A DNA stretch of 64,000 bases from Geitlerinema sp. PCC 9228 (GTDB taxonomy: Bacteria; Cyanobacteriota; Cyanobacteriia; Cyanobacteriales; PCC-9228): NCBI RefSeq assembly GCF_001870905.1, contig NZ_LNDC01000140.1, forward strand, positions 1 through 64,000, given 5' to 3'. Under the pieces are notes generated by a model that searched no databases, was not told the DNA's origin, and worked only from the letters and a program-made list of their open reading frames with translations. Made by a program: the position numbers and the translations under genes. Shown here piece by piece: positions 1 to 64,000 of this stretch (its first letter is position 1; each line of letters starts with the position of its first letter).

Positions 1-482
1 ACGGAGTCTGCTACGAGACCAAGGCTGGACTAACCGAACGCAATCGACACGAATGTCATTTTTTGTCCAGTGATTGGGTTAGTCAGCGCCAACCGTTTTT
101 TGGAAACCTTAGCTGTTGGTACTGCGTTTCATATCTGGTTGCGATCGCAGTTGGTCTGCCTCGCACCCGGACCTGGCTTTTCCGTACCGGGGACTGTAGG
201 GATCGATCGAACATTGGGTAGCCCACTAGGTCTTAAGTTTCCTCTCCCACATCCCCAGTCTCTACTGTAGCTTGCTAAAAATTTCACGAGAATGGGGTTT
301 CTACGTAATTTTTCCCTTACAAAGTTTAATTTTTTTGTATTTCCGCGTTTTTACGTAGGTTCCCGGCCAAAAAACCGGCGAAGAAAAGCCACCTTTTGGC
401 AGCATTCCCTCGCCGATTTTGCCGGGGATGCCGATTTTGATGGAATTACGCTGTATTGCCTAACGCCATCGTTGGTGTGGGG
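1..482. other. Gap at window edge, no supported gene
   Basis: No gene is supported here. Frame 3 is open from the window edge to about position 218, but its translation resembles nothing I recognise and it has no start inside the window, so it could at most be the tail of an unseen gene. A short dyad (CCTAAC..CCA / TGG.GTTAGG, 459-487) overlaps the psbO stop codon and could act as a weak minus-strand terminator, but no T-run follows it. Confidence 0.4.
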
Positions 483-1316
483 TTAGGATTCAAAGGCTTC
501 TTCCACGCGCGCGTAAAACCGACCGCGGATTTTTACATCTTTGGGTTCAAATCCTTCTTCTTCGGTGTTGGAAGGTTGGATGCTTTCAAAGATGCCGGAC
601 ATTTCCCCAGTAGTGGGGTCTACATTCGATACTTGTAGGGAAATGTTGCCGCTGCGAATGGAGGTGCGTTTGGCGTTGAACCGTTCCACTTCTTCATCTG
701 GTTCCAATGCCACTAGACCGGCTGTGTAATCGTAACCACTGGCAGCACCACGGCCTCTGGGATCTTGATAGTCCGGACTGCGGTAGGAGGGAACCAGAAA
801 TTCCCCTTCAAAATCGGTGGAGGTATTAATGGCTGGCAAAGCCTCGGTGGTTTTGGCGACTAGGTTCTTGACGCTAAACAGCATCGCTACCTCTTCACCG
901 CCGGGTAGTAAAACGGTAATGGCTTGGAAGTCAATACCGTCTTCTTCTACAAATTTCAGTTTGCCGTCTTCGTCGATTTTTAAATTGCCCTGAATTTGCG
1001 CTAAGCTGGTGGTTTTTGCGGTTAAAGGTTTGCCTGGCAAAAATTCCGCTTCTTTGCGCCGGGTGGTTTCTTCTTCCTTCACAAAAAACTCTTCCGGTTG
1101 CAGGCACAAGTCCCTCATCATATAAGAGGTATCGCCTTTTAACTCGATGGACCCTCTCGCATTTTCGGCTAGGGTCGGACAAGTGTTGGCAAGACCAGTT
1201 CCTTTAATATCTTCGTAAGTATAGTTCCCTTGGCTAACTTCTGTACCGTCTCCACAAGCGGTTAGGAAGCTTAAGCAGAGTACTAAAAACGAAACAATAA
1301 CTGCGCGATATCTCAT
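483..1316 (-). CDS. psbO: Photosystem II manganese-stabilizing protein PsbO
   Basis: PsbO is the 33-kDa extrinsic protein on the lumenal face of photosystem II that stabilises the Mn4CaO5 cluster of the oxygen-evolving complex. The 277-residue product matches the family length. The N-terminus MRYRAVIVSFLVLCLSFLTAC is a signal sequence ending in a lipobox-like LTAC; the mature part opens with YEDIKGTGLANTCPTL, the family signature, and the two cysteines (NTCPTL and RDLCLQP) are those that form the conserved disulfide. The frame is open 66 codons further upstream, but that extension reads through the leader and is unlike PsbO, so the ATG at 1316 is chosen. The gene is monocistronic. Product identity is near certain; lipid attachment is inferred from the motif only. 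Confidence 0.97.
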   Translation of the reverse strand: MRYRAVIVSFLVLCLSFLTACGDGTEVSQGNYTYEDIKGTGLANTCPTLAENARGSIELKGDTSYMMRDLCLQPEEFFVKEEETTRRKEAEFLPGKPLTAKTTSLAQIQGNLKIDEDGKLKFVEEDGIDFQAITVLLPGGEEVAMLFSVKNLVAKTTEALPAINTSTDFEGEFLVPSYRSPDYQDPRGRGAASGYDYTAGLVALEPDEEVERFNAKRTSIRSGNISLQVSNVDPTTGEMSGIFESIQPSNTEEEGFEPKDVKIRGRFYARVEEAFES

Positions 1317-1755
1317 GGTTGTTTTGACCTCATCCTTTCTAAAAAACGCCACGGCATGGCGATACCGCCGCTGGCAAGCAGCTACAACCAACAATGGGGG
1401 AACGCTGTTGGTTGGGAACTGTTGCTTTGGGTGGTTGCCGCGGACCAGTGGTTTTCCCGATAGTTGGCGGCTAAACTGATTTTGCCAGCTCGAACGATCT
1501 ATGGCTACCCCCAACCTAGCGATCGCAACTGGCTGCTTTCCACACAGCCTAGCCTAGTATAAAAAGATACGTTGCTTAATATCTGTTTTTATATTTTCTT
1601 ATATCTTGGTCAAATTTTCAGAATTTGCCAGGGGGTTTTCGATCGGCAAAAAGATGGGGGGATAGGAGCGTGGAAGCTACTAAGCGTGGAAATATCGAAA
1701 ATAACCACTACAAACATTTCTTCCCCTCTTCCCCCTCTTCCCACTTCCAAAACAA
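1317..1755. other. psbO leader and promoter region
   Basis: This gap between psbO and the DAHP synthase gene, both on the minus strand, holds the psbO control region. A TATACT hexamer on the minus strand (1556-1561) could be a -10 box about 240 bases before the psbO ATG; no good -35 is visible. A pyrimidine-rich tract of TTCCCC and CTTCCC units lies at about 1720-1750, just downstream of the DAHP synthase stop. No small gene is apparent. Confidence 0.35.
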
Positions 1756-2805
1756 CTAACCCAACTTTTGGTAAGCCTGCAAGATCGTTTCCTCGGTTTC
1801 TTCCCAGCCGATACAGGGGTCGGTAATGGAAACACCGTATTGCAGGTCTTGTCGGTTTTCGGGAATCGACTGCTTGCCTGCGTATAAATTCGACTCTAGC
1901 ATCATCCCGACAATGGCGCGATCGCCGGCGGCAATACGATCCACCACTTCCGAGAAGACTTGGGGTTGCCGGCGGTGGTCTTTGTTAGAGTTGCCGTGGC
2001 TGCAATCAACGACGATTTTTTGGGGCAGATCCAGTTCTTCTAGTTTGGACTCTACCCACCGAATCACTTCGCTGTTGAAGTTGGGTTTGCCGCCACCCCC
2101 GCGCAAAATAATATGTCCGTAGGGGTTGCCCTGGGTCTTGAAGATGCTGACCTGACCCATGCCGTTAATGCCTAGAAAATGGTGGGGATTGCGAGAAGCT
2201 TGCAAGGCATCGATGGCTACCTGGATGTTCCCGTCGGTACCGTTTTTCAGTCCTACGGGCATTGATAAGCCGCTGGCCATTTCCCGGTGGGTTTGCGATT
2301 CGATGGTACGGGCACCAATGGCAGACCAACTCACTAATTCGGAAAGATATTGGGGGGTAATGGGATCGAGGGCTTCCGTACCGGCGGGCAATCCTAACTC
2401 GGCAATTTTTAACAGCAGTTGCCGGGCGGTGAGCAAGCCTTTCTCGATGTGAAAGGAACCGTCTAGGTCGGGGTCGTTAATCAATCCTTTCCAGCCTACG
2501 GTGGTACGGGGTTTCTCAAAATACACCCGCATGATGATTAAAATGCGATCGCGTACTCGGTCGGATAGGGTTTTGAGTTTTTGAGCGTAGTCGAGGGCGG
2601 CGTCTGGATCGTGAATGGAACAAGGACCTACGACGACAAATTTGCGCGTATCATGTCCTTCTAAAATATGTTCGAGTTGCCACCGACCTCGCAGTACGGT
2701 TTTGGCTGCTTCTTCGCTGAGAGGAATTTTCTCCTCTATATCCAAAGGCGTTAGCAACACCTGCGAGGATTTTATGTGGGTGTCGAGGAGTTTCTTAATG
2801 TCCAT
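1756..2805 (-). CDS. aroF: 3-deoxy-7-phosphoheptulonate synthase (class I DAHP synthase)
   Basis: The enzyme condenses phosphoenolpyruvate with erythrose 4-phosphate, the first step of the shikimate pathway to aromatic amino acids. Visible family motifs are GPCSIHD, the phosphoenolpyruvate-binding KPRTTVGWKGLINDP, PAGTEALDP, SQTHREMASGLS, ILRGGG and DCSHGNSNK; they mark the E. coli AroF/G/H type. From the ATG at 2805 the product is 349 residues, the usual length. A TTG at 2880 would add 25 residues with no family resemblance. No strong Shine-Dalgarno precedes either start. Regulatory specificity (Phe or Tyr) cannot be read from the sequence. Confidence 0.95.
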   Translation of the reverse strand: MDIKKLLDTHIKSSQVLLTPLDIEEKIPLSEEAAKTVLRGRWQLEHILEGHDTRKFVVVGPCSIHDPDAALDYAQKLKTLSDRVRDRILIIMRVYFEKPRTTVGWKGLINDPDLDGSFHIEKGLLTARQLLLKIAELGLPAGTEALDPITPQYLSELVSWSAIGARTIESQTHREMASGLSMPVGLKNGTDGNIQVAIDALQASRNPHHFLGINGMGQVSIFKTQGNPYGHIILRGGGGKPNFNSEVIRWVESKLEELDLPQKIVVDCSHGNSNKDHRRQPQVFSEVVDRIAAGDRAIVGMMLESNLYAGKQSIPENRQDLQYGVSITDPCIGWEETEETILQAYQKLG

Positions 2806-3461
2806 ATTTGCTGTCAATACTACCAGTCCTGTGTTGATAGTACTGTTTTGTGAAGGGTTTTGCCTAGGCTTTCTGGTCAATTCCTGACTTCGCTTCTCCC
2901 GCTGCCAAAAGCCCAGCAGTTAATTTATATTGCTGGTTCCCTTGCTAATCGCCGTCCCTTGATGTATGCTTTTGAGAAAAGGTATAGACATCTATATGTT
3001 TGCTCTAGGTAGGGGACGATCGCGACCCCTACCTGGGTTGGCTAGCGGAAATCTTTGCAATAATTTGGGAGGTGGAAGTCTGCGATCGCGATCGCAATGT
3101 AGCCAAGTATACAATTTCTGCAGGCGGCAAATAAGAGACAAAATCAATATGCATGCGATCGCATTAAACATCCGTCAGCAGGAGATCCCATCCAAAAAAT
3201 TCGTGCAGGTAGCGCTTTTTGTGTATGGATTGCAGGCATTCCCTAGCACAGCATTATTTCATTTGTAGGATAACCATCTGAGTTCGCCACCCCAGGAAAT
3301 TTAAAGATTTTGCAAAAATTTTCCATTGGGCATCTCGCCTGCATGTTGTTTTTCCCTAAAACCAGTATCTTCAACATAGAGAACACTCCCTTGAGAATTT
3401 CCAAAAAAAATCTTAAAACGGTTTTCTTACAGGGGAACCTCATGAAATACTAACAAGATAG
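2806..3461. other. Gene-poor gap with a hairpin
   Basis: About 650 bases with no convincing gene. It contains a perfect 9-bp inverted repeat AGGTAGGGG / CCCCTACCT (3007-3015 and 3026-3034) with a loop that includes a HIP1 half, and overlapping HIP1 sites at about 3091. The hairpin is not followed by a T-run. A 66-codon minus-strand frame (3243-3443) has no recognisable content and is left out. Confidence 0.4.
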
Positions 3462-3665
3462 GGGAAAGGAAAAAGCCATCGTCGTGCCAAAAATGGAGGA
3501 ACCCCCCCCCAAAATTCTGAAAAACAACGGATAGCGAGCATTTTCTGGAAAATTCAACTCTTAGACGAAGGCGCTGTTCGACGCCACATCCACAACCAAA
3601 ATGTACAGGTTGGCTGCGAGCTAGTTGGGATTTCTAATCGCGAAAAAAAGGAAAAATCGCCTTAA
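3462..3665 (+). pseudogene. Short reading frame interrupted at a C9 tract
   Basis: A 67-codon open stretch ends at TAA 3663-3665 and includes IASIFWKIQLLDEGAVRR followed by HIHNQNVQVGCELVGISN, which looks protein-like, but it has no usable start codon in frame. An ATG at 3493 lies just before a run of nine C (3502-3510) in another frame, giving 13 codons and a stop. One extra C would join that ATG to the long frame and give a product of about 58 residues. It may be a decayed gene, a slippage-controlled gene or a base-calling error in the homopolymer. I do not recognise the family. Confidence 0.3.
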
Positions 3666-3920
3666 CTTCTATTTAACCCTCACACTATGGGGTAACCACG
3701 GGAAATGCCACTCGTGTTGATGGTTCCCAACTGCCCGTTTCCCAAAGCGATCGCTTTGAGGAATCTATTTTTTGCGATTCCATGCCGTCTCAAACTATGG
3801 TTCTTTGGCATTTGTACCGGAAGATTGTGGCACTAAAACGATCCTTTTTAACGAATAAAGACAATTGTAACAGATATGACTGACAAAAAAGTAGAAAACC
3901 CCACAGTAGAGGATTGAGCT

Positions 3921-4721
3921 ATGTTGGCAATGAGCTTGGAACATGCTTTCAAAGAAAATCAGTTTTTGGTGTGCTATCATCCTCAGGTAAGCACGCAAAC
4001 CCGAGAAATTCTCGGGGTCGAGGCCTTGGTTCGCTGGCAACATCCCCACTGGGGAACAATTCCCCCAAAAGATTTTATTCCCATTGCCGAAGAAACCGAT
4101 TGGATTTGGCCGCTTGACCGGTGGGTGTTGCAAACTGCCTGCCAGCAAGTCCGTGCTTGGCATATGGAAGGATATCCCATCAAATTAGCGGTGAATTTAT
4201 CCGCAAAGGATTTTCAAAACCCCCATTTGGTAGATGTTATTGCCCAAATTTTGGCACAAACCCAGCTAGACCCCAACTATTTGGAAATCGAACTCACAGA
4301 AACCTTGTTTCTCAATGATTTTGCCCAAGCTTTACAGAGCATGTTGGGATTGCGCAGTTTGGGGGTACGAATTGCTTTAGATGACTTTGGTACGGGATAT
4401 TCTTCGCTGCTTTATCTCAAAAGATTTCCGTTCAACTGTATTAAGATTGACCGAAGTTTTATTCGAGATTTGTTTCCCGTTTCCAAAAATTCCACCATTG
4501 TAGAATCTGTGATCCAGCTAGCCCATCAACTCCATCTGGATGTGATTGGGGAAGGGATTGAAAACGAACGGCAGTTGCAATTTTTACGCCAGCATCATTG
4601 CGATTTGTGGCAGGGGTATTTGTTCAGTCCTCCGCTAGCGGCTTTGGCATTTACCAAGCAGTTTTTAACCAGCCACCCAGAACTGGTTTGCTCTGCAGAG
4701 GCGATCGCGACTTCTGCTTGA
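3921..4721 (+). CDS. EAL-domain cyclic-di-GMP phosphodiesterase
   Basis: A stand-alone EAL domain of 266 residues, predicted to hydrolyse cyclic di-GMP to pGpG in the cytosol. The catalytic set appears intact: EALVRW (the EAL signature), NLSAKDFQNP with the metal-binding Asn, ELTET, DDFGTGYSS, the Lys in IKIDRSF, the Glu in IGEGIEN and QGYLFSPP. There is no GGDEF, PAS or membrane segment, so any sensory input must come from a partner. A 13-codon frame starting at 3878 (MTDKKVENPTVED) ends three bases before the ATG and could couple translation. The PatA-type regulator downstream on the same strand makes a motility or surface-behaviour role plausible, but that is inference. Confidence 0.9.
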   Translation: MLAMSLEHAFKENQFLVCYHPQVSTQTREILGVEALVRWQHPHWGTIPPKDFIPIAEETDWIWPLDRWVLQTACQQVRAWHMEGYPIKLAVNLSAKDFQNPHLVDVIAQILAQTQLDPNYLEIELTETLFLNDFAQALQSMLGLRSLGVRIALDDFGTGYSSLLYLKRFPFNCIKIDRSFIRDLFPVSKNSTIVESVIQLAHQLHLDVIGEGIENERQLQFLRQHHCDLWQGYLFSPPLAALAFTKQFLTSHPELVCSAEAIATSA

Positions 4722-5026
4722 GGTGGGCGTAGCAATTCTGACCTTTGGCTAGCGCGACTGCCCACAGTCGCCAGCGATCCCTCAAAATTGATAAAAAAAT
4801 CTAAATTGCCGTAGTCACCAATTTATTTCTAAGCTATTCTTAGTTGTAGAATAACCGGGGGCCGTCGAACTAGGGGTTCAAGTATACTATCGTTATACTA
4901 AAAAGACATTCTAAGGACATGAAAGTAACACTTGGAATGTAACTGAGATATTGTTGTTTTGTTCTGGATGGGGAAACCAAAACCAAAAATCACCAACTTA
5001 AGCCTTTTTGAACACTTTTGCAAAAT
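4722..5026 (+). promoter_or_regulatory. Upstream region of the PatA-type regulator
   Basis: This gap holds a direct repeat TATACTA (4883-4889 and 4894-4900); either copy could serve as a -10 box for the regulator gene. An inverted pair GTAACA / TGTAAC lies at 4926-4942. No small gene or terminator is evident. Confidence 0.3.
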
Positions 5027-6235
5027 ATGAACACAACCAATCCCCCCAACCGAAACACCGCTTGCCTAAGCCAACAACTGGAACAATGCGCCCAGCAAGG
5101 ACTTACTGGCAAACTAGACGTTTCTGCTGGCGAACAGAGGTGGACCATATTTTTCTGCCTGGGTCGTTTGGTATGGGCAACGGGAGGGCAACATCCCAAT
5201 CGTAGCTTTCGTCGCATCTGGCAGCAAACCTGCCCGCAAATTCAGCCTATTCCCAAAAGCGATCGCGCGGCGGTCAAACAACAGTCCCCTGGCATCTGTC
5301 CCCACTACGACCTTTCCCGAACTCTGGTCAAACAAGAACAGTTGCCACCGGAAACCATCAAAGCCGTCGTACGCCATCGCTGCCAAGAAGTATTTTTCGA
5401 TCTCTTACAACAAGAAACCTTCAACACGCTGGCTTACCAGCAATCACCAGAGGGAGGCTTGGAAACCGTATCCACCCTGATGTCAGGGTTGCTTTGGCCG
5501 CGGCAAGTTTTTCCAGAAGCTTACCAAGAATGGATGGATTGGCAGGCAGCGGGATTGGAGGATATTTCCCCTCACGAAGTTCCCACGATCGCCCAACCGG
5601 AGAAACTCCAGCAAATGACCGCCACCACCACCTACAAAATCTTGCAAGAAGCCATTGACGGTCGGCGTTCCCTGCGAGACTTGGCAGTTGCTACTGGCAA
5701 AGAACCTTGGCGTTTGGGGCGTTCGATGTTGCCTTACCTGCGTCAAGGAGCGATCGCGCTGACTCAACTTCCCGATTGTAGCAGTCCGAACAGATCGCCG
5801 CGGATTTCCCCATCCACCCATCAGGGACCATCCATGCCTTCCTACGTTCCCGCTTCTCAGTCGGCTTTTCGCGTTGCCTGTATTGACGATTCGCCATACA
5901 TCCAAAGACAGATGCAGGATATCGCCACCCAAGCCGGCTGGGAATTTGTGGAAATTCAAGATTCCATTCGCGTCTTGCCCTATCTTTTGGAAACCTTACC
6001 CCACTTAATTTTCCTAGATTTGGTCATGCCTATTGCCAACGGCTACGAACTCTGTGCCCAAATGCGTCGGGTCAGTGCTTTAAAATCAATTCCTGTGGTC
6101 ATTGTCACCAACCAGAATCGTACTATGGACCGCATGCGCGCTCGTTTCGTAGGCGCTAACGATTTTTTAACCAAACCAATTCAACCCGCCCAGGTATTGG
6201 CGATCGCGCAAAAATACTTGCAAGCTCAACCCTAA
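5027..6235 (+). CDS. PatA-type response regulator (PATAN plus receiver domain)
   Basis: A 402-residue two-part regulator. The N-terminal 270 or so residues have the PATAN/DUF4388 pattern of cyanobacterial PatA and PixG proteins (LTGKLDVSAGEQRWTIFF, GRLVWATGG). The C-terminal part is a receiver domain with the acidic pair in CIDDS, phospho-acceptor Asp in IFLDLVMP, VIVTNQ and the conserved Lys in FLTKPI. There is no DNA-binding output domain, so it probably works by protein contact, as PixG does in phototaxis and PatA in heterocyst patterning. The ATG at 5027 is preferred to a TTG at 5018. No chemotaxis genes follow; the neighbour downstream is convergent, 30 bases away. Confidence 0.85.
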   Translation: MNTTNPPNRNTACLSQQLEQCAQQGLTGKLDVSAGEQRWTIFFCLGRLVWATGGQHPNRSFRRIWQQTCPQIQPIPKSDRAAVKQQSPGICPHYDLSRTLVKQEQLPPETIKAVVRHRCQEVFFDLLQQETFNTLAYQQSPEGGLETVSTLMSGLLWPRQVFPEAYQEWMDWQAAGLEDISPHEVPTIAQPEKLQQMTATTTYKILQEAIDGRRSLRDLAVATGKEPWRLGRSMLPYLRQGAIALTQLPDCSSPNRSPRISPSTHQGPSMPSYVPASQSAFRVACIDDSPYIQRQMQDIATQAGWEFVEIQDSIRVLPYLLETLPHLIFLDLVMPIANGYELCAQMRRVSALKSIPVVIVTNQNRTMDRMRARFVGANDFLTKPIQPAQVLAIAQKYLQAQP

Positions 6236-6265
6236 AGGGGCAATCGAACGCATCCGGTCCCTTTT

Positions 6266-7147
6266 TTAATTGGCAATTTCACAAATGCCCGGCGCAATTT
6301 GAGCGTGTTCCACCCGAAATACATTGGCATAGAGATGGGCAACAATTTGCTTGCCCTCTTGGGTCACTTCTAGATATTCCAACCCCGGTTTGATGTAAGG
6401 ATAGACACTATCCCAATAAAATCGGGGATAATTATCCCGTAGGTCGTCGGGATGGTAATATCCCAGCGCCTTGTTGACACCCGTTTCCTCGAACTCGTAG
6501 TATAGGGCACTGATTTTCTGTAAATACCGGGGATCGCTCAACTGACCAATGAGATCGGCAGCGCGGACCAATCCCGGACAATCGATCGTATCTTGGTGGT
6601 CGGAATCTGCCGGAATGGGAAAGCGCGTCAGTTCGATGTTGCGTTTGATAATATCCACTTGAATTAAATTGTGACCGCTGAAGCGTTCGTCAATAAATAA
6701 TTTCCCTCGATCGACGTGGTAAGGGGTTAAGCTAGCATCGGTACTGCCACGGGGCAGGTATACTTTTAAATCGTCAATGCCGGTAGCGTATAGCCGTTCT
6801 GCTGGCGTATCTTGGCGGCAGACCCCCTTGACATAGCCAATATCGTGGCATAACAAGGAAATGGTAAAGTGTAACCAATCTTCGCTGGAAATGCCGCCTT
6901 CGCGAATATGTTTGCCTCGCAGAATTTCTTGTCCTACGAGGCTAACCAAAATGGTATGTTCTACGTTGTGGTAGAGGGCATCGCTGTTGGCAATGTTTTC
7001 TAACGCCATGCAGCCAGCCCAAGCTAGGATTTCTGAATATGCCTGTTTGTAGCCACCGTACATGCGATGGTAGCCTGCTTGTAGCTTTTCGACGAAATTT
7101 CTAATGAGAATTTCTGTAGAGTTAAACATTTTGGGCGGGGCTTCCAT
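6266..7147 (-). CDS. HD-domain metal-dependent phosphohydrolase, cyanobacterial
   Basis: A 293-residue protein with the HD superfamily layout: YHNVEHTILVSLVGQEIL supplies the first histidines, LLCHDIGYVKG the HD pair, and a later GLVRAADLIGQLSDPRYL the final Asp. Proteins of this kind hydrolyse phosphoester or nucleotide bonds with bound metal; the substrate cannot be told. It is a soluble single-domain protein with no sensor. The ATG at 7147 is used; an internal ATG at 7129 is also possible. It converges with the PatA-type gene and diverges from the glutathione transferase. Confidence 0.8.
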   Translation of the reverse strand: MEAPPKMFNSTEILIRNFVEKLQAGYHRMYGGYKQAYSEILAWAGCMALENIANSDALYHNVEHTILVSLVGQEILRGKHIREGGISSEDWLHFTISLLCHDIGYVKGVCRQDTPAERLYATGIDDLKVYLPRGSTDASLTPYHVDRGKLFIDERFSGHNLIQVDIIKRNIELTRFPIPADSDHQDTIDCPGLVRAADLIGQLSDPRYLQKISALYYEFEETGVNKALGYYHPDDLRDNYPRFYWDSVYPYIKPGLEYLEVTQEGKQIVAHLYANVFRVEHAQIAPGICEIAN

Positions 7148-7524
7148 TTGAAAACGCGAGTGTAGCTTGAAGGCTCGATATGAAAATATTCAACCACAAA
7201 CCATACTGTAGCAGGAAGGTGATGCTATCGAGGGGACAACGTTTCGCTTGGATGCAATATCTTTTATTGTAGCATTTGCGTTGTTTATCGGATGTTGGGA
7301 TGATTTTTTTTTAGGGGCGGCTTTCCCCCTGGATGCCTATCGTTGGCGTTGGGTGGGAAATTGCTATACTTTAGGTTTCCCATCTGTGACAGCGATCTAT
7401 CCCGAATGGCCCCGGGCGATCGCTTGCCGTTCGCTGCTGGATGTGATGGGTGATATCGAGAAGGGGCGACCAGATACGTTACAGTAGCAATGCTGTTACG
7501 TTCGTAGAGCGAAAGCGAGGAACC
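7148..7524. other. Divergent promoter region
   Basis: The gap lies between the HD hydrolase (minus) and the glutathione transferase (plus) and should hold both promoters. I see no strong consensus boxes, hairpin or small gene. A 79-codon frame at 7248-7487 has no protein-like character. Confidence 0.35.
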
Positions 7525-8334
7525 GTGCTGGAATTATATCAATTCGAACTATCCCAATTTTCAGAGAAAGTTCGGCTCATCCTGGACTACAAAGGCCTGG
7601 AATACCGTAAAATCGAAGTAACTCCCGGTATCGGCCAGCTGGATGTGTTTCGCATGTCCGGGCAACGCAAGGTTCCCGTTCTCAAAGATGGCGAACGGGT
7701 TATAGCTGATTCTACCGCGATCGCTCGCTATCTGGAAGAACAATATCCCCAAAATCCCATCCTCCCTGCCGACCCCAAACAAAAAGGATTGTGCCTGATG
7801 ATGGAAGAATGGGCCGACCAATCCCTAGGGGTCAACAGCCGCAAAATTTTGCTCAAAGCCATCGGTCAAAGTCAGGAATACCGTACTTCCTGGTTGCCAG
7901 CCGAAACCCCCGATCCGATTCGCGACTTGGTTTCCGCTGTTCCCAGCGATTTGGTGAATTTGCTTGGTGTGGGGGTTGGCGTTGGTCCTGACGTTCTCAA
8001 AGAAGCAGAAGGGGAAATCGAGCAGGATTTGGAATCTCTGTGCTTGTTGTTGGGAGAGGGCAATTCCTATTTGGTTACCGATCGCCCCACCCTGGCAGAT
8101 TTAACAGTAGCCGCCCTGAGCATCCTGTTAAAATTCCCAGAAGGTTCCTATCTCGATTTGCCGGCTTCCCTCCAAGGAAAAGGCGTTCCCGGCATTGCCG
8201 ACAATCCTGACTATGCCAATTTCTTTATGTGGCGCGATCGCATTTACCGCCAGTTTCGTAACCCCCTCAACGGTTCCCCCTCGTCAGACACCACAGGTGG
8301 TGGTTCCTCCCCCACGCGCATTGAAATAGAATAA
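7525..8334 (+). CDS. Glutathione S-transferase family protein
   Basis: A 269-residue protein starting LELYQFELSQFSEKVRLILDYKGLEY, the thioredoxin-like N-terminal domain of glutathione transferases. It has the cis-Pro segment RKVPVLKDG and the glutathione-binding ADSTAIARYLE, followed by a helical C-terminal domain with RPTLADLTVAALS (N-capping box region). The likely role is glutathione-dependent detoxification or peroxide reduction; the substrate is unknown. GTG at 7525 is chosen because homology begins exactly there and GCGAGG lies just upstream. An ATA-preceded in-frame extension from 7450 is non-homologous. The C-terminal tail after about residue 250 is Ser/Gly/Thr-rich and probably disordered. 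Confidence 0.88.
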   Translation: MLELYQFELSQFSEKVRLILDYKGLEYRKIEVTPGIGQLDVFRMSGQRKVPVLKDGERVIADSTAIARYLEEQYPQNPILPADPKQKGLCLMMEEWADQSLGVNSRKILLKAIGQSQEYRTSWLPAETPDPIRDLVSAVPSDLVNLLGVGVGVGPDVLKEAEGEIEQDLESLCLLLGEGNSYLVTDRPTLADLTVAALSILLKFPEGSYLDLPASLQGKGVPGIADNPDYANFFMWRDRIYRQFRNPLNGSPSSDTTGGGSSPTRIEIE

Positions 8335-8483
8335 ATAACCGTTCCACCCACTCCAGCCAATGGAAAATTGGGGAAATCTGGGGAACTTTCCGAAGCGCGA
8401 TCGCATCGGCAACAATTCCCCCGACACTTCCCCATTTTTTCCTTAATTTTGCTTTGCCCCTCAGCGTTCTTATTCACGGTAGT

Positions 8484-10226
8484 ATGGCATCGGAAAAACC
8501 GCTCGGATCTGTTATTCAAGGTTCCCTCAGCGAAGGTCTCGAAGTTCGCCTGCATCCAGACGTTTCCGTCGAAGACATGCGGGTTGGTAAATTTTTGGTG
8601 GTTCGTGGCAGGCGGTCGTACTTTTTCTGCTTGCTAACGGATGTGTCTCTAGGCGCTGCCAGCCAGCGTATTCTAGCCAATCCTCCCCAGCCAGAAGATG
8701 ACTTTTTGCAAGACGTGCTTTCCGGCGGCGGTACCTATGCCACCATCGACCTCACCCCCATGTTGATGCTTACCTTTACAGACATCGACGCCTCCCAGAA
8801 CGCTGCCAGTAGGGAAAATACAGAAAACCAGCCAGAAAAACAACAAAAAGATACATCCCTTGCTTCCTTCGACGCGCAAACCAGTGCCAACTTAGAACTG
8901 CGACCGGTGAAAACCATTCCTTCTCACTTTTCCCAAGTTTATGATGCCACCGAGTCCGATTTTCGCCACGTTTTTGGATGGGAGGACGATCCCCACCGCA
9001 AGAATTTTTCCATTGGCAAGCCGTTGGATATGGATGTACCGGTATGTTTGGATTTGGAACGCTTTGTAGAGCGCAGCAATGGCGTGTTTGGCAAGTCTGG
9101 AACCGGGAAATCATTTCTGACGCGGTTGTTGCTGGCAGGAACCATCCGCAAGCAAGCAGCGGTGAATTTGATTTTTGACATGCACTCGGAGTACGGTTGG
9201 GAAGCACCCTGCGAAGGCAAGCAGCTGACGACGGTGAAAGGGTTGCGGCAATTGTTTCCCGATCGCGTCAAAATTTATACCCTCGATCCGGTTTCCACCC
9301 GCCGCCGCGGCATTCGCGATGCCCAAGAATTGCGCCTCAGCTACGACCAAATTGAAATTGAGGATATTTCCCTACTGCGCAATGAGTTAAATTTGTCGGA
9401 AGCAAGTTTGGAAAACGCGCAAATTCTCTACAATGAGTTTAGCTGGGCTTGGATTGTGGAACTGCTCGGCATGGATAATGAGGAAATTGAGGCGTTTTGC
9501 GAAAACCGACGGGGAAATAAGGCGTCGATTATGGCGCTACAGCGCAAGCTTATGCGTTTGGACCAGTTGAAATACATGCGCAATGCGTCTGCCCATAACT
9601 ATGTCAATCAGATTTTGGAAGATTTGGAATCGGGCAAGCATGTGGTGATTGAATTTGGGTCGCAGTCGGATATGCTTTCTTATATGCTGGCGACGAATGT
9701 GATTGCCCGGCGGATTCACAAGGCGTATGTGGAGAAAACCGAGCGGTTTTTGCAGTCGAAAGACCCCAGCGATCGCCCGCGCCAGCTGATGATTACCATC
9801 GAAGAGGCACACCGCTTCCTCGACCCCAGTACGGTACGCCAAACCATTTTTGGGATTATTGCCCGGGAGATGCGCAAGTATTTTGTGACGTTGCTGGTGG
9901 TCGACCAACGTCCTTCTGGTATTGACAGCGAAGTGATGTCCCAGGTAGGTACCCGGATTACAGCTTTGTTGAACGATGAAAAAGATATCGATGCCATTTT
10001 TACGGGGGTTTCCGGTGGTCAGAATTTGCGATCGGTGCTTGCCAAGCTTGATTCCAAACAGCAGGCTTTGATTTTGGGGCATGCGGTGCCCATGCCGGTG
10101 GTGGTGCAAACGCGCGCCTACGACAGCCAGTTTTACGAGGAAATTGGCGATACCCAGTGGGAACAGGAAGACACCGAAACGCTATTGCAAGCTGCTGACG
10201 CTGCCAGAGCTGACTTGGGATTCTAG
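8484..10226 (+). CDS. HerA-like ATPase (HAS-barrel, DUF87)
   Basis: A 580-residue P-loop ATPase of the HerA/FtsK superfamily. The N-terminal 100 residues (LGSVIQGSLSEGLEVRLH, VGKFLVVRG) look like a HAS barrel; a charged linker follows; Walker A is GKSGTGKSFL near residue 205; the Walker B strand is LMITIEEAHRF near residue 440, and VVDQRPSGID is the sensor segment. Archaeal HerA is a hexameric DNA pump paired with the nuclease NurA. No nuclease gene is adjacent, so the role here (DNA translocation, repair or phage defence) is open. ATG 8484 is preferred to an in-frame TTG at 8454. A strong promoter begins 20 bases after the stop. Confidence 0.85.
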   Translation: MASEKPLGSVIQGSLSEGLEVRLHPDVSVEDMRVGKFLVVRGRRSYFFCLLTDVSLGAASQRILANPPQPEDDFLQDVLSGGGTYATIDLTPMLMLTFTDIDASQNAASRENTENQPEKQQKDTSLASFDAQTSANLELRPVKTIPSHFSQVYDATESDFRHVFGWEDDPHRKNFSIGKPLDMDVPVCLDLERFVERSNGVFGKSGTGKSFLTRLLLAGTIRKQAAVNLIFDMHSEYGWEAPCEGKQLTTVKGLRQLFPDRVKIYTLDPVSTRRRGIRDAQELRLSYDQIEIEDISLLRNELNLSEASLENAQILYNEFSWAWIVELLGMDNEEIEAFCENRRGNKASIMALQRKLMRLDQLKYMRNASAHNYVNQILEDLESGKHVVIEFGSQSDMLSYMLATNVIARRIHKAYVEKTERFLQSKDPSDRPRQLMITIEEAHRFLDPSTVRQTIFGIIAREMRKYFVTLLVVDQRPSGIDSEVMSQVGTRITALLNDEKDIDAIFTGVSGGQNLRSVLAKLDSKQQALILGHAVPMPVVVQTRAYDSQFYEEIGDTQWEQEDTETLLQAADAARADLGF

Positions 10227-10246
10227 AGATTTTCCCCGGACTGGGC

Positions 10247-10275
10247 TTGACTCTGTAGTATTTGTGTAGTATTAT
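10247..10275 (+). promoter_or_regulatory. Near-consensus sigma-70 promoter
   Basis: TTGACT (10247-10252) and TATTAT (10270-10275) are separated by exactly 17 bases, a near-consensus housekeeping promoter. It sits just after the HerA-like gene and points toward the sigma factor gene, 550 bases away. Transcription should begin near 10282. It either makes a separate non-coding RNA or an unusually long leader for the sigma gene. Confidence 0.65.
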
Positions 10276-10281
10276 AGAACT

Positions 10282-10555
10282 TAACAGATAAAAGTATTGT
10301 CTCGCTTTGAAAACTGCTGTCCGTAAAGCTGTTGGTTGTTAGCTTGCGTCGGTATTTTTACGGCTTGTCCCCCAGGAAAAGTTGAAAAGATAGAGCAGCA
10401 CGTAGGGTGCTGCCTGCAAGCAAGGCAGTGGTTTGCTGCTGTGAAGCTGCGCTCGGCGATCGCGAGCGGTGTTACTGTGTTGCCTGTTAGGTCGGCATCT
10501 CTGCTAGTCAGGGCTTGCTTGTAGGGAGCTTATCGTAAAAACCCCCCAAGTTTTT
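10282..10555 (+). ncRNA. Candidate structured non-coding RNA or long leader
   Basis: The stretch after the strong promoter has no convincing coding frame but several nested inverted repeats: CCGTAAA with TTTACGG (about 10320-10371), GCAGCAC / GTGCTGC with a 5-base loop (about 10395-10415), GCTCG / CGAGC around a HIP1 site (about 10450-10467) and CCCCAA / TTGGGG with a 4-base loop (10536-10551). The last hairpin is not followed by T on the plus strand; in the minus direction it is followed by GGTTTTT, so it may terminate minus-strand transcripts instead. I could not match it by eye to 6S RNA, RNase P RNA, tmRNA or SRP RNA. Confidence 0.4.
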
Positions 10556-10827
10556 GGGGAAACCTAGGGAAGGAACCCTCCTTTCATCTACTCGTCCTCC
10601 AATGCAATAATAGATTGTAGTGGCCAAACTCGTAACCAGTTCGACATTACAAAAAGCAAGTGCGGGGTACCTGGATGAGTTGCATGGGAAACAAATTGGG
10701 AACCCTAAACTAGGAAAGCTTAATTCGTCTTTTCACCTTTTCCCATAACGATTGCAGCACTAGTGGCTTGAGCGTGCGGTGAGAGACCCTGATTACCACT
10801 TTGTTGACGGAGTCCACATCAAAGATT

Positions 10828-11811
10828 ATGCCGAACAATAATCCCCAAACTGAAAAAAATAATGCTAGGTTCACGGCCGATACGGTACGAGCCTATTTGC
10901 ATGAAATTGGTCGCGTTCCCTTGCTAACCCACGAACAGGAAATTATCTATGGGAAGCAAGTACAGGAAATGGTGCGTTTGCGCTCGATCGAAGAGAAGTT
11001 GCAAGAAAATTTGCAGCGGGCGCCAACCGAACAAGAGTGGGCAGAAGCGGCCAATCTAGATGCAAGCGATCTCAAGCAAGCAATGCAGCGCGGCGCGCGG
11101 GCGAAAAAACGGATGATCGAAGCCAACCTGCGTTTGGTCGTTGCCATTGCTAAGAAATATCAAAAGCGCAACATGGAATTTTTGGATCTCATCCAAGAAG
11201 GTACTTTGGGATTGGAACGCGGCGTAGAAAAATTCGACCCAACGCGGGGGTATAAGTTCTCTACCTATGCCTACTGGTGGATTCGTCAAGCGATTACCCG
11301 GGCGATCGCCCAACAGGCGCGGACCGTACGCTTGCCCATCCACATTACCGAAAAACTGAACAAAATCAAGAAAGTTCAGCGGGAACTAGCCCAGCGCCTG
11401 GGTCGCCATCCCAACGCCAACGAACTGGCGGCGGAATTGGAACTCGATCCAGCCCAAATTCGGGATTACCTGACTTTAGCCCGGCAACCTGTTTCTTTGG
11501 ACATGCAGGTAGGTGATAACCAAGATACGGAGTTGCAGGAACTGCTAGAGGATGAAAGCGCTTCTCCCGAAGATTACACCACCCAAACCCTCCTGCGTCA
11601 AGACCTGGAAACCATGATGTCCAATTTGACGCCCCAACAGCGGGATGTCATTGCTCTGCGCTTTGGTTTGCACGATGGTAGAAAGCTGTCTTTAGCCAAA
11701 GTTGGGGAACAGCTTGGTTTGAGCCGCGAACGGGTTCGCCAGCTGGAAAACCAAGCCCTAACGCAACTGCGCCGGCGTCGTGCCACCGTTAAAGAGTATC
11801 TAGCGAGCTAG
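10828..11811 (+). CDS. Group 2 RNA polymerase sigma-70 factor (SigB/SigD-like)
   Basis: A 327-residue sigma factor. It opens with region 1.2 (DTVRAYLHEIGRVPLLTHEQEI), followed by region 2 with LRLVVAIAKKYQKR and the core-binding/-10 recognition block DLIQEGTLGLERGVEKFDPTRGYKF..WWIRQAI, region 3, and a region 4 helix-turn-helix (LSLAKVGEQLGLSRERVRQLENQAL). It lacks the long region 1.1 of SigA, as group 2 cyanobacterial factors (SigB-SigE) do; the sequence looks closest to SigB/SigD, but the exact class needs a tree. Such factors direct stress, light or dark responses. ATG at 10828 follows an ACGGAG about 15 bases upstream; an upstream in-frame TTG at 10801 is less likely. Confidence 0.93.
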   Translation: MPNNNPQTEKNNARFTADTVRAYLHEIGRVPLLTHEQEIIYGKQVQEMVRLRSIEEKLQENLQRAPTEQEWAEAANLDASDLKQAMQRGARAKKRMIEANLRLVVAIAKKYQKRNMEFLDLIQEGTLGLERGVEKFDPTRGYKFSTYAYWWIRQAITRAIAQQARTVRLPIHITEKLNKIKKVQRELAQRLGRHPNANELAAELELDPAQIRDYLTLARQPVSLDMQVGDNQDTELQELLEDESASPEDYTTQTLLRQDLETMMSNLTPQQRDVIALRFGLHDGRKLSLAKVGEQLGLSRERVRQLENQALTQLRRRRATVKEYLAS

Positions 11812-11884
11812 AAGCTAGAAGCTAGAACGCACAACCCCAAGCAGGGACATGATGCCATCCATCGGCAGACAAATTTTGGAGATC

Positions 11885-11926
11885 GAGAGGGGGAAGGTTA
11901 TACTTAGCACCTCCCTCTCTATTATT
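11885..11926 (+). terminator. Likely terminator after the sigma factor gene
   Basis: An imperfect inverted repeat GAGAGGGGGAAGGT / ACCTCCCTCTC with a short AT-rich loop is followed by TATTATTT, 70 bases after the sigma gene stop. Just before it, GCTAGAA is repeated three times in tandem (about 11806-11826). Confidence 0.5.
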
Positions 11927-11970
11927 TGGAAGCTGTTGATGTTTTGCTAGCAAACTTACGATTTTTTAAC

Positions 11971-12009
11971 AATTCCTGAGAATCTACCAAATGGTATCCC
12001 TAAGGAATT
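11971..12009 (+). promoter_or_regulatory. Nested dyad upstream of the DUF7219 gene
   Basis: AATTCCT (11971-11977) pairs with AGGAATT (12003-12009), and inside lies a second palindrome TACC-AAAT-GGTA. TTTGAG follows. It could be a second terminator or an operator or attenuator for the small gene starting at 12217. No known binding-site consensus is matched. Confidence 0.3.
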
Positions 12010-12216
12010 TTTGAGTATTTTTACTTATAGTCAAAGGTTAAAACTCAGTTAAACTATCCTATAGAGCCAAGGTCAAATCGACTCCTACTGCCGTTTTCCA
12101 GGACATCAACTTGGTCTAGCAAACCCCAACGAACCTGAGGAGGTGGTCTCAAAAACAGCAAAAAAAGCAATATTTCTTAAACTTCAAATCCAAGCATTTT
12201 TGCGGAGGTAATTCCT

Positions 12217-12465
12217 ATGGCACCAGAACTGCAAGACTTCCTGTATCCCCGCCGTCGCTACAACGGTTCTTTTAGTTTGGAAAATTTGGCCTTTGACGCC
12301 AACTTACAGGAGTTCGCGCAAAAAGTGAACTACATTTGTAATTTGGAAAACGGAGGGAAAATGACCCCCGACCAAGCTTATGAAGAGATTAAAACGCTTT
12401 GGAAGGAACTCAAACGCTCGAAAAAGCAGCTAAAATTGTCCTCTGCCGACGACTCCGAGCAATAA
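12217..12465 (+). CDS. DUF7219 family small protein
   Basis: An 82-residue soluble protein with PELQDFLYPRRRYNGSF near the start, then FDANLQEFAQKVNYICNLENGGKM and a Lys-rich C-terminus (KTLWKELKRSKKQLK). I recognise it as a small conserved cyanobacterial protein of unknown function, to my knowledge DUF7219. GCGGAGGTAATTCCT before the ATG is an excellent Shine-Dalgarno, so it is probably well translated. It stands alone, converging on argD; CCCTCC-GTTT-GGGGAGG (12569-12585) between them may serve as a weak terminator. Confidence 0.85.
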   Translation: MAPELQDFLYPRRRYNGSFSLENLAFDANLQEFAQKVNYICNLENGGKMTPDQAYEEIKTLWKELKRSKKQLKLSSADDSEQ

Positions 12466-12683
12466 GAACGGAGGGCAGGAACCCCGAAAACAGCTAAGGT
12501 CTGAACCTACGGTTTGATTTTGCCAGTTTGTGTCTACAATATTGGATTGGACAACAGCTGTTTAAAGACCCTCCGTTTGGGGAGGCGAAAACTAGAGATA
12601 TAAATATTGTAGACCTTCTGGCGGTCAAGTCAAGAGTTTTGGAAAATTTCCTTTTCGGAACCAGTTTCTAGCCATCGGAGCAA

Positions 12684-13970
12684 CTAGCGATCGCTGCCAG
12701 CCAGTTTGGCCAAAACCTTCTCCACCATCCCAATTGCTCGGTCTACTTCTGCCTCGCTGACAATCAGCGGCGGTACGAAACGCACCACCTTCGGTCCTGC
12801 CGGCACCAGCAACAACCCCGCTTCAATCGCCGCTTTTACCACATCAAGAGCCTTCAGGTCGATATCCGCCGCCAGTTCCATACCATCAATCAAACCCCAG
12901 CCGCGAACTTGAGTAACTAGGTGGGGATATCGATTGGCGATCGCTTGCAAACCAGCACGCAACTGTTCGCCGCGGGCACTTACCCCTTCCAAAAACCCAT
13001 CTGTTTCCAAAACCTGCGCCACGCACAGAGCCGCCGCACAAGCAAACGGATTACCACCGAACGTACTGGCATGATCGCCCGGTTGCAACACATTACAAGA
13101 TTCTTTACACAACATCGCGCCAATGGGAATGCCACCGCCCAATCCTTTAGCAGAGGTAAACACATCCGGTTCGATGCCAAGATGTTCGTACCCCCAAAGT
13201 TTGCCCGTGCGCCCCATGCCCGCCTGAACTTCATCGAGAATTAACAAAATCCCCTTTTCATCGCAAATCCGGCGTACCGCGTGGAAATATTCCCGCTCGC
13301 CCGGACGAACACCCCCTTCCCCTTGCAGGGGTTCCAGGAGAATAGCAGCACAGGTGCGTTTTTCCGCATCCAAATCGGCGATCGCAGCTTCGATGGCAGC
13401 AATATCGTTAAAAGGCACGTAGGTAAATCCCGGCACCAGGGGATGAAAATCCTTTTGGTACTTGGGTTGTCCAGTCGCCGTAATCGTCGCCAACGTCCTA
13501 CCGTGGAAGCTGGATTGTGCCGTAATCATCGCCGGTTCATCAATGCCCAAAACCGTGCGAGCGTACTTGCGCGCCAGTTTGATCGCTGCTTCATTGGCTT
13601 CTGCCCCAGAATTGCAGAAAAAGACGCGATCGGCACAGGAATTTTGCACCAACCAAGCAGCCAATTGCCCCTGTTCGGGAATGTAATACAAATTGGAGAC
13701 GTGATGGAGCTTTTGGATTTGCTGGGTCAGTGCCGCCACCAGCGCCGGGTGGGCGTGACCAAGGGCACAGGTAGCAATCCCCGCCACAAAATCCAAATAG
13801 GAGCGTCCTTGGGGATCGCGAACAACGCACCCTTGACCCCGTTCCAAGGTCAGGTCAAAGCGTCCGTAGGTTTTCATGACATAGGCATCAAAACCCGAAG
13901 GCGTCGCTGCCCAGTCGGTTCGGTTTTCGGATGGGGGAAAACTTTGGGATACCAAGATTTGCTCCGTCAA
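12684..13970 (-). CDS. argD: Acetylornithine aminotransferase ArgD
   Basis: A class III PLP aminotransferase that makes N-acetylornithine from N-acetylglutamate semialdehyde in arginine synthesis. It has GIATCALGHAHPAL, NSGAEANEAAIKLAR, SSFHGRT, ILLEPLQGEGGVRP, LILDEVQAGMGRTG and the PLP lysine in FTSAKGLGGGIPIGAM. Family homology covers FDAYVMKTYGRFDLTLERG, so the start lies upstream of the first ATG (M32). TTG at 13970 gives 428 residues; TTG at 13955 is better placed behind ACGGAG and may be the true start. An in-frame stop lies shortly upstream, so the choice is between these. Confidence 0.94.
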   Translation of the reverse strand: MTEQILVSQSFPPSENRTDWAATPSGFDAYVMKTYGRFDLTLERGQGCVVRDPQGRSYLDFVAGIATCALGHAHPALVAALTQQIQKLHHVSNLYYIPEQGQLAAWLVQNSCADRVFFCNSGAEANEAAIKLARKYARTVLGIDEPAMITAQSSFHGRTLATITATGQPKYQKDFHPLVPGFTYVPFNDIAAIEAAIADLDAEKRTCAAILLEPLQGEGGVRPGEREYFHAVRRICDEKGILLILDEVQAGMGRTGKLWGYEHLGIEPDVFTSAKGLGGGIPIGAMLCKESCNVLQPGDHASTFGGNPFACAAALCVAQVLETDGFLEGVSARGEQLRAGLQAIANRYPHLVTQVRGWGLIDGMELAADIDLKALDVVKAAIEAGLLLVPAGPKVVRFVPPLIVSEAEVDRAIGMVEKVLAKLAGSDR

Positions 13971-14167
13971 CTTCCAGCACGTCTACAGCAATTTTGCGAA
14001 AATTTTTGATGCTTGGCAAGCGCTTCCGGAGGAGTTGGCGATCGCCTGTTAACAAAAACCGCTAGGTATATTAGGATCGAGGGCAGAGAATTTCGCTACG
14101 CTACGGGGAATTGTTCGGTCTTCACCAGCGCGATCGCTTCCCGTAGACAGGACTCCGCTCGTTTTGG

Positions 14168-14374
14168 TCACGATAGTTTCAAAGCGCTAACCGGCACCTC
14201 ATCCCAGGAACTCACCGTACGCAAGTTCACTTGCCACCCCGCTTGCTTTTGTTCTTCATTCAAATCGGCAAGAAACGATTGGTAGCATTCTTGAGCTTTT
14301 TGTTCGTCACAACAGGCAATACAAGCGTACACTAAACCAGAAGGATCGATTTGTTCGTTGACCCAGATTGTCAT
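14168..14374 (-). CDS. Small conserved-looking hypothetical protein
   Basis: A 68-residue protein beginning MTIWVNEQIDPSGLVYAC, with closely spaced cysteines in CIACCDEQKAQEC and a helical middle (QSFLADLNEEQKQAG). No membrane segment or signal peptide. It lies between argD (minus) and PBP2 (plus), divergent from the latter, so it may share that promoter region. I do not recognise a named family; the composition looks like a genuine small cytosolic protein. The C-terminus lies close to HIP1-containing repeat-like DNA at 14100-14165. Confidence 0.55.
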   Translation of the reverse strand: MTIWVNEQIDPSGLVYACIACCDEQKAQECYQSFLADLNEEQKQAGWQVNLRTVSSWDEVPVSALKLS

Positions 14375-14485
14375 AACCGTTTAAAGACCCCGCATTTCTC
14401 TGTTTTTCGCCAACATGCTGCCCACCAGCCATTTGGTAAGCAGTGGATAAATAAATAACGATAGCCTAACAAAGGTTTGAGAACA

Positions 14486-16291
14486 ATGGCTAGCGGAATC
14501 TCAATTGCCTCTCGTAGCGAGACAGCCAAAAGAGCGATGGCACGATCGCGGCGTGCCATTATCGTGATGCTGGCGATTACCAGCTTCATGGGAGTGTACG
14601 TAGCGCGATTGGCCCAGCTGCAACTAATAGAAGGTCCCCAATATCGCGAACAAGCCAATGAAAATCGCATTCGTTTAGTGCCCCTGCCCGCCGCCCGCGG
14701 CAACATTCTCGACCGCCACGGCAACATTTTAGCCTCCAATCACCTAACGCGATCGGTGTACCTCTGGCCCAGAGAACAATCACCCCAAGAGTGGAAAGCC
14801 ACCGCTGCCAAGCTAGCCGCAATTTTAGAGGTTTCCCAAACCGAAATCGTCCAAAAATTGGACCGGGCAGGGTATCGCTCTTCCATGCCCGTACGCATCG
14901 TCCGCATGCTGGATTTAGACACTTTTGTAGAGCTAGCGGAACGTTCCCAGGAATTTCCCGGATTGGAAGTACGCGGCGAATCCAGTCGCTTTTATCCCAA
15001 CGGAAATTTAGCCGCCCATATTTTGGGCTATATCGGCGAAGCCACCGAAAAAGACCTGCAAAACAACCCCGACTACCCTTTAGGGGTCATCGTGGGCAAA
15101 ATGGGCGTCGAGCGCAGCAGCAACGAACAGTTGGTGGGCAAATGGGGACAATTGCTGGTGGAAATTAATGCTGCTGGAGAAGAGTTGCGAGAGCTGGGCA
15201 AACGCCCCCCCAGCAGCGGTAACGCCATACGGCTGACCCTAGACCAGCAATTGCAAAAGCAAGCCGAATCTTTGTTGGGGAAAAACAAAGGAGCGGCGGT
15301 GGTGCTGGATGTCAATACCGGTGCCGTGTTGGCAATGGCAAGTTCCCCTAGTTTCGACCCCAATATTTTTACTGGCAAAGTTACTTCCAGTCAGTGGCAG
15401 CGCCTGCAAGCGGAGGGAACCTTTGTTAATCGGGCTTTGCAGGGGTATCCCCCCGGAAGTACGTTTAAAATCGTGACGGCTACGGCGGGGTTGGAGTCGG
15501 ACCAGTTTTTCCCCGGTTCGGTGCTGTACACGCCGGATTATATTACAGTGGGCGGATTGAGATTTTACGAACATAGCAGCGGTTACGGTTATATTGGATT
15601 TCGAGATGCGCTGGCGTTTAGTAGCAATACCTTTTTCTATCAAGTGGGATTGGCTGTGGGGGCACCGGAAATTGCCAAATGGGGTCGTAAGTTAGGCATT
15701 GGCGGCAGCATTAATTTGGATTTGTTGGGACTGGATGGCGGTACGGAGGGGTTTTTACCAACGCCACAATCCAAACAAAGGGAGTACGGCGAACCTTGGT
15801 ATGCTGGGGATACAGTGACCACAGCCATCGGACAGGGATTGGTGCTGGCAACGCCTTTGGAACTGGCGGTGATGGTGGCTACCATTGCCAACGGTGGCGC
15901 GCGCGTACAACCTCATTTGCTGGCTCGGCAAACCAATACCCCACAAACCAAACCGATTCCCACTGGCGTTGCTCCGTCTACGATTTCTAAGGTTCGTCAG
16001 GGGTTGGTGGCGGTGGTGGAAGAAGGTACGGCTCGAAGCCTCAATCGGGATTCCCTACCGCTGACTGCTGGCAAAACCGGTACGGCGGAGGTGGTGGGGA
16101 AAAAATCCCACGCGCTCTATGTGGCGTACGGTCCGGCGAAAAATCCTGAAATCGCGATCGCGGTGGTGGTGGAAAATGGGGGATACGGTGGTGTGGCTGC
16201 AGCCCCCATTGCGGGACAGTTATTTGAAACCTATTTTACTAGAAAAGACGGCAGGAAGATTGAAAGCTCTGCCTCTTTAGAGCAGGGATGA
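14486..16291 (+). CDS. mrdA: Penicillin-binding protein 2 (transpeptidase for cell elongation)
   Basis: A class B penicillin-binding protein of about 601 residues that cross-links peptidoglycan during elongation, normally with RodA. It has a short cytosolic tail, one membrane anchor (IIVMLAITSFMGVYVARLAQL), the dimerisation motif RGNILDRHGNILA, and the transpeptidase triad: STFK (Ser near residue 325), SSN (near 378) and KTG in AGKTGTAEV (near 529). The ATG at 14486 is preferred to a TTG nine bases upstream. The last dozen residues (from about RKIESSASLEQG) and the TGA lie in a sequence that matches a tnpB-tail repeat, so the C-terminus appears to be supplied by transposon DNA. The catalytic part is unaffected. 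Confidence 0.92.
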   Translation: MASGISIASRSETAKRAMARSRRAIIVMLAITSFMGVYVARLAQLQLIEGPQYREQANENRIRLVPLPAARGNILDRHGNILASNHLTRSVYLWPREQSPQEWKATAAKLAAILEVSQTEIVQKLDRAGYRSSMPVRIVRMLDLDTFVELAERSQEFPGLEVRGESSRFYPNGNLAAHILGYIGEATEKDLQNNPDYPLGVIVGKMGVERSSNEQLVGKWGQLLVEINAAGEELRELGKRPPSSGNAIRLTLDQQLQKQAESLLGKNKGAAVVLDVNTGAVLAMASSPSFDPNIFTGKVTSSQWQRLQAEGTFVNRALQGYPPGSTFKIVTATAGLESDQFFPGSVLYTPDYITVGGLRFYEHSSGYGYIGFRDALAFSSNTFFYQVGLAVGAPEIAKWGRKLGIGGSINLDLLGLDGGTEGFLPTPQSKQREYGEPWYAGDTVTTAIGQGLVLATPLELAVMVATIANGGARVQPHLLARQTNTPQTKPIPTGVAPSTISKVRQGLVAVVEEGTARSLNRDSLPLTAGKTGTAEVVGKKSHALYVAYGPAKNPEIAIAVVVENGGYGGVAAAPIAGQLFETYFTRKDGRKIESSASLEQG

Positions 16292-16330
16292 AAAGCGATC
16301 CGTGCGGCTTGAGCCGCCGTCAAAATCAAG
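16258..16330 (+). repeat. tnpB-tail-like repeat over the PBP2 stop codon
   Basis: In one frame this reads RLKALPL-stop-SRDEKRSVRLEPP, which parallels the RLEALSLERREEKR reading of the larger repeats at 23700 and 45898, and its bases align with a degenerate copy on the minus strand at 48497-48583 (shared GCAGGGATGAAAAGCGA). It is followed by GCGGC-TTGA-GCCGC, a hairpin. I read it as a scar of an IS200/IS605-type element. Confidence 0.5.
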
Positions 16331-16618
16331 TCAATGTACTAGAATCTAGAAAAGCAGGCGAAATTGATTGGGGAAACCTATTTTTGTTCATTATGTTGAC
16401 TCTTAGCTACGAATTCTCGCCTCAAGCCGACACGCCGCCAGATTCACGCCATCGAGTCGTGGTGGGAAATCTGTCGGCAAGTTGGGAATGATGGGCTGAG
16501 AGAACGCCAAGATGGGGTTAAATCCCGGAAATCGCCTGTCAACGCCTCGTCTGGGAGGCAAGTATATTCTTCCTGCCGATGCCCCCTAATGCTGTTTCCA
16601 TTGCTTAGACAATTGATT
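16331..16618. other. Gap downstream of PBP2
   Basis: No gene is supported. The sequence after the tnpB-tail-like repeat may be further element debris, for example a short hairpin-rich stretch around CGCCTCGTCTGGGAGGC near 16540-16560. The promoter of the STAS gene must lie here or upstream. Confidence 0.3.
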
Positions 16619-16954
16619 ATGAAAGCTGAAGTGCAATTTGAAGTTATTCAACCGACCGATGTGTTAAATGGCCCCAATACGGCTGCCCTGCGCAAACAAG
16701 TTCAGGCATGTTTGGAAAAAGGGGTCAAGCTGGTTTTGATTGATTTGCAAGATGTAACGTTTATGGATAGCGCCGGCTTGGGGTCTTTGGTGACCATTCT
16801 CAAATCCGTGCGTTCTGCCCAGGGCAAGCTATGTTTGTGTTCGGTGAACGCTCAAATTCGCATGCTGTTTGAGCTGACCGGTATGGATAAGGTGTTTCAA
16901 ATTTACCGCGATCGCGAAGCGTTTAATCAAAACGTCCTCTCCCAAAACGGTTGA
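16619..16954 (+). CDS. STAS-domain anti-sigma factor antagonist
   Basis: A 111-residue single STAS domain of the SpoIIAA/RsbV type. LVLIDLQDVTFMDSAGLGSLV holds the Ser (in DSAG) that a partner kinase phosphorylates, and LFELTGMDKVFQIY is the conserved C-terminal helix. Such proteins free a sigma factor or other target from an anti-sigma kinase when unphosphorylated. No RsbW-like kinase or PP2C phosphatase is nearby, so the partner is unlinked. ATG 16619 starts MKAEVQFEV; an upstream TTG/CTG extension is unlikely. It converges on the DUF3067 gene 15 bases away. Confidence 0.88.
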   Translation: MKAEVQFEVIQPTDVLNGPNTAALRKQVQACLEKGVKLVLIDLQDVTFMDSAGLGSLVTILKSVRSAQGKLCLCSVNAQIRMLFELTGMDKVFQIYRDREAFNQNVLSQNG

Positions 16955-16969
16955 AGGTTGACAAACAGG

Positions 16970-17278
16970 CTATACCATCCATTCCTGGGCACGTTCTCCC
17001 AGTTCAATGGGAATGCTCACCGCTTTGCCAGTGCGCGGACGTTCGCGGGTGGCTTCGATCGCTTCGACGGTTCGTTCGGTTGCTCCCCACGCCTGCAAGT
17101 ATTGGGCAACGGCGTTGAGATGTTCCATGTATTCCGATTCGGTTTTGGGAAAAGAGGCTTGTCCTAAATATTTCCACATAATTTGTAAGAATACTTTCCC
17201 CTGGGTGCGTCGCAGGCAAATATCGTAAGCACACCCCCATTTGTTTACCAAGAGTTGCCGCAACTGTTCTCCAGTCAT
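16970..17278 (-). CDS. DUF3067 family protein
   Basis: A 102-residue soluble protein with TGEQLRQLLVNKWGCAYD, LRRTQGKVFLQIMWKYLGQ and a C-terminal TRERPRTGKAVSIPIELG, the signature of DUF3067, found in cyanobacteria and plant plastids. Its function is not known to me. Its position next to petC-petA and a putative HLR1 site suggests a link to thylakoid electron transport, but this is only context. The ATG at 17278 is favoured by homology and a GGGGGC upstream; an ATG seven codons earlier (17299) is possible. Confidence 0.85.
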   Translation of the reverse strand: MTGEQLRQLLVNKWGCAYDICLRRTQGKVFLQIMWKYLGQASFPKTESEYMEHLNAVAQYLQAWGATERTVEAIEATRERPRTGKAVSIPIELGERAQEWMV

Positions 17279-17327
17279 ATTGCCCCCGATGATAAGCATA
17301 TTGATGTGCGAGATGTTGGTTTCTATA

Positions 17328-17345
17328 TTTACATATCTTTACATT
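17328..17345. promoter_or_regulatory. HLR1 (RpaB-binding) motif
   Basis: TTTACATA (17328-17335), two bases, then TTTACATT (17338-17345) fits every position of the published HLR1 consensus (G/T)TTACA(T/A)(T/A)-NN-(G/T)TTACA(T/A)(T/A), bound by the response regulator RpaB in cyanobacteria. It lies 50 bases upstream of the DUF3067 start, next to a minus-strand TATAGA, and about 350 bases upstream of petC. It could repress under low light or activate, depending on the distance to the true start sites. Confidence 0.6.
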
Positions 17346-17697
17346 ATGAGCCGCACCTAGAAAATGCCATAAAATGTCATAATATTTCATGAAGCCCCGT
17401 AAAGTTGAACGATCCCACCAAGGGCATCTCGGGCTTCTTAGCTAGAAACGTTGCCCGCGCAGCGATTCTAGAAAGGTTGCCGGAGCCATGCCGGAATCTG
17501 GTCAGGGGCAAGAAACCGTAAGAGTGCGCGGCCATTTATGGCTTTTTTTGGCGGTCCGTCCAACCGTGTCAGCCTGCCCCCTAGAAAGGCGATCGCTCCT
17601 TAGGGGAAGTGCAGGAAGGATTGATTAGCAAATGTTAATAAATCCAGGGCGAAAGATAGCACAAAATCGTTAAAACGGCAGCTAGAGATACGCAATC
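17346..17697 (+). promoter_or_regulatory. petC upstream region
   Basis: The gap between the HLR1 motif and petC has no gene. It contains an imperfect 15-base direct repeat, CTAGAAACGTTGCCC and CTAGAAAGGTTGCCG (about 17443 and 17468), of unknown meaning, and a HIP1 site near 17590. Confidence 0.3.
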
Positions 17698-18243
17698 ATG
17701 ACACAAGTTTCGGGAAATCCCGATGTCCCCGGCATGGGACGTCGCCAATTTATGAATTTTTTGGCATTTGGAGCAGTTACAGGAACGGCCTTGGGTGCTT
17801 TGTATCCGGTAGTTCGATACTTCGTACCTCCTCAAGCTGGCGGTCCGGGTGCTGGCACCACAGCCAAAGACGAACTCGGCAACGATGTGGTTGCTAGTGA
17901 TTTTCTCGCCAACCACCAACCAGACGAACGGATTCTCGTTCAGGGATTGAAGGGAGACCCTACCTATTTGGTGGTGGATAACGACCAAACTCTGAAAAAC
18001 TACGGATTGAACGCGGTTTGTACCCACTTGGGTTGCGTTGTCCCTTGGGAAGCCGCTCAGGACAAGTTTATTTGCCCTTGCCACGGTTCTCAGTACGACC
18101 GAGAAGGAAAAGTCATTCGCGGTCCCGCACCTTTATCCTTAGCTTTGGTTGATGTAGATGTCAATCAAGACGATAAAGTGGTTTTGCGGGATTGGGAAGA
18201 TACGGACTTTCGTACTGGCAAAGAACCCTGGTGGACTGCCTAA
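17698..18243 (+). CDS. petC: Cytochrome b6f Rieske iron-sulfur protein PetC
   Basis: The Rieske protein carries electrons from plastoquinol to cytochrome f in the thylakoid. The 181-residue product has an N-terminal twin-arginine-like [22 protein letters not shown] membrane anchor, a Gly-rich hinge (QAGGPGAG), and the two cluster-binding loops CTHLGC (residues 108-113) and CPCHGS (126-131), each with one Cys and one His ligand to the 2Fe-2S cluster and a disulfide Cys. PetA follows after 223 bases on the same strand, the usual petCA arrangement. Confidence 0.98.
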
Positions 18244-18466
18244 AGAAGGCAAGCCAAGCGTTCGATCGCGCTTTCAGGGAAACGTTCCCAAGGCGATCGA
18301 CGCTCTTGGTGGCTTTCTGATGATTGTTTTTCCGATCGACCCAATGGTTGCGGTCTGTGCCTCGGTCTAACCATCCCTGTGGGAAAAGGGTGCCGAGGTA
18401 GCGTTCATTTGTGCGCGCCACTGTCCCGTTCTCCTGTCGAATTCGCTGTTTCAACCGACAATACTG

Positions 18467-19447
18467 ATGAAAAACGTTTCCATGTCTGGGAATCTATCCG
18501 GCAAGGCGATCGCCAAACGCTTTCTGCTCGCGATCGCAGTGGTTGCTTCTTTGTTCGTAGCGGATGTAGCTACCAGTCAACCCGCCTCCGCTTATCCCTT
18601 TTGGGCCCAACAAGACTACGACGTACCGAGAGAACCCACCGGACGCATTGTCTGTGCCAACTGCCACCTGGCCGAAGCACCGGCCAAAGTAGAAGTTCCG
18701 CAATCGGTGACACCAGATACGGTGTTTGAAGCCGTTGTGGAAATTCCTTACGAAGAAGGAACCCAACAAATTCTCGGTGATGGCAGCAAAGGTCCCTTGA
18801 ATGTGGGTGCTGTTTTGATGCTGCCAGAAGGGTTCCAGATTGCTCCTAGCGATCGCCTCTCCGAAGAATTGGAAGAAAAAGTGGAAGGCATCTACTTCCA
18901 ACCCTACAGCGAAGACCAACAAAATATTGTCTTGGTGGGTCCCATTCCTGGAGAAGACTATCGCGAAATCACTTTCCCGGTCCTAGCTCCAGACCCCAAC
19001 ACCGAAAGAGACATTTATTTTGGTAAATATGCCGTTCACTTAGGTGCCAATCGCGGCCGCGGTCAACTTTACCCCGGCGGTGCCAAAAGCAATAATAATG
19101 TATTCAAATCTTCTGCTGCCGGCACAATTACCGCTATCAACGAGCCGGAATACGGCGGCTACGAAGTAACCATTGAAACCGCCGACGGCGACACCGTGGT
19201 CGATACCATTCCTGCGGGACCGGAGTTGATCGTTTCCGAAGGCCAGCAAGTGGAGTCTGAAGAAGCGTTAACCGAAAATCCCAACGTGGGTGGTTTTGGT
19301 CAAATGGACACGGAAATCGTCCTGCAAAGTCCAGCTCGTATCAAAGGCATGCTGGCCTTTTTCGCCATCGTGGTGGTGGCCCAAATCCTGCTGATTCTGA
19401 AGAAAAAACAGGTAGAAAAAGTGCAAATGGCAGAAATGAACTTCTAA
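18467..19447 (+). CDS. petA: Cytochrome f (apocytochrome f precursor)
   Basis: The 326-residue precursor of cytochrome f, the c-type haem subunit of cytochrome b6f that reduces plastocyanin or cytochrome c6. A signal peptide ends at SQPASA; the mature protein starts YPFWAQQ, whose Tyr amino group is the sixth haem ligand (residue 43); CANCH (63-67) binds haem covalently. A C-terminal anchor ([18 protein letters not shown]) is followed by [15 protein letters not shown]. The start at 18467 has no clear Shine-Dalgarno; an in-frame ATG at 18482 is a shorter option. A strong terminator follows. Confidence 0.98.
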
Positions 19448-19485
19448 ATTTTTGCTAGAAATACTACCATTTTTATACCTAGGTT

Positions 19486-19518
19486 AAGGAGGTTTTGATT
19501 TTGAACCTCCTTTTTTTT
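19486..19518 (+). terminator. Intrinsic terminator of petC-petA
   Basis: AAGGAGGTT (19486-19494) pairs with AACCTCCTT (19504-19512) across a 9-base loop and runs into eight T. This is a textbook rho-independent terminator 40 bases after the petA stop. Confidence 0.85.
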
Positions 19519-19555
19519 AACCAATTATTGATGTTGGCAAATAACGCATATAACC

Positions 19556-20398
19556 ATGCAAGAAAATACCATTGACGCTGGCGGACATACTTGGTTCTAT
19601 CGGGAAATCGATCCGAGTCCCAACAACCAAAGACCGCCGGTTTTGTTATTACACGGACTGCTTTCGCAAAGCTACACCTGGACAGAGGTTTTGCCAGAGC
19701 TAGAACAGCAACGATTTCGCGCGATCGCACCGGATTGGTTGGGATGCGGCAACTCAGATAAACCCCCCCGCTACGAATTCGCCTATACCCCCGACGCCTA
19801 CGTGGATGCTTTGTCGGCTTTTGTGGATGCGTTGGAACTGGAAACCGTTTCCTTGGTAGTACAGGGATTTTTGGCTTCCGTGGGACTGCAATATGCCTTG
19901 CGACATCCAGAGCGCATCGACTCGCTGACCGTTTTGAATACCCCAGTCGCCACCACCAGCAAACTACCTTGGAAAATCCAACAATTGGGAGTTCCCCTGG
20001 TGGGAGAAATGCTGACGCAAGACCCATTGGTGGTGGACCGGGTTTTGGAAAAAGGCAGCGGCTACGTTCTCCCCGATGGCGATTTGGACGTTTACCGGCG
20101 TCCTTTTCTGAAAGGTTCCGATGCCGGACGTTCCTTGTTTGCTATTGTTCGCAACCTACAGCTCAAAAAAGCACTCGCAGAAATTGCCGCCGGATTTTTC
20201 CATTGGGAAAAACCAACTTTGATTGCTTGGGGGACCAACGACCCCTGGTTGCCGGTGAGCCACGCAGAAGCACTGAAAAACAATATGAGTTCGGCCTTTT
20301 TGGTAAAATTGGATGCGGCCGGTCACTATCCCCAAGAACATTGGTCCGGGAAAGTTAATCAAGCGTTGCTGCCTTTTTTGGTACGAAAAGAGATTTAA
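19556..20398 (+). CDS. Alpha/beta hydrolase-fold protein without the usual nucleophile
   Basis: A 280-residue alpha/beta hydrolase related to haloalkane dehalogenases: oxyanion segment LLLHGLLSQSYTWTEVLPEL, DWLGCGNSDKP, acid-loop WGTNDPWLP and the histidine in DAAGHYPQEHW are all present. The nucleophile elbow reads SLVVQGFLASVGL; where dehalogenases have VVQDWGG and esterases have a GxSxG serine, this protein has Gly. It may be non-catalytic or use another residue. My recollection is that similar QGF elbows occur in cyanobacterial homologues, which would make this a conserved variant rather than a mutation. It is monocistronic behind the petA terminator. Confidence 0.8.
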   Translation: MQENTIDAGGHTWFYREIDPSPNNQRPPVLLLHGLLSQSYTWTEVLPELEQQRFRAIAPDWLGCGNSDKPPRYEFAYTPDAYVDALSAFVDALELETVSLVVQGFLASVGLQYALRHPERIDSLTVLNTPVATTSKLPWKIQQLGVPLVGEMLTQDPLVVDRVLEKGSGYVLPDGDLDVYRRPFLKGSDAGRSLFAIVRNLQLKKALAEIAAGFFHWEKPTLIAWGTNDPWLPVSHAEALKNNMSSAFLVKLDAAGHYPQEHWSGKVNQALLPFLVRKEI

Positions 20399-20544
20399 AA
20401 CTTGGCCAGCGATCGCCCTTTGGACACGAATTTTGAGGATGACCATGCGATCGCTTGCCACCTGCCTAACCAAAAGCCGTAGCAATGCTGGTTTGCCAGG
20501 CCAGTTTCTTTACCAATAACTGCGATTCGCTGTTCAGGGCAATG

Positions 20545-21054
20545 ATGAACATTAACTCTCGTTCTCGTTCTTTCCTATCGAGCCTTCTAGCTTTGCTAGC
20601 TGTATTTCTGGTTAGCTGTGGCGGTCCTGCCGATACAGCCGAACCTCCCACGTACAGCCAAGCAGAAATCGAAGATTTGCAGGTTTTGGCCGCAGAAGTC
20701 AGCGATTTCCGCGATCGCATGGAAAGCCGCCTGCAACCCGCTATTGAAAAACGACAGTGGTCGGAAGTGGATTCTTTCTTACACGGTCCTTTAGGCGCCC
20801 TGCGTCCGCAAATGAGCTATATTACCCGTCAGTTGCTCCCCTCAGACCAAGAAAAAGCCAAACCCATCACCAAAGACCTATTTCGACATTTAGAAGCGAT
20901 CGACGTAGCTGACGAAACTGGCAACTACCGCCAGGCCAAAGAAAACTATACAGCAGCTCTAGAAGATGTCAACGCATTTCTCCAGCTCATTCCCAAAACA
21001 GAAGCAACCGAAGCTTCCCAGCCAGAATCTGAAACTGCCGATGCAGCTTCGTAA
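20545..21054 (+). CDS. psbQ: Photosystem II lipoprotein PsbQ (CyanoQ)
   Basis: A 169-residue lipoprotein that binds the lumenal side of photosystem II near PsbO. The signal peptide (SFLSSLLALLAVFLVSC) ends in the lipobox VSCG; the mature part is a four-helix-type protein with VDSFLHGPLGALRPQMSYITRQLLP and LFRHLEAIDVADETGNYRQA, typical of cyanobacterial PsbQ. Two adjacent ATGs (20542, 20545) follow AGGG; spacing favours the second. The C-terminal tail is acidic and Ser/Thr/Glu-rich and probably flexible. Confidence 0.92.
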   Translation: MNINSRSRSFLSSLLALLAVFLVSCGGPADTAEPPTYSQAEIEDLQVLAAEVSDFRDRMESRLQPAIEKRQWSEVDSFLHGPLGALRPQMSYITRQLLPSDQEKAKPITKDLFRHLEAIDVADETGNYRQAKENYTAALEDVNAFLQLIPKTEATEASQPESETADAAS

Positions 21055-21160
21055 GGTCTAAAATTTTGGTTGCCTGCTGTTGGTAGACATGATGCGGCAG
21101 TAGGCAACCCTTTCATTTTTTCTTTTTCCCCTCGTTGGATATTTGGTAGCAATTGCTGGT

Positions 21161-22276
21161 ATGTCTCGGGTAGCCATTGTCGGTTGTGGCGTTGTGGGTG
21201 CCGCGATCGCTTACGAACTTAGCAAAATTCCCCATCTTTCCGTTACCGTTATCGACCCCCAACCCGCTCAAGCATCTACAGGAGCGGCATTGGGCATTTT
21301 GATGGGCGTCATTAGCCACAAAATCAAAGGTAAAGCTTGGCAGCGTCGCTGGGTCAGTTTGCAACGCTACGAAACCCTGATTCCAGAACTCGAATCCCAA
21401 ACCGGACAGCAGATTCCCTACAACCGCCAAGGATTGCTGAAAATTTATTTTACTCCAGAAGAACAAGAAAGTTGGGAAAACCTCGTCACCGTTCGCCAAT
21501 CCCAAAATATTCCTTTGGAACTGCTTTCTGCTAGGGATATAGAAAGCCGCTACCCACAACTCAATACCAACGCGATCGCTGGTGCCGTTTTTTCCCCACG
21601 CGATCGGCAAATTCATCCTAGCCGCCTCACCCAAACCTTAATGGAAGCCGCCAAACAAAATGGCGTTACCTTTCACATCGGCGTCGCAGCAACAGACTTT
21701 GACTGTACCACCGACCAACAAAACCGGAAAACCTGCACCAAAATTTGCACTTCTGGTGGCAGCATCGAGGAAATTTCCACAGACTGGCTGGTGGTTGCTG
21801 CCGGATTGGGGTCTACCCCTTTAACCCGCCATCTAGCCGCTACCACCGAAATTCACCCCGTTCTCGGACAAGCCATTCACCTACGATTATCTAACGCCGA
21901 TAGTTTAAGCCACGGCCAGCCAGAACCGGTCATTACCGGCGATGACATGCATATTGTCCCTTTAGGTTCTGGAGAATACTGGGTAGGAGCCACCGTAGAA
22001 TTTCCCGACGAAGCAGGAACTCCCCCAGAGGAAGACACGCAAAAGCTACAATTGGTCACCCAACAAGCCTTTGACCTTTGTCCGGAACTAGCCAACGCCA
22101 CCATTACCAACACCTGGTCCGGATTGCGACCCCGTCCGCAAGGTCGTCCAGCGCCCATCATTGAAAAACTCGCGGGATACAATAACGTTATCCTCGCCAC
22201 CGGCCACTACCGCAACGGCGTCCTACTTGCCCCAGCAACAGCGTTGGAAGTACGGGGATTGTTGGTGGGGGAATAA
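21161..22276 (+). CDS. FAD-dependent D-amino acid oxidase family protein (glycine oxidase-like)
   Basis: A 371-residue flavoprotein of the DAO family. The N-terminal dinucleotide-binding motif is VAIVGCGVVGAAIAYELS; WLVVAAGLGSTPL lies in the second FAD contact; and LRPRPQGRPAPIIE with LATGHYRNGVLLAPATA near the C-terminus resembles glycine oxidase ThiO, which supplies dehydroglycine for the thiazole of thiamine. In cyanobacteria ThiO is often fused to ThiG; here it is not, so the thiamine role is a possibility only. ATG 21161 is chosen because the FAD motif begins at residue 3. Confidence 0.85.
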   Translation: MSRVAIVGCGVVGAAIAYELSKIPHLSVTVIDPQPAQASTGAALGILMGVISHKIKGKAWQRRWVSLQRYETLIPELESQTGQQIPYNRQGLLKIYFTPEEQESWENLVTVRQSQNIPLELLSARDIESRYPQLNTNAIAGAVFSPRDRQIHPSRLTQTLMEAAKQNGVTFHIGVAATDFDCTTDQQNRKTCTKICTSGGSIEEISTDWLVVAAGLGSTPLTRHLAATTEIHPVLGQAIHLRLSNADSLSHGQPEPVITGDDMHIVPLGSGEYWVGATVEFPDEAGTPPEEDTQKLQLVTQQAFDLCPELANATITNTWSGLRPRPQGRPAPIIEKLAGYNNVILATGHYRNGVLLAPATALEVRGLLVGE

Positions 22277-22727
22277 GGAATAAGGTTCGACTACTCCCCG
22301 CGCTAAAGCGACGGGGATTCCCCGGAAGGATTTGGCGAACTTCCGCAAGACGGACTCTTAGACGAAGTCAAAGACGCCTCTCTGGGTTACCTGAAGGTTT
22401 CCCTTTGCTTTTTGTCGCCGTTCGCAGCTTCCATCACCCTGCCATTGCTGCAACTCGGTGCCGCCATGCGTATCGCGCTTTCGGTTGCCGGGGTCTCTCC
22501 GTGCTAGGGCGAATCGTCACGTATATGGATCGACTCTACTAAGTCACCTCAATTAGATCGCTGCGGCTAAAGCCGCCGAGTCGCTTTTGGTCCCCGTGCT
22601 AAAGCAACAGGGCTACCAAGCTCCCGATCTTTTTACGTGTGGGAGCGGCGGAGCGTGGGAGATATAATTGGTTGTTTTCTCCAATGCTCCGATGCCCCCA
22701 TGCCCGGACACTGCGACTTGCAAACAA
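22277..22727. mobile_element. Decayed IS200/IS605-type palindromic sequence
   Basis: No gene. The gap holds short hairpins typical of IS200/IS605-type ends: ACTCCCCGCGCTAAAGCG..GGGGATTCCC (22293-22322), a GCGGCTAAAGCCGC palindrome (about 22561-22576) and CCC-GTGCTAAAGCAACA-GGG (about 22594-22613). The first closely matches a sequence at 27433-27470. No transposase frame remains. Confidence 0.45.
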
Positions 22728-23678
22728 CTATCCACCACTACCGGCCGTACCTTTGCCAAAAAACTTCGGTGGTTCTTTGAGAGTGTAGACCGTAGTTTCC
22801 GCTGCGATCGCTTGGCGAATGTGTAGGGGAATCTGCAACATTCCCAACAACGTTACCCCATCCAACATGCGAAACCCACCTTTGGTTTGTTGTTGGAGTA
22901 GTTGGTCAGTAGCTTCCGGATGGGGACGGTCGGGAATATCAAGAGCCGACCCAACAATAAATCCCCAAGGAGCTGCATAGGTAGGAACGTGGCTGCTGTA
23001 GTTGCGGACGTTTTCAAAAACGGCTTTTACTGTATTGGTCAAGCGACAGTGTAGCTTTAATTCTCCCGGAGAAACCGGACCCGCCTGCACCACAAAATAA
23101 CCTTGCGGATGCAACGCTCGCCGTACCTTTTCAAAATATTCCTTGGTAAACAGTTGGAACGATGGTCCTTCTTCAATGGGGTCGGATAGATCGGAAATAA
23201 TAATATCCCACTGTTGTTCGGTATTGTCCAAATAGTGCAAAGCGTCGCCAATGACCAACTCACAACGGGGGTCGTCGAACGCACCTTGGTGCATTTCGCT
23301 TAAATGCTGGCGACAAGCTTCCACTACTTCACCGTCAATATCTACCATGACAACTCTTTCTACGGTATTCCACCGCAGAACTTCCCGAACGGTGGCTCCT
23401 TCTCCCCCTCCTAAAACCAAAACGTTGCGGGGAGAACCGTGAAAAATGGCGGCTGGATGGACTAGAGGTTCGTGGTAAAGGTACTCGTCTCCGGTACAAG
23501 ATTGCCATTTCCCATCCAATACCAAGGCTTTGCCGTATACGCCGGTTTCCACCACATACATATCTTGATATTGGGTTTTTTTGTAAGCCAAAACCCGAGA
23601 AATCCCGTGGGTGTATATGTCCCACGGGGTAATGTATTCGTTAATCCACAGATCGGCTGCTACTTCGCTACCTGCCAT
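22728..23678 (-). CDS. speE: Polyamine aminopropyltransferase (spermidine synthase)
   Basis: A 316-residue enzyme that transfers the aminopropyl group of decarboxylated S-adenosylmethionine to putrescine. Motifs are DMYVVETGVYGKALVLDGKWQ, DEYLYHEPLVHPA, LVLGGGEGATVREVLRW (cofactor), MVDIDGEV, GDALHYL and the catalytic Asp in ISDLSDP. The ATG at 23678 is certain from homology, but only about 21 native bases separate it from a transposon-derived repeat, so its promoter probably lies within or beyond that repeat. The aminopropyl acceptor is not certain from sequence. Confidence 0.92.
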   Translation of the reverse strand: MAGSEVAADLWINEYITPWDIYTHGISRVLAYKKTQYQDMYVVETGVYGKALVLDGKWQSCTGDEYLYHEPLVHPAAIFHGSPRNVLVLGGGEGATVREVLRWNTVERVVMVDIDGEVVEACRQHLSEMHQGAFDDPRCELVIGDALHYLDNTEQQWDIIISDLSDPIEEGPSFQLFTKEYFEKVRRALHPQGYFVVQAGPVSPGELKLHCRLTNTVKAVFENVRNYSSHVPTYAAPWGFIVGSALDIPDRPHPEATDQLLQQQTKGGFRMLDGVTLLGMLQIPLHIRQAIAAETTVYTLKEPPKFFGKGTAGSGG

Positions 23679-23699
23679 CCAACGCCCTCCTCATCACAT

Positions 23700-24091
23700 C
23701 AATCCTCGATACGTTTGGAAGCCCTGTCGCTTGAGCGCAGGGAGGAAAAACGAACGGCGACTAAAGTCGCCTTCCCCACCAAGGGGGAGAACGAAAAGAG
23801 GTACAGTTTACGTTCTTTCCGGTTCTAGCCGGCATCGCCTACCCTGTACGGCGTAAGGTTCGCCTCAGCAATGTTATCGGTCGGTACGATCCAACGCAGC
23901 ACTGTTTCCTTCTGGTTTAACTGTTTAACTGCTCGGTTCTAGAGCATGGGACTGGCGTCGCATCCCAAGGTAGGAACTTGAACACTTGCCGATAACGTAA
24001 CCCCCAAAGGGCTGAGGCTGGTCAGCTACCTAAAGATCGCCTAAAGATCGGAGGCACGAACCCCCGTCTCGCTACTGCGGGGTGCTGAGGG
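23700..24091 (+). mobile_element. Non-autonomous IS200/IS605-like 3'-end element (copy A)
   Basis: About 390 bases matching, in the opposite orientation, the sequence at 45898-46202. The left part reads RLEALSLERREEKRTAT in one frame and resembles the tail of TnpB; the right part has GGGCTGAGGCTGGTCAG and ends ACCCCCG..CGGGGTGCTGA. Relative to copy B it carries an extra 70 bases (about 23811-23880) and an 11-base tandem duplication (CTAAAGATCGC, about 24030-24050). This layout is that of a tnpB 3' end with its omega-RNA region, with the transposase lost. It lies immediately upstream of speE. Confidence 0.6.
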
Positions 24092-24261
24092 ATACGATGC
24101 GTAGGCACAACCTCACTAGCATATCATATCTGGGCTGGAGGGGAAAGATGGGGCGCGGAACAAGTGAAGCGTTTGGTGAAAAGAGTTGTCTACTAGTTGG
24201 TGTGATGGTGCGATGGCAATCAACAAACCTATCTGCCGTACTGCCAAAGAGCCTAAAAAAA

Positions 24262-24320
24262 GAAAAAACGCCCAGAGACTGGGCGCTGCCATCAGGGTGC
24301 ATCTACTAATAGGTACTATA
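24262..24320 (-). ncRNA. Candidate small RNA, copy 1
   Basis: On the minus strand, TTGCAG and TATAGT (24315-24320) form a promoter-like pair 18 bases apart; transcription would begin near 24308, pass through GATGCACCCTGATGGCAG and end in the hairpin CGCCCAG-TCT-CTGGGCG followed by six T (down to 24263). The RNA would be about 45 bases. The core is identical over 27 bases to copy 2 at 25529-25555. It also contains ATGCACCCTGATGGC, a possible start codon. Confidence 0.5.
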
Positions 24321-24443
24321 GCAATGAGGGGTCAGACCCTGCAAGTAGTTTTACAAAATTTTATATTTTGGATTGGTTGGGTTGGCCTGTCATATGCAGG
24401 TAAGTATGGGGAAAATGGGGAAAGTAGTTTTTAGAAAATCCCT

Positions 24444-25481
24444 ATGAAATACAACCAACTTGGGTCTAGCAATCTCCAGGTATCGGAAATTTGCCTGGGA
24501 ACGATGACCTTTGGCGAACAAAACACCGTAGAGGACGCTCACCAGCAGTTGGATTTGGCTGTGGATGCGGGAATTAATTTTATTGATGCGGCGGAAATGT
24601 ACCCGGTTCCCGCCAAAGCTGAAACTCAAGGACGAACGGAAACCTATATTGGGAAATGGTTGTCGCGACAGCAACGCGCAAGCTTGATTGTCGCCACCAA
24701 AGTTTCCGGACCCACCGCCAGGTTGCCTTGGATTCGCGGTAAAGACAGAAGGCTCGATCGCCGCAATATCGAACAGGCAGTCAATGACAGCTTGCAGCGG
24801 TTGCAAACGGATTACATCGATCTGTACCAAATTCACTGGCCGGACCGATACGTGCCTAAATTTGGTCGGGTGGAATTCGACCCCAGACAAGATTGGGAAA
24901 GCGTCCCCATTGCCGAACAGTTAGAAGTGTTGGCCGATTTGGTGAAGGCTGGCAAAATCCGCTACATTGGTTTGAGCAACGAAACCCCTTGGGGAATCTG
25001 TCAGTTTTCCCACCTCGCCGACCGTTTGAATTTACCGAAAATTGTTTCCATCCAAAATGCCTACAGTTTGGTCAATCGGGTTTTTGATGGTGCTTTGGCC
25101 GAAGCTAGCTACCACGAAAACGTACCGCTGCTGGCTTACAGTCCTTTGGCCTTCGGTCATTTAACGGGAAAATATTTGCAGCAAACCCCTGCTAACTCTC
25201 GTATTGGCAAGTTTCCCGAGTTTGGCGGTCGCTACCAAAATCCCAATCTGCAAAAAGCGGTGGCGGAATATGTAGAGCTGGCCAAAAAATATAATGTTTC
25301 GCCGGCGGTTCTGGCTCTGGCTTTCGTGCGATCGCGCTGGTTCGTTGCCAGTACCATTATTGGTGCGACCACGTTAGAACAGTTGCGGGAGAATTTATCG
25401 AGCCTGGATGTGGAGATAACTCCTGAAATGCTGGAGGATATTAACGACGTGCACAACCGCCTTCCCAATCCCGCTCCTTAA
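24444..25481 (+). CDS. Aldo/keto reductase (Tas-like)
   Basis: A 345-residue NADPH-dependent aldo/keto reductase. The catalytic tetrad is visible as Asp and Tyr in FIDAAEMYP, Lys in VATKVSG and His in IHWPDR; IGLSNETPWG and the C-terminal STIIGATTLEQLREN bind the cofactor. The extended length and MTFGEQN/AEMYPVPAKAETQGRTE resemble E. coli Tas. The substrate is unknown. The gene is flanked on both sides by copies of the same minus-strand small-RNA-like element, which is unusual. Confidence 0.9.
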   Translation: MKYNQLGSSNLQVSEICLGTMTFGEQNTVEDAHQQLDLAVDAGINFIDAAEMYPVPAKAETQGRTETYIGKWLSRQQRASLIVATKVSGPTARLPWIRGKDRRLDRRNIEQAVNDSLQRLQTDYIDLYQIHWPDRYVPKFGRVEFDPRQDWESVPIAEQLEVLADLVKAGKIRYIGLSNETPWGICQFSHLADRLNLPKIVSIQNAYSLVNRVFDGALAEASYHENVPLLAYSPLAFGHLTGKYLQQTPANSRIGKFPEFGGRYQNPNLQKAVAEYVELAKKYNVSPAVLALAFVRSRWFVASTIIGATTLEQLRENLSSLDVEITPEMLEDINDVHNRLPNPAP

Positions 25482-25506
25482 ATTGGCATCTAGCGATCGC
25501 TGCCAA

Positions 25507-25562
25507 ACAAAAAAACGCCCAGAAAGTACTGGGCGCTGCCATCAGGGTGCATCTATATTCTA
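25507..25562 (-). ncRNA. Candidate small RNA, copy 2
   Basis: Same architecture as copy 1: a minus-strand TTTAAC (25580-25585) and TAGAAT (25557-25562) 17 bases apart, then GATGCACCCTGATGGCAG, then CGCCCAG stem sequence (25516-25522 with 25529-25535) with loop changed from three to six bases, and a seven-base T run with one interruption. Stem conserved, loop variable, terminator conserved: this argues for a selected RNA. Confidence 0.5.
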
Positions 25563-25919
25563 AGTTACCCTAATGTGGGGTTAAACCCATCACAAGTTTG
25601 ACAAAACTTCATATTCCCCGAAACTTAGCTTTCAGCGTGGAAAACTAGGCGGCAGCGATCGCTGTGTTGCTCTCATAACGACAAAAAAGCTATGATGCAT
25701 GGAATATCAAGCCTTGGATGGTCAGCTTCAGTGTTCAACCGAATCTCTAGGGGCGGTTAGCACGACAGCCGGATTGTAGCAAGCCTTTTTAATATATCGT
25801 TACAATAGAAACGAAAAGAAGAGGAAAGCCATAAAAAAGTGCTTTATTTTAGTGCTTGAATGCAATTTACTGGCTTGTGCCTCTTGCCATTTATTAAAGA
25901 TAAAGGAGGCCAAGAGTTT
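25563..25919 (+). promoter_or_regulatory. Leader of the site-2 protease gene
   Basis: No gene. ATATATCGTTACAATAG (about 25792-25808) includes TACAAT, a possible -10 box, inside a small dyad TCGTT / AACGA. GATAAAGGAGG about 10 bases before the ATG at 25920 is a strong ribosome-binding site and fixes the start of the downstream gene. Confidence 0.35.
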
Positions 25920-27074
25920 ATGAACGGAAATATTCGCGTTGGTAGTTTATTTGGAATTCCTTTTTATATCAACTCTTCTTGGTTTTTAGTTTTAGCACTG
26001 GTTACCTTTAGCTACGGCAGTGGCTTAGCACAGCAATTTAGCAATCTACCCGGGTATATTCCTTGGTTGTCTGGATTTGTAGCCGCTTTGCTGCTGTTTG
26101 CTTCCGTTTTGGCCCACGAATTGGGACACAGTTTGGTAGCCATCAAACAAGGGGTTGGTGTTAACTCTATTACCCTGTTCCTGTTCGGCGGACTGGCTAG
26201 CTTGGAAAAAGAATCCAAAACCCCAGCCGAGGCTTTTTGGGTCGCGATCGCAGGTCCGGCCGTTAGCTTTTTGCTGTTTGGCCTATTTTTAGGATTGAGC
26301 ACTGTCTTACCGCTTGGTGGACCTTTAGGTGCAGTCATTCAGCTGCTAGCCTATATTAATCTCGTCCTAGCAGTCTTCAACCTCATTCCCGGTCTGCCTC
26401 TCGACGGCGGCAACATTCTCAAATCCTTGGTTTGGAAAATTACCGGCAATGCTTACAAAGGTGTTATTTTTGCCGGTCGCGTCGGTCAAATTTTTGGTTG
26501 GGTTGCCATTCTCCTAGCTAGCTTGCAACTGTTCCTATACGGCAACATTAACGCCCTGTGGGCCATTTTGATCGGCTTCTTCTTGCTGCAAAATGCCGGT
26601 TCTGCTGCACAATCCGCCAGCGTCCAAAACAAACTATCTCGCCTGAAAGCTGCCGATGCCGTGACGCCGGATAGTCCCATTGTTGCGGAAAATCTTTCTC
26701 TACGAGAGTTTGCCAATAATTATGTCATTGGCCAGAAAAAATGGCAGAAATTTATTGTCACCAACGAAATGGGTCATTTCATCGGTGTTTTGTCGGTCGA
26801 TGATATGAAGCTGGTTTCTACGCAAGAATGGCCCCATACATCGGTACGAGAAATCACCAAACTAGAGGATGCGAAAAATACCATTCAAGGTGAACGCACT
26901 TTGTTGGAAGCAGTGATGATGCTGGAGGAAAAACAGCTTTCCCAGCTTACGGTTCTTGACGAACACAATCGCGTTCTGGGATTGCTAGAAAAATCCTACG
27001 TCCCGCAGTTTCTAGAAAAACGCCAGCAATCGCAACCGCAACCTGCTGACAAAGTAGAAGAAACACCGGCTTAA
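25920..27074 (+). CDS. Site-2 protease family M50 metalloprotease with CBS pair
   Basis: A 384-residue membrane zinc protease. HELGH near residues 66-70 and NLIPGLPLDGG near 155-163 give the zinc ligands; five or six hydrophobic segments surround them, and the C-terminal 140 residues contain a CBS-type regulatory region (AADAVTPDSPIVAENLSLREF, GVLSVDDMKLV, TVLDEHNRVLGLLE). Family members cleave membrane-anchored regulators such as anti-sigma factors; the target here is unknown. The strong AAGGAGG supports ATG 25920 over the upstream in-frame ATG at 25860. The last 20 residues are Gln/Pro-rich and low complexity. Confidence 0.9.
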   Translation: MNGNIRVGSLFGIPFYINSSWFLVLALVTFSYGSGLAQQFSNLPGYIPWLSGFVAALLLFASVLAHELGHSLVAIKQGVGVNSITLFLFGGLASLEKESKTPAEAFWVAIAGPAVSFLLFGLFLGLSTVLPLGGPLGAVIQLLAYINLVLAVFNLIPGLPLDGGNILKSLVWKITGNAYKGVIFAGRVGQIFGWVAILLASLQLFLYGNINALWAILIGFFLLQNAGSAAQSASVQNKLSRLKAADAVTPDSPIVAENLSLREFANNYVIGQKKWQKFIVTNEMGHFIGVLSVDDMKLVSTQEWPHTSVREITKLEDAKNTIQGERTLLEAVMMLEEKQLSQLTVLDEHNRVLGLLEKSYVPQFLEKRQQSQPQPADKVEETPA

Positions 27075-27181
27075 TCTAACACGTTGACTACTGATACTTC
27101 CAAACTGGACAAAACTATGCATTAACTATAAAAGTTAAGCAGTCATAGCGTACGTTTGTAAGTACGGTGGGATCCCACAAC

Positions 27182-27210
27182 GCCTTGAGGAAATTCCTCA
27201 AGGCTCTTTT
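27182..27210 (+). terminator. Intrinsic terminator
   Basis: GCCTTGAGG (27182-27190), AAATT, CCTCAAGGC (27196-27204), then TCTTTT. A perfect 9-bp stem about 110 bases downstream of the protease gene. Confidence 0.8.
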
Positions 27211-27300
27211 GGTAACTTTTGATGGGTCAGAATCGAGCCAGACTTGGCACACTGACACTCATCTACGAAAAATTACAACTAAGTCAAATTATACCAATAA

Positions 27301-27430
27301 TACCAAATCCGACATGGAAAAACCACAATTTTTTGTCGGGATATCCCCTGCTGTGGGTCTTTTTTGTAGGGGGTAGGCACGAGGGCATTCTCCCTACATT
27401 TTGGTGGGTTTATGTATATCGGATTTGGTA
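27301..27430. repeat. MITE-like element with 12-bp terminal inverted repeats
   Basis: TACCAAATCCGA (27301-27312) and TCGGATTTGGTA (27419-27430) are perfect inverted repeats bounding 130 bases with no coding content; TATACC/GGTATAA neighbours extend the similarity imperfectly. This has the form of a miniature inverted-repeat element. Confidence 0.5.
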
Positions 27431-27432
27431 TA

Positions 27433-27470
27433 ACTCCCCTCTCTAAAGAGGAGGGGATTCCCAAAAGGAT
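27433..27470 (+). repeat. IS605-like palindrome, second copy
   Basis: ACTCCCC..CTCTAAAGAG..GAGGGGATTCCC followed by AAAAGGAT mirrors 22293-22333 (ACTCCCC..CGCTAAAGCG..CGGGGATTCCC, then GGAAGGAT). The stem bases differ but stay paired, so the hairpin is conserved rather than the sequence. Confidence 0.45.
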
Positions 27471-27615
27471 GCTACGAGAGGGGCTGAAGCCGCGTCGTGT
27501 AGCTTTTCTTTTGGGCTGGTATCCAGAATCGAATCTGGATGGGATGAGTCAGCGGATGGATGGGAATCTCCCACACACATCCGCTTGCCTGGTATTTGCT
27601 GGCTGGCAGGTTGGT

Positions 27616-28692
27616 TTACTTGGCAATTCCTCGTTGGGGTTCTACATAAATGGGTTTGATGAAATACATGCGCACCACGTGACCCAACATGGAGGCAGCT
27701 AGAGGCAGCTTTTGCAACCATTTAATGGCTTTGGGTCGGTGGCTTTGGTCGATGGCAGCCATTTTTTGGTTCAGGGTGCAGCATTTTTGCATTCGTGGGA
27801 AAAATTGGGGATGGTCCACGTCGAGAATGACGGGGAAAGCACGCGCTGAGGTTTCGTTGGTTTTGCGAATGACGTGGCGGTCGAATTCGGTGGGATCGAG
27901 TCCTACGCTGGTGTAAAAGGTGTCTCGTTCGTGTACGGTGACGCTGTGGGTGACAAAGACAGTGAGCAGGAAGAAACGCGCCCACAATCTCGCTTTCCAA
28001 TTGTTGTACAGTTTGCCCTGCGATCGCAACAAGGCGTTAAAGAAATCTCCGTGGCGGTTTTCATCCTGACACCAACGTTTGAAATAGCTAAATAGCGGAT
28101 AAAAGCGCCATTCGGGATGTTTTTCCAGGTGGCGATAAATGGTAATGTAGCGCCAATAGCCGATTTTTTCCGATAGATAGACGGCGTAAATCACCCATTC
28201 CGGTTTGAAAAAGGTGTATTTGCGCGTTTTGGTCATGTGGCGCAAATCTAGGGAAAGGTTAAAATCGCTCATGCATTTGTTGAGAAATCCGGAATGCCGC
28301 GCTTCATCCCGCGCCAGCAAATGAAAGGCTTCTGCGAGTAGGGGATTTCTATTTTTGAGGCGTCGGGATAGTTCTTTGAACAGGAGAAAGCCAGAAAATT
28401 CGGAAGTACAGGAGCGTTCCAGAAAGTCAATGAAGGTTTGGCGGGTTTCGGGGTCTAGATGGTCCCAGGATTGGTTGAATTCTTCATCCCGTTGGAAGTG
28501 GTCGCGGTTGTAATCGGCGCGCAGTTCTTCGAGGATCGCACGCAACTCGTCTTCCTGGGAGGATAAATCCATCGCCGCCATGGCGTCGAAGTCGGTGGTG
28601 TAAAAGCGGGGGGTAAAGACGGTTTCTTTCTGAGGAACTTTCACGTTAGGCGTGGATCCTTGGGGATTTTCTTTTGGTAGCGTATTCACCAC
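27616..28692 (-). CDS. acsF: Mg-protoporphyrin IX monomethyl ester oxidative cyclase
   Basis: A 358-residue di-iron enzyme that forms the isocyclic ring of chlorophyll using oxygen. Di-iron ligands lie in LERSCTSEFSGFLLFKEL, LLARDEARHSGF, and WCQDENRHGDFF; TPRFYTTDFDAMAAMD is the family N-terminus. The start is GTG at 28692 (or GTG at 28689), with AGGAAAC upstream. Many cyanobacteria have two paralogues, one for low oxygen that clusters with ho2 and hemN; the divergent hemN next door suggests this may be the micro-oxic form, but sequence alone does not decide. Confidence 0.95.
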   Translation of the reverse strand: MVNTLPKENPQGSTPNVKVPQKETVFTPRFYTTDFDAMAAMDLSSQEDELRAILEELRADYNRDHFQRDEEFNQSWDHLDPETRQTFIDFLERSCTSEFSGFLLFKELSRRLKNRNPLLAEAFHLLARDEARHSGFLNKCMSDFNLSLDLRHMTKTRKYTFFKPEWVIYAVYLSEKIGYWRYITIYRHLEKHPEWRFYPLFSYFKRWCQDENRHGDFFNALLRSQGKLYNNWKARLWARFFLLTVFVTHSVTVHERDTFYTSVGLDPTEFDRHVIRKTNETSARAFPVILDVDHPQFFPRMQKCCTLNQKMAAIDQSHRPKAIKWLQKLPLAASMLGHVVRMYFIKPIYVEPQRGIAK

Positions 28693-29112
28693 GGTTGTCC
28701 GGTTTCCTTTTTTATAGTTGCATCGCTATATAAATGTATATCATCATTGTGGCTGTGACTAGCGATCGCACCCCCAAAATCTCTATTTTTAATCAATCTC
28801 CCCCCGCTCTCTCTATAAATCTGTTAAGTTATGAAAAGTTTTCGCACAAAATTCGCTTGATAGCTATACAGTGATTAAAATTCTTCAATGTAAAGACAAG
28901 TGGCTCGAACTGCTTTGAAGTGGATCCCCAATAACCGGCTGGCTCGGTGGCAGCCTAGCCGGTAAGTTTTCCCTACAAAATCCTTTTTTTGAAACTGGAT
29001 TGCTCTTTTTTGAAGTTGTCAATAGCGCCAGCCAAAGAAGACAAACCTTCTCAAATCGGCTGTCCTTAAATTTGCAAACCGCTTGGAAATATCCTGTATT
29101 GAGAGACTGCTA
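28693..29112. promoter_or_regulatory. Divergent acsF / hemN control region
   Basis: A 420-base gap with AT-rich promoter-like boxes for both genes: minus-strand TATAAA-type boxes near 28720-28730 for acsF and TATACA (about 28866) for hemN. A stable hairpin (28934-28963: ACCGGCT+GGCT pairing with AGCC+AGCCGGT, one bulged T) lies 150 bases before hemN and could be an attenuator or terminator. A half-site resembling HLR1 (minus-strand TTTACATT) lies near 28890. No ChlR site can be assigned by eye. Confidence 0.4.
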
Positions 29113-30498
29113 ATGGGAGTACTATCGCAAACCGTTCAATTTCATCCCGATTTATTAAAAAAATACGATCGTCCGGCCCCCCGCTACACCAGCTATCCAA
29201 CAGCGCCTATGTTTTCCCAGGAGTTTGACGTAGCGGATCTACACCAAGCGATCGCAACGGGAAACCAACAGAAATCACCCATTTCCCTGTACTGCCACAT
29301 TCCCTTCTGTGAGAGTGCCTGTTATTTTTGCGGCTGCAATACCATTATCACCAGAAACCGCCGCATTGTCCCTCCCTATCTAGACCGCGTTTTCCAAAAC
29401 ATCGACCAAATCGCCTCTTTGGTGGATTCCCAACGGCAAGTTACCCAAATGCACTGGGGAGGGGGAACGCCAAACTATCTCAATCTCCATCAAATTAAAA
29501 AGCTTTGGAGCAAGTTTCGCGACAGCTTTCAATTTACTGAGGATGCGGAAATTTCCATTGAAATTAGTCCCCGGTACGTAGATAGAAATTATATTTTCTT
29601 CCTGCGGGATTTGGGATTCAATCGCATCAGCTTCGGCATTCAAGATTTCAACCAGCAAGTGCAAGAAGCCATCAACCGTATCCAGCCAGAAGAGATGCTG
29701 TTTGATGTGATGTCTTGGATTCGGGAAGCTGGTTTCGATAGTGCCAATGTGGATTTGGTCTATGGCTTACCTCACCAAACCCTGGCCACCTTTGGGGATA
29801 CCCTAGAGAAAACTCTGGGTTTGGATCCCAATCGCATTGCGGTCTTTAGCTTTGCCTACGTTCCCTGGATGAAACCAGTTCAGAAGAACATTCCCACCGA
29901 GGCGCTACCTTCAGCGGAGGAAAAATTGGATATTCTCAAATTGACGATTGAGAAATTAACCAATGGGGGATATCGTTTTATTGGCATGGACCACTTTGCC
30001 AAGCCGGAAGACGAACTCGCGATCGCACAGGAACAAGGCAAACTGCATCGCAACTTCCAGGGATACACCACCCAAGAAGAGGCCGATTTGCTAGCCTTCG
30101 GTGCCACCTCCATCAGCATGCTAGACGATGTCTACGTGCAAAACCACAAAACCCTGAAAGAGTACTACCAAGCGATCGACAATGGTGAAATTCCCATTGC
30201 CAAAGGTGTGAAATTAAAACCAGAGGATAAAATCCGTCGCGATGCCATCAAGCAAATCATGGCCAACTTCACCCTGGATAAAAATGCCTTTTCCCAACGG
30301 CACAATCTAGACTTCGACAGTTATTTTGCCGATGTCAACGAGCAACTGCAGGAATTTGTAGAAGACGGTTTGGTGGTGAACTCGCCGGAGAAAATTCAGG
30401 TTACCCCGGCCGGTCGCTTGCTGGTACGCAATGTAGCAGCTTTGTTTGATGCCTATCTCAACCAAGATTTGAAACCACGCCTCTCGCAAGCGGTTTAA
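29113..30498 (+). CDS. hemN: Oxygen-independent coproporphyrinogen III oxidase (radical SAM)
   Basis: A 461-residue radical SAM enzyme that decarboxylates coproporphyrinogen III to protoporphyrinogen IX without oxygen. CHIPFCESACYFCGCN (about residues 60-75) carries the CxxxCxxC cluster motif; RPAPRYTSYPTAP, MHWGGGTPNYL, RISFGIQDF and MDHFAKPEDELA are HemN hallmarks separating it from HemW. ATG 29113 is preferred to an upstream extension. Cyanobacteria use this enzyme under low oxygen, and it lies head-to-head with acsF. A hairpin after the stop probably terminates it. Confidence 0.95.
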   Translation: MGVLSQTVQFHPDLLKKYDRPAPRYTSYPTAPMFSQEFDVADLHQAIATGNQQKSPISLYCHIPFCESACYFCGCNTIITRNRRIVPPYLDRVFQNIDQIASLVDSQRQVTQMHWGGGTPNYLNLHQIKKLWSKFRDSFQFTEDAEISIEISPRYVDRNYIFFLRDLGFNRISFGIQDFNQQVQEAINRIQPEEMLFDVMSWIREAGFDSANVDLVYGLPHQTLATFGDTLEKTLGLDPNRIAVFSFAYVPWMKPVQKNIPTEALPSAEEKLDILKLTIEKLTNGGYRFIGMDHFAKPEDELAIAQEQGKLHRNFQGYTTQEEADLLAFGATSISMLDDVYVQNHKTLKEYYQAIDNGEIPIAKGVKLKPEDKIRRDAIKQIMANFTLDKNAFSQRHNLDFDSYFADVNEQLQEFVEDGLVVNSPEKIQVTPAGRLLVRNVAALFDAYLNQDLKPRLSQAV

Positions 30499-30539
30499 GA
30501 AATTTGCGGCGGAGATTTCGGCAATCCGTTTTTTTCAGT

Positions 30540-30574
30540 CGGCAACTAGCAATGCTGGTTGCTGGCTATTTTAT
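30540..30574 (+). terminator. Probable terminator after hemN
   Basis: CGGCAACTAGC (30540-30550) pairs with GCTGGTTGCTG (30554-30564) with two wobble pairs and a 3-base loop, followed by GCTATTTTAT. Confidence 0.5.
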
Positions 30575-30683
30575 AGCAGTTGTCCGATGTATGGAGAACG
30601 TTGGTGGTTCGGAAAACTCCTTGCCCAAGACCAGCTTTTTATATTACCAAAGTGTTATAAAGTAATAGTGCCCAGGAGAAACT

Positions 30684-31796
30684 ATGACATTTCGTACATT
30701 ACCTTCCTTACAAATTGGCAATCACCAAGCGCGCTATCCCATTATCCAGGGAGGCATGGGAATTCGGATTTCCGGTGCCTCCCTAGCGAGTGCGGTGGCC
30801 AATGCTGGCGGTATCGGGATTATTTCAGCGGTGGGGTTGGGATTTAACTCTCCCTACTACGACAGCAACCGCCGCCGAGGCAATTTTTTCGAGGCTAACA
30901 AAAAAGCGTTAATTGACGAAATTCAAAAAGCACGCCAGCTCAGTCCCCATGGCATCATTGGCGTGAATATCTTGGTAGCGGCGCGCGACTATCCGGATTT
31001 GGCGGAAACAGCGGCGGCGAACGGTGCGGATGTTATTATTGCCGGTGCTGGGTTGCCGTTGCAGCTACCGGAGTACACGGCCGAGCATCCAGAAGTGGCT
31101 TTGGTGCCCATTGTGTCGGGGGTCAGAGCGGCGCAAATTCTTTGCCGCAAGTGGAAGCGCAACTACGGACGTCTGCCGGATGGTTTGATTGTCGAGTGTC
31201 CGAAAACCGCTGGCGGTCATTTGGGTGCGAAGTACGAGGATTTGGATTCGGAAGCGTTGAATACCGAACGGGTGATTCCGGAGTTGGCAACGTACCTGCG
31301 GGAACAGGTGAAGGCGGAGATTCCGGTTATTGCTGCTGGTGGTATTTGGGACCGTGAAGATATCGATCGCATGTTGGCGAAAGGGGCCAATGGCGTACAG
31401 ATGGGCACCCGTTTTATTACTACGGAAGAATGCGATGCGCATCCGCGATATAAGGAGTTTCACTTGCAGGCGCGTCCGGAAGATGTGACGATTGTACCTT
31501 CGCCGGTGGGATTGCCGGGAAGGGCCTTGCGCAATGCGTTTGCTGAAGCAGCGATCGCGGGGTCTGAAGACTTGGAAAAACGCTGCATTGCTAACTGTTT
31601 GAAGACCTGTGCCTGCCGCGAACGTAAGGAAACTTATTGTATTATCCGCGTTTTGGATCGAGCCGCACGGGGAGATGTGGAAAATGGTTTGGTCTTTGCT
31701 GGAGCGAATGCCGGACGGGCGCAACGGATCGTTCCCGTGGCAGAATTGATGGCAGAGTTGGTGGGTGCCCACTCCCAATCCAGCTCCACAGCTTAG
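30684..31796 (+). CDS. NAD(P)H-dependent flavin oxidoreductase / nitronate monooxygenase family
   Basis: A 370-residue TIM-barrel FMN enzyme of the 2-nitropropane dioxygenase family: YPIIQGGMGIRISGASLASAVANAGGIG at the N-terminus, then VIIAGAGLP, CPKTAGGHLG with the conserved His, PVIAAGGIWDREDIDRMLAKGANGVQMGTRF for phosphate binding, and a cysteine-rich C-terminal part (RCIANCLKTCACRERKETYC) seen in a subgroup. True activity (nitronate oxidation, enoyl reductase or quinone reductase) cannot be assigned. AGGAGA precedes the ATG. Confidence 0.87.
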   Translation: MTFRTLPSLQIGNHQARYPIIQGGMGIRISGASLASAVANAGGIGIISAVGLGFNSPYYDSNRRRGNFFEANKKALIDEIQKARQLSPHGIIGVNILVAARDYPDLAETAAANGADVIIAGAGLPLQLPEYTAEHPEVALVPIVSGVRAAQILCRKWKRNYGRLPDGLIVECPKTAGGHLGAKYEDLDSEALNTERVIPELATYLREQVKAEIPVIAAGGIWDREDIDRMLAKGANGVQMGTRFITTEECDAHPRYKEFHLQARPEDVTIVPSPVGLPGRALRNAFAEAAIAGSEDLEKRCIANCLKTCACRERKETYCIIRVLDRAARGDVENGLVFAGANAGRAQRIVPVAELMAELVGAHSQSSSTA

Positions 31797-31870
31797 GTGT
31801 TTTTTTGGTAAGATGGGCGGTCGCAGGTGCGATCGCTCTCGCGGAATTTCCTTGACATTTTTTGATTTTT

Positions 31871-32584
31871 ATGGATGCGGCGGCAATTCTCAAGCAATAT
31901 TTAAACGGTCAAAAAAGTTTTCGCGGCAGCATTCTGCGGGAAATTGACTTAATTGAGGTGACCCTGAGCGGTGCTGACTTTAGCGAGGCAGATTTGCGCC
32001 AGGCTCGTTTGGGCAAAAGCGATTTTAGCGGGGCTAACTTCCAAAAAGCCAACCTCAGCGAGGCACTGTTGTGGGGGACGGATTTTCAAGAGGCCAATCT
32101 TGGGGCGGCGGTCATGCGGGAAGCCGACTTGAGCAATGCCAAGTTGGTGCGCACCCATTTAGAAACTGCCAACTTAAGTAAGGCTATTCTCTGCGGTGCC
32201 AATTTTACTGGAGCGAATTTGTTTCGAGCCATGCTTTTTGAAGTGGATTTGCGGTCCACCTCCGACCAGCGGACGGATTTGGGATTTGCGAATTTAAAAA
32301 ACACCGATCTCAGCTACGCTCATATTAGTGGGGCTTCTCTGTGCGAAGTACAGCTCGATGGCGCTCACTTGTACCGTGCTAACTTGGGAGTGGAACGCCT
32401 GCGGGACGATTTTCCCACGGATTTGAGGGGGGCCAGCCTCAGAAATGCTGACCTGAGTTATGCTGACCTTAGCGGTGCCCTTTTAATCGGTGCCAATTTA
32501 GAAGGTGCCGATTTAACTGGAACGCTGCTCGAAGATGCGCAGTTGCAAGGTGCGATCGCACCGGATGGAACGATCTATCGCTAG
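31871..32584 (+). CDS. Pentapeptide repeat protein
   Basis: A 237-residue protein made almost wholly of A(D/N)LXX repeats (for example LSGADFSEADLRQARLGKSD, GANFTGANLFRA, ADLSYADLSGALLIGANLEG), which fold as a right-handed quadrilateral beta helix. There is no signal peptide or membrane segment. A non-repeat insert (about residues 125-135, VDLRSTSDQRTDLGF) interrupts the helix. Functions in cyanobacteria are mostly unknown. ATG 31871 is the natural start. Confidence 0.9.
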   Translation: MDAAAILKQYLNGQKSFRGSILREIDLIEVTLSGADFSEADLRQARLGKSDFSGANFQKANLSEALLWGTDFQEANLGAAVMREADLSNAKLVRTHLETANLSKAILCGANFTGANLFRAMLFEVDLRSTSDQRTDLGFANLKNTDLSYAHISGASLCEVQLDGAHLYRANLGVERLRDDFPTDLRGASLRNADLSYADLSGALLIGANLEGADLTGTLLEDAQLQGAIAPDGTIYR

Positions 32585-32597
32585 CAGGTGGTTGGGG

Positions 32598-32996
32598 TTA
32601 GGAGGATGTGGAGGCATCCTTGGGTTCATAATAGTGACATTGTTGGCACGGTCCTTCTGGATTCACTGCACAGCGAATAATTTCCGAGCCGGCATTGTAG
32701 CGGCAGGTGGCATCTCCGAGAACCCAGCGACCGTTGGTAAAGCTTCTTTCGACAGGCGATCCGGGTGCAGATTGTACGTACAGAGCAATTCGATCGAGCC
32801 GGTAGCGACCGGATTTTAACTGGTAGCGATGCCGCCGTTCTAGAACGGCGTAGGTTTCCCCTTCTAGATTGAGATAGTGACCGGGTTGGGGCATCCAGTC
32901 TAGGTGAATTTTGCCCAAAGATTGGGAGGATTTTGTCAAAATAACTTCGGTAGGCAAAGACGCTACTTTCATCTTGTTGGATGGTTGTTGGGACAT
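32598..32996 (-). CDS. DUF6464 family protein
   Basis: A 132-residue protein with LPTEVILTKSSQSLGKIHLDWMPQPG, YAVLERRHRYQLKSGRYRLDRIALYVQ and GRWVLGDATCRYNAGSEIIRCAVNPEGPCQQCHYYE, the pattern I associate with DUF6464, conserved in cyanobacteria. Four conserved cysteines (CRYN, RCAV, CQQC) suggest a small metal site. Function unknown. ATG 32996 is used; the upstream in-frame extension to 33122 would overlap the next gene and is not protein-like. Confidence 0.8.
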   Translation of the reverse strand: MSQQPSNKMKVASLPTEVILTKSSQSLGKIHLDWMPQPGHYLNLEGETYAVLERRHRYQLKSGRYRLDRIALYVQSAPGSPVERSFTNGRWVLGDATCRYNAGSEIIRCAVNPEGPCQQCHYYEPKDASTSS

Positions 32997-33087
32997 TGTT
33001 TTCTTTATGGGCGGTCCTTTGATGTAGTTTACAACACTTGTTCGGATGGCTGCCGGCTTCGACGTTGCGATTCGTTGATGGGAGTTC

Positions 33088-34431
33088 TTAGGAAGGGTCT
33101 TGGAGCAGTGAAGACCAACCAATGGTGCGATCGCTGGCTAACTGTTGGGCTACAGCTGCCGCACCGTAGCGGTTGAGGTGGCTGGGGTCTTCAAAATATT
33201 GGTATTCGTTGACCCAACGTTGCGATAAATCCCGAAAGATAAAATTATACTGCTCGGCTTGCTGTTGCATAAACTGGCGGAATTTGGCTTGGTACTGGCG
33301 GCGGGTGGCATCGAGATAGGGTTGGGAAAGGGGAAGGTTAACCACAATGACAGGAATATGGCGTCCTCTGGCAAAATTGAGAACCGATCTCAACGCTTGG
33401 GTTTGCGGTCCTTGCAATTGAAATGGCTGGTAGTCGCCGTCATATTTGCCCGGTACTTTGGGGTAATTTTGATAGTATGGTTCGGGACGAAATTGCTGGC
33501 TGACTGCGACAAATCCCCAAGTATCCGGGGTTTTGCTGCCTGATGGTGGCATGGAAATGGGGATGTTGGTAGGGGGGGTTTCTAGGAAATTCGGGCAGGG
33601 TTGGCGTAGGAAGTCTGGGATGCCGGTTAAATTCCAGTTTTTCAGTTCGGTTAGGGGGGTTTCGGCAACGGTTTGCTGCCAGTCTCGGCGCAGTTTTTGC
33701 TGCTGGGATTGCCAAAGCGATCGCATGACATGGTGGCTACGATGGTTGGTCCTGGCTGCGGTATTCCTGGAAGCGTCGCCACCGCACAAAGCCGCCGGTA
33801 AAGCCGGATGGTGGCTGAGGAGAGGACGAAGGCCAGCCTGCAGGAACTCGTAGGCGCGGGAGTTTTGAATGGCTTGAAAGGTTTTATCGGTACGGCCGCT
33901 GTTAAAGGCACGCAAACCGTCTCCCCAGAGAATCACATCCGGAAGTTGGTCGGGGGGTAGCACCTGTTGTAGGACCAAGGCGACCACCTGGGCAGTGGCA
34001 CCGTTGATGCCGAAGTTATATACTTTGACTCGGGGATAGCCTTGGGCTGCCAAGGCTTGCTGGAGTTGTTGGGGATGGATGCCTTGGAGGGCGCGGGAAC
34101 TGCCTACGATTAAAATATCGGGAGGACCGTAGGTGTCTAGATAGCGCCGGTAGTTGACGAGGTGTTGGTCCAGATGTTGGCTTTGAAAGCTAGGATAGTG
34201 GGAAAAGAGAAAATCCAGCACCTGCAATCGCAAGCTGGCCCCAGCCCATCGAGATGGTGGGGATATTTCCCGAGTGGGGGGGGGTGATGGGCGTGCTTCT
34301 GTGGTCGCCGACGTCGTGAGCGCGCTTTGGCTCACCCGTTGCAGGTAAACCGACATCGGTCCCGGACTGCTGGTGGCTGAGAGAGAAAGAAATGCTGGTA
34401 GCAGCACCCAAGCAGATATGTATTTTCTCAT
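33088..34431 (-). CDS. Secreted SGNH-hydrolase-like protein (DUF1574-like)
   Basis: A 447-residue protein with an N-terminal hydrophobic export signal (ISAWVLLPAFLSLSATSS) and a Pro/Ser-rich linker, then an SGNH-type core: ILIVGSSRALQGIHPQQL carries the serine block, VYNFGINGATAQVVALVLQQ the Asn/Gly block, and DPSHLNRYGAAAVAQ the C-terminal Asp-His pair. Such proteins act on acylated or glycan substrates at the cell envelope; the exact reaction is not deducible. The Gln/Pro-rich stretches are typical of cyanobacterial versions. Confidence 0.72.
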   Translation of the reverse strand: MRKYISAWVLLPAFLSLSATSSPGPMSVYLQRVSQSALTTSATTEARPSPPPTREISPPSRWAGASLRLQVLDFLFSHYPSFQSQHLDQHLVNYRRYLDTYGPPDILIVGSSRALQGIHPQQLQQALAAQGYPRVKVYNFGINGATAQVVALVLQQVLPPDQLPDVILWGDGLRAFNSGRTDKTFQAIQNSRAYEFLQAGLRPLLSHHPALPAALCGGDASRNTAARTNHRSHHVMRSLWQSQQQKLRRDWQQTVAETPLTELKNWNLTGIPDFLRQPCPNFLETPPTNIPISMPPSGSKTPDTWGFVAVSQQFRPEPYYQNYPKVPGKYDGDYQPFQLQGPQTQALRSVLNFARGRHIPVIVVNLPLSQPYLDATRRQYQAKFRQFMQQQAEQYNFIFRDLSQRWVNEYQYFEDPSHLNRYGAAAVAQQLASDRTIGWSSLLQDPS

Positions 34432-34520
34432 AGCCTTGCCCTTGCCAGCGACAAGCGTTTGCCGTGGAAACAGTTACAATAGAAAGAAGGTCAATCGTTC
34501 GTTGGTTGCAAGTGCCAACT

Positions 34521-34982
34521 TTAGTACGTGGGGGCTGCTATCCAAGAAACGGCCAGACCCAATACCGATCCTACCAAAACTTGGAAAGGTGTGTGTCCGA
34601 GCAGTTCTTTGAGTTTGTCTTCGCTGAATTCGTGTTCCTCTTGTTGGAATAGCTCAATCATTTGATTGAGAATTTTGGCTTGTTTGCCGGCGGCACGCCG
34701 AATCCCCGTAGCGTCGTACATGACAATGGCAGCGAAGATAGCCGCGATCGCAAATTCCATACTGCTCCAGCCAGCCGTTTGTCCCACGCCTGCTGCCAGA
34801 GACGTTACCAAAGCTGAATGGGAACTGGGCATGCCGCCGGTTTCCACCAAAACGTGCCAGTTGGGCTTGCCGTTTTTCAACCAATCCACCAAAAACTTGG
34901 ATACCTGAGCAGCGATGCAGGCAACCACCGCCACCACCAAGACGCGATTTTGGAAAACGTTTAAAACGCTGAAATGATACAT
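34521..34982 (-). CDS. Divergent PAP2 family membrane protein
   Basis: A 153-residue protein with about four hydrophobic segments and the divergent PAP2/DUF212 signatures GGMPSSHSALVTSLA and VMYDATGIRRAAGKQA. Family members resemble lipid phosphate phosphatases but lack parts of the classic PAP2 motif set, and are found in cyanobacteria and plants. ATG 34982 lies 10 bases from the crtE stop, so the two are probably cotranscribed. Substrate unknown; an isoprenoid diphosphate is tempting from context but unproven. Confidence 0.85.
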   Translation of the reverse strand: MYHFSVLNVFQNRVLVVAVVACIAAQVSKFLVDWLKNGKPNWHVLVETGGMPSSHSALVTSLAAGVGQTAGWSSMEFAIAAIFAAIVMYDATGIRRAAGKQAKILNQMIELFQQEEHEFSEDKLKELLGHTPFQVLVGSVLGLAVSWIAAPTY

Positions 34983-34992
34983 CGTCGCCCCA

Positions 34993-35898
34993 TTAGTAAC
35001 TGCGGGTGGTAATAAAATCTGCAATCGCTGCGAGGGGGTGGGCGCGTTCGTCAAACGGTTCTAGTTGCTCCTTGGCGGCTTCGACCAGCGCGATCGCTTC
35101 TTGTTTGGAGGCTTCCAATCCCCACAAACCAGGATAGGTGGCCTTTTTCGCTGTCACATCCTTGCCAGCGGTTTTCCCCAAAGCTTCTTGCGTGGCCGTA
35201 ACATCCAGAATATCGTCCACAATCTGAAAAGCCAAGCCGATATTTTGGGCGTACACCGACAACCGGCGCAAATCCGCTTCGCTGGCCCCCGCCAGGGTCG
35301 CCCCGGAAAGCACACAGGCTTCCAACAAAGCCCCGGTTTTGTGGCGGTGGATAAAATTGAGGGTATCCACGGAAATATCCAGTTTGCCCTCAGATTCCAA
35401 ATCCACCACTTGACCGCCCACCAGACCGGCAGCCCCAACAGCACGCGCTACTTGGGCAATTACCCGCACCAACCGCTCGGCCGGTACGCTTTGCGTTTGC
35501 GTGGCAATATATTCAAAAGCATAAGCCAGCAGACCATCTCCTGCCAAAATGGCAATATCATCCCCATATACCTTATGGTTGGTGAGCTGCCCCCGCCGGT
35601 AGTCATCGTTATCCATAGCCGGCAAATCGTCGTGGACTAAAGACATGGTGTGAATCATTTCCAAGGCACAAGCTGTGGGCATCGCCATCTCCACAGTTCC
35701 CGCAGCCAACTCGCAGGTAGCCAGGCACAGAATGGGTCGCAAGCGTTTGCCTCCTGCCAGCAAGGAATAGCGCATGGACTCGTAAATTGTTTCCGGCTGG
35801 CCGATTTGCAGCGACCGGTCTAAGGCCTCTTCTACCCACGCCTTTCGTTGTGCCATGTACGTTGATAGATCGAAATTGGCAACTTTCCTGGATACCAT
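34993..35898 (-). CDS. crtE: Geranylgeranyl diphosphate synthase
   Basis: A 301-residue trans-prenyltransferase making GGPP, the precursor of carotenoids, phytol and quinone tails. It has [11 protein letters not shown], the first Asp-rich motif [24 protein letters not shown] and the second Asp-rich motif DDILD. ATG 35898 gives the family start ([21 protein letters not shown]); an upstream GTG-like extension is non-homologous. The gene follows folD and precedes the PAP2-like gene on the minus strand. Confidence 0.94.
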
Positions 35899-36002
35899 CC
35901 CTTCAACCCTCGTGGTGGACTTCGAGCGAACGCCGTTCGCCCCTACACAGCAGCGCCCTTTGGCAAGCTCAGGGCATCGCCCCCACACCAACAGCTGTCT
36001 CC

Positions 36003-36893
36003 TTAGGAGGAGGCCGCGCCGGTGCGGTGGAGGTAACTTTCCAATGTATTGTGTAGCAGCATCGTAACTGTCATGGGACCGATGCCACCAGGAACCGGCG
36101 TGATATAGCTGGCTTTTTCTTGAACAGCTGCAAAATCGACATCGCCAATCAATCGGGCTTTGCCGGCTTGTTCGTCGTAGACGCGGTTGATGCCCACATC
36201 AATGATTGTAGCCCCCGGTTTGACGGCGTCAGCCCCAAACATCAGCGGACGACCCACTGCTGCTACCAGGATATCAGCCTCGCGGGTCAAACTGGCTAAA
36301 TCTTGGGTGCGAGAATGGGCCATGGTCACCGTGGCGTTGGCGTCTAGCAGCATTAAGGACATGGGTTTGCCCACCAAAATACTGCGTCCAACCACCACGG
36401 CCCGTTTGCCTTGGGGCTCGATCTTATATTCTTGCAACAACCGCATGACGCCAGAAGGGGTACAGCTGCGCAAACCTGGTTCTCCCCGCAGTAAATGACC
36501 CATGTTGGTGGGATGTAAGCCATCAACGTCCTTTTGCGGGTCGATTTGGTAGAGGGCTTGTACGGCATTGAGGTGGTCGGGAAGCGGCAATTGCACCAAA
36601 ATGCCATCTACCTGGGGGTCTTGGTTGAGGGTCGCGATCGCGGATTCCAGTTCTTCTTGGGTGGTTTCTGTGGGAAAATGACGACCAAAGGAAGCAATAC
36701 CCAGGCGATCGCAAGCTTTCTCTTTATTGCGGACATAGGTGGCGCTGGCGGGGTCTTCTCCCACCATCAACACGGCCAGTCCGGGGGGACGCTGCCCCCC
36801 GGCCCGAATTTCTGCCACACGGGTGCCGATTTCTGCTTGGATTTTCTTCGCCAATCCTTTGCCGTCTAAAATGCGAGCCGAAGATACATCCAT
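36003..36893 (-). CDS. folD: Bifunctional methylenetetrahydrofolate dehydrogenase/cyclohydrolase FolD
   Basis: A 296-residue enzyme interconverting 5,10-methylene- and 10-formyl-tetrahydrofolate through the methenyl form. The catalytic Lys is in [48 protein letters not shown] (NADP-binding) and [17 protein letters not shown] are all present. It is the first gene of the folD-crtE-PAP2 run, a common cyanobacterial order; about 105 bases containing a GAACGCCGTTCGCCCCTAC repeat separate it from crtE. Confidence 0.95.
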
Positions 36894-37160
36894 CAGTGAG
36901 GGGACCTACTCCTTAAAATCGAGTCAAACACAAACAGTCTACCGCGATTGGCAGCTTGAAGATAGAGCAGAAAGTTTCTCCCAGCTGCCCCAATCAAAAT
37001 CGAGATTCCATATCAATATTTTTGTTGAAGAAGTCGGGGGAAATGGCTGGGAAACATGAAAGATGAAAGGTAGAGAACCAACTTTTCCACGGTAAAGCCT
37101 AGATTTTCCTAGCTAACCTACCCACTTCATCTCGTACAAAATCCATTTTTCCCCAAATTT

Positions 37161-38381
37161 ATGCGTATTGTCATCTATTCTTACAATTACCATCCCGAAC
37201 CCATTGGCATCGCCCCGTTGATGACCGAACTAGCAGAAGGATTGGTTCGCCGGGGGCACCAAGTACGGGTCATTACCGGCATGCCCAACTATCCCCAACG
37301 GCAAATTTATTCCGACTATCGCGGTAAGTTCTATCTGGTGGAACCAAGGCAAGGTGTCCGGGTACAGCGCAGCTATGTCTGGGTCCGTTCGGATCCGGGT
37401 CTGCTCGACCGGATTCTTTTAGACGGTAGCTTTGTGGTTTCCAGTTTGCCGCAAGCGTTCAACGGGTGGCGTCCCGATTTGGTATTTGCGACGGTGCCTC
37501 CTTTACCGGTTTGCCTGCCAGCAACGTTACTGCGATGGATTTACCGCTGTCCTTTGGTGCTTAACGTACAAGATATTTTGCCCGATGGGGCGATTCAAGT
37601 GGGTTTGTTGAAAAATTCTTTTTTGATTGGGGTATTTCGTATTTTAGAAAAATTTGCCTATCGCCATGCCAGCAAAATTTCGGTGATTGCTGATGGGTTC
37701 ACCGATAATTTATTAAACAAACAGGTTCCGCCGCAAAAGTTGGTACAGATTCCCAATTGGGTGGATGTGAATTTTATCCGACCTTTGTCCCAAGCCGAGA
37801 GTGCTTTTCGTCGGGAAAATCAGTTGCAGGGCAAATTTGTGGTGCTTTATTCGGGCAACATTGCGCTTACCCAGGGCTTGGAAACGGTGGTGGCGGCGGC
37901 CGCACAATTGCAGGACTTGCCTGATGTGCGGTTTGTTATTGTGGGAGAAGCCAAGGCTTTAGAAACCCTCAAACAGGAATACCAACCCGGTACCAATGTG
38001 TTGCTGCGCCCGTTTCAACCCCGAGAAATGCTGCCGGATATGCTGGCGGCTGCGGATGTGGGATTGGTGGTGCAAAAACGTAATATTTCTTTTAATATGC
38101 CTTCCAAAATTCCGGTGATTTTAGCCAGCGGTCGGGCCATTGTGGGGTCGGTGTCTGCCAATGGGTCGGCGGCCCAAGCCATTCGCCGCAGCGGTGGGGG
38201 CTTGGTGGTGGAACCGGAAAATCCCGCTGCTTTGGCCGGTGGCATTCGCGAGTTGTACGCAAATCGCGAGAAAACTGCGTATTTGGGACGCCAGGGGCGC
38301 GAATATGCGGTGGCTCAGTACAGTTTCGATCGCGCTTTGAGGGAGTATGAGGGGTTGTTTTCTCAATTGATCCCTGGTTGA
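37161..38381 (+). CDS. GT4 family glycosyltransferase (WcaI/WbuB-like)
   Basis: A 406-residue GT-B glycosyltransferase. The N-terminus IYSYNYHPEPIGIAPLMTELAEGLVRRGH is typical of WcaI/WbuB-type enzymes of polysaccharide synthesis; the C-terminal nucleotide-sugar domain has VVLYSGNIALTQGLETVV, VRFVIVGEAKAL and the E-x7-E-like MPSKIPVILASGRAIVGSV. It should act at the cytosolic face of the membrane in building exopolysaccharide or lipid-linked sugars. No other polysaccharide gene adjoins it. Confidence 0.85.
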   Translation: MRIVIYSYNYHPEPIGIAPLMTELAEGLVRRGHQVRVITGMPNYPQRQIYSDYRGKFYLVEPRQGVRVQRSYVWVRSDPGLLDRILLDGSFVVSSLPQAFNGWRPDLVFATVPPLPVCLPATLLRWIYRCPLVLNVQDILPDGAIQVGLLKNSFLIGVFRILEKFAYRHASKISVIADGFTDNLLNKQVPPQKLVQIPNWVDVNFIRPLSQAESAFRRENQLQGKFVVLYSGNIALTQGLETVVAAAAQLQDLPDVRFVIVGEAKALETLKQEYQPGTNVLLRPFQPREMLPDMLAAADVGLVVQKRNISFNMPSKIPVILASGRAIVGSVSANGSAAQAIRRSGGGLVVEPENPAALAGGIRELYANREKTAYLGRQGREYAVAQYSFDRALREYEGLFSQLIPG

Positions 38382-38527
38382 GGGCCTCCCCCGGGATCCG
38401 GTGGCATGCTGTTGCTCCCGGGGACTCTACAAGGAACTGGAAAAATTTGCTACTCTAGGGCATAAGAGGATGCAAAAACTTTTTACTTCCTGTGGATTTA
38501 AAAAGCAACGAAAAGGAGTACAACCGA

Positions 38528-39133
38528 ATGCGGGATGAGGTGCTGGCTTGGTTGGCGGAGAATGTTCCCCAGCCAAGAATTCGCCATATTCTCGGGGTCG
38601 AGCAAATGGCTACTGATTTGGCAGTGGCACACCACCTCAATAGTCGCCAAGCAGCGGCAGCTGGGTTGTTACACGACCTGGCGAAGTATTTTCCTGGCGA
38701 TCGCTTGTTGGAAATGGCCGGTGCGGAAGGGTTGGAAATCGACCCGATTTTGCGGGAAAATCCCCATTTGCTCCATGCCGATGTGAGTGCCATTGTAGCG
38801 CGCGATCGCTTTGGGGTGCGCGACGAAACCATTTTGGAAGCCGTTCGCAACCACACCCTGGGCAAACCTAATATGGATGCTTTGAGCTGCGTGGTGTTTT
38901 TGGCGGATAGCTTGGAACCGGGTCGCGGCGATACGCCCCAATTGGAGTATCTGCGATCGCTTAGCTATCAAAGCCTCTTGCAAGCCGTTTGGGCGACTTG
39001 CGATGCTTCCATCCAACACATGCTCAAAACCCATCGTACCATTCACCCGCGTACGTTAGAAACTCGCAACTGGTCGATGTCAGCGGCCAAAAAAGAAAAA
39101 CAACGGCAAAAGGTCCGCGAAAAATCGGCTTAA
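38528..39133 (+). CDS. yqeK: HD-domain YqeK-like bis(5'-nucleosyl)-tetraphosphatase
   Basis: A 201-residue HD protein matching YqeK, which splits diadenosine tetraphosphate symmetrically to ADP. RIRHILGVEQMATDLAVAH, GLLHDLAKYFPGD (HD pair), LLHADVSAIVARD, VRNHTLGKPNM and VVFLADSLEPGR are the metal-binding blocks. GGAG nine bases before ATG 38528 decides the start over a GTG at 38492. It heads a four-gene plus-strand cluster with rsfS, as in many bacteria. Confidence 0.85.
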   Translation: MRDEVLAWLAENVPQPRIRHILGVEQMATDLAVAHHLNSRQAAAAGLLHDLAKYFPGDRLLEMAGAEGLEIDPILRENPHLLHADVSAIVARDRFGVRDETILEAVRNHTLGKPNMDALSCVVFLADSLEPGRGDTPQLEYLRSLSYQSLLQAVWATCDASIQHMLKTHRTIHPRTLETRNWSMSAAKKEKQRQKVREKSA

Positions 39134-39173
39134 ATTAATCTTTGTAGACGAGTAAGCAAATAGGAATTCCTGG

Positions 39174-39599
39174 ATGGCTGAATATTCCCAATCTCAACGA
39201 CTCACCCTAGCAGCTGACAACCAACAATCCGACGACCCCAGCTGGCAGCTAGCCACCACCATGGCTACGGCGGCAGACGAGCGGAAAGGGGGAAATATTT
39301 TGCTGGTCTACGTTGAGGAAGTATCTTATTTAACCGATTACTTCATTCTGGTAACCAGCTATTCCAAGGCGCAAGCACGCGCTATTTCTCAATCTATCCA
39401 AGAAAAGGTGGAACAGCAGTACCAGCGCCAGCCTTTGCGGGTGGAAGGGAAGTCGGAAGGCATCTGGATTCTTTTGGACTACGGAGAAGCGATCGTTCAT
39501 ATTTTACAGCCCCAACAGCGCGAATATTACAATCTAGAAGCATTTTGGGGTCACGCCCAACACATTCCCTACTCTTCGGTCGTTCCTACAGGAAACTAA
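39174..39599 (+). CDS. rsfS: Ribosomal silencing factor RsfS
   Basis: A 141-residue RsfS/Iojap protein that binds ribosomal protein L14 and blocks subunit joining in starvation. The core NILLVYVEEVSYLTDYFILVTSYSKAQARAIS, GIWILLDYGEAIVHILQPQQREYYNLEAFWGHA is diagnostic. A 25-residue N-terminal extension rich in Gln/Ser precedes the fold. Three bases separate its stop from the CGLD27 gene, indicating one operon. Confidence 0.93.
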   Translation: MAEYSQSQRLTLAADNQQSDDPSWQLATTMATAADERKGGNILLVYVEEVSYLTDYFILVTSYSKAQARAISQSIQEKVEQQYQRQPLRVEGKSEGIWILLDYGEAIVHILQPQQREYYNLEAFWGHAQHIPYSSVVPTGN

Positions 39600-39602
39600 A
39601 TC

Positions 39603-40106
39603 ATGGCACCAGAACGTTCTGTGGAATTTTGTCCGGTTCCTACCGAACAACAGCCCCTCAACGAGTACCAACAACTACAATCGTCCTGGTTTTACCGTTG
39701 GGCTACCCAAACCCCAGGCGCCTATATCAGAAAAGCCATCTGGATTTGGGGGGGCAGTTGGATGGTTTTTGGACCGGTGGCGGCGGCTAGCTATCCCCCA
39801 CAAGAGGATCCGGCGCATTTTTTTCTGGCATCTTCGGGGGGAGCGGGGTTTCTACTACTGTTGGTGTGGCTGCGCCTGTATCTGGGTTGGAAATACGTGC
39901 GCGATCGCTTGGTCAAATCGCGGATAGAATACGAAGAGTCGGGGTGGTACGACGGCCAGTCTTGGACCAAAACCCCGGAAATGCAAGTGCGCGATCGCTT
40001 GTTGGCAGACTATCAAATTCAACCCCTATTGCGGCGAATGCACCAAACCTTCCGATACTGGGGATTGCTCTTTCTGGCAGGGGGGATAGCCTGGAATTTC
40101 TTGTAG
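39603..40106 (+). CDS. CGLD27 family (DUF1230) membrane protein
   Basis: A 167-residue protein with two pairs of hydrophobic segments (AIWIWGGSWMVFGPVAAAS, GAGFLLLLVWLRLYLGW, and a C-terminal YWGLLFLAGGIAWNFL) and the highly conserved ESGWYDGQSWTKTPEMQVRDRLLADYQ. It matches CGLD27/DUF1230, conserved in cyanobacteria, algae and plants; a plastid role in iron deficiency has been suggested for the plant protein. It is tightly linked to rsfS here. Confidence 0.88.
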   Translation: MAPERSVEFCPVPTEQQPLNEYQQLQSSWFYRWATQTPGAYIRKAIWIWGGSWMVFGPVAAASYPPQEDPAHFFLASSGGAGFLLLLVWLRLYLGWKYVRDRLVKSRIEYEESGWYDGQSWTKTPEMQVRDRLLADYQIQPLLRRMHQTFRYWGLLFLAGGIAWNFL

Positions 40107-40166
40107 GGGCATCAAATCCATCCCCACCCCTTTGCAACCGTTGAGGGAAATGCTAAAGTTTAACCC

Positions 40167-41120
40167 ATGACCAGGGGAAAACGACATCAAGTTGAAGAAT
40201 TAGAAGTCAGACTGCTGCGAGAAGGTATTGTCGAATCGACACACCGCGTCCAAGCCGTAGTCTGCGACAATCGGGGTAGGATTCTTTCCTTAGCCGGTGA
40301 TGCCAGTGCGGGGTCTTTCGTGCGCTCTGCTCTCAAACCCTTTCAAGCTCTAGCCACCATCGGTACGGGGGTCCTCGAACAATACCAACTCAACGACAAA
40401 GACCTCGCCGTCATGTGTGCTTCCCACAAAGGGAAAATGGACCAAGTGCGGCAGGTATTTCGGATTTTGTGGCGCAGCGACGTGGAACCCACAGACCTGC
40501 AATGTCCGATTCCAGAGGGTCGCACCAGCCCCCTCGAACACAACTGTTCTGGCAAACATGCCGGCATGTTGAGCGTTTGTCGCCAGCGCAATTGGTCGTT
40601 AAATAATTATTTACAAAAAAACCATCCCGTCCAGCAACTGATTATCGGTAAAGTGGCGGAAATGCTGGGCATGCCACCCGATGAATTTATTAGCGCTAGA
40701 GACGACTGCGGCGCTCCCACCTACTACATGCAGCTGGTGCAAATGGCGACGCTCTACGCTCACCTCAGTTCTGGGGATAACCTGGATATGGAGCGCATTT
40801 GTCGAGCCATGCTGCATTATCCCGAAATGATTTCGGCACAGGGAGAATTTGACACCGAGTTGATGCGTCTGAGCGCAGGGCAAGTAATTAGCAAGGCGGG
40901 GGCAGAAGGCATTCAATGTATCGGTCGTGAGGGGGAAGGGATGGGATTGGCAATTAAAGTCCTCGATGGTGCCAAACGCGCCAAATACGCCGTTGCCATC
41001 CAGATTTTAAAACAAATGGGATGGATTACCCCAACCGTAGCAGAAGAACTTGCCGATACCTACCTCAACCTCAGCCATTACAAGCGATTGGAAGTCGTTG
41101 GAGAAATGTCCTTTTTCTAA
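40167..41120 (+). CDS. L-asparaginase II family protein
   Basis: A 317-residue asparaginase of the Rhizobium type II (asparaginase_II) family: SFVRSALKPFQALA, ASHKGKMDQVRQVFRIL, HNCSGKHAGMLSVCRQ, RDDCGAPTYYMQL, HYPEMISAQGEFDTELM and GVISKAGAEGIQCIG-like VISKAGAEG, all family blocks. It should hydrolyse asparagine to aspartate and ammonia in the cytosol. It ends the yqeK-rsfS-CGLD27 run, 60 bases after CGLD27, and converges on a SHOCT gene. Confidence 0.88.
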   Translation: MTRGKRHQVEELEVRLLREGIVESTHRVQAVVCDNRGRILSLAGDASAGSFVRSALKPFQALATIGTGVLEQYQLNDKDLAVMCASHKGKMDQVRQVFRILWRSDVEPTDLQCPIPEGRTSPLEHNCSGKHAGMLSVCRQRNWSLNNYLQKNHPVQQLIIGKVAEMLGMPPDEFISARDDCGAPTYYMQLVQMATLYAHLSSGDNLDMERICRAMLHYPEMISAQGEFDTELMRLSAGQVISKAGAEGIQCIGREGEGMGLAIKVLDGAKRAKYAVAIQILKQMGWITPTVAEELADTYLNLSHYKRLEVVGEMSFF

Positions 41121-41188
41121 CAGGCTTGGGGCAAACGGTTGTGGTTGGGATCGCCTCCATCCTCCCAGTAAAACCAAAAAACCAAACC

Positions 41189-42010
41189 CTAGAGATTGGC
41201 AATCTTCTGCTTGTATTCTTCCTCCGTGAGAATGCCATTTTCTAGCGCTTCGGTAAATTTGGCAATTTTTTCGGCTTTTTCCTTCTCATATTGTTCTTGC
41301 TCCAACTGTTTCTTAGCAGCCGCTTCCACTTCCTGTACTTTCGCCTCGTATTCATTGGCGTCTAAAATACCGTTGGAAAAGGCTTCGTGCAACTGTTCGA
41401 GTTTCTTCTGGATGGCAGCTTCCATCACCTCTTCATCAGCTTCTGATTCCAAAGCTGCCTTCTTCATTTGAAACTCTTCTTCGGTGAGGATGCCTGCTTC
41501 TAAAGCTTTTTCCAATTTTTGCAAGCGCTCCTGGGAAGTGCGATCGCTTGTTTGAGGTTGAATATCCCCCTGGGGATTCCTTGCAGAAGGGGCTTCTTCG
41601 CGTTTGATGCAGGTCAACTCTAAAGTATTTTTGATCCGATCGATAAGTTGATTTTCCAGCACCAATGCCCAACCCGCACTAGCCACGCCAGTGATAATGG
41701 GAAATCCACCCAACACCATCGACGTAATACCAGCACCAGCTAAATTTTGCACCCATTTGCCAGTGCTGGTTTCTACAATAAATTCGTTTGGGGTAGAAGG
41801 CGCTTCAGAGTCGTAGATTTTTACTTTGAAAGCCAAATTGGCACCGAACAAAGTACGCAGAGTTCCCGATTTTGCCGCTTGAATTAAGTAGACCCCGTCG
41901 GCCTCGGTACTATCAACGTGGTATTGTCTTTCTTTAAACCACAAGAGAATGCTGCGATATGCGCTTGCTGTTGCCTCCGAGTTTGGACTGGAAAAATAAT
42001 TTCTTGCCAT
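41189..42010 (-). CDS. Protein with three SHOCT repeats
   Basis: A 273-residue protein. The N-terminal 120 residues form a compact domain with a glycine-rich hydrophobic stretch (LAGAGITSMVLGGFPIITGVASAGWALVLENQ); the C-terminal half has three SHOCT-like helices: LEKALEAGILTEEEFQMKKA, LHEAFSNGILDANEYEAKVQ and FTEALENGILTEEEYKQKIA, joined by Glu/Lys-rich coiled coil. SHOCT modules are thought to mediate oligomerisation or nucleic-acid contacts. Start ATG 42010; the frame upstream has no homology. Function unknown. Confidence 0.7.
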   Translation of the reverse strand: MARNYFSSPNSEATASAYRSILLWFKERQYHVDSTEADGVYLIQAAKSGTLRTLFGANLAFKVKIYDSEAPSTPNEFIVETSTGKWVQNLAGAGITSMVLGGFPIITGVASAGWALVLENQLIDRIKNTLELTCIKREEAPSARNPQGDIQPQTSDRTSQERLQKLEKALEAGILTEEEFQMKKAALESEADEEVMEAAIQKKLEQLHEAFSNGILDANEYEAKVQEVEAAAKKQLEQEQYEKEKAEKIAKFTEALENGILTEEEYKQKIANL

Positions 42011-42355
42011 TTGCCATCTCCTTTTCTTGGTCCGCCAACAAGAAAATGACAAACCAAGAGGTATGTTCCCAACTAAATTGCGACAGCCTTAAACCTATAC
42101 TAGCAGGAATTGCCGTGAATTGACGATTGGGAGAGTTTTCTAAAAAGCATACAGTTAGGGTATCTTAGCAGGGACAAAGCCAGTTCGTACAAAAATTTAA
42201 ATTTGGATACAAAAATTAGAAAAACATCGCCAAAGATGCTTAGGAAAAACCAATTGCTTCGGAGTATTCCTTGTGGGTTCCCCGCAGTCAACCAGAACTT
42301 CTGGCTTTTTTGTATCGAAATATACTTCCAAAAATGCCCCATGAAAACCACCCCA
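42011..42355. other. Gap between SHOCT gene and lipid kinase gene
   Basis: About 345 bases with no gene. An AACCAGAACTTCTGGCTTTTTT sequence (about 42290-42311) is a small plus-strand hairpin with a T-run, but no plus-strand gene leads into it. The SHOCT gene promoter should lie here on the minus strand. Confidence 0.3.
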
Positions 42356-43309
42356 CTAAAATCGCCGTCTTGGGGGATTGGCGGGGATGTACACAGAAAT
42401 AGCTTGGGGATGCAAACGGAAGTGAGCAGGCGTATACGAAGTAATTTCCCCATCTGTATTAATGGGGAAGGGAGAACGGGTGTGGATGGAAATTTCCTGA
42501 CCTTCCAAAGTGCGTACCCCCAAACGGGTATCGTAGCGACCGCTCCAAAAAGCAGGCAGCAATACCAACAACTGCCACCAGCGCTTCATTTCCAAACTGT
42601 ACAAATCCAAACGCTGGTCGTCAATCGTGGCATCGTGGGCGACAGTCATGCCACCCCCGTAGTAGCGTCCGTTCCCGATTGCAATTTGAATGGTTTTGAC
42701 GGGAATAAAAGTCTGGTTGTGTTCGATCAGTGCGGAAAAAGGTCGAGCTTGCCAAATCGCTTGAATGGCAGCTACCGCATAAGCAAACACCCCCCAACGT
42801 TTCTTGGCTGCTTTGGTGAGTCGTTGGGTAATGCGGACACTCAAACCAATGCTGGCTACGTTGAAAAAGTATTTGCCGTTGACGCAACCGAGGTCGATGC
42901 GGTGGCGTTTGCCCGTAGCGATCGCTTGACAGGCCAGAGGAAGTGTCGTAGGAATGCCTAAAGTGCGTGCCAAGTCATTCGCCGTTCCTAACGGGAGAAT
43001 CCCCAAAGGCAACTGCGTCTCCACCAACCCTTCCGCCGCCGCATTTAGTGTACCATCGCCACCGCCAATGATGACCGCATCCACGCGATCGCGATACTGG
43101 CAGATCGTATCGGCAAACTCGCTCGGATGTTGGGGATGAGCCTGTACGCATTCTATCCCCACCGCTTCCAAATGTTTCACCGCCGCCGACCGATTTTTTC
43201 GCCCCTGGCGCGAATTGGGATTGATTAACAGCAGAGCGCGTTTGGCTGGTTTGGGATGGTTGTATGTAGGTGCGTTTTGCAAAGAACCAATTCCGTAGTT
43301 GCTGCGCAT
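42356..43309 (-). CDS. Diacylglycerol/lipid kinase family protein (YegS-like)
   Basis: A 317-residue lipid kinase. The ATP-binding GGGDGTLNAAAEGL and the family signature LPLGILPLGTANDLARTLGIP are clear, preceded by LLINPNSRQG. FNVASIGLSVRITQRL and VAIGNGRYYGGGM are the C-terminal blocks. Such enzymes phosphorylate diacylglycerol or related lipids at the membrane. ATG 43309 is chosen over a TTG 18 bases upstream. It diverges from the ABC exporter genes. Confidence 0.88.
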   Translation of the reverse strand: MRSNYGIGSLQNAPTYNHPKPAKRALLLINPNSRQGRKNRSAAVKHLEAVGIECVQAHPQHPSEFADTICQYRDRVDAVIIGGGDGTLNAAAEGLVETQLPLGILPLGTANDLARTLGIPTTLPLACQAIATGKRHRIDLGCVNGKYFFNVASIGLSVRITQRLTKAAKKRWGVFAYAVAAIQAIWQARPFSALIEHNQTFIPVKTIQIAIGNGRYYGGGMTVAHDATIDDQRLDLYSLEMKRWWQLLVLLPAFWSGRYDTRLGVRTLEGQEISIHTRSPFPINTDGEITSYTPAHFRLHPQAISVYIPANPPRRRF

Positions 43310-43515
43310 TATCGTTATTATGAACAATTATCCACGATGTTGGGTTGGAGACAATTTGCCATCCCAAATAGAAACGATAGACAGGATTTGGGAGCGTGCC
43401 TACGCTGGTTGGGCGATTTTCCCTGCCACCAAGCTGCTAGATGCGGGTGAAATTGGTTTACAATACAATCGAACCGTGTAGATTTGTTAAAAAATATTTA
43501 AGCGAAGAAATATTT

Positions 43516-44535
43516 ATGGATACTGCCATTGCCATCCGCAACCTATACAAACGCTATGGCGACAACGAAGCGGTCAAAGATGTTTCCCTAGAAGTAAAAA
43601 ACGGGGAAATTTTTGGCTTGCTAGGTCCCAACGGTGCGGGCAAAACCACCACCATTCGCTGTTTGTGCGCCCTTGCCAAACCCGACAAAGGCGATTTGGA
43701 AGTTGGCGGCATTTCCGTTGCCAAACAACCCAGACAGGCGCGGCGGCGCTTGGGATATGTGGCACAGGAAGTTGCTTTAGATAAAGTGCTCACCGGTCGG
43801 GAACTGCTGCAACTGCAAGCCAGCCTGTACCATTTAAAAGCAGATGTTGCTAAAGCAAAAATCCAAAAACTTGCCTCGCTGCTAGACATCGAAGACATCA
43901 TCGACACCAAAACCGGCAAATATTCCGGCGGTCAGCGGCGGCGTTTGGATTTGGCAGCGGGATTGCTGCACGAACCCCCCGTGTTGGTCTTAGACGAGCC
44001 GACGGTAGGATTAGATATTGAAAGCCGTCTGGCGGTATGGAATTTCCTGCGGCAGTTGAAAAGTCAGGGAACCACCATTTTAATCACCAGCCACTACCTC
44101 GAAGAAATTGATGCCCTCGCTGACCGGGTAGCCATTATCGATCGCGGCAAGACCATCGATTGCGGCACCCCGGGAGAGTTAAAAGATAAAATTGGAGGCG
44201 ATCGCATTACGTTACGCATTCGGGAGTTTACCCCCACCGAAGAAGCGGAAAAAGCCAGAGACCTGCTGCAATCGCTACCTATCGTTCGCCAAGCGATCGT
44301 CAACACCGCCCAGGGCAATACCCTAAACTTGGTAGTAGACTCCCAAAGCGATGCCCTCAGCACCATTCAATCGGCTTTACAAGCAGCAGGATTGCCCACC
44401 TTTGGCATTGCACAATCGCGACCCAGCTTGGATGATGTGTACCTAGCCGCTACGGGGCAAACCCTGTTGGATGCGGATTTAGCCGCCACCCAAAACCGAG
44501 ACCCCAAATCCCAGAAAAAAGAAAACATGGCCTAG
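43516..44535 (+). CDS. ABC transporter ATP-binding protein (DrrA/ABC-2 type)
   Basis: A 339-residue nucleotide-binding subunit: Walker A GPNGAGKTTTIRCL, Q-loop YVAQEVALDK, signature YSGGQRRRLDLAAGL, Walker B VLVLDEPTVGLD and the H-loop His in LITSHYLEE. The C-terminal 100 residues form the extra domain common in drug/lipid exporters of the DrrA type. A permease follows 47 bases later and they surely work together to export a hydrophobic or glycan substrate. ATG 43516; upstream TTTACAATAC may include the -10. Confidence 0.92.
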   Translation: MDTAIAIRNLYKRYGDNEAVKDVSLEVKNGEIFGLLGPNGAGKTTTIRCLCALAKPDKGDLEVGGISVAKQPRQARRRLGYVAQEVALDKVLTGRELLQLQASLYHLKADVAKAKIQKLASLLDIEDIIDTKTGKYSGGQRRRLDLAAGLLHEPPVLVLDEPTVGLDIESRLAVWNFLRQLKSQGTTILITSHYLEEIDALADRVAIIDRGKTIDCGTPGELKDKIGGDRITLRIREFTPTEEAEKARDLLQSLPIVRQAIVNTAQGNTLNLVVDSQSDALSTIQSALQAAGLPTFGIAQSRPSLDDVYLAATGQTLLDADLAATQNRDPKSQKKENMA

Positions 44536-44582
44536 CTCTCGTTATTCTTGAAAAAACCAGTAGAAATCAAACCATTCGCATT

Positions 44583-45455
44583 ATGAGTAGCAGCGTTACT
44601 TCCCCTCAAACCCAAACCACCACCGGCGAACTTGCCCAAGAAAATCTCTTCGCCGAATTCATCCAAGAAACCATTGCCCTCAATCGCCGTTTGTTAATTC
44701 AATTAAAACGACGTCCGGCCACTTTAATTGCTGGTATCATTCAACCCCTGATGTGGTTGGTATTGTTCGGCGCTTTGTTCCAAAACATGCCGGAAGGTGT
44801 ATTTGGCGATCGTATCAACTATCCCCAATTTCTCGCCGCTGGCATTATTGTTTTTACCGCCTTTAGCGGCGCTTTAAATGCTGGTTTGCCGGTGATGTTC
44901 GACCGGGAATTTGGCTTTCTCAATCGCTTGTTGGTCGCTCCCCTGGCAACCCGTTTTTCCATTGTAATTGCCTCTGCTATTTATATTGTCGGCATTAGTT
45001 TCATTCAAACCGCTTTCATTATTGGCGCGGCGAGTTTTCTAGGCGCGGGATTGCCCAGTTTGTCGGGGTTGGGCATCATTGCCTTGGCGGTCTTTTTACT
45101 CGTTTTGGGGGTAACTGGCTTGAGTTTGGGGCTATCTTTTGCCCTTCCCGGTCACGTGGAGTTAATTGCGGTTATTTTTGTGACCAACTTGCCCTTGCTG
45201 TTTGCCAGCACAGCTTTGGCACCGCTATCGTTTATGCCCATCTGGTTGCAAGTTGTAGCTAGCCTCAATCCCCTCAGCTACGCCATCGAACCTATCCGCT
45301 ACGTTTACCTCTATCCCAATTGGAACTTAAGTGGCGTGGTCATGAACGCACCTTGGGGAGAGGTTACCTTTGGCGCTGCCTTGCTGGTTCTAGTAGGATT
45401 TGCCGCTGTGGCTTTATTGGTTATCCAACCGCTGCTACGGCGTCGCTTCGCCTAG
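44583..45455 (+). CDS. ABC-2 type permease (Ycf38-like)
   Basis: A 290-residue membrane subunit with six hydrophobic segments and the ABC-2 pattern: LIQLKRRPATLIAGIIQPLMWLVLFGALF, then FGFLNRLLVAPLATRFSIV (cytosolic coupling), LSLGLSFALPGHVELIAVIFVTNLPLLFASTALAPLSFMP and NPLSYAIEPIRY near the C-terminus. It pairs with the ATPase before it. It resembles the plastid Ycf38 permease. The exported substrate is unknown. Confidence 0.9.
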   Translation: MSSSVTSPQTQTTTGELAQENLFAEFIQETIALNRRLLIQLKRRPATLIAGIIQPLMWLVLFGALFQNMPEGVFGDRINYPQFLAAGIIVFTAFSGALNAGLPVMFDREFGFLNRLLVAPLATRFSIVIASAIYIVGISFIQTAFIIGAASFLGAGLPSLSGLGIIALAVFLLVLGVTGLSLGLSFALPGHVELIAVIFVTNLPLLFASTALAPLSFMPIWLQVVASLNPLSYAIEPIRYVYLYPNWNLSGVVMNAPWGEVTFGAALLVLVGFAAVALLVIQPLLRRRFA

Positions 45456-45480
45456 GATAGGATTGAGCTACATTAGAAGA

Positions 45481-45525
45481 TATCCCAAGGAGTAGGCGAT
45501 GTTCTGTTGCTTGCTCCTGGGGATA
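45481..45525 (+). terminator. Long hairpin after the permease gene
   Basis: TATCCC-A-AGGAG (45481-45492) pairs with CTCCT-G-GGGATA (45514-45525), one A-G mismatch, loop of 21 bases. No T-run follows, so it may be a processed or attenuator-like structure rather than a simple terminator, lying between the permease and the small secreted protein gene. Confidence 0.45.
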
Positions 45526-45557
45526 GCACCTTCTGTCAATATTTTCCGGAGAAGTCT

Positions 45558-45914
45558 ATGAAGTACGCAATCGTTCCTTGGGTGGTAGCATTGGCAAGTT
45601 GTTCGTTGCCTCTGTTTGCCACCACCAGCCATGCCGAACCCACAGTAACTGAAGAAAATCGCCCCAGTTTTCTAGAACCAAACCAATATATCAATCCTGC
45701 CGAACAAAGAAATGGTGGTTTTGATATGCTCGATATTATCCACCAGGTAAATTTGGGCGGTGGCATGACGTTCCAGGAATATCATAATTCCCAGCAGGAA
45801 AATCTCAGCGAAGCTGTTCGACAGTTTCACCAGCAACGGCAGCAAATGATGCAACCACCACAGCCAAACCAAATTCAGTTGCCGGTTGATGAGACCGTCA
45901 GCACCCCGCAGTAG
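45558..45914 (+). CDS. Small secreted hypothetical protein
   Basis: A 118-residue protein with a signal peptide (MKYAIVPWVVALASCSLPLFATTSHAEP, probable cleavage after SHA) and a Gln-rich C-terminal half (EYHNSQQENLSEAVRQFHQQ). GGAG seven bases before ATG 45558 fixes the start. No family recognised. The final five codons and the TAG lie in a transposon-like repeat that begins at about 45898, so the native C-terminus has been replaced or trimmed. Probably a periplasmic protein of unknown role. Confidence 0.65.
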   Translation: MKYAIVPWVVALASCSLPLFATTSHAEPTVTEENRPSFLEPNQYINPAEQRNGGFDMLDIIHQVNLGGGMTFQEYHNSQQENLSEAVRQFHQQRQQMMQPPQPNQIQLPVDETVSTPQ

Positions 45915-46202
45915 CGAGAGGAGGCTTCGTGCCTGTTATCTTTAGGTAACTGACCAGCCTCAGCCCTTTGGGGGCTATGTTATTGGCAAGTGTTCAAGTT
46001 CTTACCTTGGGATGCGACGCCACTCCCATGCTCTAGAACCGAGCAGTTAATTGGATCGGGGGGAAAACAGTGCTGCCTCCGATCGTACCGACCAAACTGT
46101 ACCTCTTTTCGTTCTCCCCCTTGGTGGGGAAGGCGACTAAAGTCGCCGTTCGTTTTTCCTCCCGGCGCTCAAGCGACAGGGCTTCCAAATGTATCGAGGA
46201 TT
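45898..46202 (-). mobile_element. Non-autonomous IS200/IS605-like 3'-end element (copy B)
   Basis: About 305 bases that are the inverted counterpart of copy A at 23700-24091. The tnpB-tail-like part (reading LEALSLERREEKRTATLVAF) is near-identical over 110 bases; the other end has the same GGGCTGAGGCTGGTCAG and GCGGGGTGCTGAC sequence. It lacks the 70-base insert of copy A. One end lies in the 3' end of the preceding gene, the other about 80 bases before a possible small membrane ORF. Confidence 0.6.
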
Positions 46203-46282
46203 TATGTGACGGATGGCGCGTCATAGATAACTGTGGTTGCCTGTTTTATTGGGGATGGCTGAAATTGGTTGGAAAATGCGAT

Positions 46283-46393
46283 GTGAAGGCGGCCATCCCT
46301 CTTTTTATGGGTTTGTTTGTGTTAGGTTGGCTTTATGGCTATCTCGCTACGTTCTTTCCAATTGCGCAGGAAAGCAATGAACGGTATCAATGA
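46283..46393 (+). CDS. Possible 36-residue single-span membrane protein
   Basis: From GTG at 46283 the product is KAAIPLFMGLFVLGWLYGYLATFF followed by PIAQESNERYQ: one membrane helix and a short polar tail. Its TGA overlaps the ATG of the pyruvyl transferase gene (ATGA), a classic coupling arrangement. It could be a small membrane partner or anchor, or merely the 3' relic of a gene cut by the adjacent mobile element. No homologue is known to me. Confidence 0.4.
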   Translation: MKAAIPLFMGLFVLGWLYGYLATFFPIAQESNERYQ

Positions 46394-47532
46394 ATTTAAA
46401 AAATAATCTCCCGTTGGAAACCCCTCAAGACCTCAAACGATCCTTACATCAAGCGCTTGCCAATATCCCCAACTTCAAGCGCTGTGCTTTGCTCGATTAT
46501 CCTTCCCATTTAAATATTGGGGACCATCTTATTTGGTTGGGCAGCATTTTTTATATTACTCAAACTCGTCAAGCACAGATAGATTATGTATCTCCAATGG
46601 GAAAAGATTTTTCTGCAAAGGAGTTTGCCGGACTTTCTAAGGAAGGACCTATTTTTTTACATGGTGGGGGCAATTTTGGCGATTTTTGGCCGGGATATCA
46701 AAACTTTCGCGAAAAAATTGTTAGCGAATATCAAGGGCGACCCATTGTTATTTTACCGCAAACCATTTATTTTTCCAGCGAAGCAGCCCTGGCGCGATCG
46801 GCAAAGATATTCAACCAACATCCCGATGTGACTATTTTTGCTAGGGACGATCGCAGTTTAGCGATCGCTCGGGAAGCTTTTTATAATTGTAAGCTTTACA
46901 AAGCACCGGATATGGCTTTTCAACTGGTTGGTCTTCCTAAAATCCCCCAAAAGCGCTCTCAGTCGCCTCGTATTCTTTATTTGTGTAGGACAGATGCGGA
47001 AATCAACGATCGCTTCCGACCAGAAAAATTAAAATTGGATGGTCTGGATGTCCAAGATTGGGTTTCTTATACTTGGATAACGAGAAAACCGGGAGATGGC
47101 ATTCGCATTCCTGGTTCGGTTCGTTTGACAAGGGAAGGCTGGCAGCGGGGGCTCAAAACGCCAAAAGAGTGGCTTTCCCGTCAAAATTGGAAATGGTTGC
47201 ATCCTTCTGGGTTGGTGTTTAACCAGGTTCACGCCTCGCACCTCCATCGGATTTCTTGGGAGTATATGCATAGTGGGATTTGGCAATTACAAGCCTACGA
47301 TTTGGTAATTACGAATCGCCTGCATGTACATATTTTATGTTTGATTTTGGATATTCCCCATATTTTGTTGCCTGGTTCTTATTATAAAATTCCTGCTTTT
47401 TACCAAACTTGGACCGAAAATATGCCTGCTTGCTGCTTGGTGGAAAATGTTGATGAAGTTTACGAGGCTGTGGAGGCGCTGAGGCAGAAATATCGTTCGC
47501 GGGCACTATCTTCTGAATTGGAGGTGGGATAG
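46390..47532 (+). CDS. Polysaccharide pyruvyl transferase family protein
   Basis: A 380-residue protein of the CsaB/WcaK family, which adds ketal-linked pyruvate to surface sugars. IFLHGGGNFGDFWPGYQ and IVILPQTIYF are the family blocks, with DVTIFARDDRSLAIA and DLVITNRLHVHILCLILDIPHILLP supplying the C-terminal active-site region. Its product would change charge and acidity of exopolysaccharide. The start codon overlaps a small membrane ORF; codon usage is AT-richer than neighbours in its first half, a hint of transfer, though this was judged by eye. Confidence 0.85.
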   Translation: MNLKNNLPLETPQDLKRSLHQALANIPNFKRCALLDYPSHLNIGDHLIWLGSIFYITQTRQAQIDYVSPMGKDFSAKEFAGLSKEGPIFLHGGGNFGDFWPGYQNFREKIVSEYQGRPIVILPQTIYFSSEAALARSAKIFNQHPDVTIFARDDRSLAIAREAFYNCKLYKAPDMAFQLVGLPKIPQKRSQSPRILYLCRTDAEINDRFRPEKLKLDGLDVQDWVSYTWITRKPGDGIRIPGSVRLTREGWQRGLKTPKEWLSRQNWKWLHPSGLVFNQVHASHLHRISWEYMHSGIWQLQAYDLVITNRLHVHILCLILDIPHILLPGSYYKIPAFYQTWTENMPACCLVENVDEVYEAVEALRQKYRSRALSSELEVG

Positions 47533-47550
47533 ATGGGAGGGGGATTTTTG

Positions 47551-47581
47551 TAGGGGCGCTCCGCAAAGCAAAAGCACCCCT
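47551..47581. terminator. Convergent hairpin
   Basis: AGGGG-C-GCT pairs with AGC-A-CCCCT around a 12-base loop in the short gap between the convergent pyruvyl transferase and DUF2470 genes. T-rich sequence follows on the plus strand only after a further 10 bases. It may terminate either transcript. Confidence 0.4.
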
Positions 47582-47639
47582 AACCAAGGGTTATTTTTCA
47601 GAAATTAATTCAATGCTGCTTGACGAGCCGGTTTTGATT

Positions 47640-47936
47640 TTAACTTGAAGAAGATTTCATGGCCGCCTTGGCTTGCTTGACCATGGCAATCAGGGTATGG
47701 TGAGCGTCTTCCGAATCTTCCAGGGTGCGTTCAAATTCTACGCGTATTGGTTTTGATTCGGAATCCATTTGGACTTGTAAATCCATGCCTTGCGGGTCGA
47801 TTTTCAGCATTTGCGCTGCCGTTGCTGCTTTCACCCCACCGAAATATTGCGCGTATAGGGTGATGGCATCGGCGTGGTCTTCGTTCATGTGCTTGCAAAT
47901 GCGATCGCTGATTTCGGGAGTCAGTGGGTCAGCCAT
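47640..47936 (-). CDS. DUF2470 domain protein
   Basis: A 98-residue protein that is a single DUF2470 domain: ICKHMNEDHADAITLYAQYFGG, LKIDPQGMDLQVQMDSESKPIRVEFE and HHTLIAMVKQA. The domain is often fused to FMN-binding split-barrel proteins and to haem-related proteins in plants and cyanobacteria, and some stand-alone copies exist. A haem or tetrapyrrole link is possible from family context only. Confidence 0.85.
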   Translation of the reverse strand: MADPLTPEISDRICKHMNEDHADAITLYAQYFGGVKAATAAQMLKIDPQGMDLQVQMDSESKPIRVEFERTLEDSEDAHHTLIAMVKQAKAAMKSSSS

Positions 47937-47974
47937 AAATCGTTCCTAACAGTTGGTCAACACATCAAAAACGT

Positions 47975-48082
47975 TTAATTTTTCTCTAGAAAAAACAGCG
48001 TCAATCGAATGACACTCGCTCCAATATAGGTTAGCAAAGCGATGCTAATGGCAATATTGAAAGCTTTTCGTAAGAAATCCAT
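47975..48082 (-). CDS. Possible 35-residue single-span membrane protein
   Basis: ATG 48082 to TAA 47975 encodes MDFLRKAFNIAISIALLTYI followed by GASVIRLTLFFLEKN: basic N-terminus, one 20-residue hydrophobic helix, charged C-terminus, as in small thylakoid or envelope subunits. No clear ribosome-binding site is seen, and a tnpB remnant lies just upstream, so it might be expressed from the DUF2470 side. It is not any Psb or Pet small subunit I know. Confidence 0.4.
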   Translation of the reverse strand: MDFLRKAFNIAISIALLTYIGASVIRLTLFFLEKN

Positions 48083-48117
48083 GAATTATGCCTTTGTGCT
48101 TGTTAAGGAATACATTG

Positions 48118-48413
48118 TATTTTGACACTGCGCGCTGGTCGCAGACGCGGATTCTTGCGGATGCTTCCTTCAGGGATTTGTCTTGCGGAAACAGGCTTTC
48201 GCCAGCTACCGTAGCGGACCAATCTCCGGAAGCGTTTCCTGTCTCACCAACAGAAGTTCCGGTGTGCCCCACCGTACTGAAAGCAAGTTCCCAAATCTTG
48301 CGCGCCGCATTTTCATCTCGATCCAACCAACACCCACAAGGCGCAAATGTGGGTACGTGTGGAAGGGGCGGTTCGCGAACCGCCCCTTCTTGCGAACTAT
48401 ATGGCTTCATCAA
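48118..48413 (-). pseudogene. tnpB (IS200/IS605 OrfB) C-terminal remnant
   Basis: The frame reads APCGCWLDRDENAARKIWEL followed by AFSTVGHTGT and GDWSATVAGESL, which is the zinc-finger end and RuvC-III motif (DRDxNAA) of TnpB followed by its typical TVGHTGT tail. The rest of the roughly 400-residue nuclease is gone. A 26-base perfect palindrome (48363-48388, AAGGGGCGG / CCGCCCCTT around TTCGCGAA) lies at the truncated 5' side. Frame downstream continues into unrelated sequence. Confidence 0.7.
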
Positions 48414-48496
48414 TGGCGCGGTATCGGTAGGGCTTTCCTTTTACTTTGAACTCAAGGGCGAGCATGGCTAGACATGGTACATGATTTTAAAAATCC

Positions 48497-48583
48497 TAGC
48501 ATAAATTTCAGGTTGACCGACGGCGGCGGGGCCACACGGGTCGCTTTTCATCCCTGCAGGGAAAGAAGCAAGGCTTTCAAGCT
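48497..48583 (-). repeat. tnpB-tail-like repeat, degenerate copy
   Basis: On the minus strand, TTGAAAGCC..GCAGGGATGAAAAGCGA and CCGCCGTC match the sequence over the PBP2 stop codon at 16258-16330. Together with the neighbouring tnpB remnant it shows at least two insertion events at this site. Confidence 0.45.
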
Positions 48584-48645
48584 CACGTCTTTTCTCGTAA
48601 TAGAACTGAAAGGCGATCGCTTTTGGAATTTTTTCTCCCAAATCT

Positions 48646-50838
48646 CTAATCGCGCCGCACCCCCCGATCCACCGTATCTACATTGCCAGAAAACGGGGTC
48701 GTGTTGCCAGTCCAGTTGAAATCGCTGATGCGCAAGTTAATTCCACCCACCTGCTGTTCTGGATTGAACCGCAGCGTAATGCCATAGGTACGGCGGTTGT
48801 ACTGCAAAATAAAATCGCTGCTAAACACCTCATTGGTATCCAAATTGATAGCTGCCTCCACCCCCAGGCGAAAAGGTCCGTAAATTTGCTGGGAAATCGC
48901 CAAATTCAGCACTTGCGTATCCACCAAGCGGTCGAAGAAAAACGGTGATTCCCCATCCAGCAAAACTTGGGAATACCCAATGCTAAATGCCGTATAATCC
49001 CAAAAATCCCGGGAGAAATGACCGAATTGACCCTGTAAAGTGATGCTGCCGGAGAGAGAATTTTGTTCGTCGCCGTTGCTGTAGGCGCTAGCAACCCCGC
49101 GAACGCTGGTAATTAAACGCACGTAAGGTACCACGGGAACTGGCGTGTAGCGCAATCCTGCTTCTGCGGTGGCTGGTAACGCTTCCCCCCTCCACAGGGA
49201 AAACGCGCGAGTGAGGGAAGCACTGGCTTGGTAGCGGGTGAGTTCCGTGCGGTCGTTTTCGCGAACGAAAAATGGTTCTAACAAATCCAAACGGTCGGTA
49301 TCTGCTTCGATGCGGTTGATGCTGCCTTGGTAGTTGAGGGTGATTCCCGTATTGCCGATCTCGATATTGGGAGAAAGCAACACTGCACCAATGCTTTGGT
49401 GAACCGTGCGAAATCCTAAAGATCCGTTAAACAAGCGATCGCGGAAACTGTATTCCCCCGATAGCAGGTGGTTGCCAATGCTTTGACGCAGGCGCAAACT
49501 ACCGCGAAACTCTTCTTCGTCGTTTAGTGCCAAACTGCTCAACTCTGCCGAACCTGCCAAAAAGGTGGTTGGCGTTATCGTGGCATCCAAAGAAGCCAGC
49601 AAGCCAAACTGGGAAGGATCGAGAAAACCGCCTTCCCCTTGAATGGCTCTCTGTACGAAAAATTGCGGGGTGAGGCTGAGGTTTATCTTTTCCCGAGAAA
49701 TGACCGAAAAATCCCGCTCTATAAATAAGCCACCGCGTTCGGTGCGGTCGAACCCAAACCGCACCAGAGGATCTTCTTGTTCTTCATTGATAACCACCCG
49801 TTCCCGCAGCAAAGGCAGGGTAAACCCGCGGTCGAAAACTAGACGTGGATTTTCAGCGCGCAATTCCGTTGCCCCATTTTCCAATGGTCGGGTTCTGGCT
49901 TCGCTGGCTTTCAGCTGCAACTCCGGTGGGGAAAACGGATCGTTGGTAAAGCTAATGTCGGTGGCTTGCCACCCTTCGGGGGTGACTTGTAGCTGTTCGG
50001 CTTCAAAGCGAACTTGGGTAAATCCGCCTGATTGGGTATCGGGGGAAGCCACGCCGGTAGCACCAGTGCCAACGCCCACATCCACCCCTAAATTAGCACC
50101 ACCGGCACCAGGGCTGACTTCCAACGGCTGCGTGGAGAAAACGCGATCGCTGAGGGGGGTATTGCTGGAAGAACTGGTGGTATTGGCGGGTGAGGTAGGA
50201 GCAAAATCCTGTTGGGCAGAAGGCAGAAAAATGGTACCCCGGGCTTGTTGGATGGTGCCGGTTTCCCTTGCCAAATCGTAGCGCATGCGATCGCCAAATA
50301 GTTTTTGCCTGCCCGATTGGTAAGCCACATCCCCCTGGGCTACGGCGGTGCGCGTTCGTAAATTTACCTGCAAGCGATCGGCGTTGAGAAGGGTTCCCCG
50401 GTAGCGCATGATGGCGTTGCCCTCTGCCGTAAATACTTGCTCTTGCTGGTTGAAGTTCTGGGTGTTGGCGGTGACGGTCAGGTCTTCGGTTACTGCGGTG
50501 GTGTTTCCCGAGGGGAGTTGGGGAACGCGAAAATCTTCGGCTTGGCTGTCGCGGAAAATGGGTGGCGGCGGGTTTGACGTTGGTTTGGGGAGGGGAACGT
50601 TAATGGGAATCCCTGCATCGGGGATTTGGGCTTGCAAGGGCGCAGTAACTGGCACCGGTGGCAACAAATTGGCAGGGTTGGGGGGTGGGTTGATGGTATC
50701 CGGTGCGATCGCTTGGGGAAGTTGGGTTTGACCGGTGCGATCGCTGTCAAACCGAAAAGAAGATGGCTGGGAGGTGGGTTGGGGATCGGCTACGAGAATT
50801 TGGGGTGGTTCTGGCGGTGGTGGTACTGGATAGGGCAT
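48646..50838 (-). CDS. DUF3769 outer-membrane protein (LptD-like)
   Basis: A 730-residue protein with a Pro-rich N-terminus, an OstA-like beta-jellyroll domain (TEDLTVTANTQNFNQQEQVF, YRGTLLNADRLQVNLRTRTAVAQGDV, about residues 115-205), a low-complexity linker and a long C-terminal half of amphipathic beta strands ending in FRLGVEAAINLDTNEVFSSD and FNPEQQVGGINLRISDFNW, as expected for an outer-membrane barrel. DUF3769 proteins are the cyanobacterial counterpart of LptD, which inserts lipopolysaccharide. I see no normal signal peptide at the ATG 50838; export may need a start further upstream or a different signal. Confidence 0.8.
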   Translation of the reverse strand: MPYPVPPPPEPPQILVADPQPTSQPSSFRFDSDRTGQTQLPQAIAPDTINPPPNPANLLPPVPVTAPLQAQIPDAGIPINVPLPKPTSNPPPPIFRDSQAEDFRVPQLPSGNTTAVTEDLTVTANTQNFNQQEQVFTAEGNAIMRYRGTLLNADRLQVNLRTRTAVAQGDVAYQSGRQKLFGDRMRYDLARETGTIQQARGTIFLPSAQQDFAPTSPANTTSSSSNTPLSDRVFSTQPLEVSPGAGGANLGVDVGVGTGATGVASPDTQSGGFTQVRFEAEQLQVTPEGWQATDISFTNDPFSPPELQLKASEARTRPLENGATELRAENPRLVFDRGFTLPLLRERVVINEEQEDPLVRFGFDRTERGGLFIERDFSVISREKINLSLTPQFFVQRAIQGEGGFLDPSQFGLLASLDATITPTTFLAGSAELSSLALNDEEEFRGSLRLRQSIGNHLLSGEYSFRDRLFNGSLGFRTVHQSIGAVLLSPNIEIGNTGITLNYQGSINRIEADTDRLDLLEPFFVRENDRTELTRYQASASLTRAFSLWRGEALPATAEAGLRYTPVPVVPYVRLITSVRGVASAYSNGDEQNSLSGSITLQGQFGHFSRDFWDYTAFSIGYSQVLLDGESPFFFDRLVDTQVLNLAISQQIYGPFRLGVEAAINLDTNEVFSSDFILQYNRRTYGITLRFNPEQQVGGINLRISDFNWTGNTTPFSGNVDTVDRGVRRD

Positions 50839-50962
50839 ATTGACATCTTCTGGGACAATCTAACGCTTCCGGCAGCCCCCGTACATAGTTTCCCCAAGCA
50901 AAGCTTTGGGGATACCCAAAGGCATCCCCAAAACCCAATTTTAACCCAACAATGACCAGCGA

Positions 50963-51079
50963 TTATTCTAGGTCGCGTCGTTTGGGGTTGCGAGCAGGGT
51001 CGCCGGATAGAAATCCAAAGACAAACAGGCTAACGAAAAAAGCAACAACAATATAGACTACGATCTTTAGGGTTAACAT
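50963..51079 (-). CDS. psbI: Photosystem II reaction centre protein PsbI
   Basis: A 38-residue protein, [20 protein letters not shown] then [18 protein letters not shown], the single-span PsbI subunit that binds D1 near CP43 and helps assemble photosystem II. The sequence is unmistakable despite being too short for most gene callers. GGAG eight bases before ATG 51079 is a good ribosome-binding site. It lies alone between the DUF3769 gene and a large unknown, all on the minus strand. Confidence 0.95.
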
Positions 51080-51268
51080 GGCGAATCTCCAACATGCAGA
51101 TATGAAAAACTGATGCTACAAACGAGGCATCTCAAACAGTTTTTATCTTAGCATTGCTAGCCATTTCCCACGAAATATTGAGGAAACAGCTCGGGTTGGC
51201 GATATCGCTGGTGGCGTTTCTTAACGACGTGCCCAGGGGCGTTGGTGGTTCCCAGCTTGTGCCTGTAG

Positions 51269-53059
51269 CTAGTTTTGCCATTGCTGCAGTTTCTGGCGGC
51301 ACCACTGCCAAATTTGATCCCACCAGGTTTCCAACCACAGCATAAATTGGTCCAATTTTTCCAGGATGATTTGCAAGGGATGGCGTTCGTAACCCAGAGA
51401 AATGGCTTCCGTGTCGATCCACTCCCCATCGGTGGTTTCCCACCAACCGGGATGGGAAGACAACTGGGAACTGGCAAAGTTGGGCGTTGGCTGGTGGTTG
51501 CTGGTTGTTTGGTGGTTGGGGGAACTTTCCACAACCGCGGCGGTGGGTGTGTCTTCCAGTTTGGTAATGCAATACGCCTTGGCTTTGCCGAACAGTTCCT
51601 CCATGGTCAGCCAGTTTTCGTTTTCCTGGATGCGTTCAAATTGAGGGTAGCGATAGGGGGGCAAGGTGCCAGCTTTCACGTTTTGCCACCACTGGAACAT
51701 GCGATCGCCCCAGGAAATGGGATCTCGATCTCCATCGGCAGCAGAAGCATGGGGCTGGGAATCGTCGGTTTCTGCATGGAGGCGACGGGCAAAAAAGTAA
51801 GCGATCGCAGTTTGAATTAACTCGTAAATATACTGCTGGGCTTGCGGGAATCGAGGAGGGTCTGCCAACGGCTGCCCCCAGTGAAATTGGATTTGATAGT
51901 GACGCCACTGGCGTGGTTCGTGCTGCAGCCAAGTACCACCCCGTTGAATTAAAACGGTACCCAAATCGCTACTGGGTGTCAAATCGCTGCTTTCTCTTTT
52001 CGCGATCGCGCATTCCAAAGCTGCCCCAAACCGCCGCCAAGTTTGCGGGGAATGGCAACAAACCCAGTCTAAAAATGCCATTTCCAGTGCTTTTTGGGGG
52101 TCGTTTTCCACGGGGAGATTCCCCGGTTGCCGTAGGGAGGGTAGGCTAGAGGGTTCCTGCTGTGCCACTAAGTTAGATTCGGAGAATAAATTAGCTTTGA
52201 CAGCTATGGGGCTGGTTTGCATCCACCCCCAAAGCCGTTCCCACCAGGAGTATTTCTGGGATGACGGTGCTTCCAGGGCAGCGGAGGTCACCGGAGCTAT
52301 TTCTCGACGGTGGTAGTGGCTGAGTTCTTTGGCAATACGCTGGCAAATGGCTTGTCGTTGCTGGGGGGAGAGGATATCTATAATTTCCTGTTCTGGCGTT
52401 ACCAGAACCAAAGTGCGGCGATCTCGCTGGGTAGCCACCGATTGAATGCTTTGGGAGGCGGGTAAGGGAATGGCCTCAATTTCTAACTCCCGGCGCTCGA
52501 GGTGGTAAAATAGCTGCTGTTGGGGCGTGGTATCGCTGGTGGCGGCTGTGGGTTGGCGATCGTTGCTGGCGTATTGATGCCACCAATGGCGCGATCGCAA
52601 AGTGTCTAGTATAGAGAATCGCTGGATCGTTTTTTCTATCCATGCAGGCAATCCCCGGGATTTTGGTAGAGAAGAGGTTGCTGGTTCTACTTCGGTAGCG
52701 GGTTCTGATTTGGCTTCGCTGGCTTCTTCTGGGGAAACAATGGCCGCGCCAATCGCCCCAAGCACTTGCTGGATGGGGGTATCGGTCGGAATTTGCTGGG
52801 TGGGGGAAGTTTCCTTCGCCGGGGAAAACGTGCCTTCCGGCGGTGTTGGTTGCTGTTTGGCGTGCAAGCGTTGGCGAACCACGCGGGTGCTTTGCAGGGC
52901 AACGTAGATGGGATACAGCAGCAGTTGCAGCCCCCAGCGGGAGGCTACTTTGGTTCGACGCCACAGCAATCCCAAGCCATCGCCCAACTGACGCGATCGC
53001 TTGGCGATAAAATTAAAGACGCGACTTTGATAAGGACCCGAAGAAGGATAGGAAGACAT
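51269..53059 (-). CDS. Large hypothetical protein, cyanobacterial
   Basis: A 596-residue soluble-looking protein with an amphipathic N-terminus (FNFIAKRSRQLGDGLGLLWRRTKVASRWGLQLLLYPIYVALQ, possibly membrane-associated), Pro/Glu-rich linkers, a segment LERRELEIEAIPLPASQSI, RRTLVLVTPEQEIIDILSPQQRQAICQRIAKELSHYHR, and many Trp-rich stretches near the C-terminus (WWETTDGEWIDTEAISLGYERHPLQIILEKLDQFMLWLETWWDQIW). No catalytic motif is apparent. I do not recognise the family; the pattern looks like a conserved cyanobacterial orphan with a membrane-surface role. Start ATG 53059. Confidence 0.7.
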   Translation of the reverse strand: MSSYPSSGPYQSRVFNFIAKRSRQLGDGLGLLWRRTKVASRWGLQLLLYPIYVALQSTRVVRQRLHAKQQPTPPEGTFSPAKETSPTQQIPTDTPIQQVLGAIGAAIVSPEEASEAKSEPATEVEPATSSLPKSRGLPAWIEKTIQRFSILDTLRSRHWWHQYASNDRQPTAATSDTTPQQQLFYHLERRELEIEAIPLPASQSIQSVATQRDRRTLVLVTPEQEIIDILSPQQRQAICQRIAKELSHYHRREIAPVTSAALEAPSSQKYSWWERLWGWMQTSPIAVKANLFSESNLVAQQEPSSLPSLRQPGNLPVENDPQKALEMAFLDWVCCHSPQTWRRFGAALECAIAKRESSDLTPSSDLGTVLIQRGGTWLQHEPRQWRHYQIQFHWGQPLADPPRFPQAQQYIYELIQTAIAYFFARRLHAETDDSQPHASAADGDRDPISWGDRMFQWWQNVKAGTLPPYRYPQFERIQENENWLTMEELFGKAKAYCITKLEDTPTAAVVESSPNHQTTSNHQPTPNFASSQLSSHPGWWETTDGEWIDTEAISLGYERHPLQIILEKLDQFMLWLETWWDQIWQWCRQKLQQWQN

Positions 53060-53657
53060 AGAACAACCCTAGGTTTCGCTGGCGTTGATAGCACCGAGTA
53101 GGCAGTTTGGGGAGTTTTGCCGGTGGTTGGGTTTATTGTTCCCCGATCCACCCAACGGACAACAGCAGCATCCCACGCATGCTACCACTTTTGCTGCCTT
53201 TTTCTATTAAATCAAAATTTTCCGCCATCCCAAAATGCCTTGGGTCAATTTTTTTCTGGTCTAGGACCGCATTTTGGTACCACCATTTCACGGAAAATCT
53301 TCGATAGGTTTCGTGCCCTGTACAACCGCTATTCCTGTGACCTTAGCACCAGGAGCGAACGGATAACGGCGAAATACAAATGTAGTCAGTCAGTTAAGAC
53401 TTAGGCTGGTTAGCTAGCTGAAGCTGGAGGCATGAAGCCCCCGTGCTTCAGCTGGGGGTGCTGACGATTCTCCGTACCAGAGGCTTCGCGATCGCGTGCG
53501 TGGCAGTGTAGGATAGATAGTCAATACTGAAAACAGCAGCGTTGGTACAGAAAACCGGAATTTCCTGCTACTGGGAATTATTCCTTTTCTTTCCTATACT
53601 AAACCACTGTTGGCAAATCGCCAGTCGCGTCTTTAGTTTTTCATGGTTTTGAGGCTT
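53060..53657. other. Gap upstream of tpiA
   Basis: No gene. The notable content is the transposon right-end-like sequence at 53404-53466 listed separately. A HIP1-type GCGATCGC lies at about 53488. The tpiA promoter should lie after 53470. Confidence 0.35.
53404..53466 (+). repeat. IS605-type right-end sequence with pseudoknot potential
   Basis: GGCTGGTTAG..GGAGGCATGAAG..GGGGGTGCTGAC aligns with the right ends of copies A and B. Stem 1: GCTGAAGC (53417-53424) with GCTTCAGC (53445-53452). Stem 2: CCCCC (53438-53442), inside the stem-1 loop, with GGGGG (53454-53458) just outside it. This is an H-type pseudoknot layout, typical of the 3' end of TnpB omega-RNAs. The rest of the element is missing. 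Confidence 0.55.
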
Positions 53658-54383
53658 ATGAGAAGAATTATTCTTGCCGGTAACTGGAAAATGCATAAAA
53701 CCCAGGCAGAAGCCCTGGAATTTCTCCAAGGATTCTGCCACGCCGTACAAGAAACGCCGGAAGACCGGGAATTGGTTTTGTGCGTTCCTTTCACTGCTTT
53801 GGGGGTGATGTCGAAAAACCTGCATGGCACTAGAATTCGCCTGGGGTCGCAAAACATTCACTGGGAAGAGTCGGGGGCGTTTACTGGAGAAATTTCCGCT
53901 CCCATGCTGTTGGAAATGGGTGTTACCTATGCCATTGTCGGTCACAGCGAACGCCGGCAGTATTTTGGCGAAACCGACGATACGGTAAATAAACGCCTGC
54001 TAGCTGCCCAAAAACACGGGATGACGCCGATTTTGTGTGTAGGCGAAAGCAAAGAACAGCGGGATGCCGGGCAAACGGAAGCGCATATTTACAGCCAATT
54101 AGAGAAAGATTTGGCTAATGTTGATGAGAAAAACTTGGTGGTTGCCTACGAGCCCATTTGGGCGATTGGCACCGGCGATACTTGCGATGCCAAAGAAGCC
54201 AATCGGGTTATTGGCTTGATTCGCGCCCAACTCAGCACGCCCGATGTGCCCATTCAATACGGTGGTTCGGTGAAACCCGATAATATCGATGAAATTATGG
54301 CACAACCGGAAATCGATGGTGCTTTGGTGGGCGGTGCCAGTTTGAAACCGGATGCATTTGCTCGCATTGCCAACTATCAATAA
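53658..54383 (+). CDS. tpiA: Triose-phosphate isomerase
   Basis: A 241-residue TIM-barrel enzyme interconverting dihydroxyacetone phosphate and glyceraldehyde 3-phosphate, used in glycolysis and the Calvin cycle. Catalytic residues are the Lys of GNWKMHKT, the His of [12 protein letters not shown] and the Glu of [22 protein letters not shown] binds phosphate. ATG 53658 after GAGG is chosen; the in-frame ATG at 53643 is less likely. folP follows in the same direction after 123 bases. Confidence 0.97.
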
Positions 54384-54506
54384 ATTGTGGCTACGATTGT
54401 GCGTTCGCGAAGCGTCTGCTACGGAGAATCGCTTGTCCCCAGCGATGGTCCGAAGGACCGGTACCTCCGGCACCATCGCCGAGTTTTGTTGTCTCAGCGT
54501 GTCGAT
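54384..54506 (+). repeat. Dispersed-repeat-like spacer between tpiA and folP
   Basis: The spacer contains GCGTTCGCGAAGCGTCTGC and TACGGAGAATCGC, a type of sequence common as a dispersed repeat in cyanobacteria, plus a GGTCCGAAGGACC palindrome and a GGTACCTCCGGCACC stretch. The frame of folP runs open through it from a TTG at 54387, but the translation is not folate-synthase-like. Confidence 0.4.
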
Positions 54507-55364
54507 ATGTCCCTTTCTTCTCAACTTTCTCTCCCCCTACGCCAAGGTTGTCTCGTTTGGGGAAAACGTACCTATATGATGGGGGTTTTAAATGTTACCC
54601 CCGACAGTTTTAGCGATGGCGGCGATTTCGATAGTTTGCAGGCTGCTACCCAGCAAGGTATGGCCATGGCAGAGGCGGGTGCGGATATTTTGGATATTGG
54701 CGGTCAGTCTACCAGACCAGGGGCTGCCGATGTTGCTTTGGAAACGGAACGAAAACGGGTTTTGCCGGTGATTGCAGCGATTCGCCAGCAAAGCCAAGTG
54801 CCCATTTCCATCGATACGATGAAGTCGGAAATAGCCCGCGAAGCCTTGCTTGCCGGTGCCGATGTGGTTAACGATGTTACTGCTGGGACCCACGACCCCG
54901 ATATGTTTTCTGTGGTGGCGCAGCAGCAAGCGCCGATTGTTTTGATGCACATGCGGGGAACGCCGGCAACTATGCAGCAGCTTACTCAGTACGAAGATGT
55001 GGTGGCTGAGGTGAAAGCCTACTTGCGCGATCGCGCCGAAACTGCGATCGCTGCGGGCATTGATGCACGTAAAATTATCCTAGATCCGGGGATTGGTTTT
55101 GCCAAAACTTACCAGCAAAATCTGGAAATCTTACGGCGGTTGGCGGCGTTTCGGGAATTGGGCTATCCCCTTTTGGTGGGTGTTTCTCGTAAAAGCTTCA
55201 TCGGCAAAATTCTCAATCGTCCCCATGCTAAGGAACGCATTTGGGGAACTGCTGCGGCTTGTACGGCTGCGATCGCTACGGGTGCTTGCGATGTTTTAAG
55301 AGTTCACGATGTCGCTGCTATGGGGGATGTGGCTCGGGTGGCGGATGCTCTTTATCGCGGTTAG
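54507..55364 (+). CDS. folP: Dihydropteroate synthase
   Basis: A 285-residue enzyme joining p-aminobenzoate to a dihydropterin in folate synthesis, the sulfonamide target. Motifs are MGVLNVTPDSFSDGGDF, DIGGQSTRPGA, PISIDTMKSEIAREAL, VNDVTAGTHDPDMF, DPGIGFAKTYQQN and GVSRKSFIGK (pterin and sulfonamide loops). ATG 54507 is the natural start. It is probably cotranscribed with tpiA. Confidence 0.95.
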   Translation: MSLSSQLSLPLRQGCLVWGKRTYMMGVLNVTPDSFSDGGDFDSLQAATQQGMAMAEAGADILDIGGQSTRPGAADVALETERKRVLPVIAAIRQQSQVPISIDTMKSEIAREALLAGADVVNDVTAGTHDPDMFSVVAQQQAPIVLMHMRGTPATMQQLTQYEDVVAEVKAYLRDRAETAIAAGIDARKIILDPGIGFAKTYQQNLEILRRLAAFRELGYPLLVGVSRKSFIGKILNRPHAKERIWGTAAACTAAIATGACDVLRVHDVAAMGDVARVADALYRG

Positions 55365-55794
55365 GAAGTGGCGATTGGGGAGGCAGATATCTAATTTTTA
55401 GTATGCTATCTATGGGTAGATTGTCGCGGATGGTCTATCTATAATCTCCAGATAATCGCTAGCAGCAAAACGTTTTGTATTTTCAATCTCTCCCCCAAAA
55501 TCCCTCCAGAATATCTCCCGAAATAATTGAGAATCTTGTCAATTAGCTACGAAATTTCGCCCCTTGACCCATGGGGATGGAAAATTGTAAAATCAAAAGT
55601 CATAGTATGGGTGTGTTGTATATGCAATTTTTTTCTCAAGTCGCTTCAGCCCTATAATTGCGTATATTTTTTGGGGGACGGAAATTTTTTGCCCTATCCC
55701 CATGGACATTTATTTTTGTAAAGGCAAGGGGACCCATCTTGACAAAAAATTCGTTTCGTGGTATGCAAAGCTCCCTCTTTCCCATTTCCACCAC
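55365..55794. other. Gap between folP and paraslipin gene
   Basis: An AT-rich, gene-free 430-base stretch between convergent genes. CCATGGGGAT (about 55569) and ATCCCCATGG (about 55697) are inverted repeats 120 bases apart; no transposase frame lies between. No strong terminator is evident for folP. Confidence 0.3.
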
Positions 55795-56700
55795 CTATTC
55801 CTCTGAGGTAGACGGCGATGGCGTGACATTCCCTGAAGATTCGCCGGTTGATTGCTGCTGGGTTTGGGTTTGTAAATTTTGGGAGGGTTCCGTTGTACCC
55901 AAGGTAGAAATTTCACTACTTTCTAACATTTCTTCCAAACTCTGTGTTAAAGCTTTTGGGTCCATAAAAATAATTTTGGAATTTTGACTTTGGCTAACTT
56001 GGGAAGCTGCTTCTACGTATTGCCTGGCAACCAAAAACTTCAAAATTTCTCGACCGCTGGGAAGTTCGGAAAAATGCGTTCCCAATACTTTCAAAATTTC
56101 TTCAATGGAGGCGGCGGTGGCTTGGGCTTTGGAAAGGGTTGCCCGTTTGTCAATTTCCGCGGCTTGCTGGGCTGCCATAGAGGCACGTACATCATCGGGT
56201 AATTCCAAGCGTTCCACCTGTACCCGGGTTACTTTGACGCCCCAATTGGCAGTCACATCATCTACCTGTTTTAATAAAATTTGATTGATATCTTTGGTGG
56301 AAGATACGGTGGCTTCTAAGTTTTTGCGACCAATTTCTGCTCTGAGGGTGGTGTTAATTAAACTTTCTAAAGCGGCTTCTAATTTATCGATATTGTAATA
56401 GGCTTTTTCTAAATCTACCACTTGCCAGTACACCACGGCATCGATGGTAATATAAACGTTGTCTTTGGTGATGGCTTCCTGGGAGGGAACGTTTAAGACT
56501 TGTTCGGCGCGGCTGTAGCGACAAACAATTTTTTCTAGGAGGGGAACGACGAAGTTAATGCCGGGGTCTAGCTGGCGGTTGTATTTGCCCAAACGTTCCA
56601 CCAGTGCCATATCGTTGCTGTGAATCATGCGCACGGAAAAACGGAGGTATAAAAGCGCGATCGCTAGCAGAGAAACAATGGCAGCAATTAGGGAACTCAT
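55795..56700 (-). CDS. SPFH/stomatin-like protein (paraslipin)
   Basis: A 301-residue membrane-anchored SPFH protein: an N-terminal membrane segment (LIAAIVSLLAIALLYLRFSV), the band-7 domain (VERLGKYNRQLDPGINFVVP, RAEQVLNVPSQEAITKDNVYITIDAVVYWQVVD), a coiled-coil LPDDVRASMAAQQAAEIDKRATLSKAQA and FLVARQYVEAASQVSQSQNSKIIFMDP. Such proteins oligomerise on membranes and are linked to stress and membrane quality control. The last 40 residues are Ser/Thr/Gln-rich. Confidence 0.92.
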   Translation of the reverse strand: MSSLIAAIVSLLAIALLYLRFSVRMIHSNDMALVERLGKYNRQLDPGINFVVPLLEKIVCRYSRAEQVLNVPSQEAITKDNVYITIDAVVYWQVVDLEKAYYNIDKLEAALESLINTTLRAEIGRKNLEATVSSTKDINQILLKQVDDVTANWGVKVTRVQVERLELPDDVRASMAAQQAAEIDKRATLSKAQATAASIEEILKVLGTHFSELPSGREILKFLVARQYVEAASQVSQSQNSKIIFMDPKALTQSLEEMLESSEISTLGTTEPSQNLQTQTQQQSTGESSGNVTPSPSTSEE

Positions 56701-56814
56701 GGCTACCTCGCTAATAAGAAAGGGGGAAGCAGGAATTCTCCCTTTCTTCCCCTATTATCGTAGATGGTTTGCTTTTGGTTCGCGCGTCAAACCGGGTGGT
56801 TTGGAAATGATTTT

Positions 56815-58017
56815 TTAAGCATCGTTGAGGGCAGCAATACCTGGTAGTTCTTTGCCTTCTAGTAGTTCCAAGCTGGCACCGCCGCCGGTAGAAATATGGC
56901 TCATTTTATCGGCTAGCCCCACTTTTTCCACAGCCGCTACGGAGTCTCCCCCACCTATAATTGTACTAGCACCATTATCGGTGAGTTCTGCCATGGTCCG
57001 CGCGATCGCTTTGGTACCTTCAGCGAAACGCTCAAATTCAAACACGCCCATGGGTCCGTTCCAAATCACGGTTTTGCAATCTTGCAGGGCTTGTTGAAAC
57101 GCATTGACCGTATCGGCACCGATATCCAAGCCCATCCAACCATCGGGGATGTTTTCTACTTTCACTGTTTGGGCGTTGGCATCGGCAGCGAATCGATCGG
57201 CAATTACCACATCGGTGGGTAGCATCAATTCTACGCCATTTTCTTTGGCTTTGGCTTCCAGCGATCGCGCCAATTCCAGTTTGTCTTCTTCCACCAGGGA
57301 ACCGCCAACACTGTAGCCGCGGGCTTTTAAGAAGGTGAAAATCATACCGCCGCCCAGCAGTAGCTTGTTGACTTTTTCTAGCAACGTTTCGATGACACCA
57401 ATTTTGCTGGAAACCTTGGAACCGCCGATAATTGCAGCCAGAGGACGTTGGGGATTTTCAATAGCACCGCGCAAATATTGCAATTCTTTATCAATAAGGA
57501 AGCCGCCGACGCAAGGTTTTAAATGGTGGGTAACCCCTTCGGTGGAAGCATGGGCGCGGTGGGCTGTGCCAAAAGCATCGTTGACATACATATCGGCTAC
57601 GGAAGCCAGTTGTTTGGCGAATTCGGGGTCGTTTTCTTCCTCTTCCGCGTAGAAGCGCACGTTTTCCAACAGGACCACATCGCCGTTGTGCATGTCGTTG
57701 ACGGTGGCAGCCACGGTTTCGCCGATGCAATTGTCGCAAGTAAGGACTTTTTTGCCCAACAGTTCCGCCAAACGGACGCCCACCGGTTTGAGGCTTAATT
57801 TTTCGTCAGGGCCTTTTGGACGCCCTAGGTGGCTGGTGAGAATGACTTTGGCACCGTTGTTAGTCAGGTGTTGGATGGTAGGTAGGGCAGCGCGAATGCG
57901 GGTATCGTCGGTAATCGAACCGCTATCGTTGAGGGGCACGTTAAAATCTGCCCGCACCAACACGCGCTTGCCATTGAGTTCTTCAACGGGTAGGTTTGCC
58001 AACGTTTTCTTGGCCAC
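56815..58017 (-). CDS. pgk: Phosphoglycerate kinase
   Basis: A 400-residue enzyme of glycolysis and the Calvin cycle. [62 protein letters not shown] and [14 protein letters not shown] are the family blocks. The start is GTG 58017 behind GGAGG, giving the usual [14 protein letters not shown]-terminus. It stands between the paraslipin and ABC genes, all on the minus strand. Confidence 0.96.
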
Positions 58018-58139
58018 GAATACACCTCCAAGTTGTATTGTCCAAGTTCAGTATCCCATATCACCGAACCGCCGCTATGGTGCGTTGGATTTTCTTGCCT
58101 GCCAGCTGGTTACCATATCTTGGTAATTTTGTCAAGGTT

Positions 58140-60032
58140 TTATCCAGCCAGACGCTTTTGAATGCTTGCCAAATCTCCCGTGGGGATAGCATCGATCAAA
58201 GTGCGGGTGTAGTCTGTCTGCGGTTGCCGGTAAATTTGTTCTGCGGGACCAATTTCCTCAATTTTGCCGCGATTCATCACCATCATGCGATCGCTCATAA
58301 ACTTCACCACCCCCAAATCATGGGAAATAAAAATATAAGTTAGGTCAAACTCCTGCTGCAACTCCTTCAGCAAATTCAAAACCTGCGCCTGCACCGAAAC
58401 ATCCAACGCCGAAACCGACTCATCGCAAACAATAAACTTAGGATAGTTCGCCAACGCCCGGGCAATACAAACCCGCTGCCTTTGACCGCCAGAAAACTCG
58501 TGGGGATAGCGTTTCATGTAATTGGCATCCAAACCCACTCGCTCCAACAAATAAGCAACCCGTTCCCGTTTCTGTTTGTTCGTTCCCCCTTCCTGATGGA
58601 TATTCAGCGGTTCCATCACAATACTGCCAATGGTCATCCGGGGATTGAGCGAGCTAAACGGGTCTTGAAAAATAATTTGCATCTGGCGGCGCAGCCTTCG
58701 CAGCTGGCGATAGGTGAGATTGGTAACGTTTTCACCATCAAACCAAATCGTACCGCTCATGGGTTCCACCAGACGCAACAAAGCGCGGGCTAACGTGGTT
58801 TTGCCGCAACCCGACTCGCCCACCAACCCCAACGTTTCCCCAGCAAAAAGGTCAAAAGAAACCCCATTCACCGCCATGGCATAGCGTTTGGTATTGCCAA
58901 AAACCCCACGAATGGGAAATCCAACCTGTAAATTTTGCACCGAGAGCAGGGATTCTCGTGTTTGTAGGGAACTCAGGCGGTCTTCAACTTCTTCAGAACT
59001 GACTTGGTCGCCCATTTCCGAAAAATCTTGACCGTTGCTGTCAGCGCGGTCTTTCACTTGCATAAAGTCAGCAATCGTGGGCAGATAGCGCAATCGTTTT
59101 TCCGGTTGCGGGCGACAAGCCAGCAAACCTTGGGTATAGGGATGTTGGGGATTGGAGAAAATTTCCCAAACCGAACCGGATTCCACAATTTGCCCCTGAT
59201 ACATCACCGCCACCTTATCCGCAATTTCTGCAATCACGCCCAAATCGTGGGTAATGAACATCAACGACATGTGGCGGTGCGATCGCAATTCCCGCAATAA
59301 ATTTAAAATCGCCGCCTGTACGGTAACATCGAGGGCAGTGGTGGGTTCGTCAGCAACCAGCAGCCTGGGGTCGCCCGAAATCGCCATGGCAATGGTAACC
59401 CGTTGCAGTTGCCCCCCAGACAGTTGGTGGGGATAGCGTTTTAGCATCGCTTGTTTTTGCCGGTTGATGGTTTCGGTAATGGTTCTTTCGTCGGGATTGC
59501 CCGGCAGTTGGGCAATAGCAGTTTCTCGTAGTTCCTCGTCGCTGGGGAGAACCTGCACCTCCTGCAACAAAGCAATGGCTTGCCGCCTGGCTTCCGCATC
59601 CGAAACTTGACGATGCTGGCGAATGCTTTCCGTTAGTTGAAACCCAATGGTAAACACCGGATTCAACGCACTCATGGGTTCTTGGAAAATCGTAGAAATT
59701 TGGCTGCCACGATACAGCCGGCGGCGGGATTCGGGCAGTTGGTTTAAATCCACCAATTCTCCGCTGCCTTTAGACTGGAAATTGCCACGGAACCAAATTT
59801 CGCCATGGGTGATTTTGCCAGGCGGGTTGGGCAACAATCCCATCACCGCCAACGCCGTTACGGATTTGCCAGAACCCGACTCTCCCACAACGCCGAGGGT
59901 TTCCCCTTGTTCGATTTGAAAAGAAATACCATCTACAGCTTGGATGACTTTCTCGTCTGTATCGAACTGTACCTGTAGATTGCGAACATCTAAAATTGTG
60001 TTGGGAGCAATATCTTTAACAGTAGCGACCAT
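58140..60032 (-). CDS. ABC transporter with two fused ATP-binding domains (dipeptide/oligopeptide type)
   Basis: A 630-residue fusion of DppD- and DppF-like ATPases, as in GsiA. Domain 1: GESGSGKSVTALAVMG, LSGGQLQRVTIAMAI, LLVADEPTTALDV. Domain 2 (from about residue 335): GESGCGKTTLARAL, FSGGQRQRVCIARAL, and a Walker B reading FIVCDESVSALDV, with Ser in place of the usual Pro. It would energise import of peptides, glutathione or nickel. No permease or binding-protein genes lie beside it, so its membrane partners are unlinked. Confidence 0.88.
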   Translation of the reverse strand: MVATVKDIAPNTILDVRNLQVQFDTDEKVIQAVDGISFQIEQGETLGVVGESGSGKSVTALAVMGLLPNPPGKITHGEIWFRGNFQSKGSGELVDLNQLPESRRRLYRGSQISTIFQEPMSALNPVFTIGFQLTESIRQHRQVSDAEARRQAIALLQEVQVLPSDEELRETAIAQLPGNPDERTITETINRQKQAMLKRYPHQLSGGQLQRVTIAMAISGDPRLLVADEPTTALDVTVQAAILNLLRELRSHRHMSLMFITHDLGVIAEIADKVAVMYQGQIVESGSVWEIFSNPQHPYTQGLLACRPQPEKRLRYLPTIADFMQVKDRADSNGQDFSEMGDQVSSEEVEDRLSSLQTRESLLSVQNLQVGFPIRGVFGNTKRYAMAVNGVSFDLFAGETLGLVGESGCGKTTLARALLRLVEPMSGTIWFDGENVTNLTYRQLRRLRRQMQIIFQDPFSSLNPRMTIGSIVMEPLNIHQEGGTNKQKRERVAYLLERVGLDANYMKRYPHEFSGGQRQRVCIARALANYPKFIVCDESVSALDVSVQAQVLNLLKELQQEFDLTYIFISHDLGVVKFMSDRMMVMNRGKIEEIGPAEQIYRQPQTDYTRTLIDAIPTGDLASIQKRLAG

Positions 60033-60246
60033 AGAACAGTGGAGTTTCCGAAACCAACAACTTGCGGTGAGCGAACTTGTGCTGATGAACCGCCATCCTC
60101 ATCTTAGTGCCATTGTATGCGATCGCGGGTACTTGGCGAACAATTGCGTGGCAGATAGAGTGTGGTCATTGGGAACTGCATAAAATGGATGGTTGCTAGC
60201 TTTGCCTGGGGCAAAGTTTCTGGTTAAGACAGATATCAAAATACTC

Positions 60247-60331
60247 TATCATCCCCCTTTCTCCCCCTTTCTCCCCCTTTCTCCCACTCCTCCCCCTCCT
60301 CCCCCTCATCCCACTCCTCCCACTCCTCCCC
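60247..60331. repeat. Polypyrimidine tandem repeat
   Basis: CTCCCCCTTT is repeated three times, then CTCC/CCCT units continue to about 60331, giving an 85-base tract that is almost all pyrimidine on the plus strand and purine on the minus. The minus strand would encode a Glu/Gly/Trp-rich low-complexity product, which I do not call as a gene. It lies about 80 bases upstream of the TldD/PmbA gene. Confidence 0.7.
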
Positions 60332-60409
60332 TTGGATACAACCGCCAAACGCGCAACAATAGAAAAATAAATTGTCTGTAGAACGCAGTATTTCTAGGAA
60401 ATAGGCATT

Positions 60410-61738
60410 GTGAGCGATCCAACCATCGAAAAAATTCTCCAACTTGCCTCCCAAAGGGCAGATTCGGCAGAAGTCTACTATCTCGCTAGCGAAGACACGC
60501 CCATTGAATTTGAAAACAACCGATTAAAATCCTTGCAAACCAAAGCCCTGCAAGGGGTTGCCTTGCGGGTGATTAAAAATGGTCGGTTGGGGTTTGCCAG
60601 TGCCACCGATTTAACCCGTATCGAAGAATTGGTGGATGCTGCCATCCAAACCTCAGAAATTGGCGATGAGGTGGATTTTGCCTTTGCGGATACCGTTGGC
60701 GAAAGCGAAACCAGTTCTGACTATACACCTCCCAGTAGCGACGAACTGGTAGCGTTGGGCAACCAACTAATTGGCGGCGTGCGAGAATATAACCCTGACA
60801 TTTTGGTGAATGTCGGTTTCCACGTGCGCAACGGTACGGTAAAATTTGCTACTACCAACGATGTTTACGCCCAGCGATCGCGCAAAATCCTCAGTGCCGA
60901 CATTGAAGGGAATTTGGTCAGGGGCGAAGATTTTCTGCAAATCTACACCTACGAAGTGGCTAGAGACGAACCCCTGGCTTGCATGAAAGCCAACCGTCTC
61001 GATGACAATCCCTTGCTGCAGGATTTGCTGCAAAAATATCGTTGGGCAGAAAATACTGCCACTGTCTCTAGCGGTCAGTTGCCGGTTTATTTTCTCCCCA
61101 GGGCTTTTGGATTTACCTTAGTTAGCCTGTTCGATACCATTCTTTCCGGGCAAGCCGTGGTGCAAAAAGCATCTCCCCTGGTCGATAAAGTGGGTCAAAC
61201 CATATTCGATCCGCGTTTTAGCTTGTGGGAAGACCCCAGCATAGGCACCGGTGCTTGTCAGTTTGACGACGAAGGCACCCCCACCAGCTACAAGAAACTT
61301 ATCGACCAAGGTACCATACAAGGATTTTACTGGGACCGACGCTGGGCAGCCCGTGGTGGCGTTCAACCTACTGGCAACGGCTTTCGCGGCGGTTTGTCTC
61401 GCCCCAACCCCGATTTGGTAAACATTTGCGTGGCAGGGGGCAACACGCCAACTAGCGAACTAATTGGCAATATTAAAGAAGGGATTATCGTAGACCAAGT
61501 GTTGGGGGCTGGTCAGTCCAACCAACTGGCAGGCGAATTTTCCGTTAATCTAGATTTGGGCTATAAGGTGGAAAACGGGGAAATTGTCGGTCGCGTCAAA
61601 AATACCATGGTAGCTGGTAATATTTTTGAAGCCTTTAATAATGTGGTAGATTTCAGCAGCCAGCCAGAGTGGGTAGGTGGCAGTGCCTATTTGCCGGGGA
61701 TTTTGTTCTCCCAGTTGGGCGTTGCTAGCAAGCAATAG
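60410..61738 (+). CDS. TldD/PmbA family protease-related protein
   Basis: A 442-residue protein of the TldD/PmbA family, which in E. coli acts as a heterodimeric zinc protease maturing peptides such as microcin B17. ADSAEVYYLASEDTPIEFENNRLKSLQTKALQGVALRVIKNGRLGFASAT is the characteristic N-terminal domain; ICVAGGNTPTSELIGNIKEGIIVDQVLGAGQSNQLAGEFSVNLDLGYKVENGEIVGRVKNTMVAGNIFEAF is the C-terminal part. It lacks a clear HExxxH, so it looks like a PmbA-type (non-metal) subunit. Start GTG 60410. The partner TldD must be elsewhere. Confidence 0.85.
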   Translation: MSDPTIEKILQLASQRADSAEVYYLASEDTPIEFENNRLKSLQTKALQGVALRVIKNGRLGFASATDLTRIEELVDAAIQTSEIGDEVDFAFADTVGESETSSDYTPPSSDELVALGNQLIGGVREYNPDILVNVGFHVRNGTVKFATTNDVYAQRSRKILSADIEGNLVRGEDFLQIYTYEVARDEPLACMKANRLDDNPLLQDLLQKYRWAENTATVSSGQLPVYFLPRAFGFTLVSLFDTILSGQAVVQKASPLVDKVGQTIFDPRFSLWEDPSIGTGACQFDDEGTPTSYKKLIDQGTIQGFYWDRRWAARGGVQPTGNGFRGGLSRPNPDLVNICVAGGNTPTSELIGNIKEGIIVDQVLGAGQSNQLAGEFSVNLDLGYKVENGEIVGRVKNTMVAGNIFEAFNNVVDFSSQPEWVGGSAYLPGILFSQLGVASKQ

Positions 61739-61753
61739 TTGCTTGCCATCGCT

Positions 61754-61803
61754 GCGGTGTAGGTTGACCGCAGCACTGGTAGGGGTTCCCCGTTCGCCCC
61801 TAC
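61754..61803 (+). terminator. Tandem hairpins after TldD/PmbA gene
   Basis: GCGGT..ACCGC (about 61755-61771) and GTAGGGG / CCCCTAC (61779-61785, 61797-61803) follow the stop within 65 bases. The second belongs to a common cyanobacterial repeat type. No T-run follows directly, so termination is probable but not certain. Confidence 0.4.
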
Positions 61804-61933
61804 TCTACCAAATATTCTGTTGGCTGGCATGGCTAGAGCAAAATTTGGGCTGGCTTGGTAGTCTACCAAAGAGCGGTTTTTGAATTTTTGACGATTCAAA
61901 CGCACGGTTGCGGATCGAAAAGAGACAAGTTTT

Positions 61934-62851
61934 ATGAAATTTTGGGCAAAAATTCGGCAGGTTATTTCACCAATTTCCCCCCGTAGGGGCAACCCCCCGT
62001 GGTTGCCCTGGCGCGTTGTTGGTGTTTTGGCGATCGCTACGATATTCCTAACCGGATGTGTAGACTATAAAGTAGGGATTCAATTCGACAACCAAACCCA
62101 CGGCACCATCGTGCAAAACGTTCGGTTGAGCGATAAATTAATGGCTTTCAATCGCGAGGCGGCATCGGCGTGGTTGGATAGCATTGCCAAACGCACGCGC
62201 AATCTCGGTGGCAAAGTGCGTAGCCTTTCCGAACAGGAGATAGAAGCCAAAATGAGCTTTAGCAATGCGGCGGAATTGGAAGAAAAATTAAATACCTTCT
62301 TTCATCCTATCCAAGAACAAAACCAAACCGCAGCAGCTTCGGATGGGGGTCCGCATTCTTCCGAATCGCAACCGGAATCCCGCACACCCAAAGAGGCTGC
62401 TACCGATACCGAAAATCAGGATGAACTGCCGCAAATTGGGTCTAATTTGAAAATTAACCAAAATAACTTTTTGCTGGTGTTGCGCAATCGTTTTGTGTAC
62501 GATATCGATCTGCGATCGCTAGCCGTTCTTTCTTCAGAAGGCAATATTTTGGTTAGCCCTGGCAGTCTGGTGGATTTAAAATTAACCTTGCAGGCACCTT
62601 GGGGTCTTCGTAGCGTGGAAAAACACGAATATGCGATTTCACCGCAGATGAATCTAGAAGGCAACCAACTCACCTGGAAATTGCAGCCAGGCAAACAAAA
62701 CCATCTAGAAGCCATTTTCTGGATTCCCAGCCCCATCGGCATCGGGGCAGTTGCGATCGCAATTTTGGTGGGAATTGGCTTTTGGTTAAAATACCAACTA
62801 CTACCATTTCTCGGATTTGGTAAAAAGAAAGCGAAGCCCCAAACGCAATAA
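61934..62851 (+). CDS. DUF3153 lipoprotein
   Basis: A 305-residue envelope protein. A hydrophobic N-terminal stretch ends in the lipobox LTGC (VVGVLAIATIFLTGC), a soluble domain follows (YKVGIQFDNQTHGTIVQNVRL, then an Asp/Glu/Ser-rich insert near residues 125-165), and a C-terminal membrane segment (IGIGAVAIAILVGIGFWLKY) is followed by a basic tail. This matches DUF3153, conserved in cyanobacteria, function unknown. AT-rich start region; ATG 61934. Confidence 0.82.
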   Translation: MKFWAKIRQVISPISPRRGNPPWLPWRVVGVLAIATIFLTGCVDYKVGIQFDNQTHGTIVQNVRLSDKLMAFNREAASAWLDSIAKRTRNLGGKVRSLSEQEIEAKMSFSNAAELEEKLNTFFHPIQEQNQTAAASDGGPHSSESQPESRTPKEAATDTENQDELPQIGSNLKINQNNFLLVLRNRFVYDIDLRSLAVLSSEGNILVSPGSLVDLKLTLQAPWGLRSVEKHEYAISPQMNLEGNQLTWKLQPGKQNHLEAIFWIPSPIGIGAVAIAILVGIGFWLKYQLLPFLGFGKKKAKPQTQ

Positions 62852-62947
62852 CCACCATTCCCATTCGCTACTGGCACCGCAGTTGTTTCCCACAACCATG
62901 CTTTCCCGGTATTCGATACGATTTGTCGAGTTAAAAGCGAAAATCAA

Positions 62948-64000
62948 TTGTTGAAAAAACTTTCTACATCGCCCGAATTTCCAGCCAATCTCTTTCAACT
63001 AGATAATGGTCTAACGGTTATCCATCAAAACATGCCAGCGACACCGGTAGCCGTGGTAGACGTTTGGGTGAAAGCTGGGGCTGCCAACGAACCCGATGCC
63101 TGGTCTGGTATGGCGCATTTTTTGGAACATACAATTTTTCGCGGCACGGAAAAACTTCAACCCGGTGAGTTTGACCAGGTCATCGAAGACCAAGGGGGAT
63201 TTGCCAACGCTGCCACCAGCCACGATTACGCCCACTTTTTCATTACCTCCGCCGCCGATTTATTGCCCACCATGCTGCCATCGCTGGCAGATTTGTTGCT
63301 TCACGCCAGCATTCCCGACGAAGAATTTTACATCGAACGGGATGTGGTCACCGAGGAAATTCGCCAGGCGGATGATGACCCCGACTGGTTGATGTTCCAA
63401 ACGTTGCTGGAAACCATTTATCCCCACCATCCCTACGGTCGGTCGGTTTTGGGTAAACCGGATTTGCTACAACAGCGATCGCCGGAACAAATGCGCCAGT
63501 TTCACCATACATATTACCAGCCCGATAATATGACTGTGGCGATTGTGGGTGGGATTGAAGAAGACAAAGCCCTATCCCTGGTAGAAGAAAATTTCCAAGA
63601 TTTCCCCACCCCCACCGAATCTCCCCGCAATCCGGCGATGTCGGCGTTGCCGTTGGATCGGATTCGCCGCACGGAATTGCGGATGCCACGGCTGGAACAT
63701 GCCCGTTTGAGTATGGGATGGCTGGGAACTGGGGTGCGAAACATGCACGATGCCTATGGTTTGGATTTAATTTCCGCTATTTTGTCGGAAGGGCGTTCTT
63801 CCCGTTTGGTGCGGCATTTGCGGGAAAGCAAAGGATTGGTGCATGAAATTGGTAGTCAGTTTACCCTGCAAAAGGAATCGAGTTTGCTGACCATTCATGC
63901 TTGGCTGGATCCGGAAAATTTAGAAATTGTGGAAAAAGAAATCTGTCGTTGTATCGAACAGATCCAATTTTGGGGGGTAACTCCGATAGAATTGGCAAGG
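62948..64000 (+). CDS. M16 family zinc peptidase, partial at window end
   Basis: An open frame running off the window end encodes an M16 metalloprotease. The inverted zinc motif HFLEH (HxxEH, about residue 56) is intact, followed by RDVVTEEIRQADDDP (third ligand Glu) and YHPHHPYGRSVLGKPDL-like IYPHHPYGRSVLGKPDL; AHFLEHTIFRGTEKLQPGEFDQVIEDQGGFANAATSHDYAHF is textbook. There is no ATG near the homologous start; a tandem TTG pair at 62948/62951 (MLKKLSTSPEFPANLFQLDNG) is the best candidate. The frame is open back to 62852, after the DUF3153 stop. Function: processing or turnover of small peptides. Confidence 0.85.
   Translation, partial: MLKKLSTSPEFPANLFQLDNGLTVIHQNMPATPVAVVDVWVKAGAANEPDAWSGMAHFLEHTIFRGTEKLQPGEFDQVIEDQGGFANAATSHDYAHFFITSAADLLPTMLPSLADLLLHASIPDEEFYIERDVVTEEIRQADDDPDWLMFQTLLETIYPHHPYGRSVLGKPDLLQQRSPEQMRQFHHTYYQPDNMTVAIVGGIEEDKALSLVEENFQDFPTPTESPRNPAMSALPLDRIRRTELRMPRLEHARLSMGWLGTGVRNMHDAYGLDLISAILSEGRSSRLVRHLRESKGLVHEIGSQFTLQKESSLLTIHAWLDPENLEIVEKEICRCIEQIQFWGVTPIELAR

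Follow-up and report, generated by a model that had tools for sequence, protein, structure and literature searches.

Candidate HetR-type operators at a pair of NsiR1-family small RNA genes in Geitlerinema sp. PCC 9228 point to a second promoter class of the family

Two short RNA genes of the NsiR1 family, located on the minus strand of a 64,000-nucleotide stretch of the genome of Geitlerinema sp. PCC 9228 (contig NZ_LNDC01000140.1; hereafter the window), probably represent a second and old class of NsiR1 promoter, at which HetR would act directly instead of via the DIF1 motif and independently of heterocysts. This boxed class, so called for the HetR-type palindrome upstream of the RNA, is mostly missing from the Nostoc-like genera in which NsiR1 was studied. 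The anatomy of the RNA genes, the family match of the first copy, the candidate operator, its conservation and the co-occurrence with HetR were all read from the sequences compared. NsiR1 has been described as a heterocyst-specific, DIF1-driven RNA (PMC9045159, PMC6133370), and no description of a HetR-type box at its promoter was found in the portion of the open NsiR1 literature covered, mostly by keyword; a prior description is possible.

The two copies lie on either side of a gene for an NADP(H)-dependent aldo-keto reductase (NCBIfam NF007912, 429 bits, cut-off 415) and share ACTGGGCGCTGCCATCAGGGTGCATCTA, identical in 28 of 28 nt at 24278-24305 and 25528-25555, 1250 bp apart. A duplicated minus-strand element flanking this gene, with terminator hairpins of identical stem and unequal loop, had been described in a sequence-only reading of the same DNA, and both observations were confirmed. 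Copy 1 was identified by Rfam as NsiR1 (RF02399, 41.7 bits, above the gathering cut-off of 39), with a start at 24308, the same position as the 5' end proposed in that reading. Copy 2 gave 29.4 bits (E = 0.003 in a local search), below the same cut-off, and is named NsiR1-like because of its 28/28 identity with copy 1. Both copies combine the seed GATGCACCCTGAT with an intrinsic terminator, as NsiR1 does. The seed, predicted to be mostly single-stranded, was common to 204-237 NsiR1 copies, one base having been left free in the search pattern. Between speE and copy 1 the window also contains a HEARO (IscB-type guide) RNA (23853-24089, minus strand, 98 bits), beside which no IscB/HNH reading frame was recognised by eye in the ORF list. 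The coordinates of the features are collected in the table.

Table. Features of the two NsiR1-type genes and of the gene between them (window positions; candidate and predicted elements as discussed in the text)
Feature	Position	Strand	Basis or remark
NsiR1 copy 1, RNA gene of ~48 nt	24261..24308	-	Rfam RF02399; predicted start near 24308
NsiR1-like copy 2, RNA gene of ~50 nt	25508..25557	-	RF02399 below cut-off; identity with copy 1
NADP(H)-dependent aldo-keto reductase gene between the copies	24444..25481	+	Context, outside the RNA system
Seed GATGCACCCTGAT, copy 1	24291..24303	-	Common to 204-237 NsiR1 copies
Seed GATGCACCCTGAT, copy 2	25541..25553	-	Sequence, cross-genome comparison
Terminator hairpin, copy 1 (9 pairs, loop 3, T-run)	24267..24287	-	
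Terminator hairpin, copy 2 (9 pairs, loop 6, T-run)	25514..25537	-	
Candidate HetR-type operator GGGTCTGACCC, copy 1	24329..24339	-	25 nt before seed; HetR core GGGN5CCC from PMC4192349, PMC4649674
Candidate HetR-type operator GGGTTTAACCC, copy 2	25578..25588	-	24 nt before seed
-10 box TATAGT, copy 1	24315..24320	-	Sequence; TATAnT-like box at similar seed distance in many box copies
Possible -35 box TTGCAG, copy 1	24339..24344	-	Sequence; one base overlaps operator
Candidate -10 box TAGAAT, copy 2	25557..25562	-	Weak

Other claims of the sequence-only reading stood in part. Its 18-nt core was recovered at both sites, but wide conservation is limited to its first 13 nt, GATGCACCCTGAT, and the GGCAG that follows is specific to the subtype; elsewhere in the 4.8-Mb genome the 18-nt core was not found, with up to two mismatches allowed. 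A multi-copy cyanobacterial small RNA had been suggested, and the core was indeed found far beyond this locus, but membership of the Yfr families was rejected, Rfam giving NsiR1 (RF02399) and no match to any Yfr. A peptide-coding reading of the ATG of the core was also discarded, the codons after the ATG and seed varying between genomes. As for the view that the structure looks selected, the window pair alone shows no covariation because both stems are identical in sequence, but the differing stem sequences in other genomes do show it.

Both window copies carry GGGTNNNACCC, the core of the HetR site, 24-25 nt before GATGCACCCTGAT, which places GGGN5CCC at the promoter. The operator of Anabaena hetP is GAGGGGTCTAACCCCTC; HetR-DNA complexes define the need for GGGN5CCC (PMC4192349), and in mobility shifts changes to GGG or CCC abolished HetR binding while other changes did not (PMC4649674). 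The consensus of the NsiR1 boxes, GGGGTNNNACCCCTCA, matches the hetP operator with its flanks, sharing the GGGN5CCC core together with the outer G and C and the TC that follows downstream; it differs in lying at a small-RNA promoter, as a candidate site proposed from sequence likeness. The DIF1 motif TCCGGA at -35 is absent from both window copies, which were therefore not classed as canonical DIF1 NsiR1. The promoter boxes proposed earlier are plausible for copy 1, with an 18-nt spacer between TTGCAG and TATAGT that contains most of GGGTCTGACCC, but in copy 2 the proposed TTTAAC falls inside the palindrome GGGTTTAACCC and TAGAAT is weak. The arrangement TTGCRG-N18-TATAnT, with the palindrome in the spacer, is shared by copy 1 and the Oscillatoria/Laspinema copies. 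A simple sigma-70 scan of the region returned two promoter-like sites, against 1.9 in shuffled sequence, and the promoters thus rest on cross-genome conservation, not on consensus scores.

The same caution applies to the box. GGGN5CCC alone is common (24 occurrences in the window against 27 expected from shuffled sequence), so a single site carries no weight, whereas position and conservation do; by our own estimate, with equal base frequencies, chance would place the motif within the 31-position range searched in fewer than 1% of copies. Matches to the strict HetR-type pattern GGGTYTRACCCCNCATTR with zero mismatches occurred in the genome only at the two window sites, while matches with two mismatches were at the level of the reversed control and a looser pattern gave 18 matches against 11 for its control, which is near chance. 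Two further observations concern such sites: a symmetric one, GGGTCAAACCC, at C106:28361-28379 of the same genome precedes the gene of a 205-aa protein for which Pfam gave no match, and in promoters of the window's type at six loci (L001, L060, L110, L132, L134 and L150) the palindrome is preceded by an AT-rich element similar to TGTAAAGNTTTGTAAA.

When 237 unique NsiR1 copies were sorted by strict rules, 87 carried the box, 108 carried DIF1, 42 carried neither and none carried both; the copies came from fetched loci, partly chosen by the search, and the proportions are therefore biased, but the absence of double copies is not explained by locus choice. A looser count of 204 copies gave 87 with the box, 105 with DIF1 and 12 with neither, one copy fitting both loose definitions. 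The two groups also differ within the RNA, the leader GGTA being found in 75 of 108 DIF1 copies but in none of the 87 box copies, and a G after the seed in 75/87 box copies against 2/108 DIF1 copies. A stem of at least 5 pairs directly before the T-run was present in 76 of the 84 box copies with a locatable T-run, and its sequence differs between groups of box copies. The box copies form a second NsiR1 class, which the Rfam model captures only partly.

Sub-types can be recognised within this class, if roughly, since a few copies assigned to neither main type by the terminator rule also sit at gatB/argJ. Sub-type A, with 63 copies, has a terminator of the GGGAGAG/CTCTCC kind and a palindrome that in most copies ends at 31-32 nt from the seed; within the fetched loci, gatB lies upstream in 44/63 and argJ downstream in 19/63. 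The position between gatB and argJ is conserved in several taxonomic orders, inside and outside that of the window (L048-L077, L100-L119, L207-L223). In sub-type B, to which the window copies belong, the end of the palindrome is 24-27 nt from the seed, CGCCCA/TGGGCG terminators are frequent, and copies with this promoter type adjoin different genes in other genomes. Tandem boxed copies of a third kind were found in Trichodesmium erythraeum and Okeania.

The place of the palindrome bears on the sign of regulation. The spacer between -35 and -10 is a classic repressor position, and since the type B palindrome lies there, binding of a protein could lower transcription instead of raising it. A less probable variant, compatible with direct action of HetR, is that HetR represses the boxed promoters in vegetative cells, the RNA being produced where HetR is missing or where a PatX-type peptide neutralises it; this sign would be opposite to that of the Nostoc DIF1 copies. 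Besides the TTGCRG/TATAnT spacer of copy 1 and the Oscillatoria/Laspinema copies, this variant accords with findings in Leptolyngbya BL0902, where HetR increases the expression of some genes and decreases that of others (PMC11298460); however, NsiR1 of Nostoc is a HetR-dependent, induced RNA (PMC9045159), and the palindrome of sub-type A is situated 5-8 nt further upstream than that of type B, overlapping -35.

The genome of the window contains three more NsiR1 genes above the cut-off, on three other contigs (53.6, 46.1 and 45.1 bits), which brings the genome-wide count proposed in the sequence-only reading to five copies. Upstream of these three lie the DIF1-like motifs TCCTGA, TCCGGA and TCCCGA, the last of them weaker, and the GGTA leader is present in two; their assignment to the DIF1 class is a looser call, because none satisfies the strict spacing rule. 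The window copies have neither a DIF1-like motif nor the GGTA leader. The single HetR of this genome (545 bits against an NCBIfam equivalog cut-off of 489) keeps, in Anabaena numbering, the DNA-contact residues Arg62, His69, Glu71, Lys73, Arg74 and Lys76 (named in PMC4649674), as well as the PatS-binding residues Glu253, Glu254, Asp256 and Asp270, both sets having been read by eye from an alignment with solved HetR chains. The nearest relatives found for this HetR belong to Oscillatoria, Laspinema, Trichodesmium and Okeania (73-76% identity), genera generally described as not heterocyst-forming, and boxed NsiR1 was present in 16 of the 22 named genomes of this relative search. A nifH gene at C78:34510-35322, the NifH product of which scores over the equivalog cut-off, makes the organism probably a nitrogen fixer, and from its sequence the host would be a non-heterocystous, nitrogen-fixing filament. 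Three of these points go beyond the earlier reading, namely the palindromes of HetR type at the promoters of both copies, the further NsiR1 genes on other contigs and the HetR partnership across genomes.

This partnership was evaluated in 390 genomes drawn from the class Cyanobacteriia. The seed was found with GGGN5CCC 8-38 nt upstream in 175 genomes and with TCCGGA 32-36 nt upstream in 172, the reversed-pattern control for the box and the control for DIF1 both giving 0. NsiR1 above the Rfam cut-off was found in 203/390 genomes and HetR in 198/390, with 196 of the 198 HetR genomes having NsiR1 above the cut-off; the Fisher values for this association ignore shared ancestry and are descriptive only. 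In the remaining two HetR genomes (G164 and G238) the NsiR1 match is weak, a seed is preceded by a HetR-type box and there is no strict DIF1 copy. Both are of ~3.4 Mb, with one HetR and one boxed NsiR1 beside gatB (loci L062 and L061, respectively), and possibly represent a minimal HetR-NsiR1 system. NsiR1 was found without a HetR match in seven genomes, of which G093 and G370 are assemblies only 62% and 70% complete; in the mostly complete G006, G021, G243, G310 and G388, either an assembly gap or loss of HetR would account for this. Nine genomes without HetR gave weak RF02399 matches (E 1.5e-4 to 9e-4; families f17, f5 and f38), which were taken as probable chance, because the model also gives scores below the cut-off in E. 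coli.

A HetR-type box was present at NsiR1 in 170/198 HetR genomes, many of them from lineages not known to make heterocysts. Many of the HetR genomes without it belong to a single family (f6), including the genera g6, g8, g16, g19, g21 and g23, and this family holds tandem NsiR1 arrays adjoining a hetF-like gene. We infer that f6 is the Nostoc family, in which case its being mostly without the box would explain why work on Nostoc did not encounter the boxed class.

Conversely, HetR was found in 170 of the 175 box genomes, and this proportion bears on the possibility that the window genes are NsiR1 copies of the ordinary kind whose palindrome serves another regulator with a site of the GGGTNNNACCC form, HetR having no direct role. 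Such an account, which we consider improbable, draws on the five box genomes without a HetR match and on the Anabaena DIF1 promoters, the HetR dependence of which is indirect, HetZ driving them more directly (PMC7377430), but it conflicts with the match of the box to the known HetR operator, flanks included, and with the presence of HetR in nearly all box genomes. That the pair is a functionless local duplication, such as repeats spread with a mobile element, is very improbable. In its favour are the adjoining orphan HEARO RNA, the 28 identical nt and the varied gene neighbours of this promoter type elsewhere. Against it, divergence has affected the promoters and terminator loops but spared the operator, -10 region, seed and stem, and many families share this architecture with its positions conserved. 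Direct action of HetR at the boxed promoters is preferred; counting against it are the five box genomes without a HetR match, the near-chance level of other HetR-type sites in the genome and the score of copy 2.

In the mechanism that we infer, as regards HetR binding, the sign of regulation, the conditions of expression and the targets, HetR would bind the box GGGTNNNACCC, centred roughly 25-33 nt before the predicted start, and once bound would change, in either direction, the transcription of a trans-acting RNA of ~50 nt with the unpaired seed GAUGCACCCUGAU and an intrinsic terminator at its end. By analogy with Nostoc, the seed may block translation of a few mRNAs by pairing close to their start codons; Nostoc NsiR1 represses alr3234, a hetP-like gene, at the start codon, and hetF by antisense (PMC9045159). 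The window copies resemble NsiR1 of Nostoc sp. PCC 7120 (RF02399), encoded there in tandem under DIF1 promoters upstream of hetF, in the seed GATGCACCCTGAT, the short RNA, the intrinsic terminator and the occurrence of several copies per genome. They differ in having a HetR-type box instead of DIF1, the leader AGTA/TATA instead of GGTA, another post-seed body and another terminator stem, and in flanking an aldo-keto reductase gene without a hetF array, in a probably non-heterocystous genome. A further parallel is RNA162, a 57-nt NsiR1-like RNA followed by RNA-seq in Limnospira indica PCC 8005, a HetR-bearing filament that is non-heterocystous (PMC8400943).

Many filamentous cyanobacteria possess HetR without ever forming heterocysts; its function in them has been called a mystery (PMC11298460), and its targets in non-heterocystous filaments are nearly unknown (PMC4192349). 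It may be, at a little under an even chance, that the link from HetR to NsiR1 is an old and general output of HetR in filamentous cyanobacteria, such that the boxed gene between gatB and argJ predates heterocysts, the hetF array of heterocyst formers arose by later expansion of DIF1 copies, and the boxed copy was lost from several Nostoc-like genera. The HetR-type operator at one small-RNA family offers a concrete candidate for a HetR target outside the heterocyst formers.
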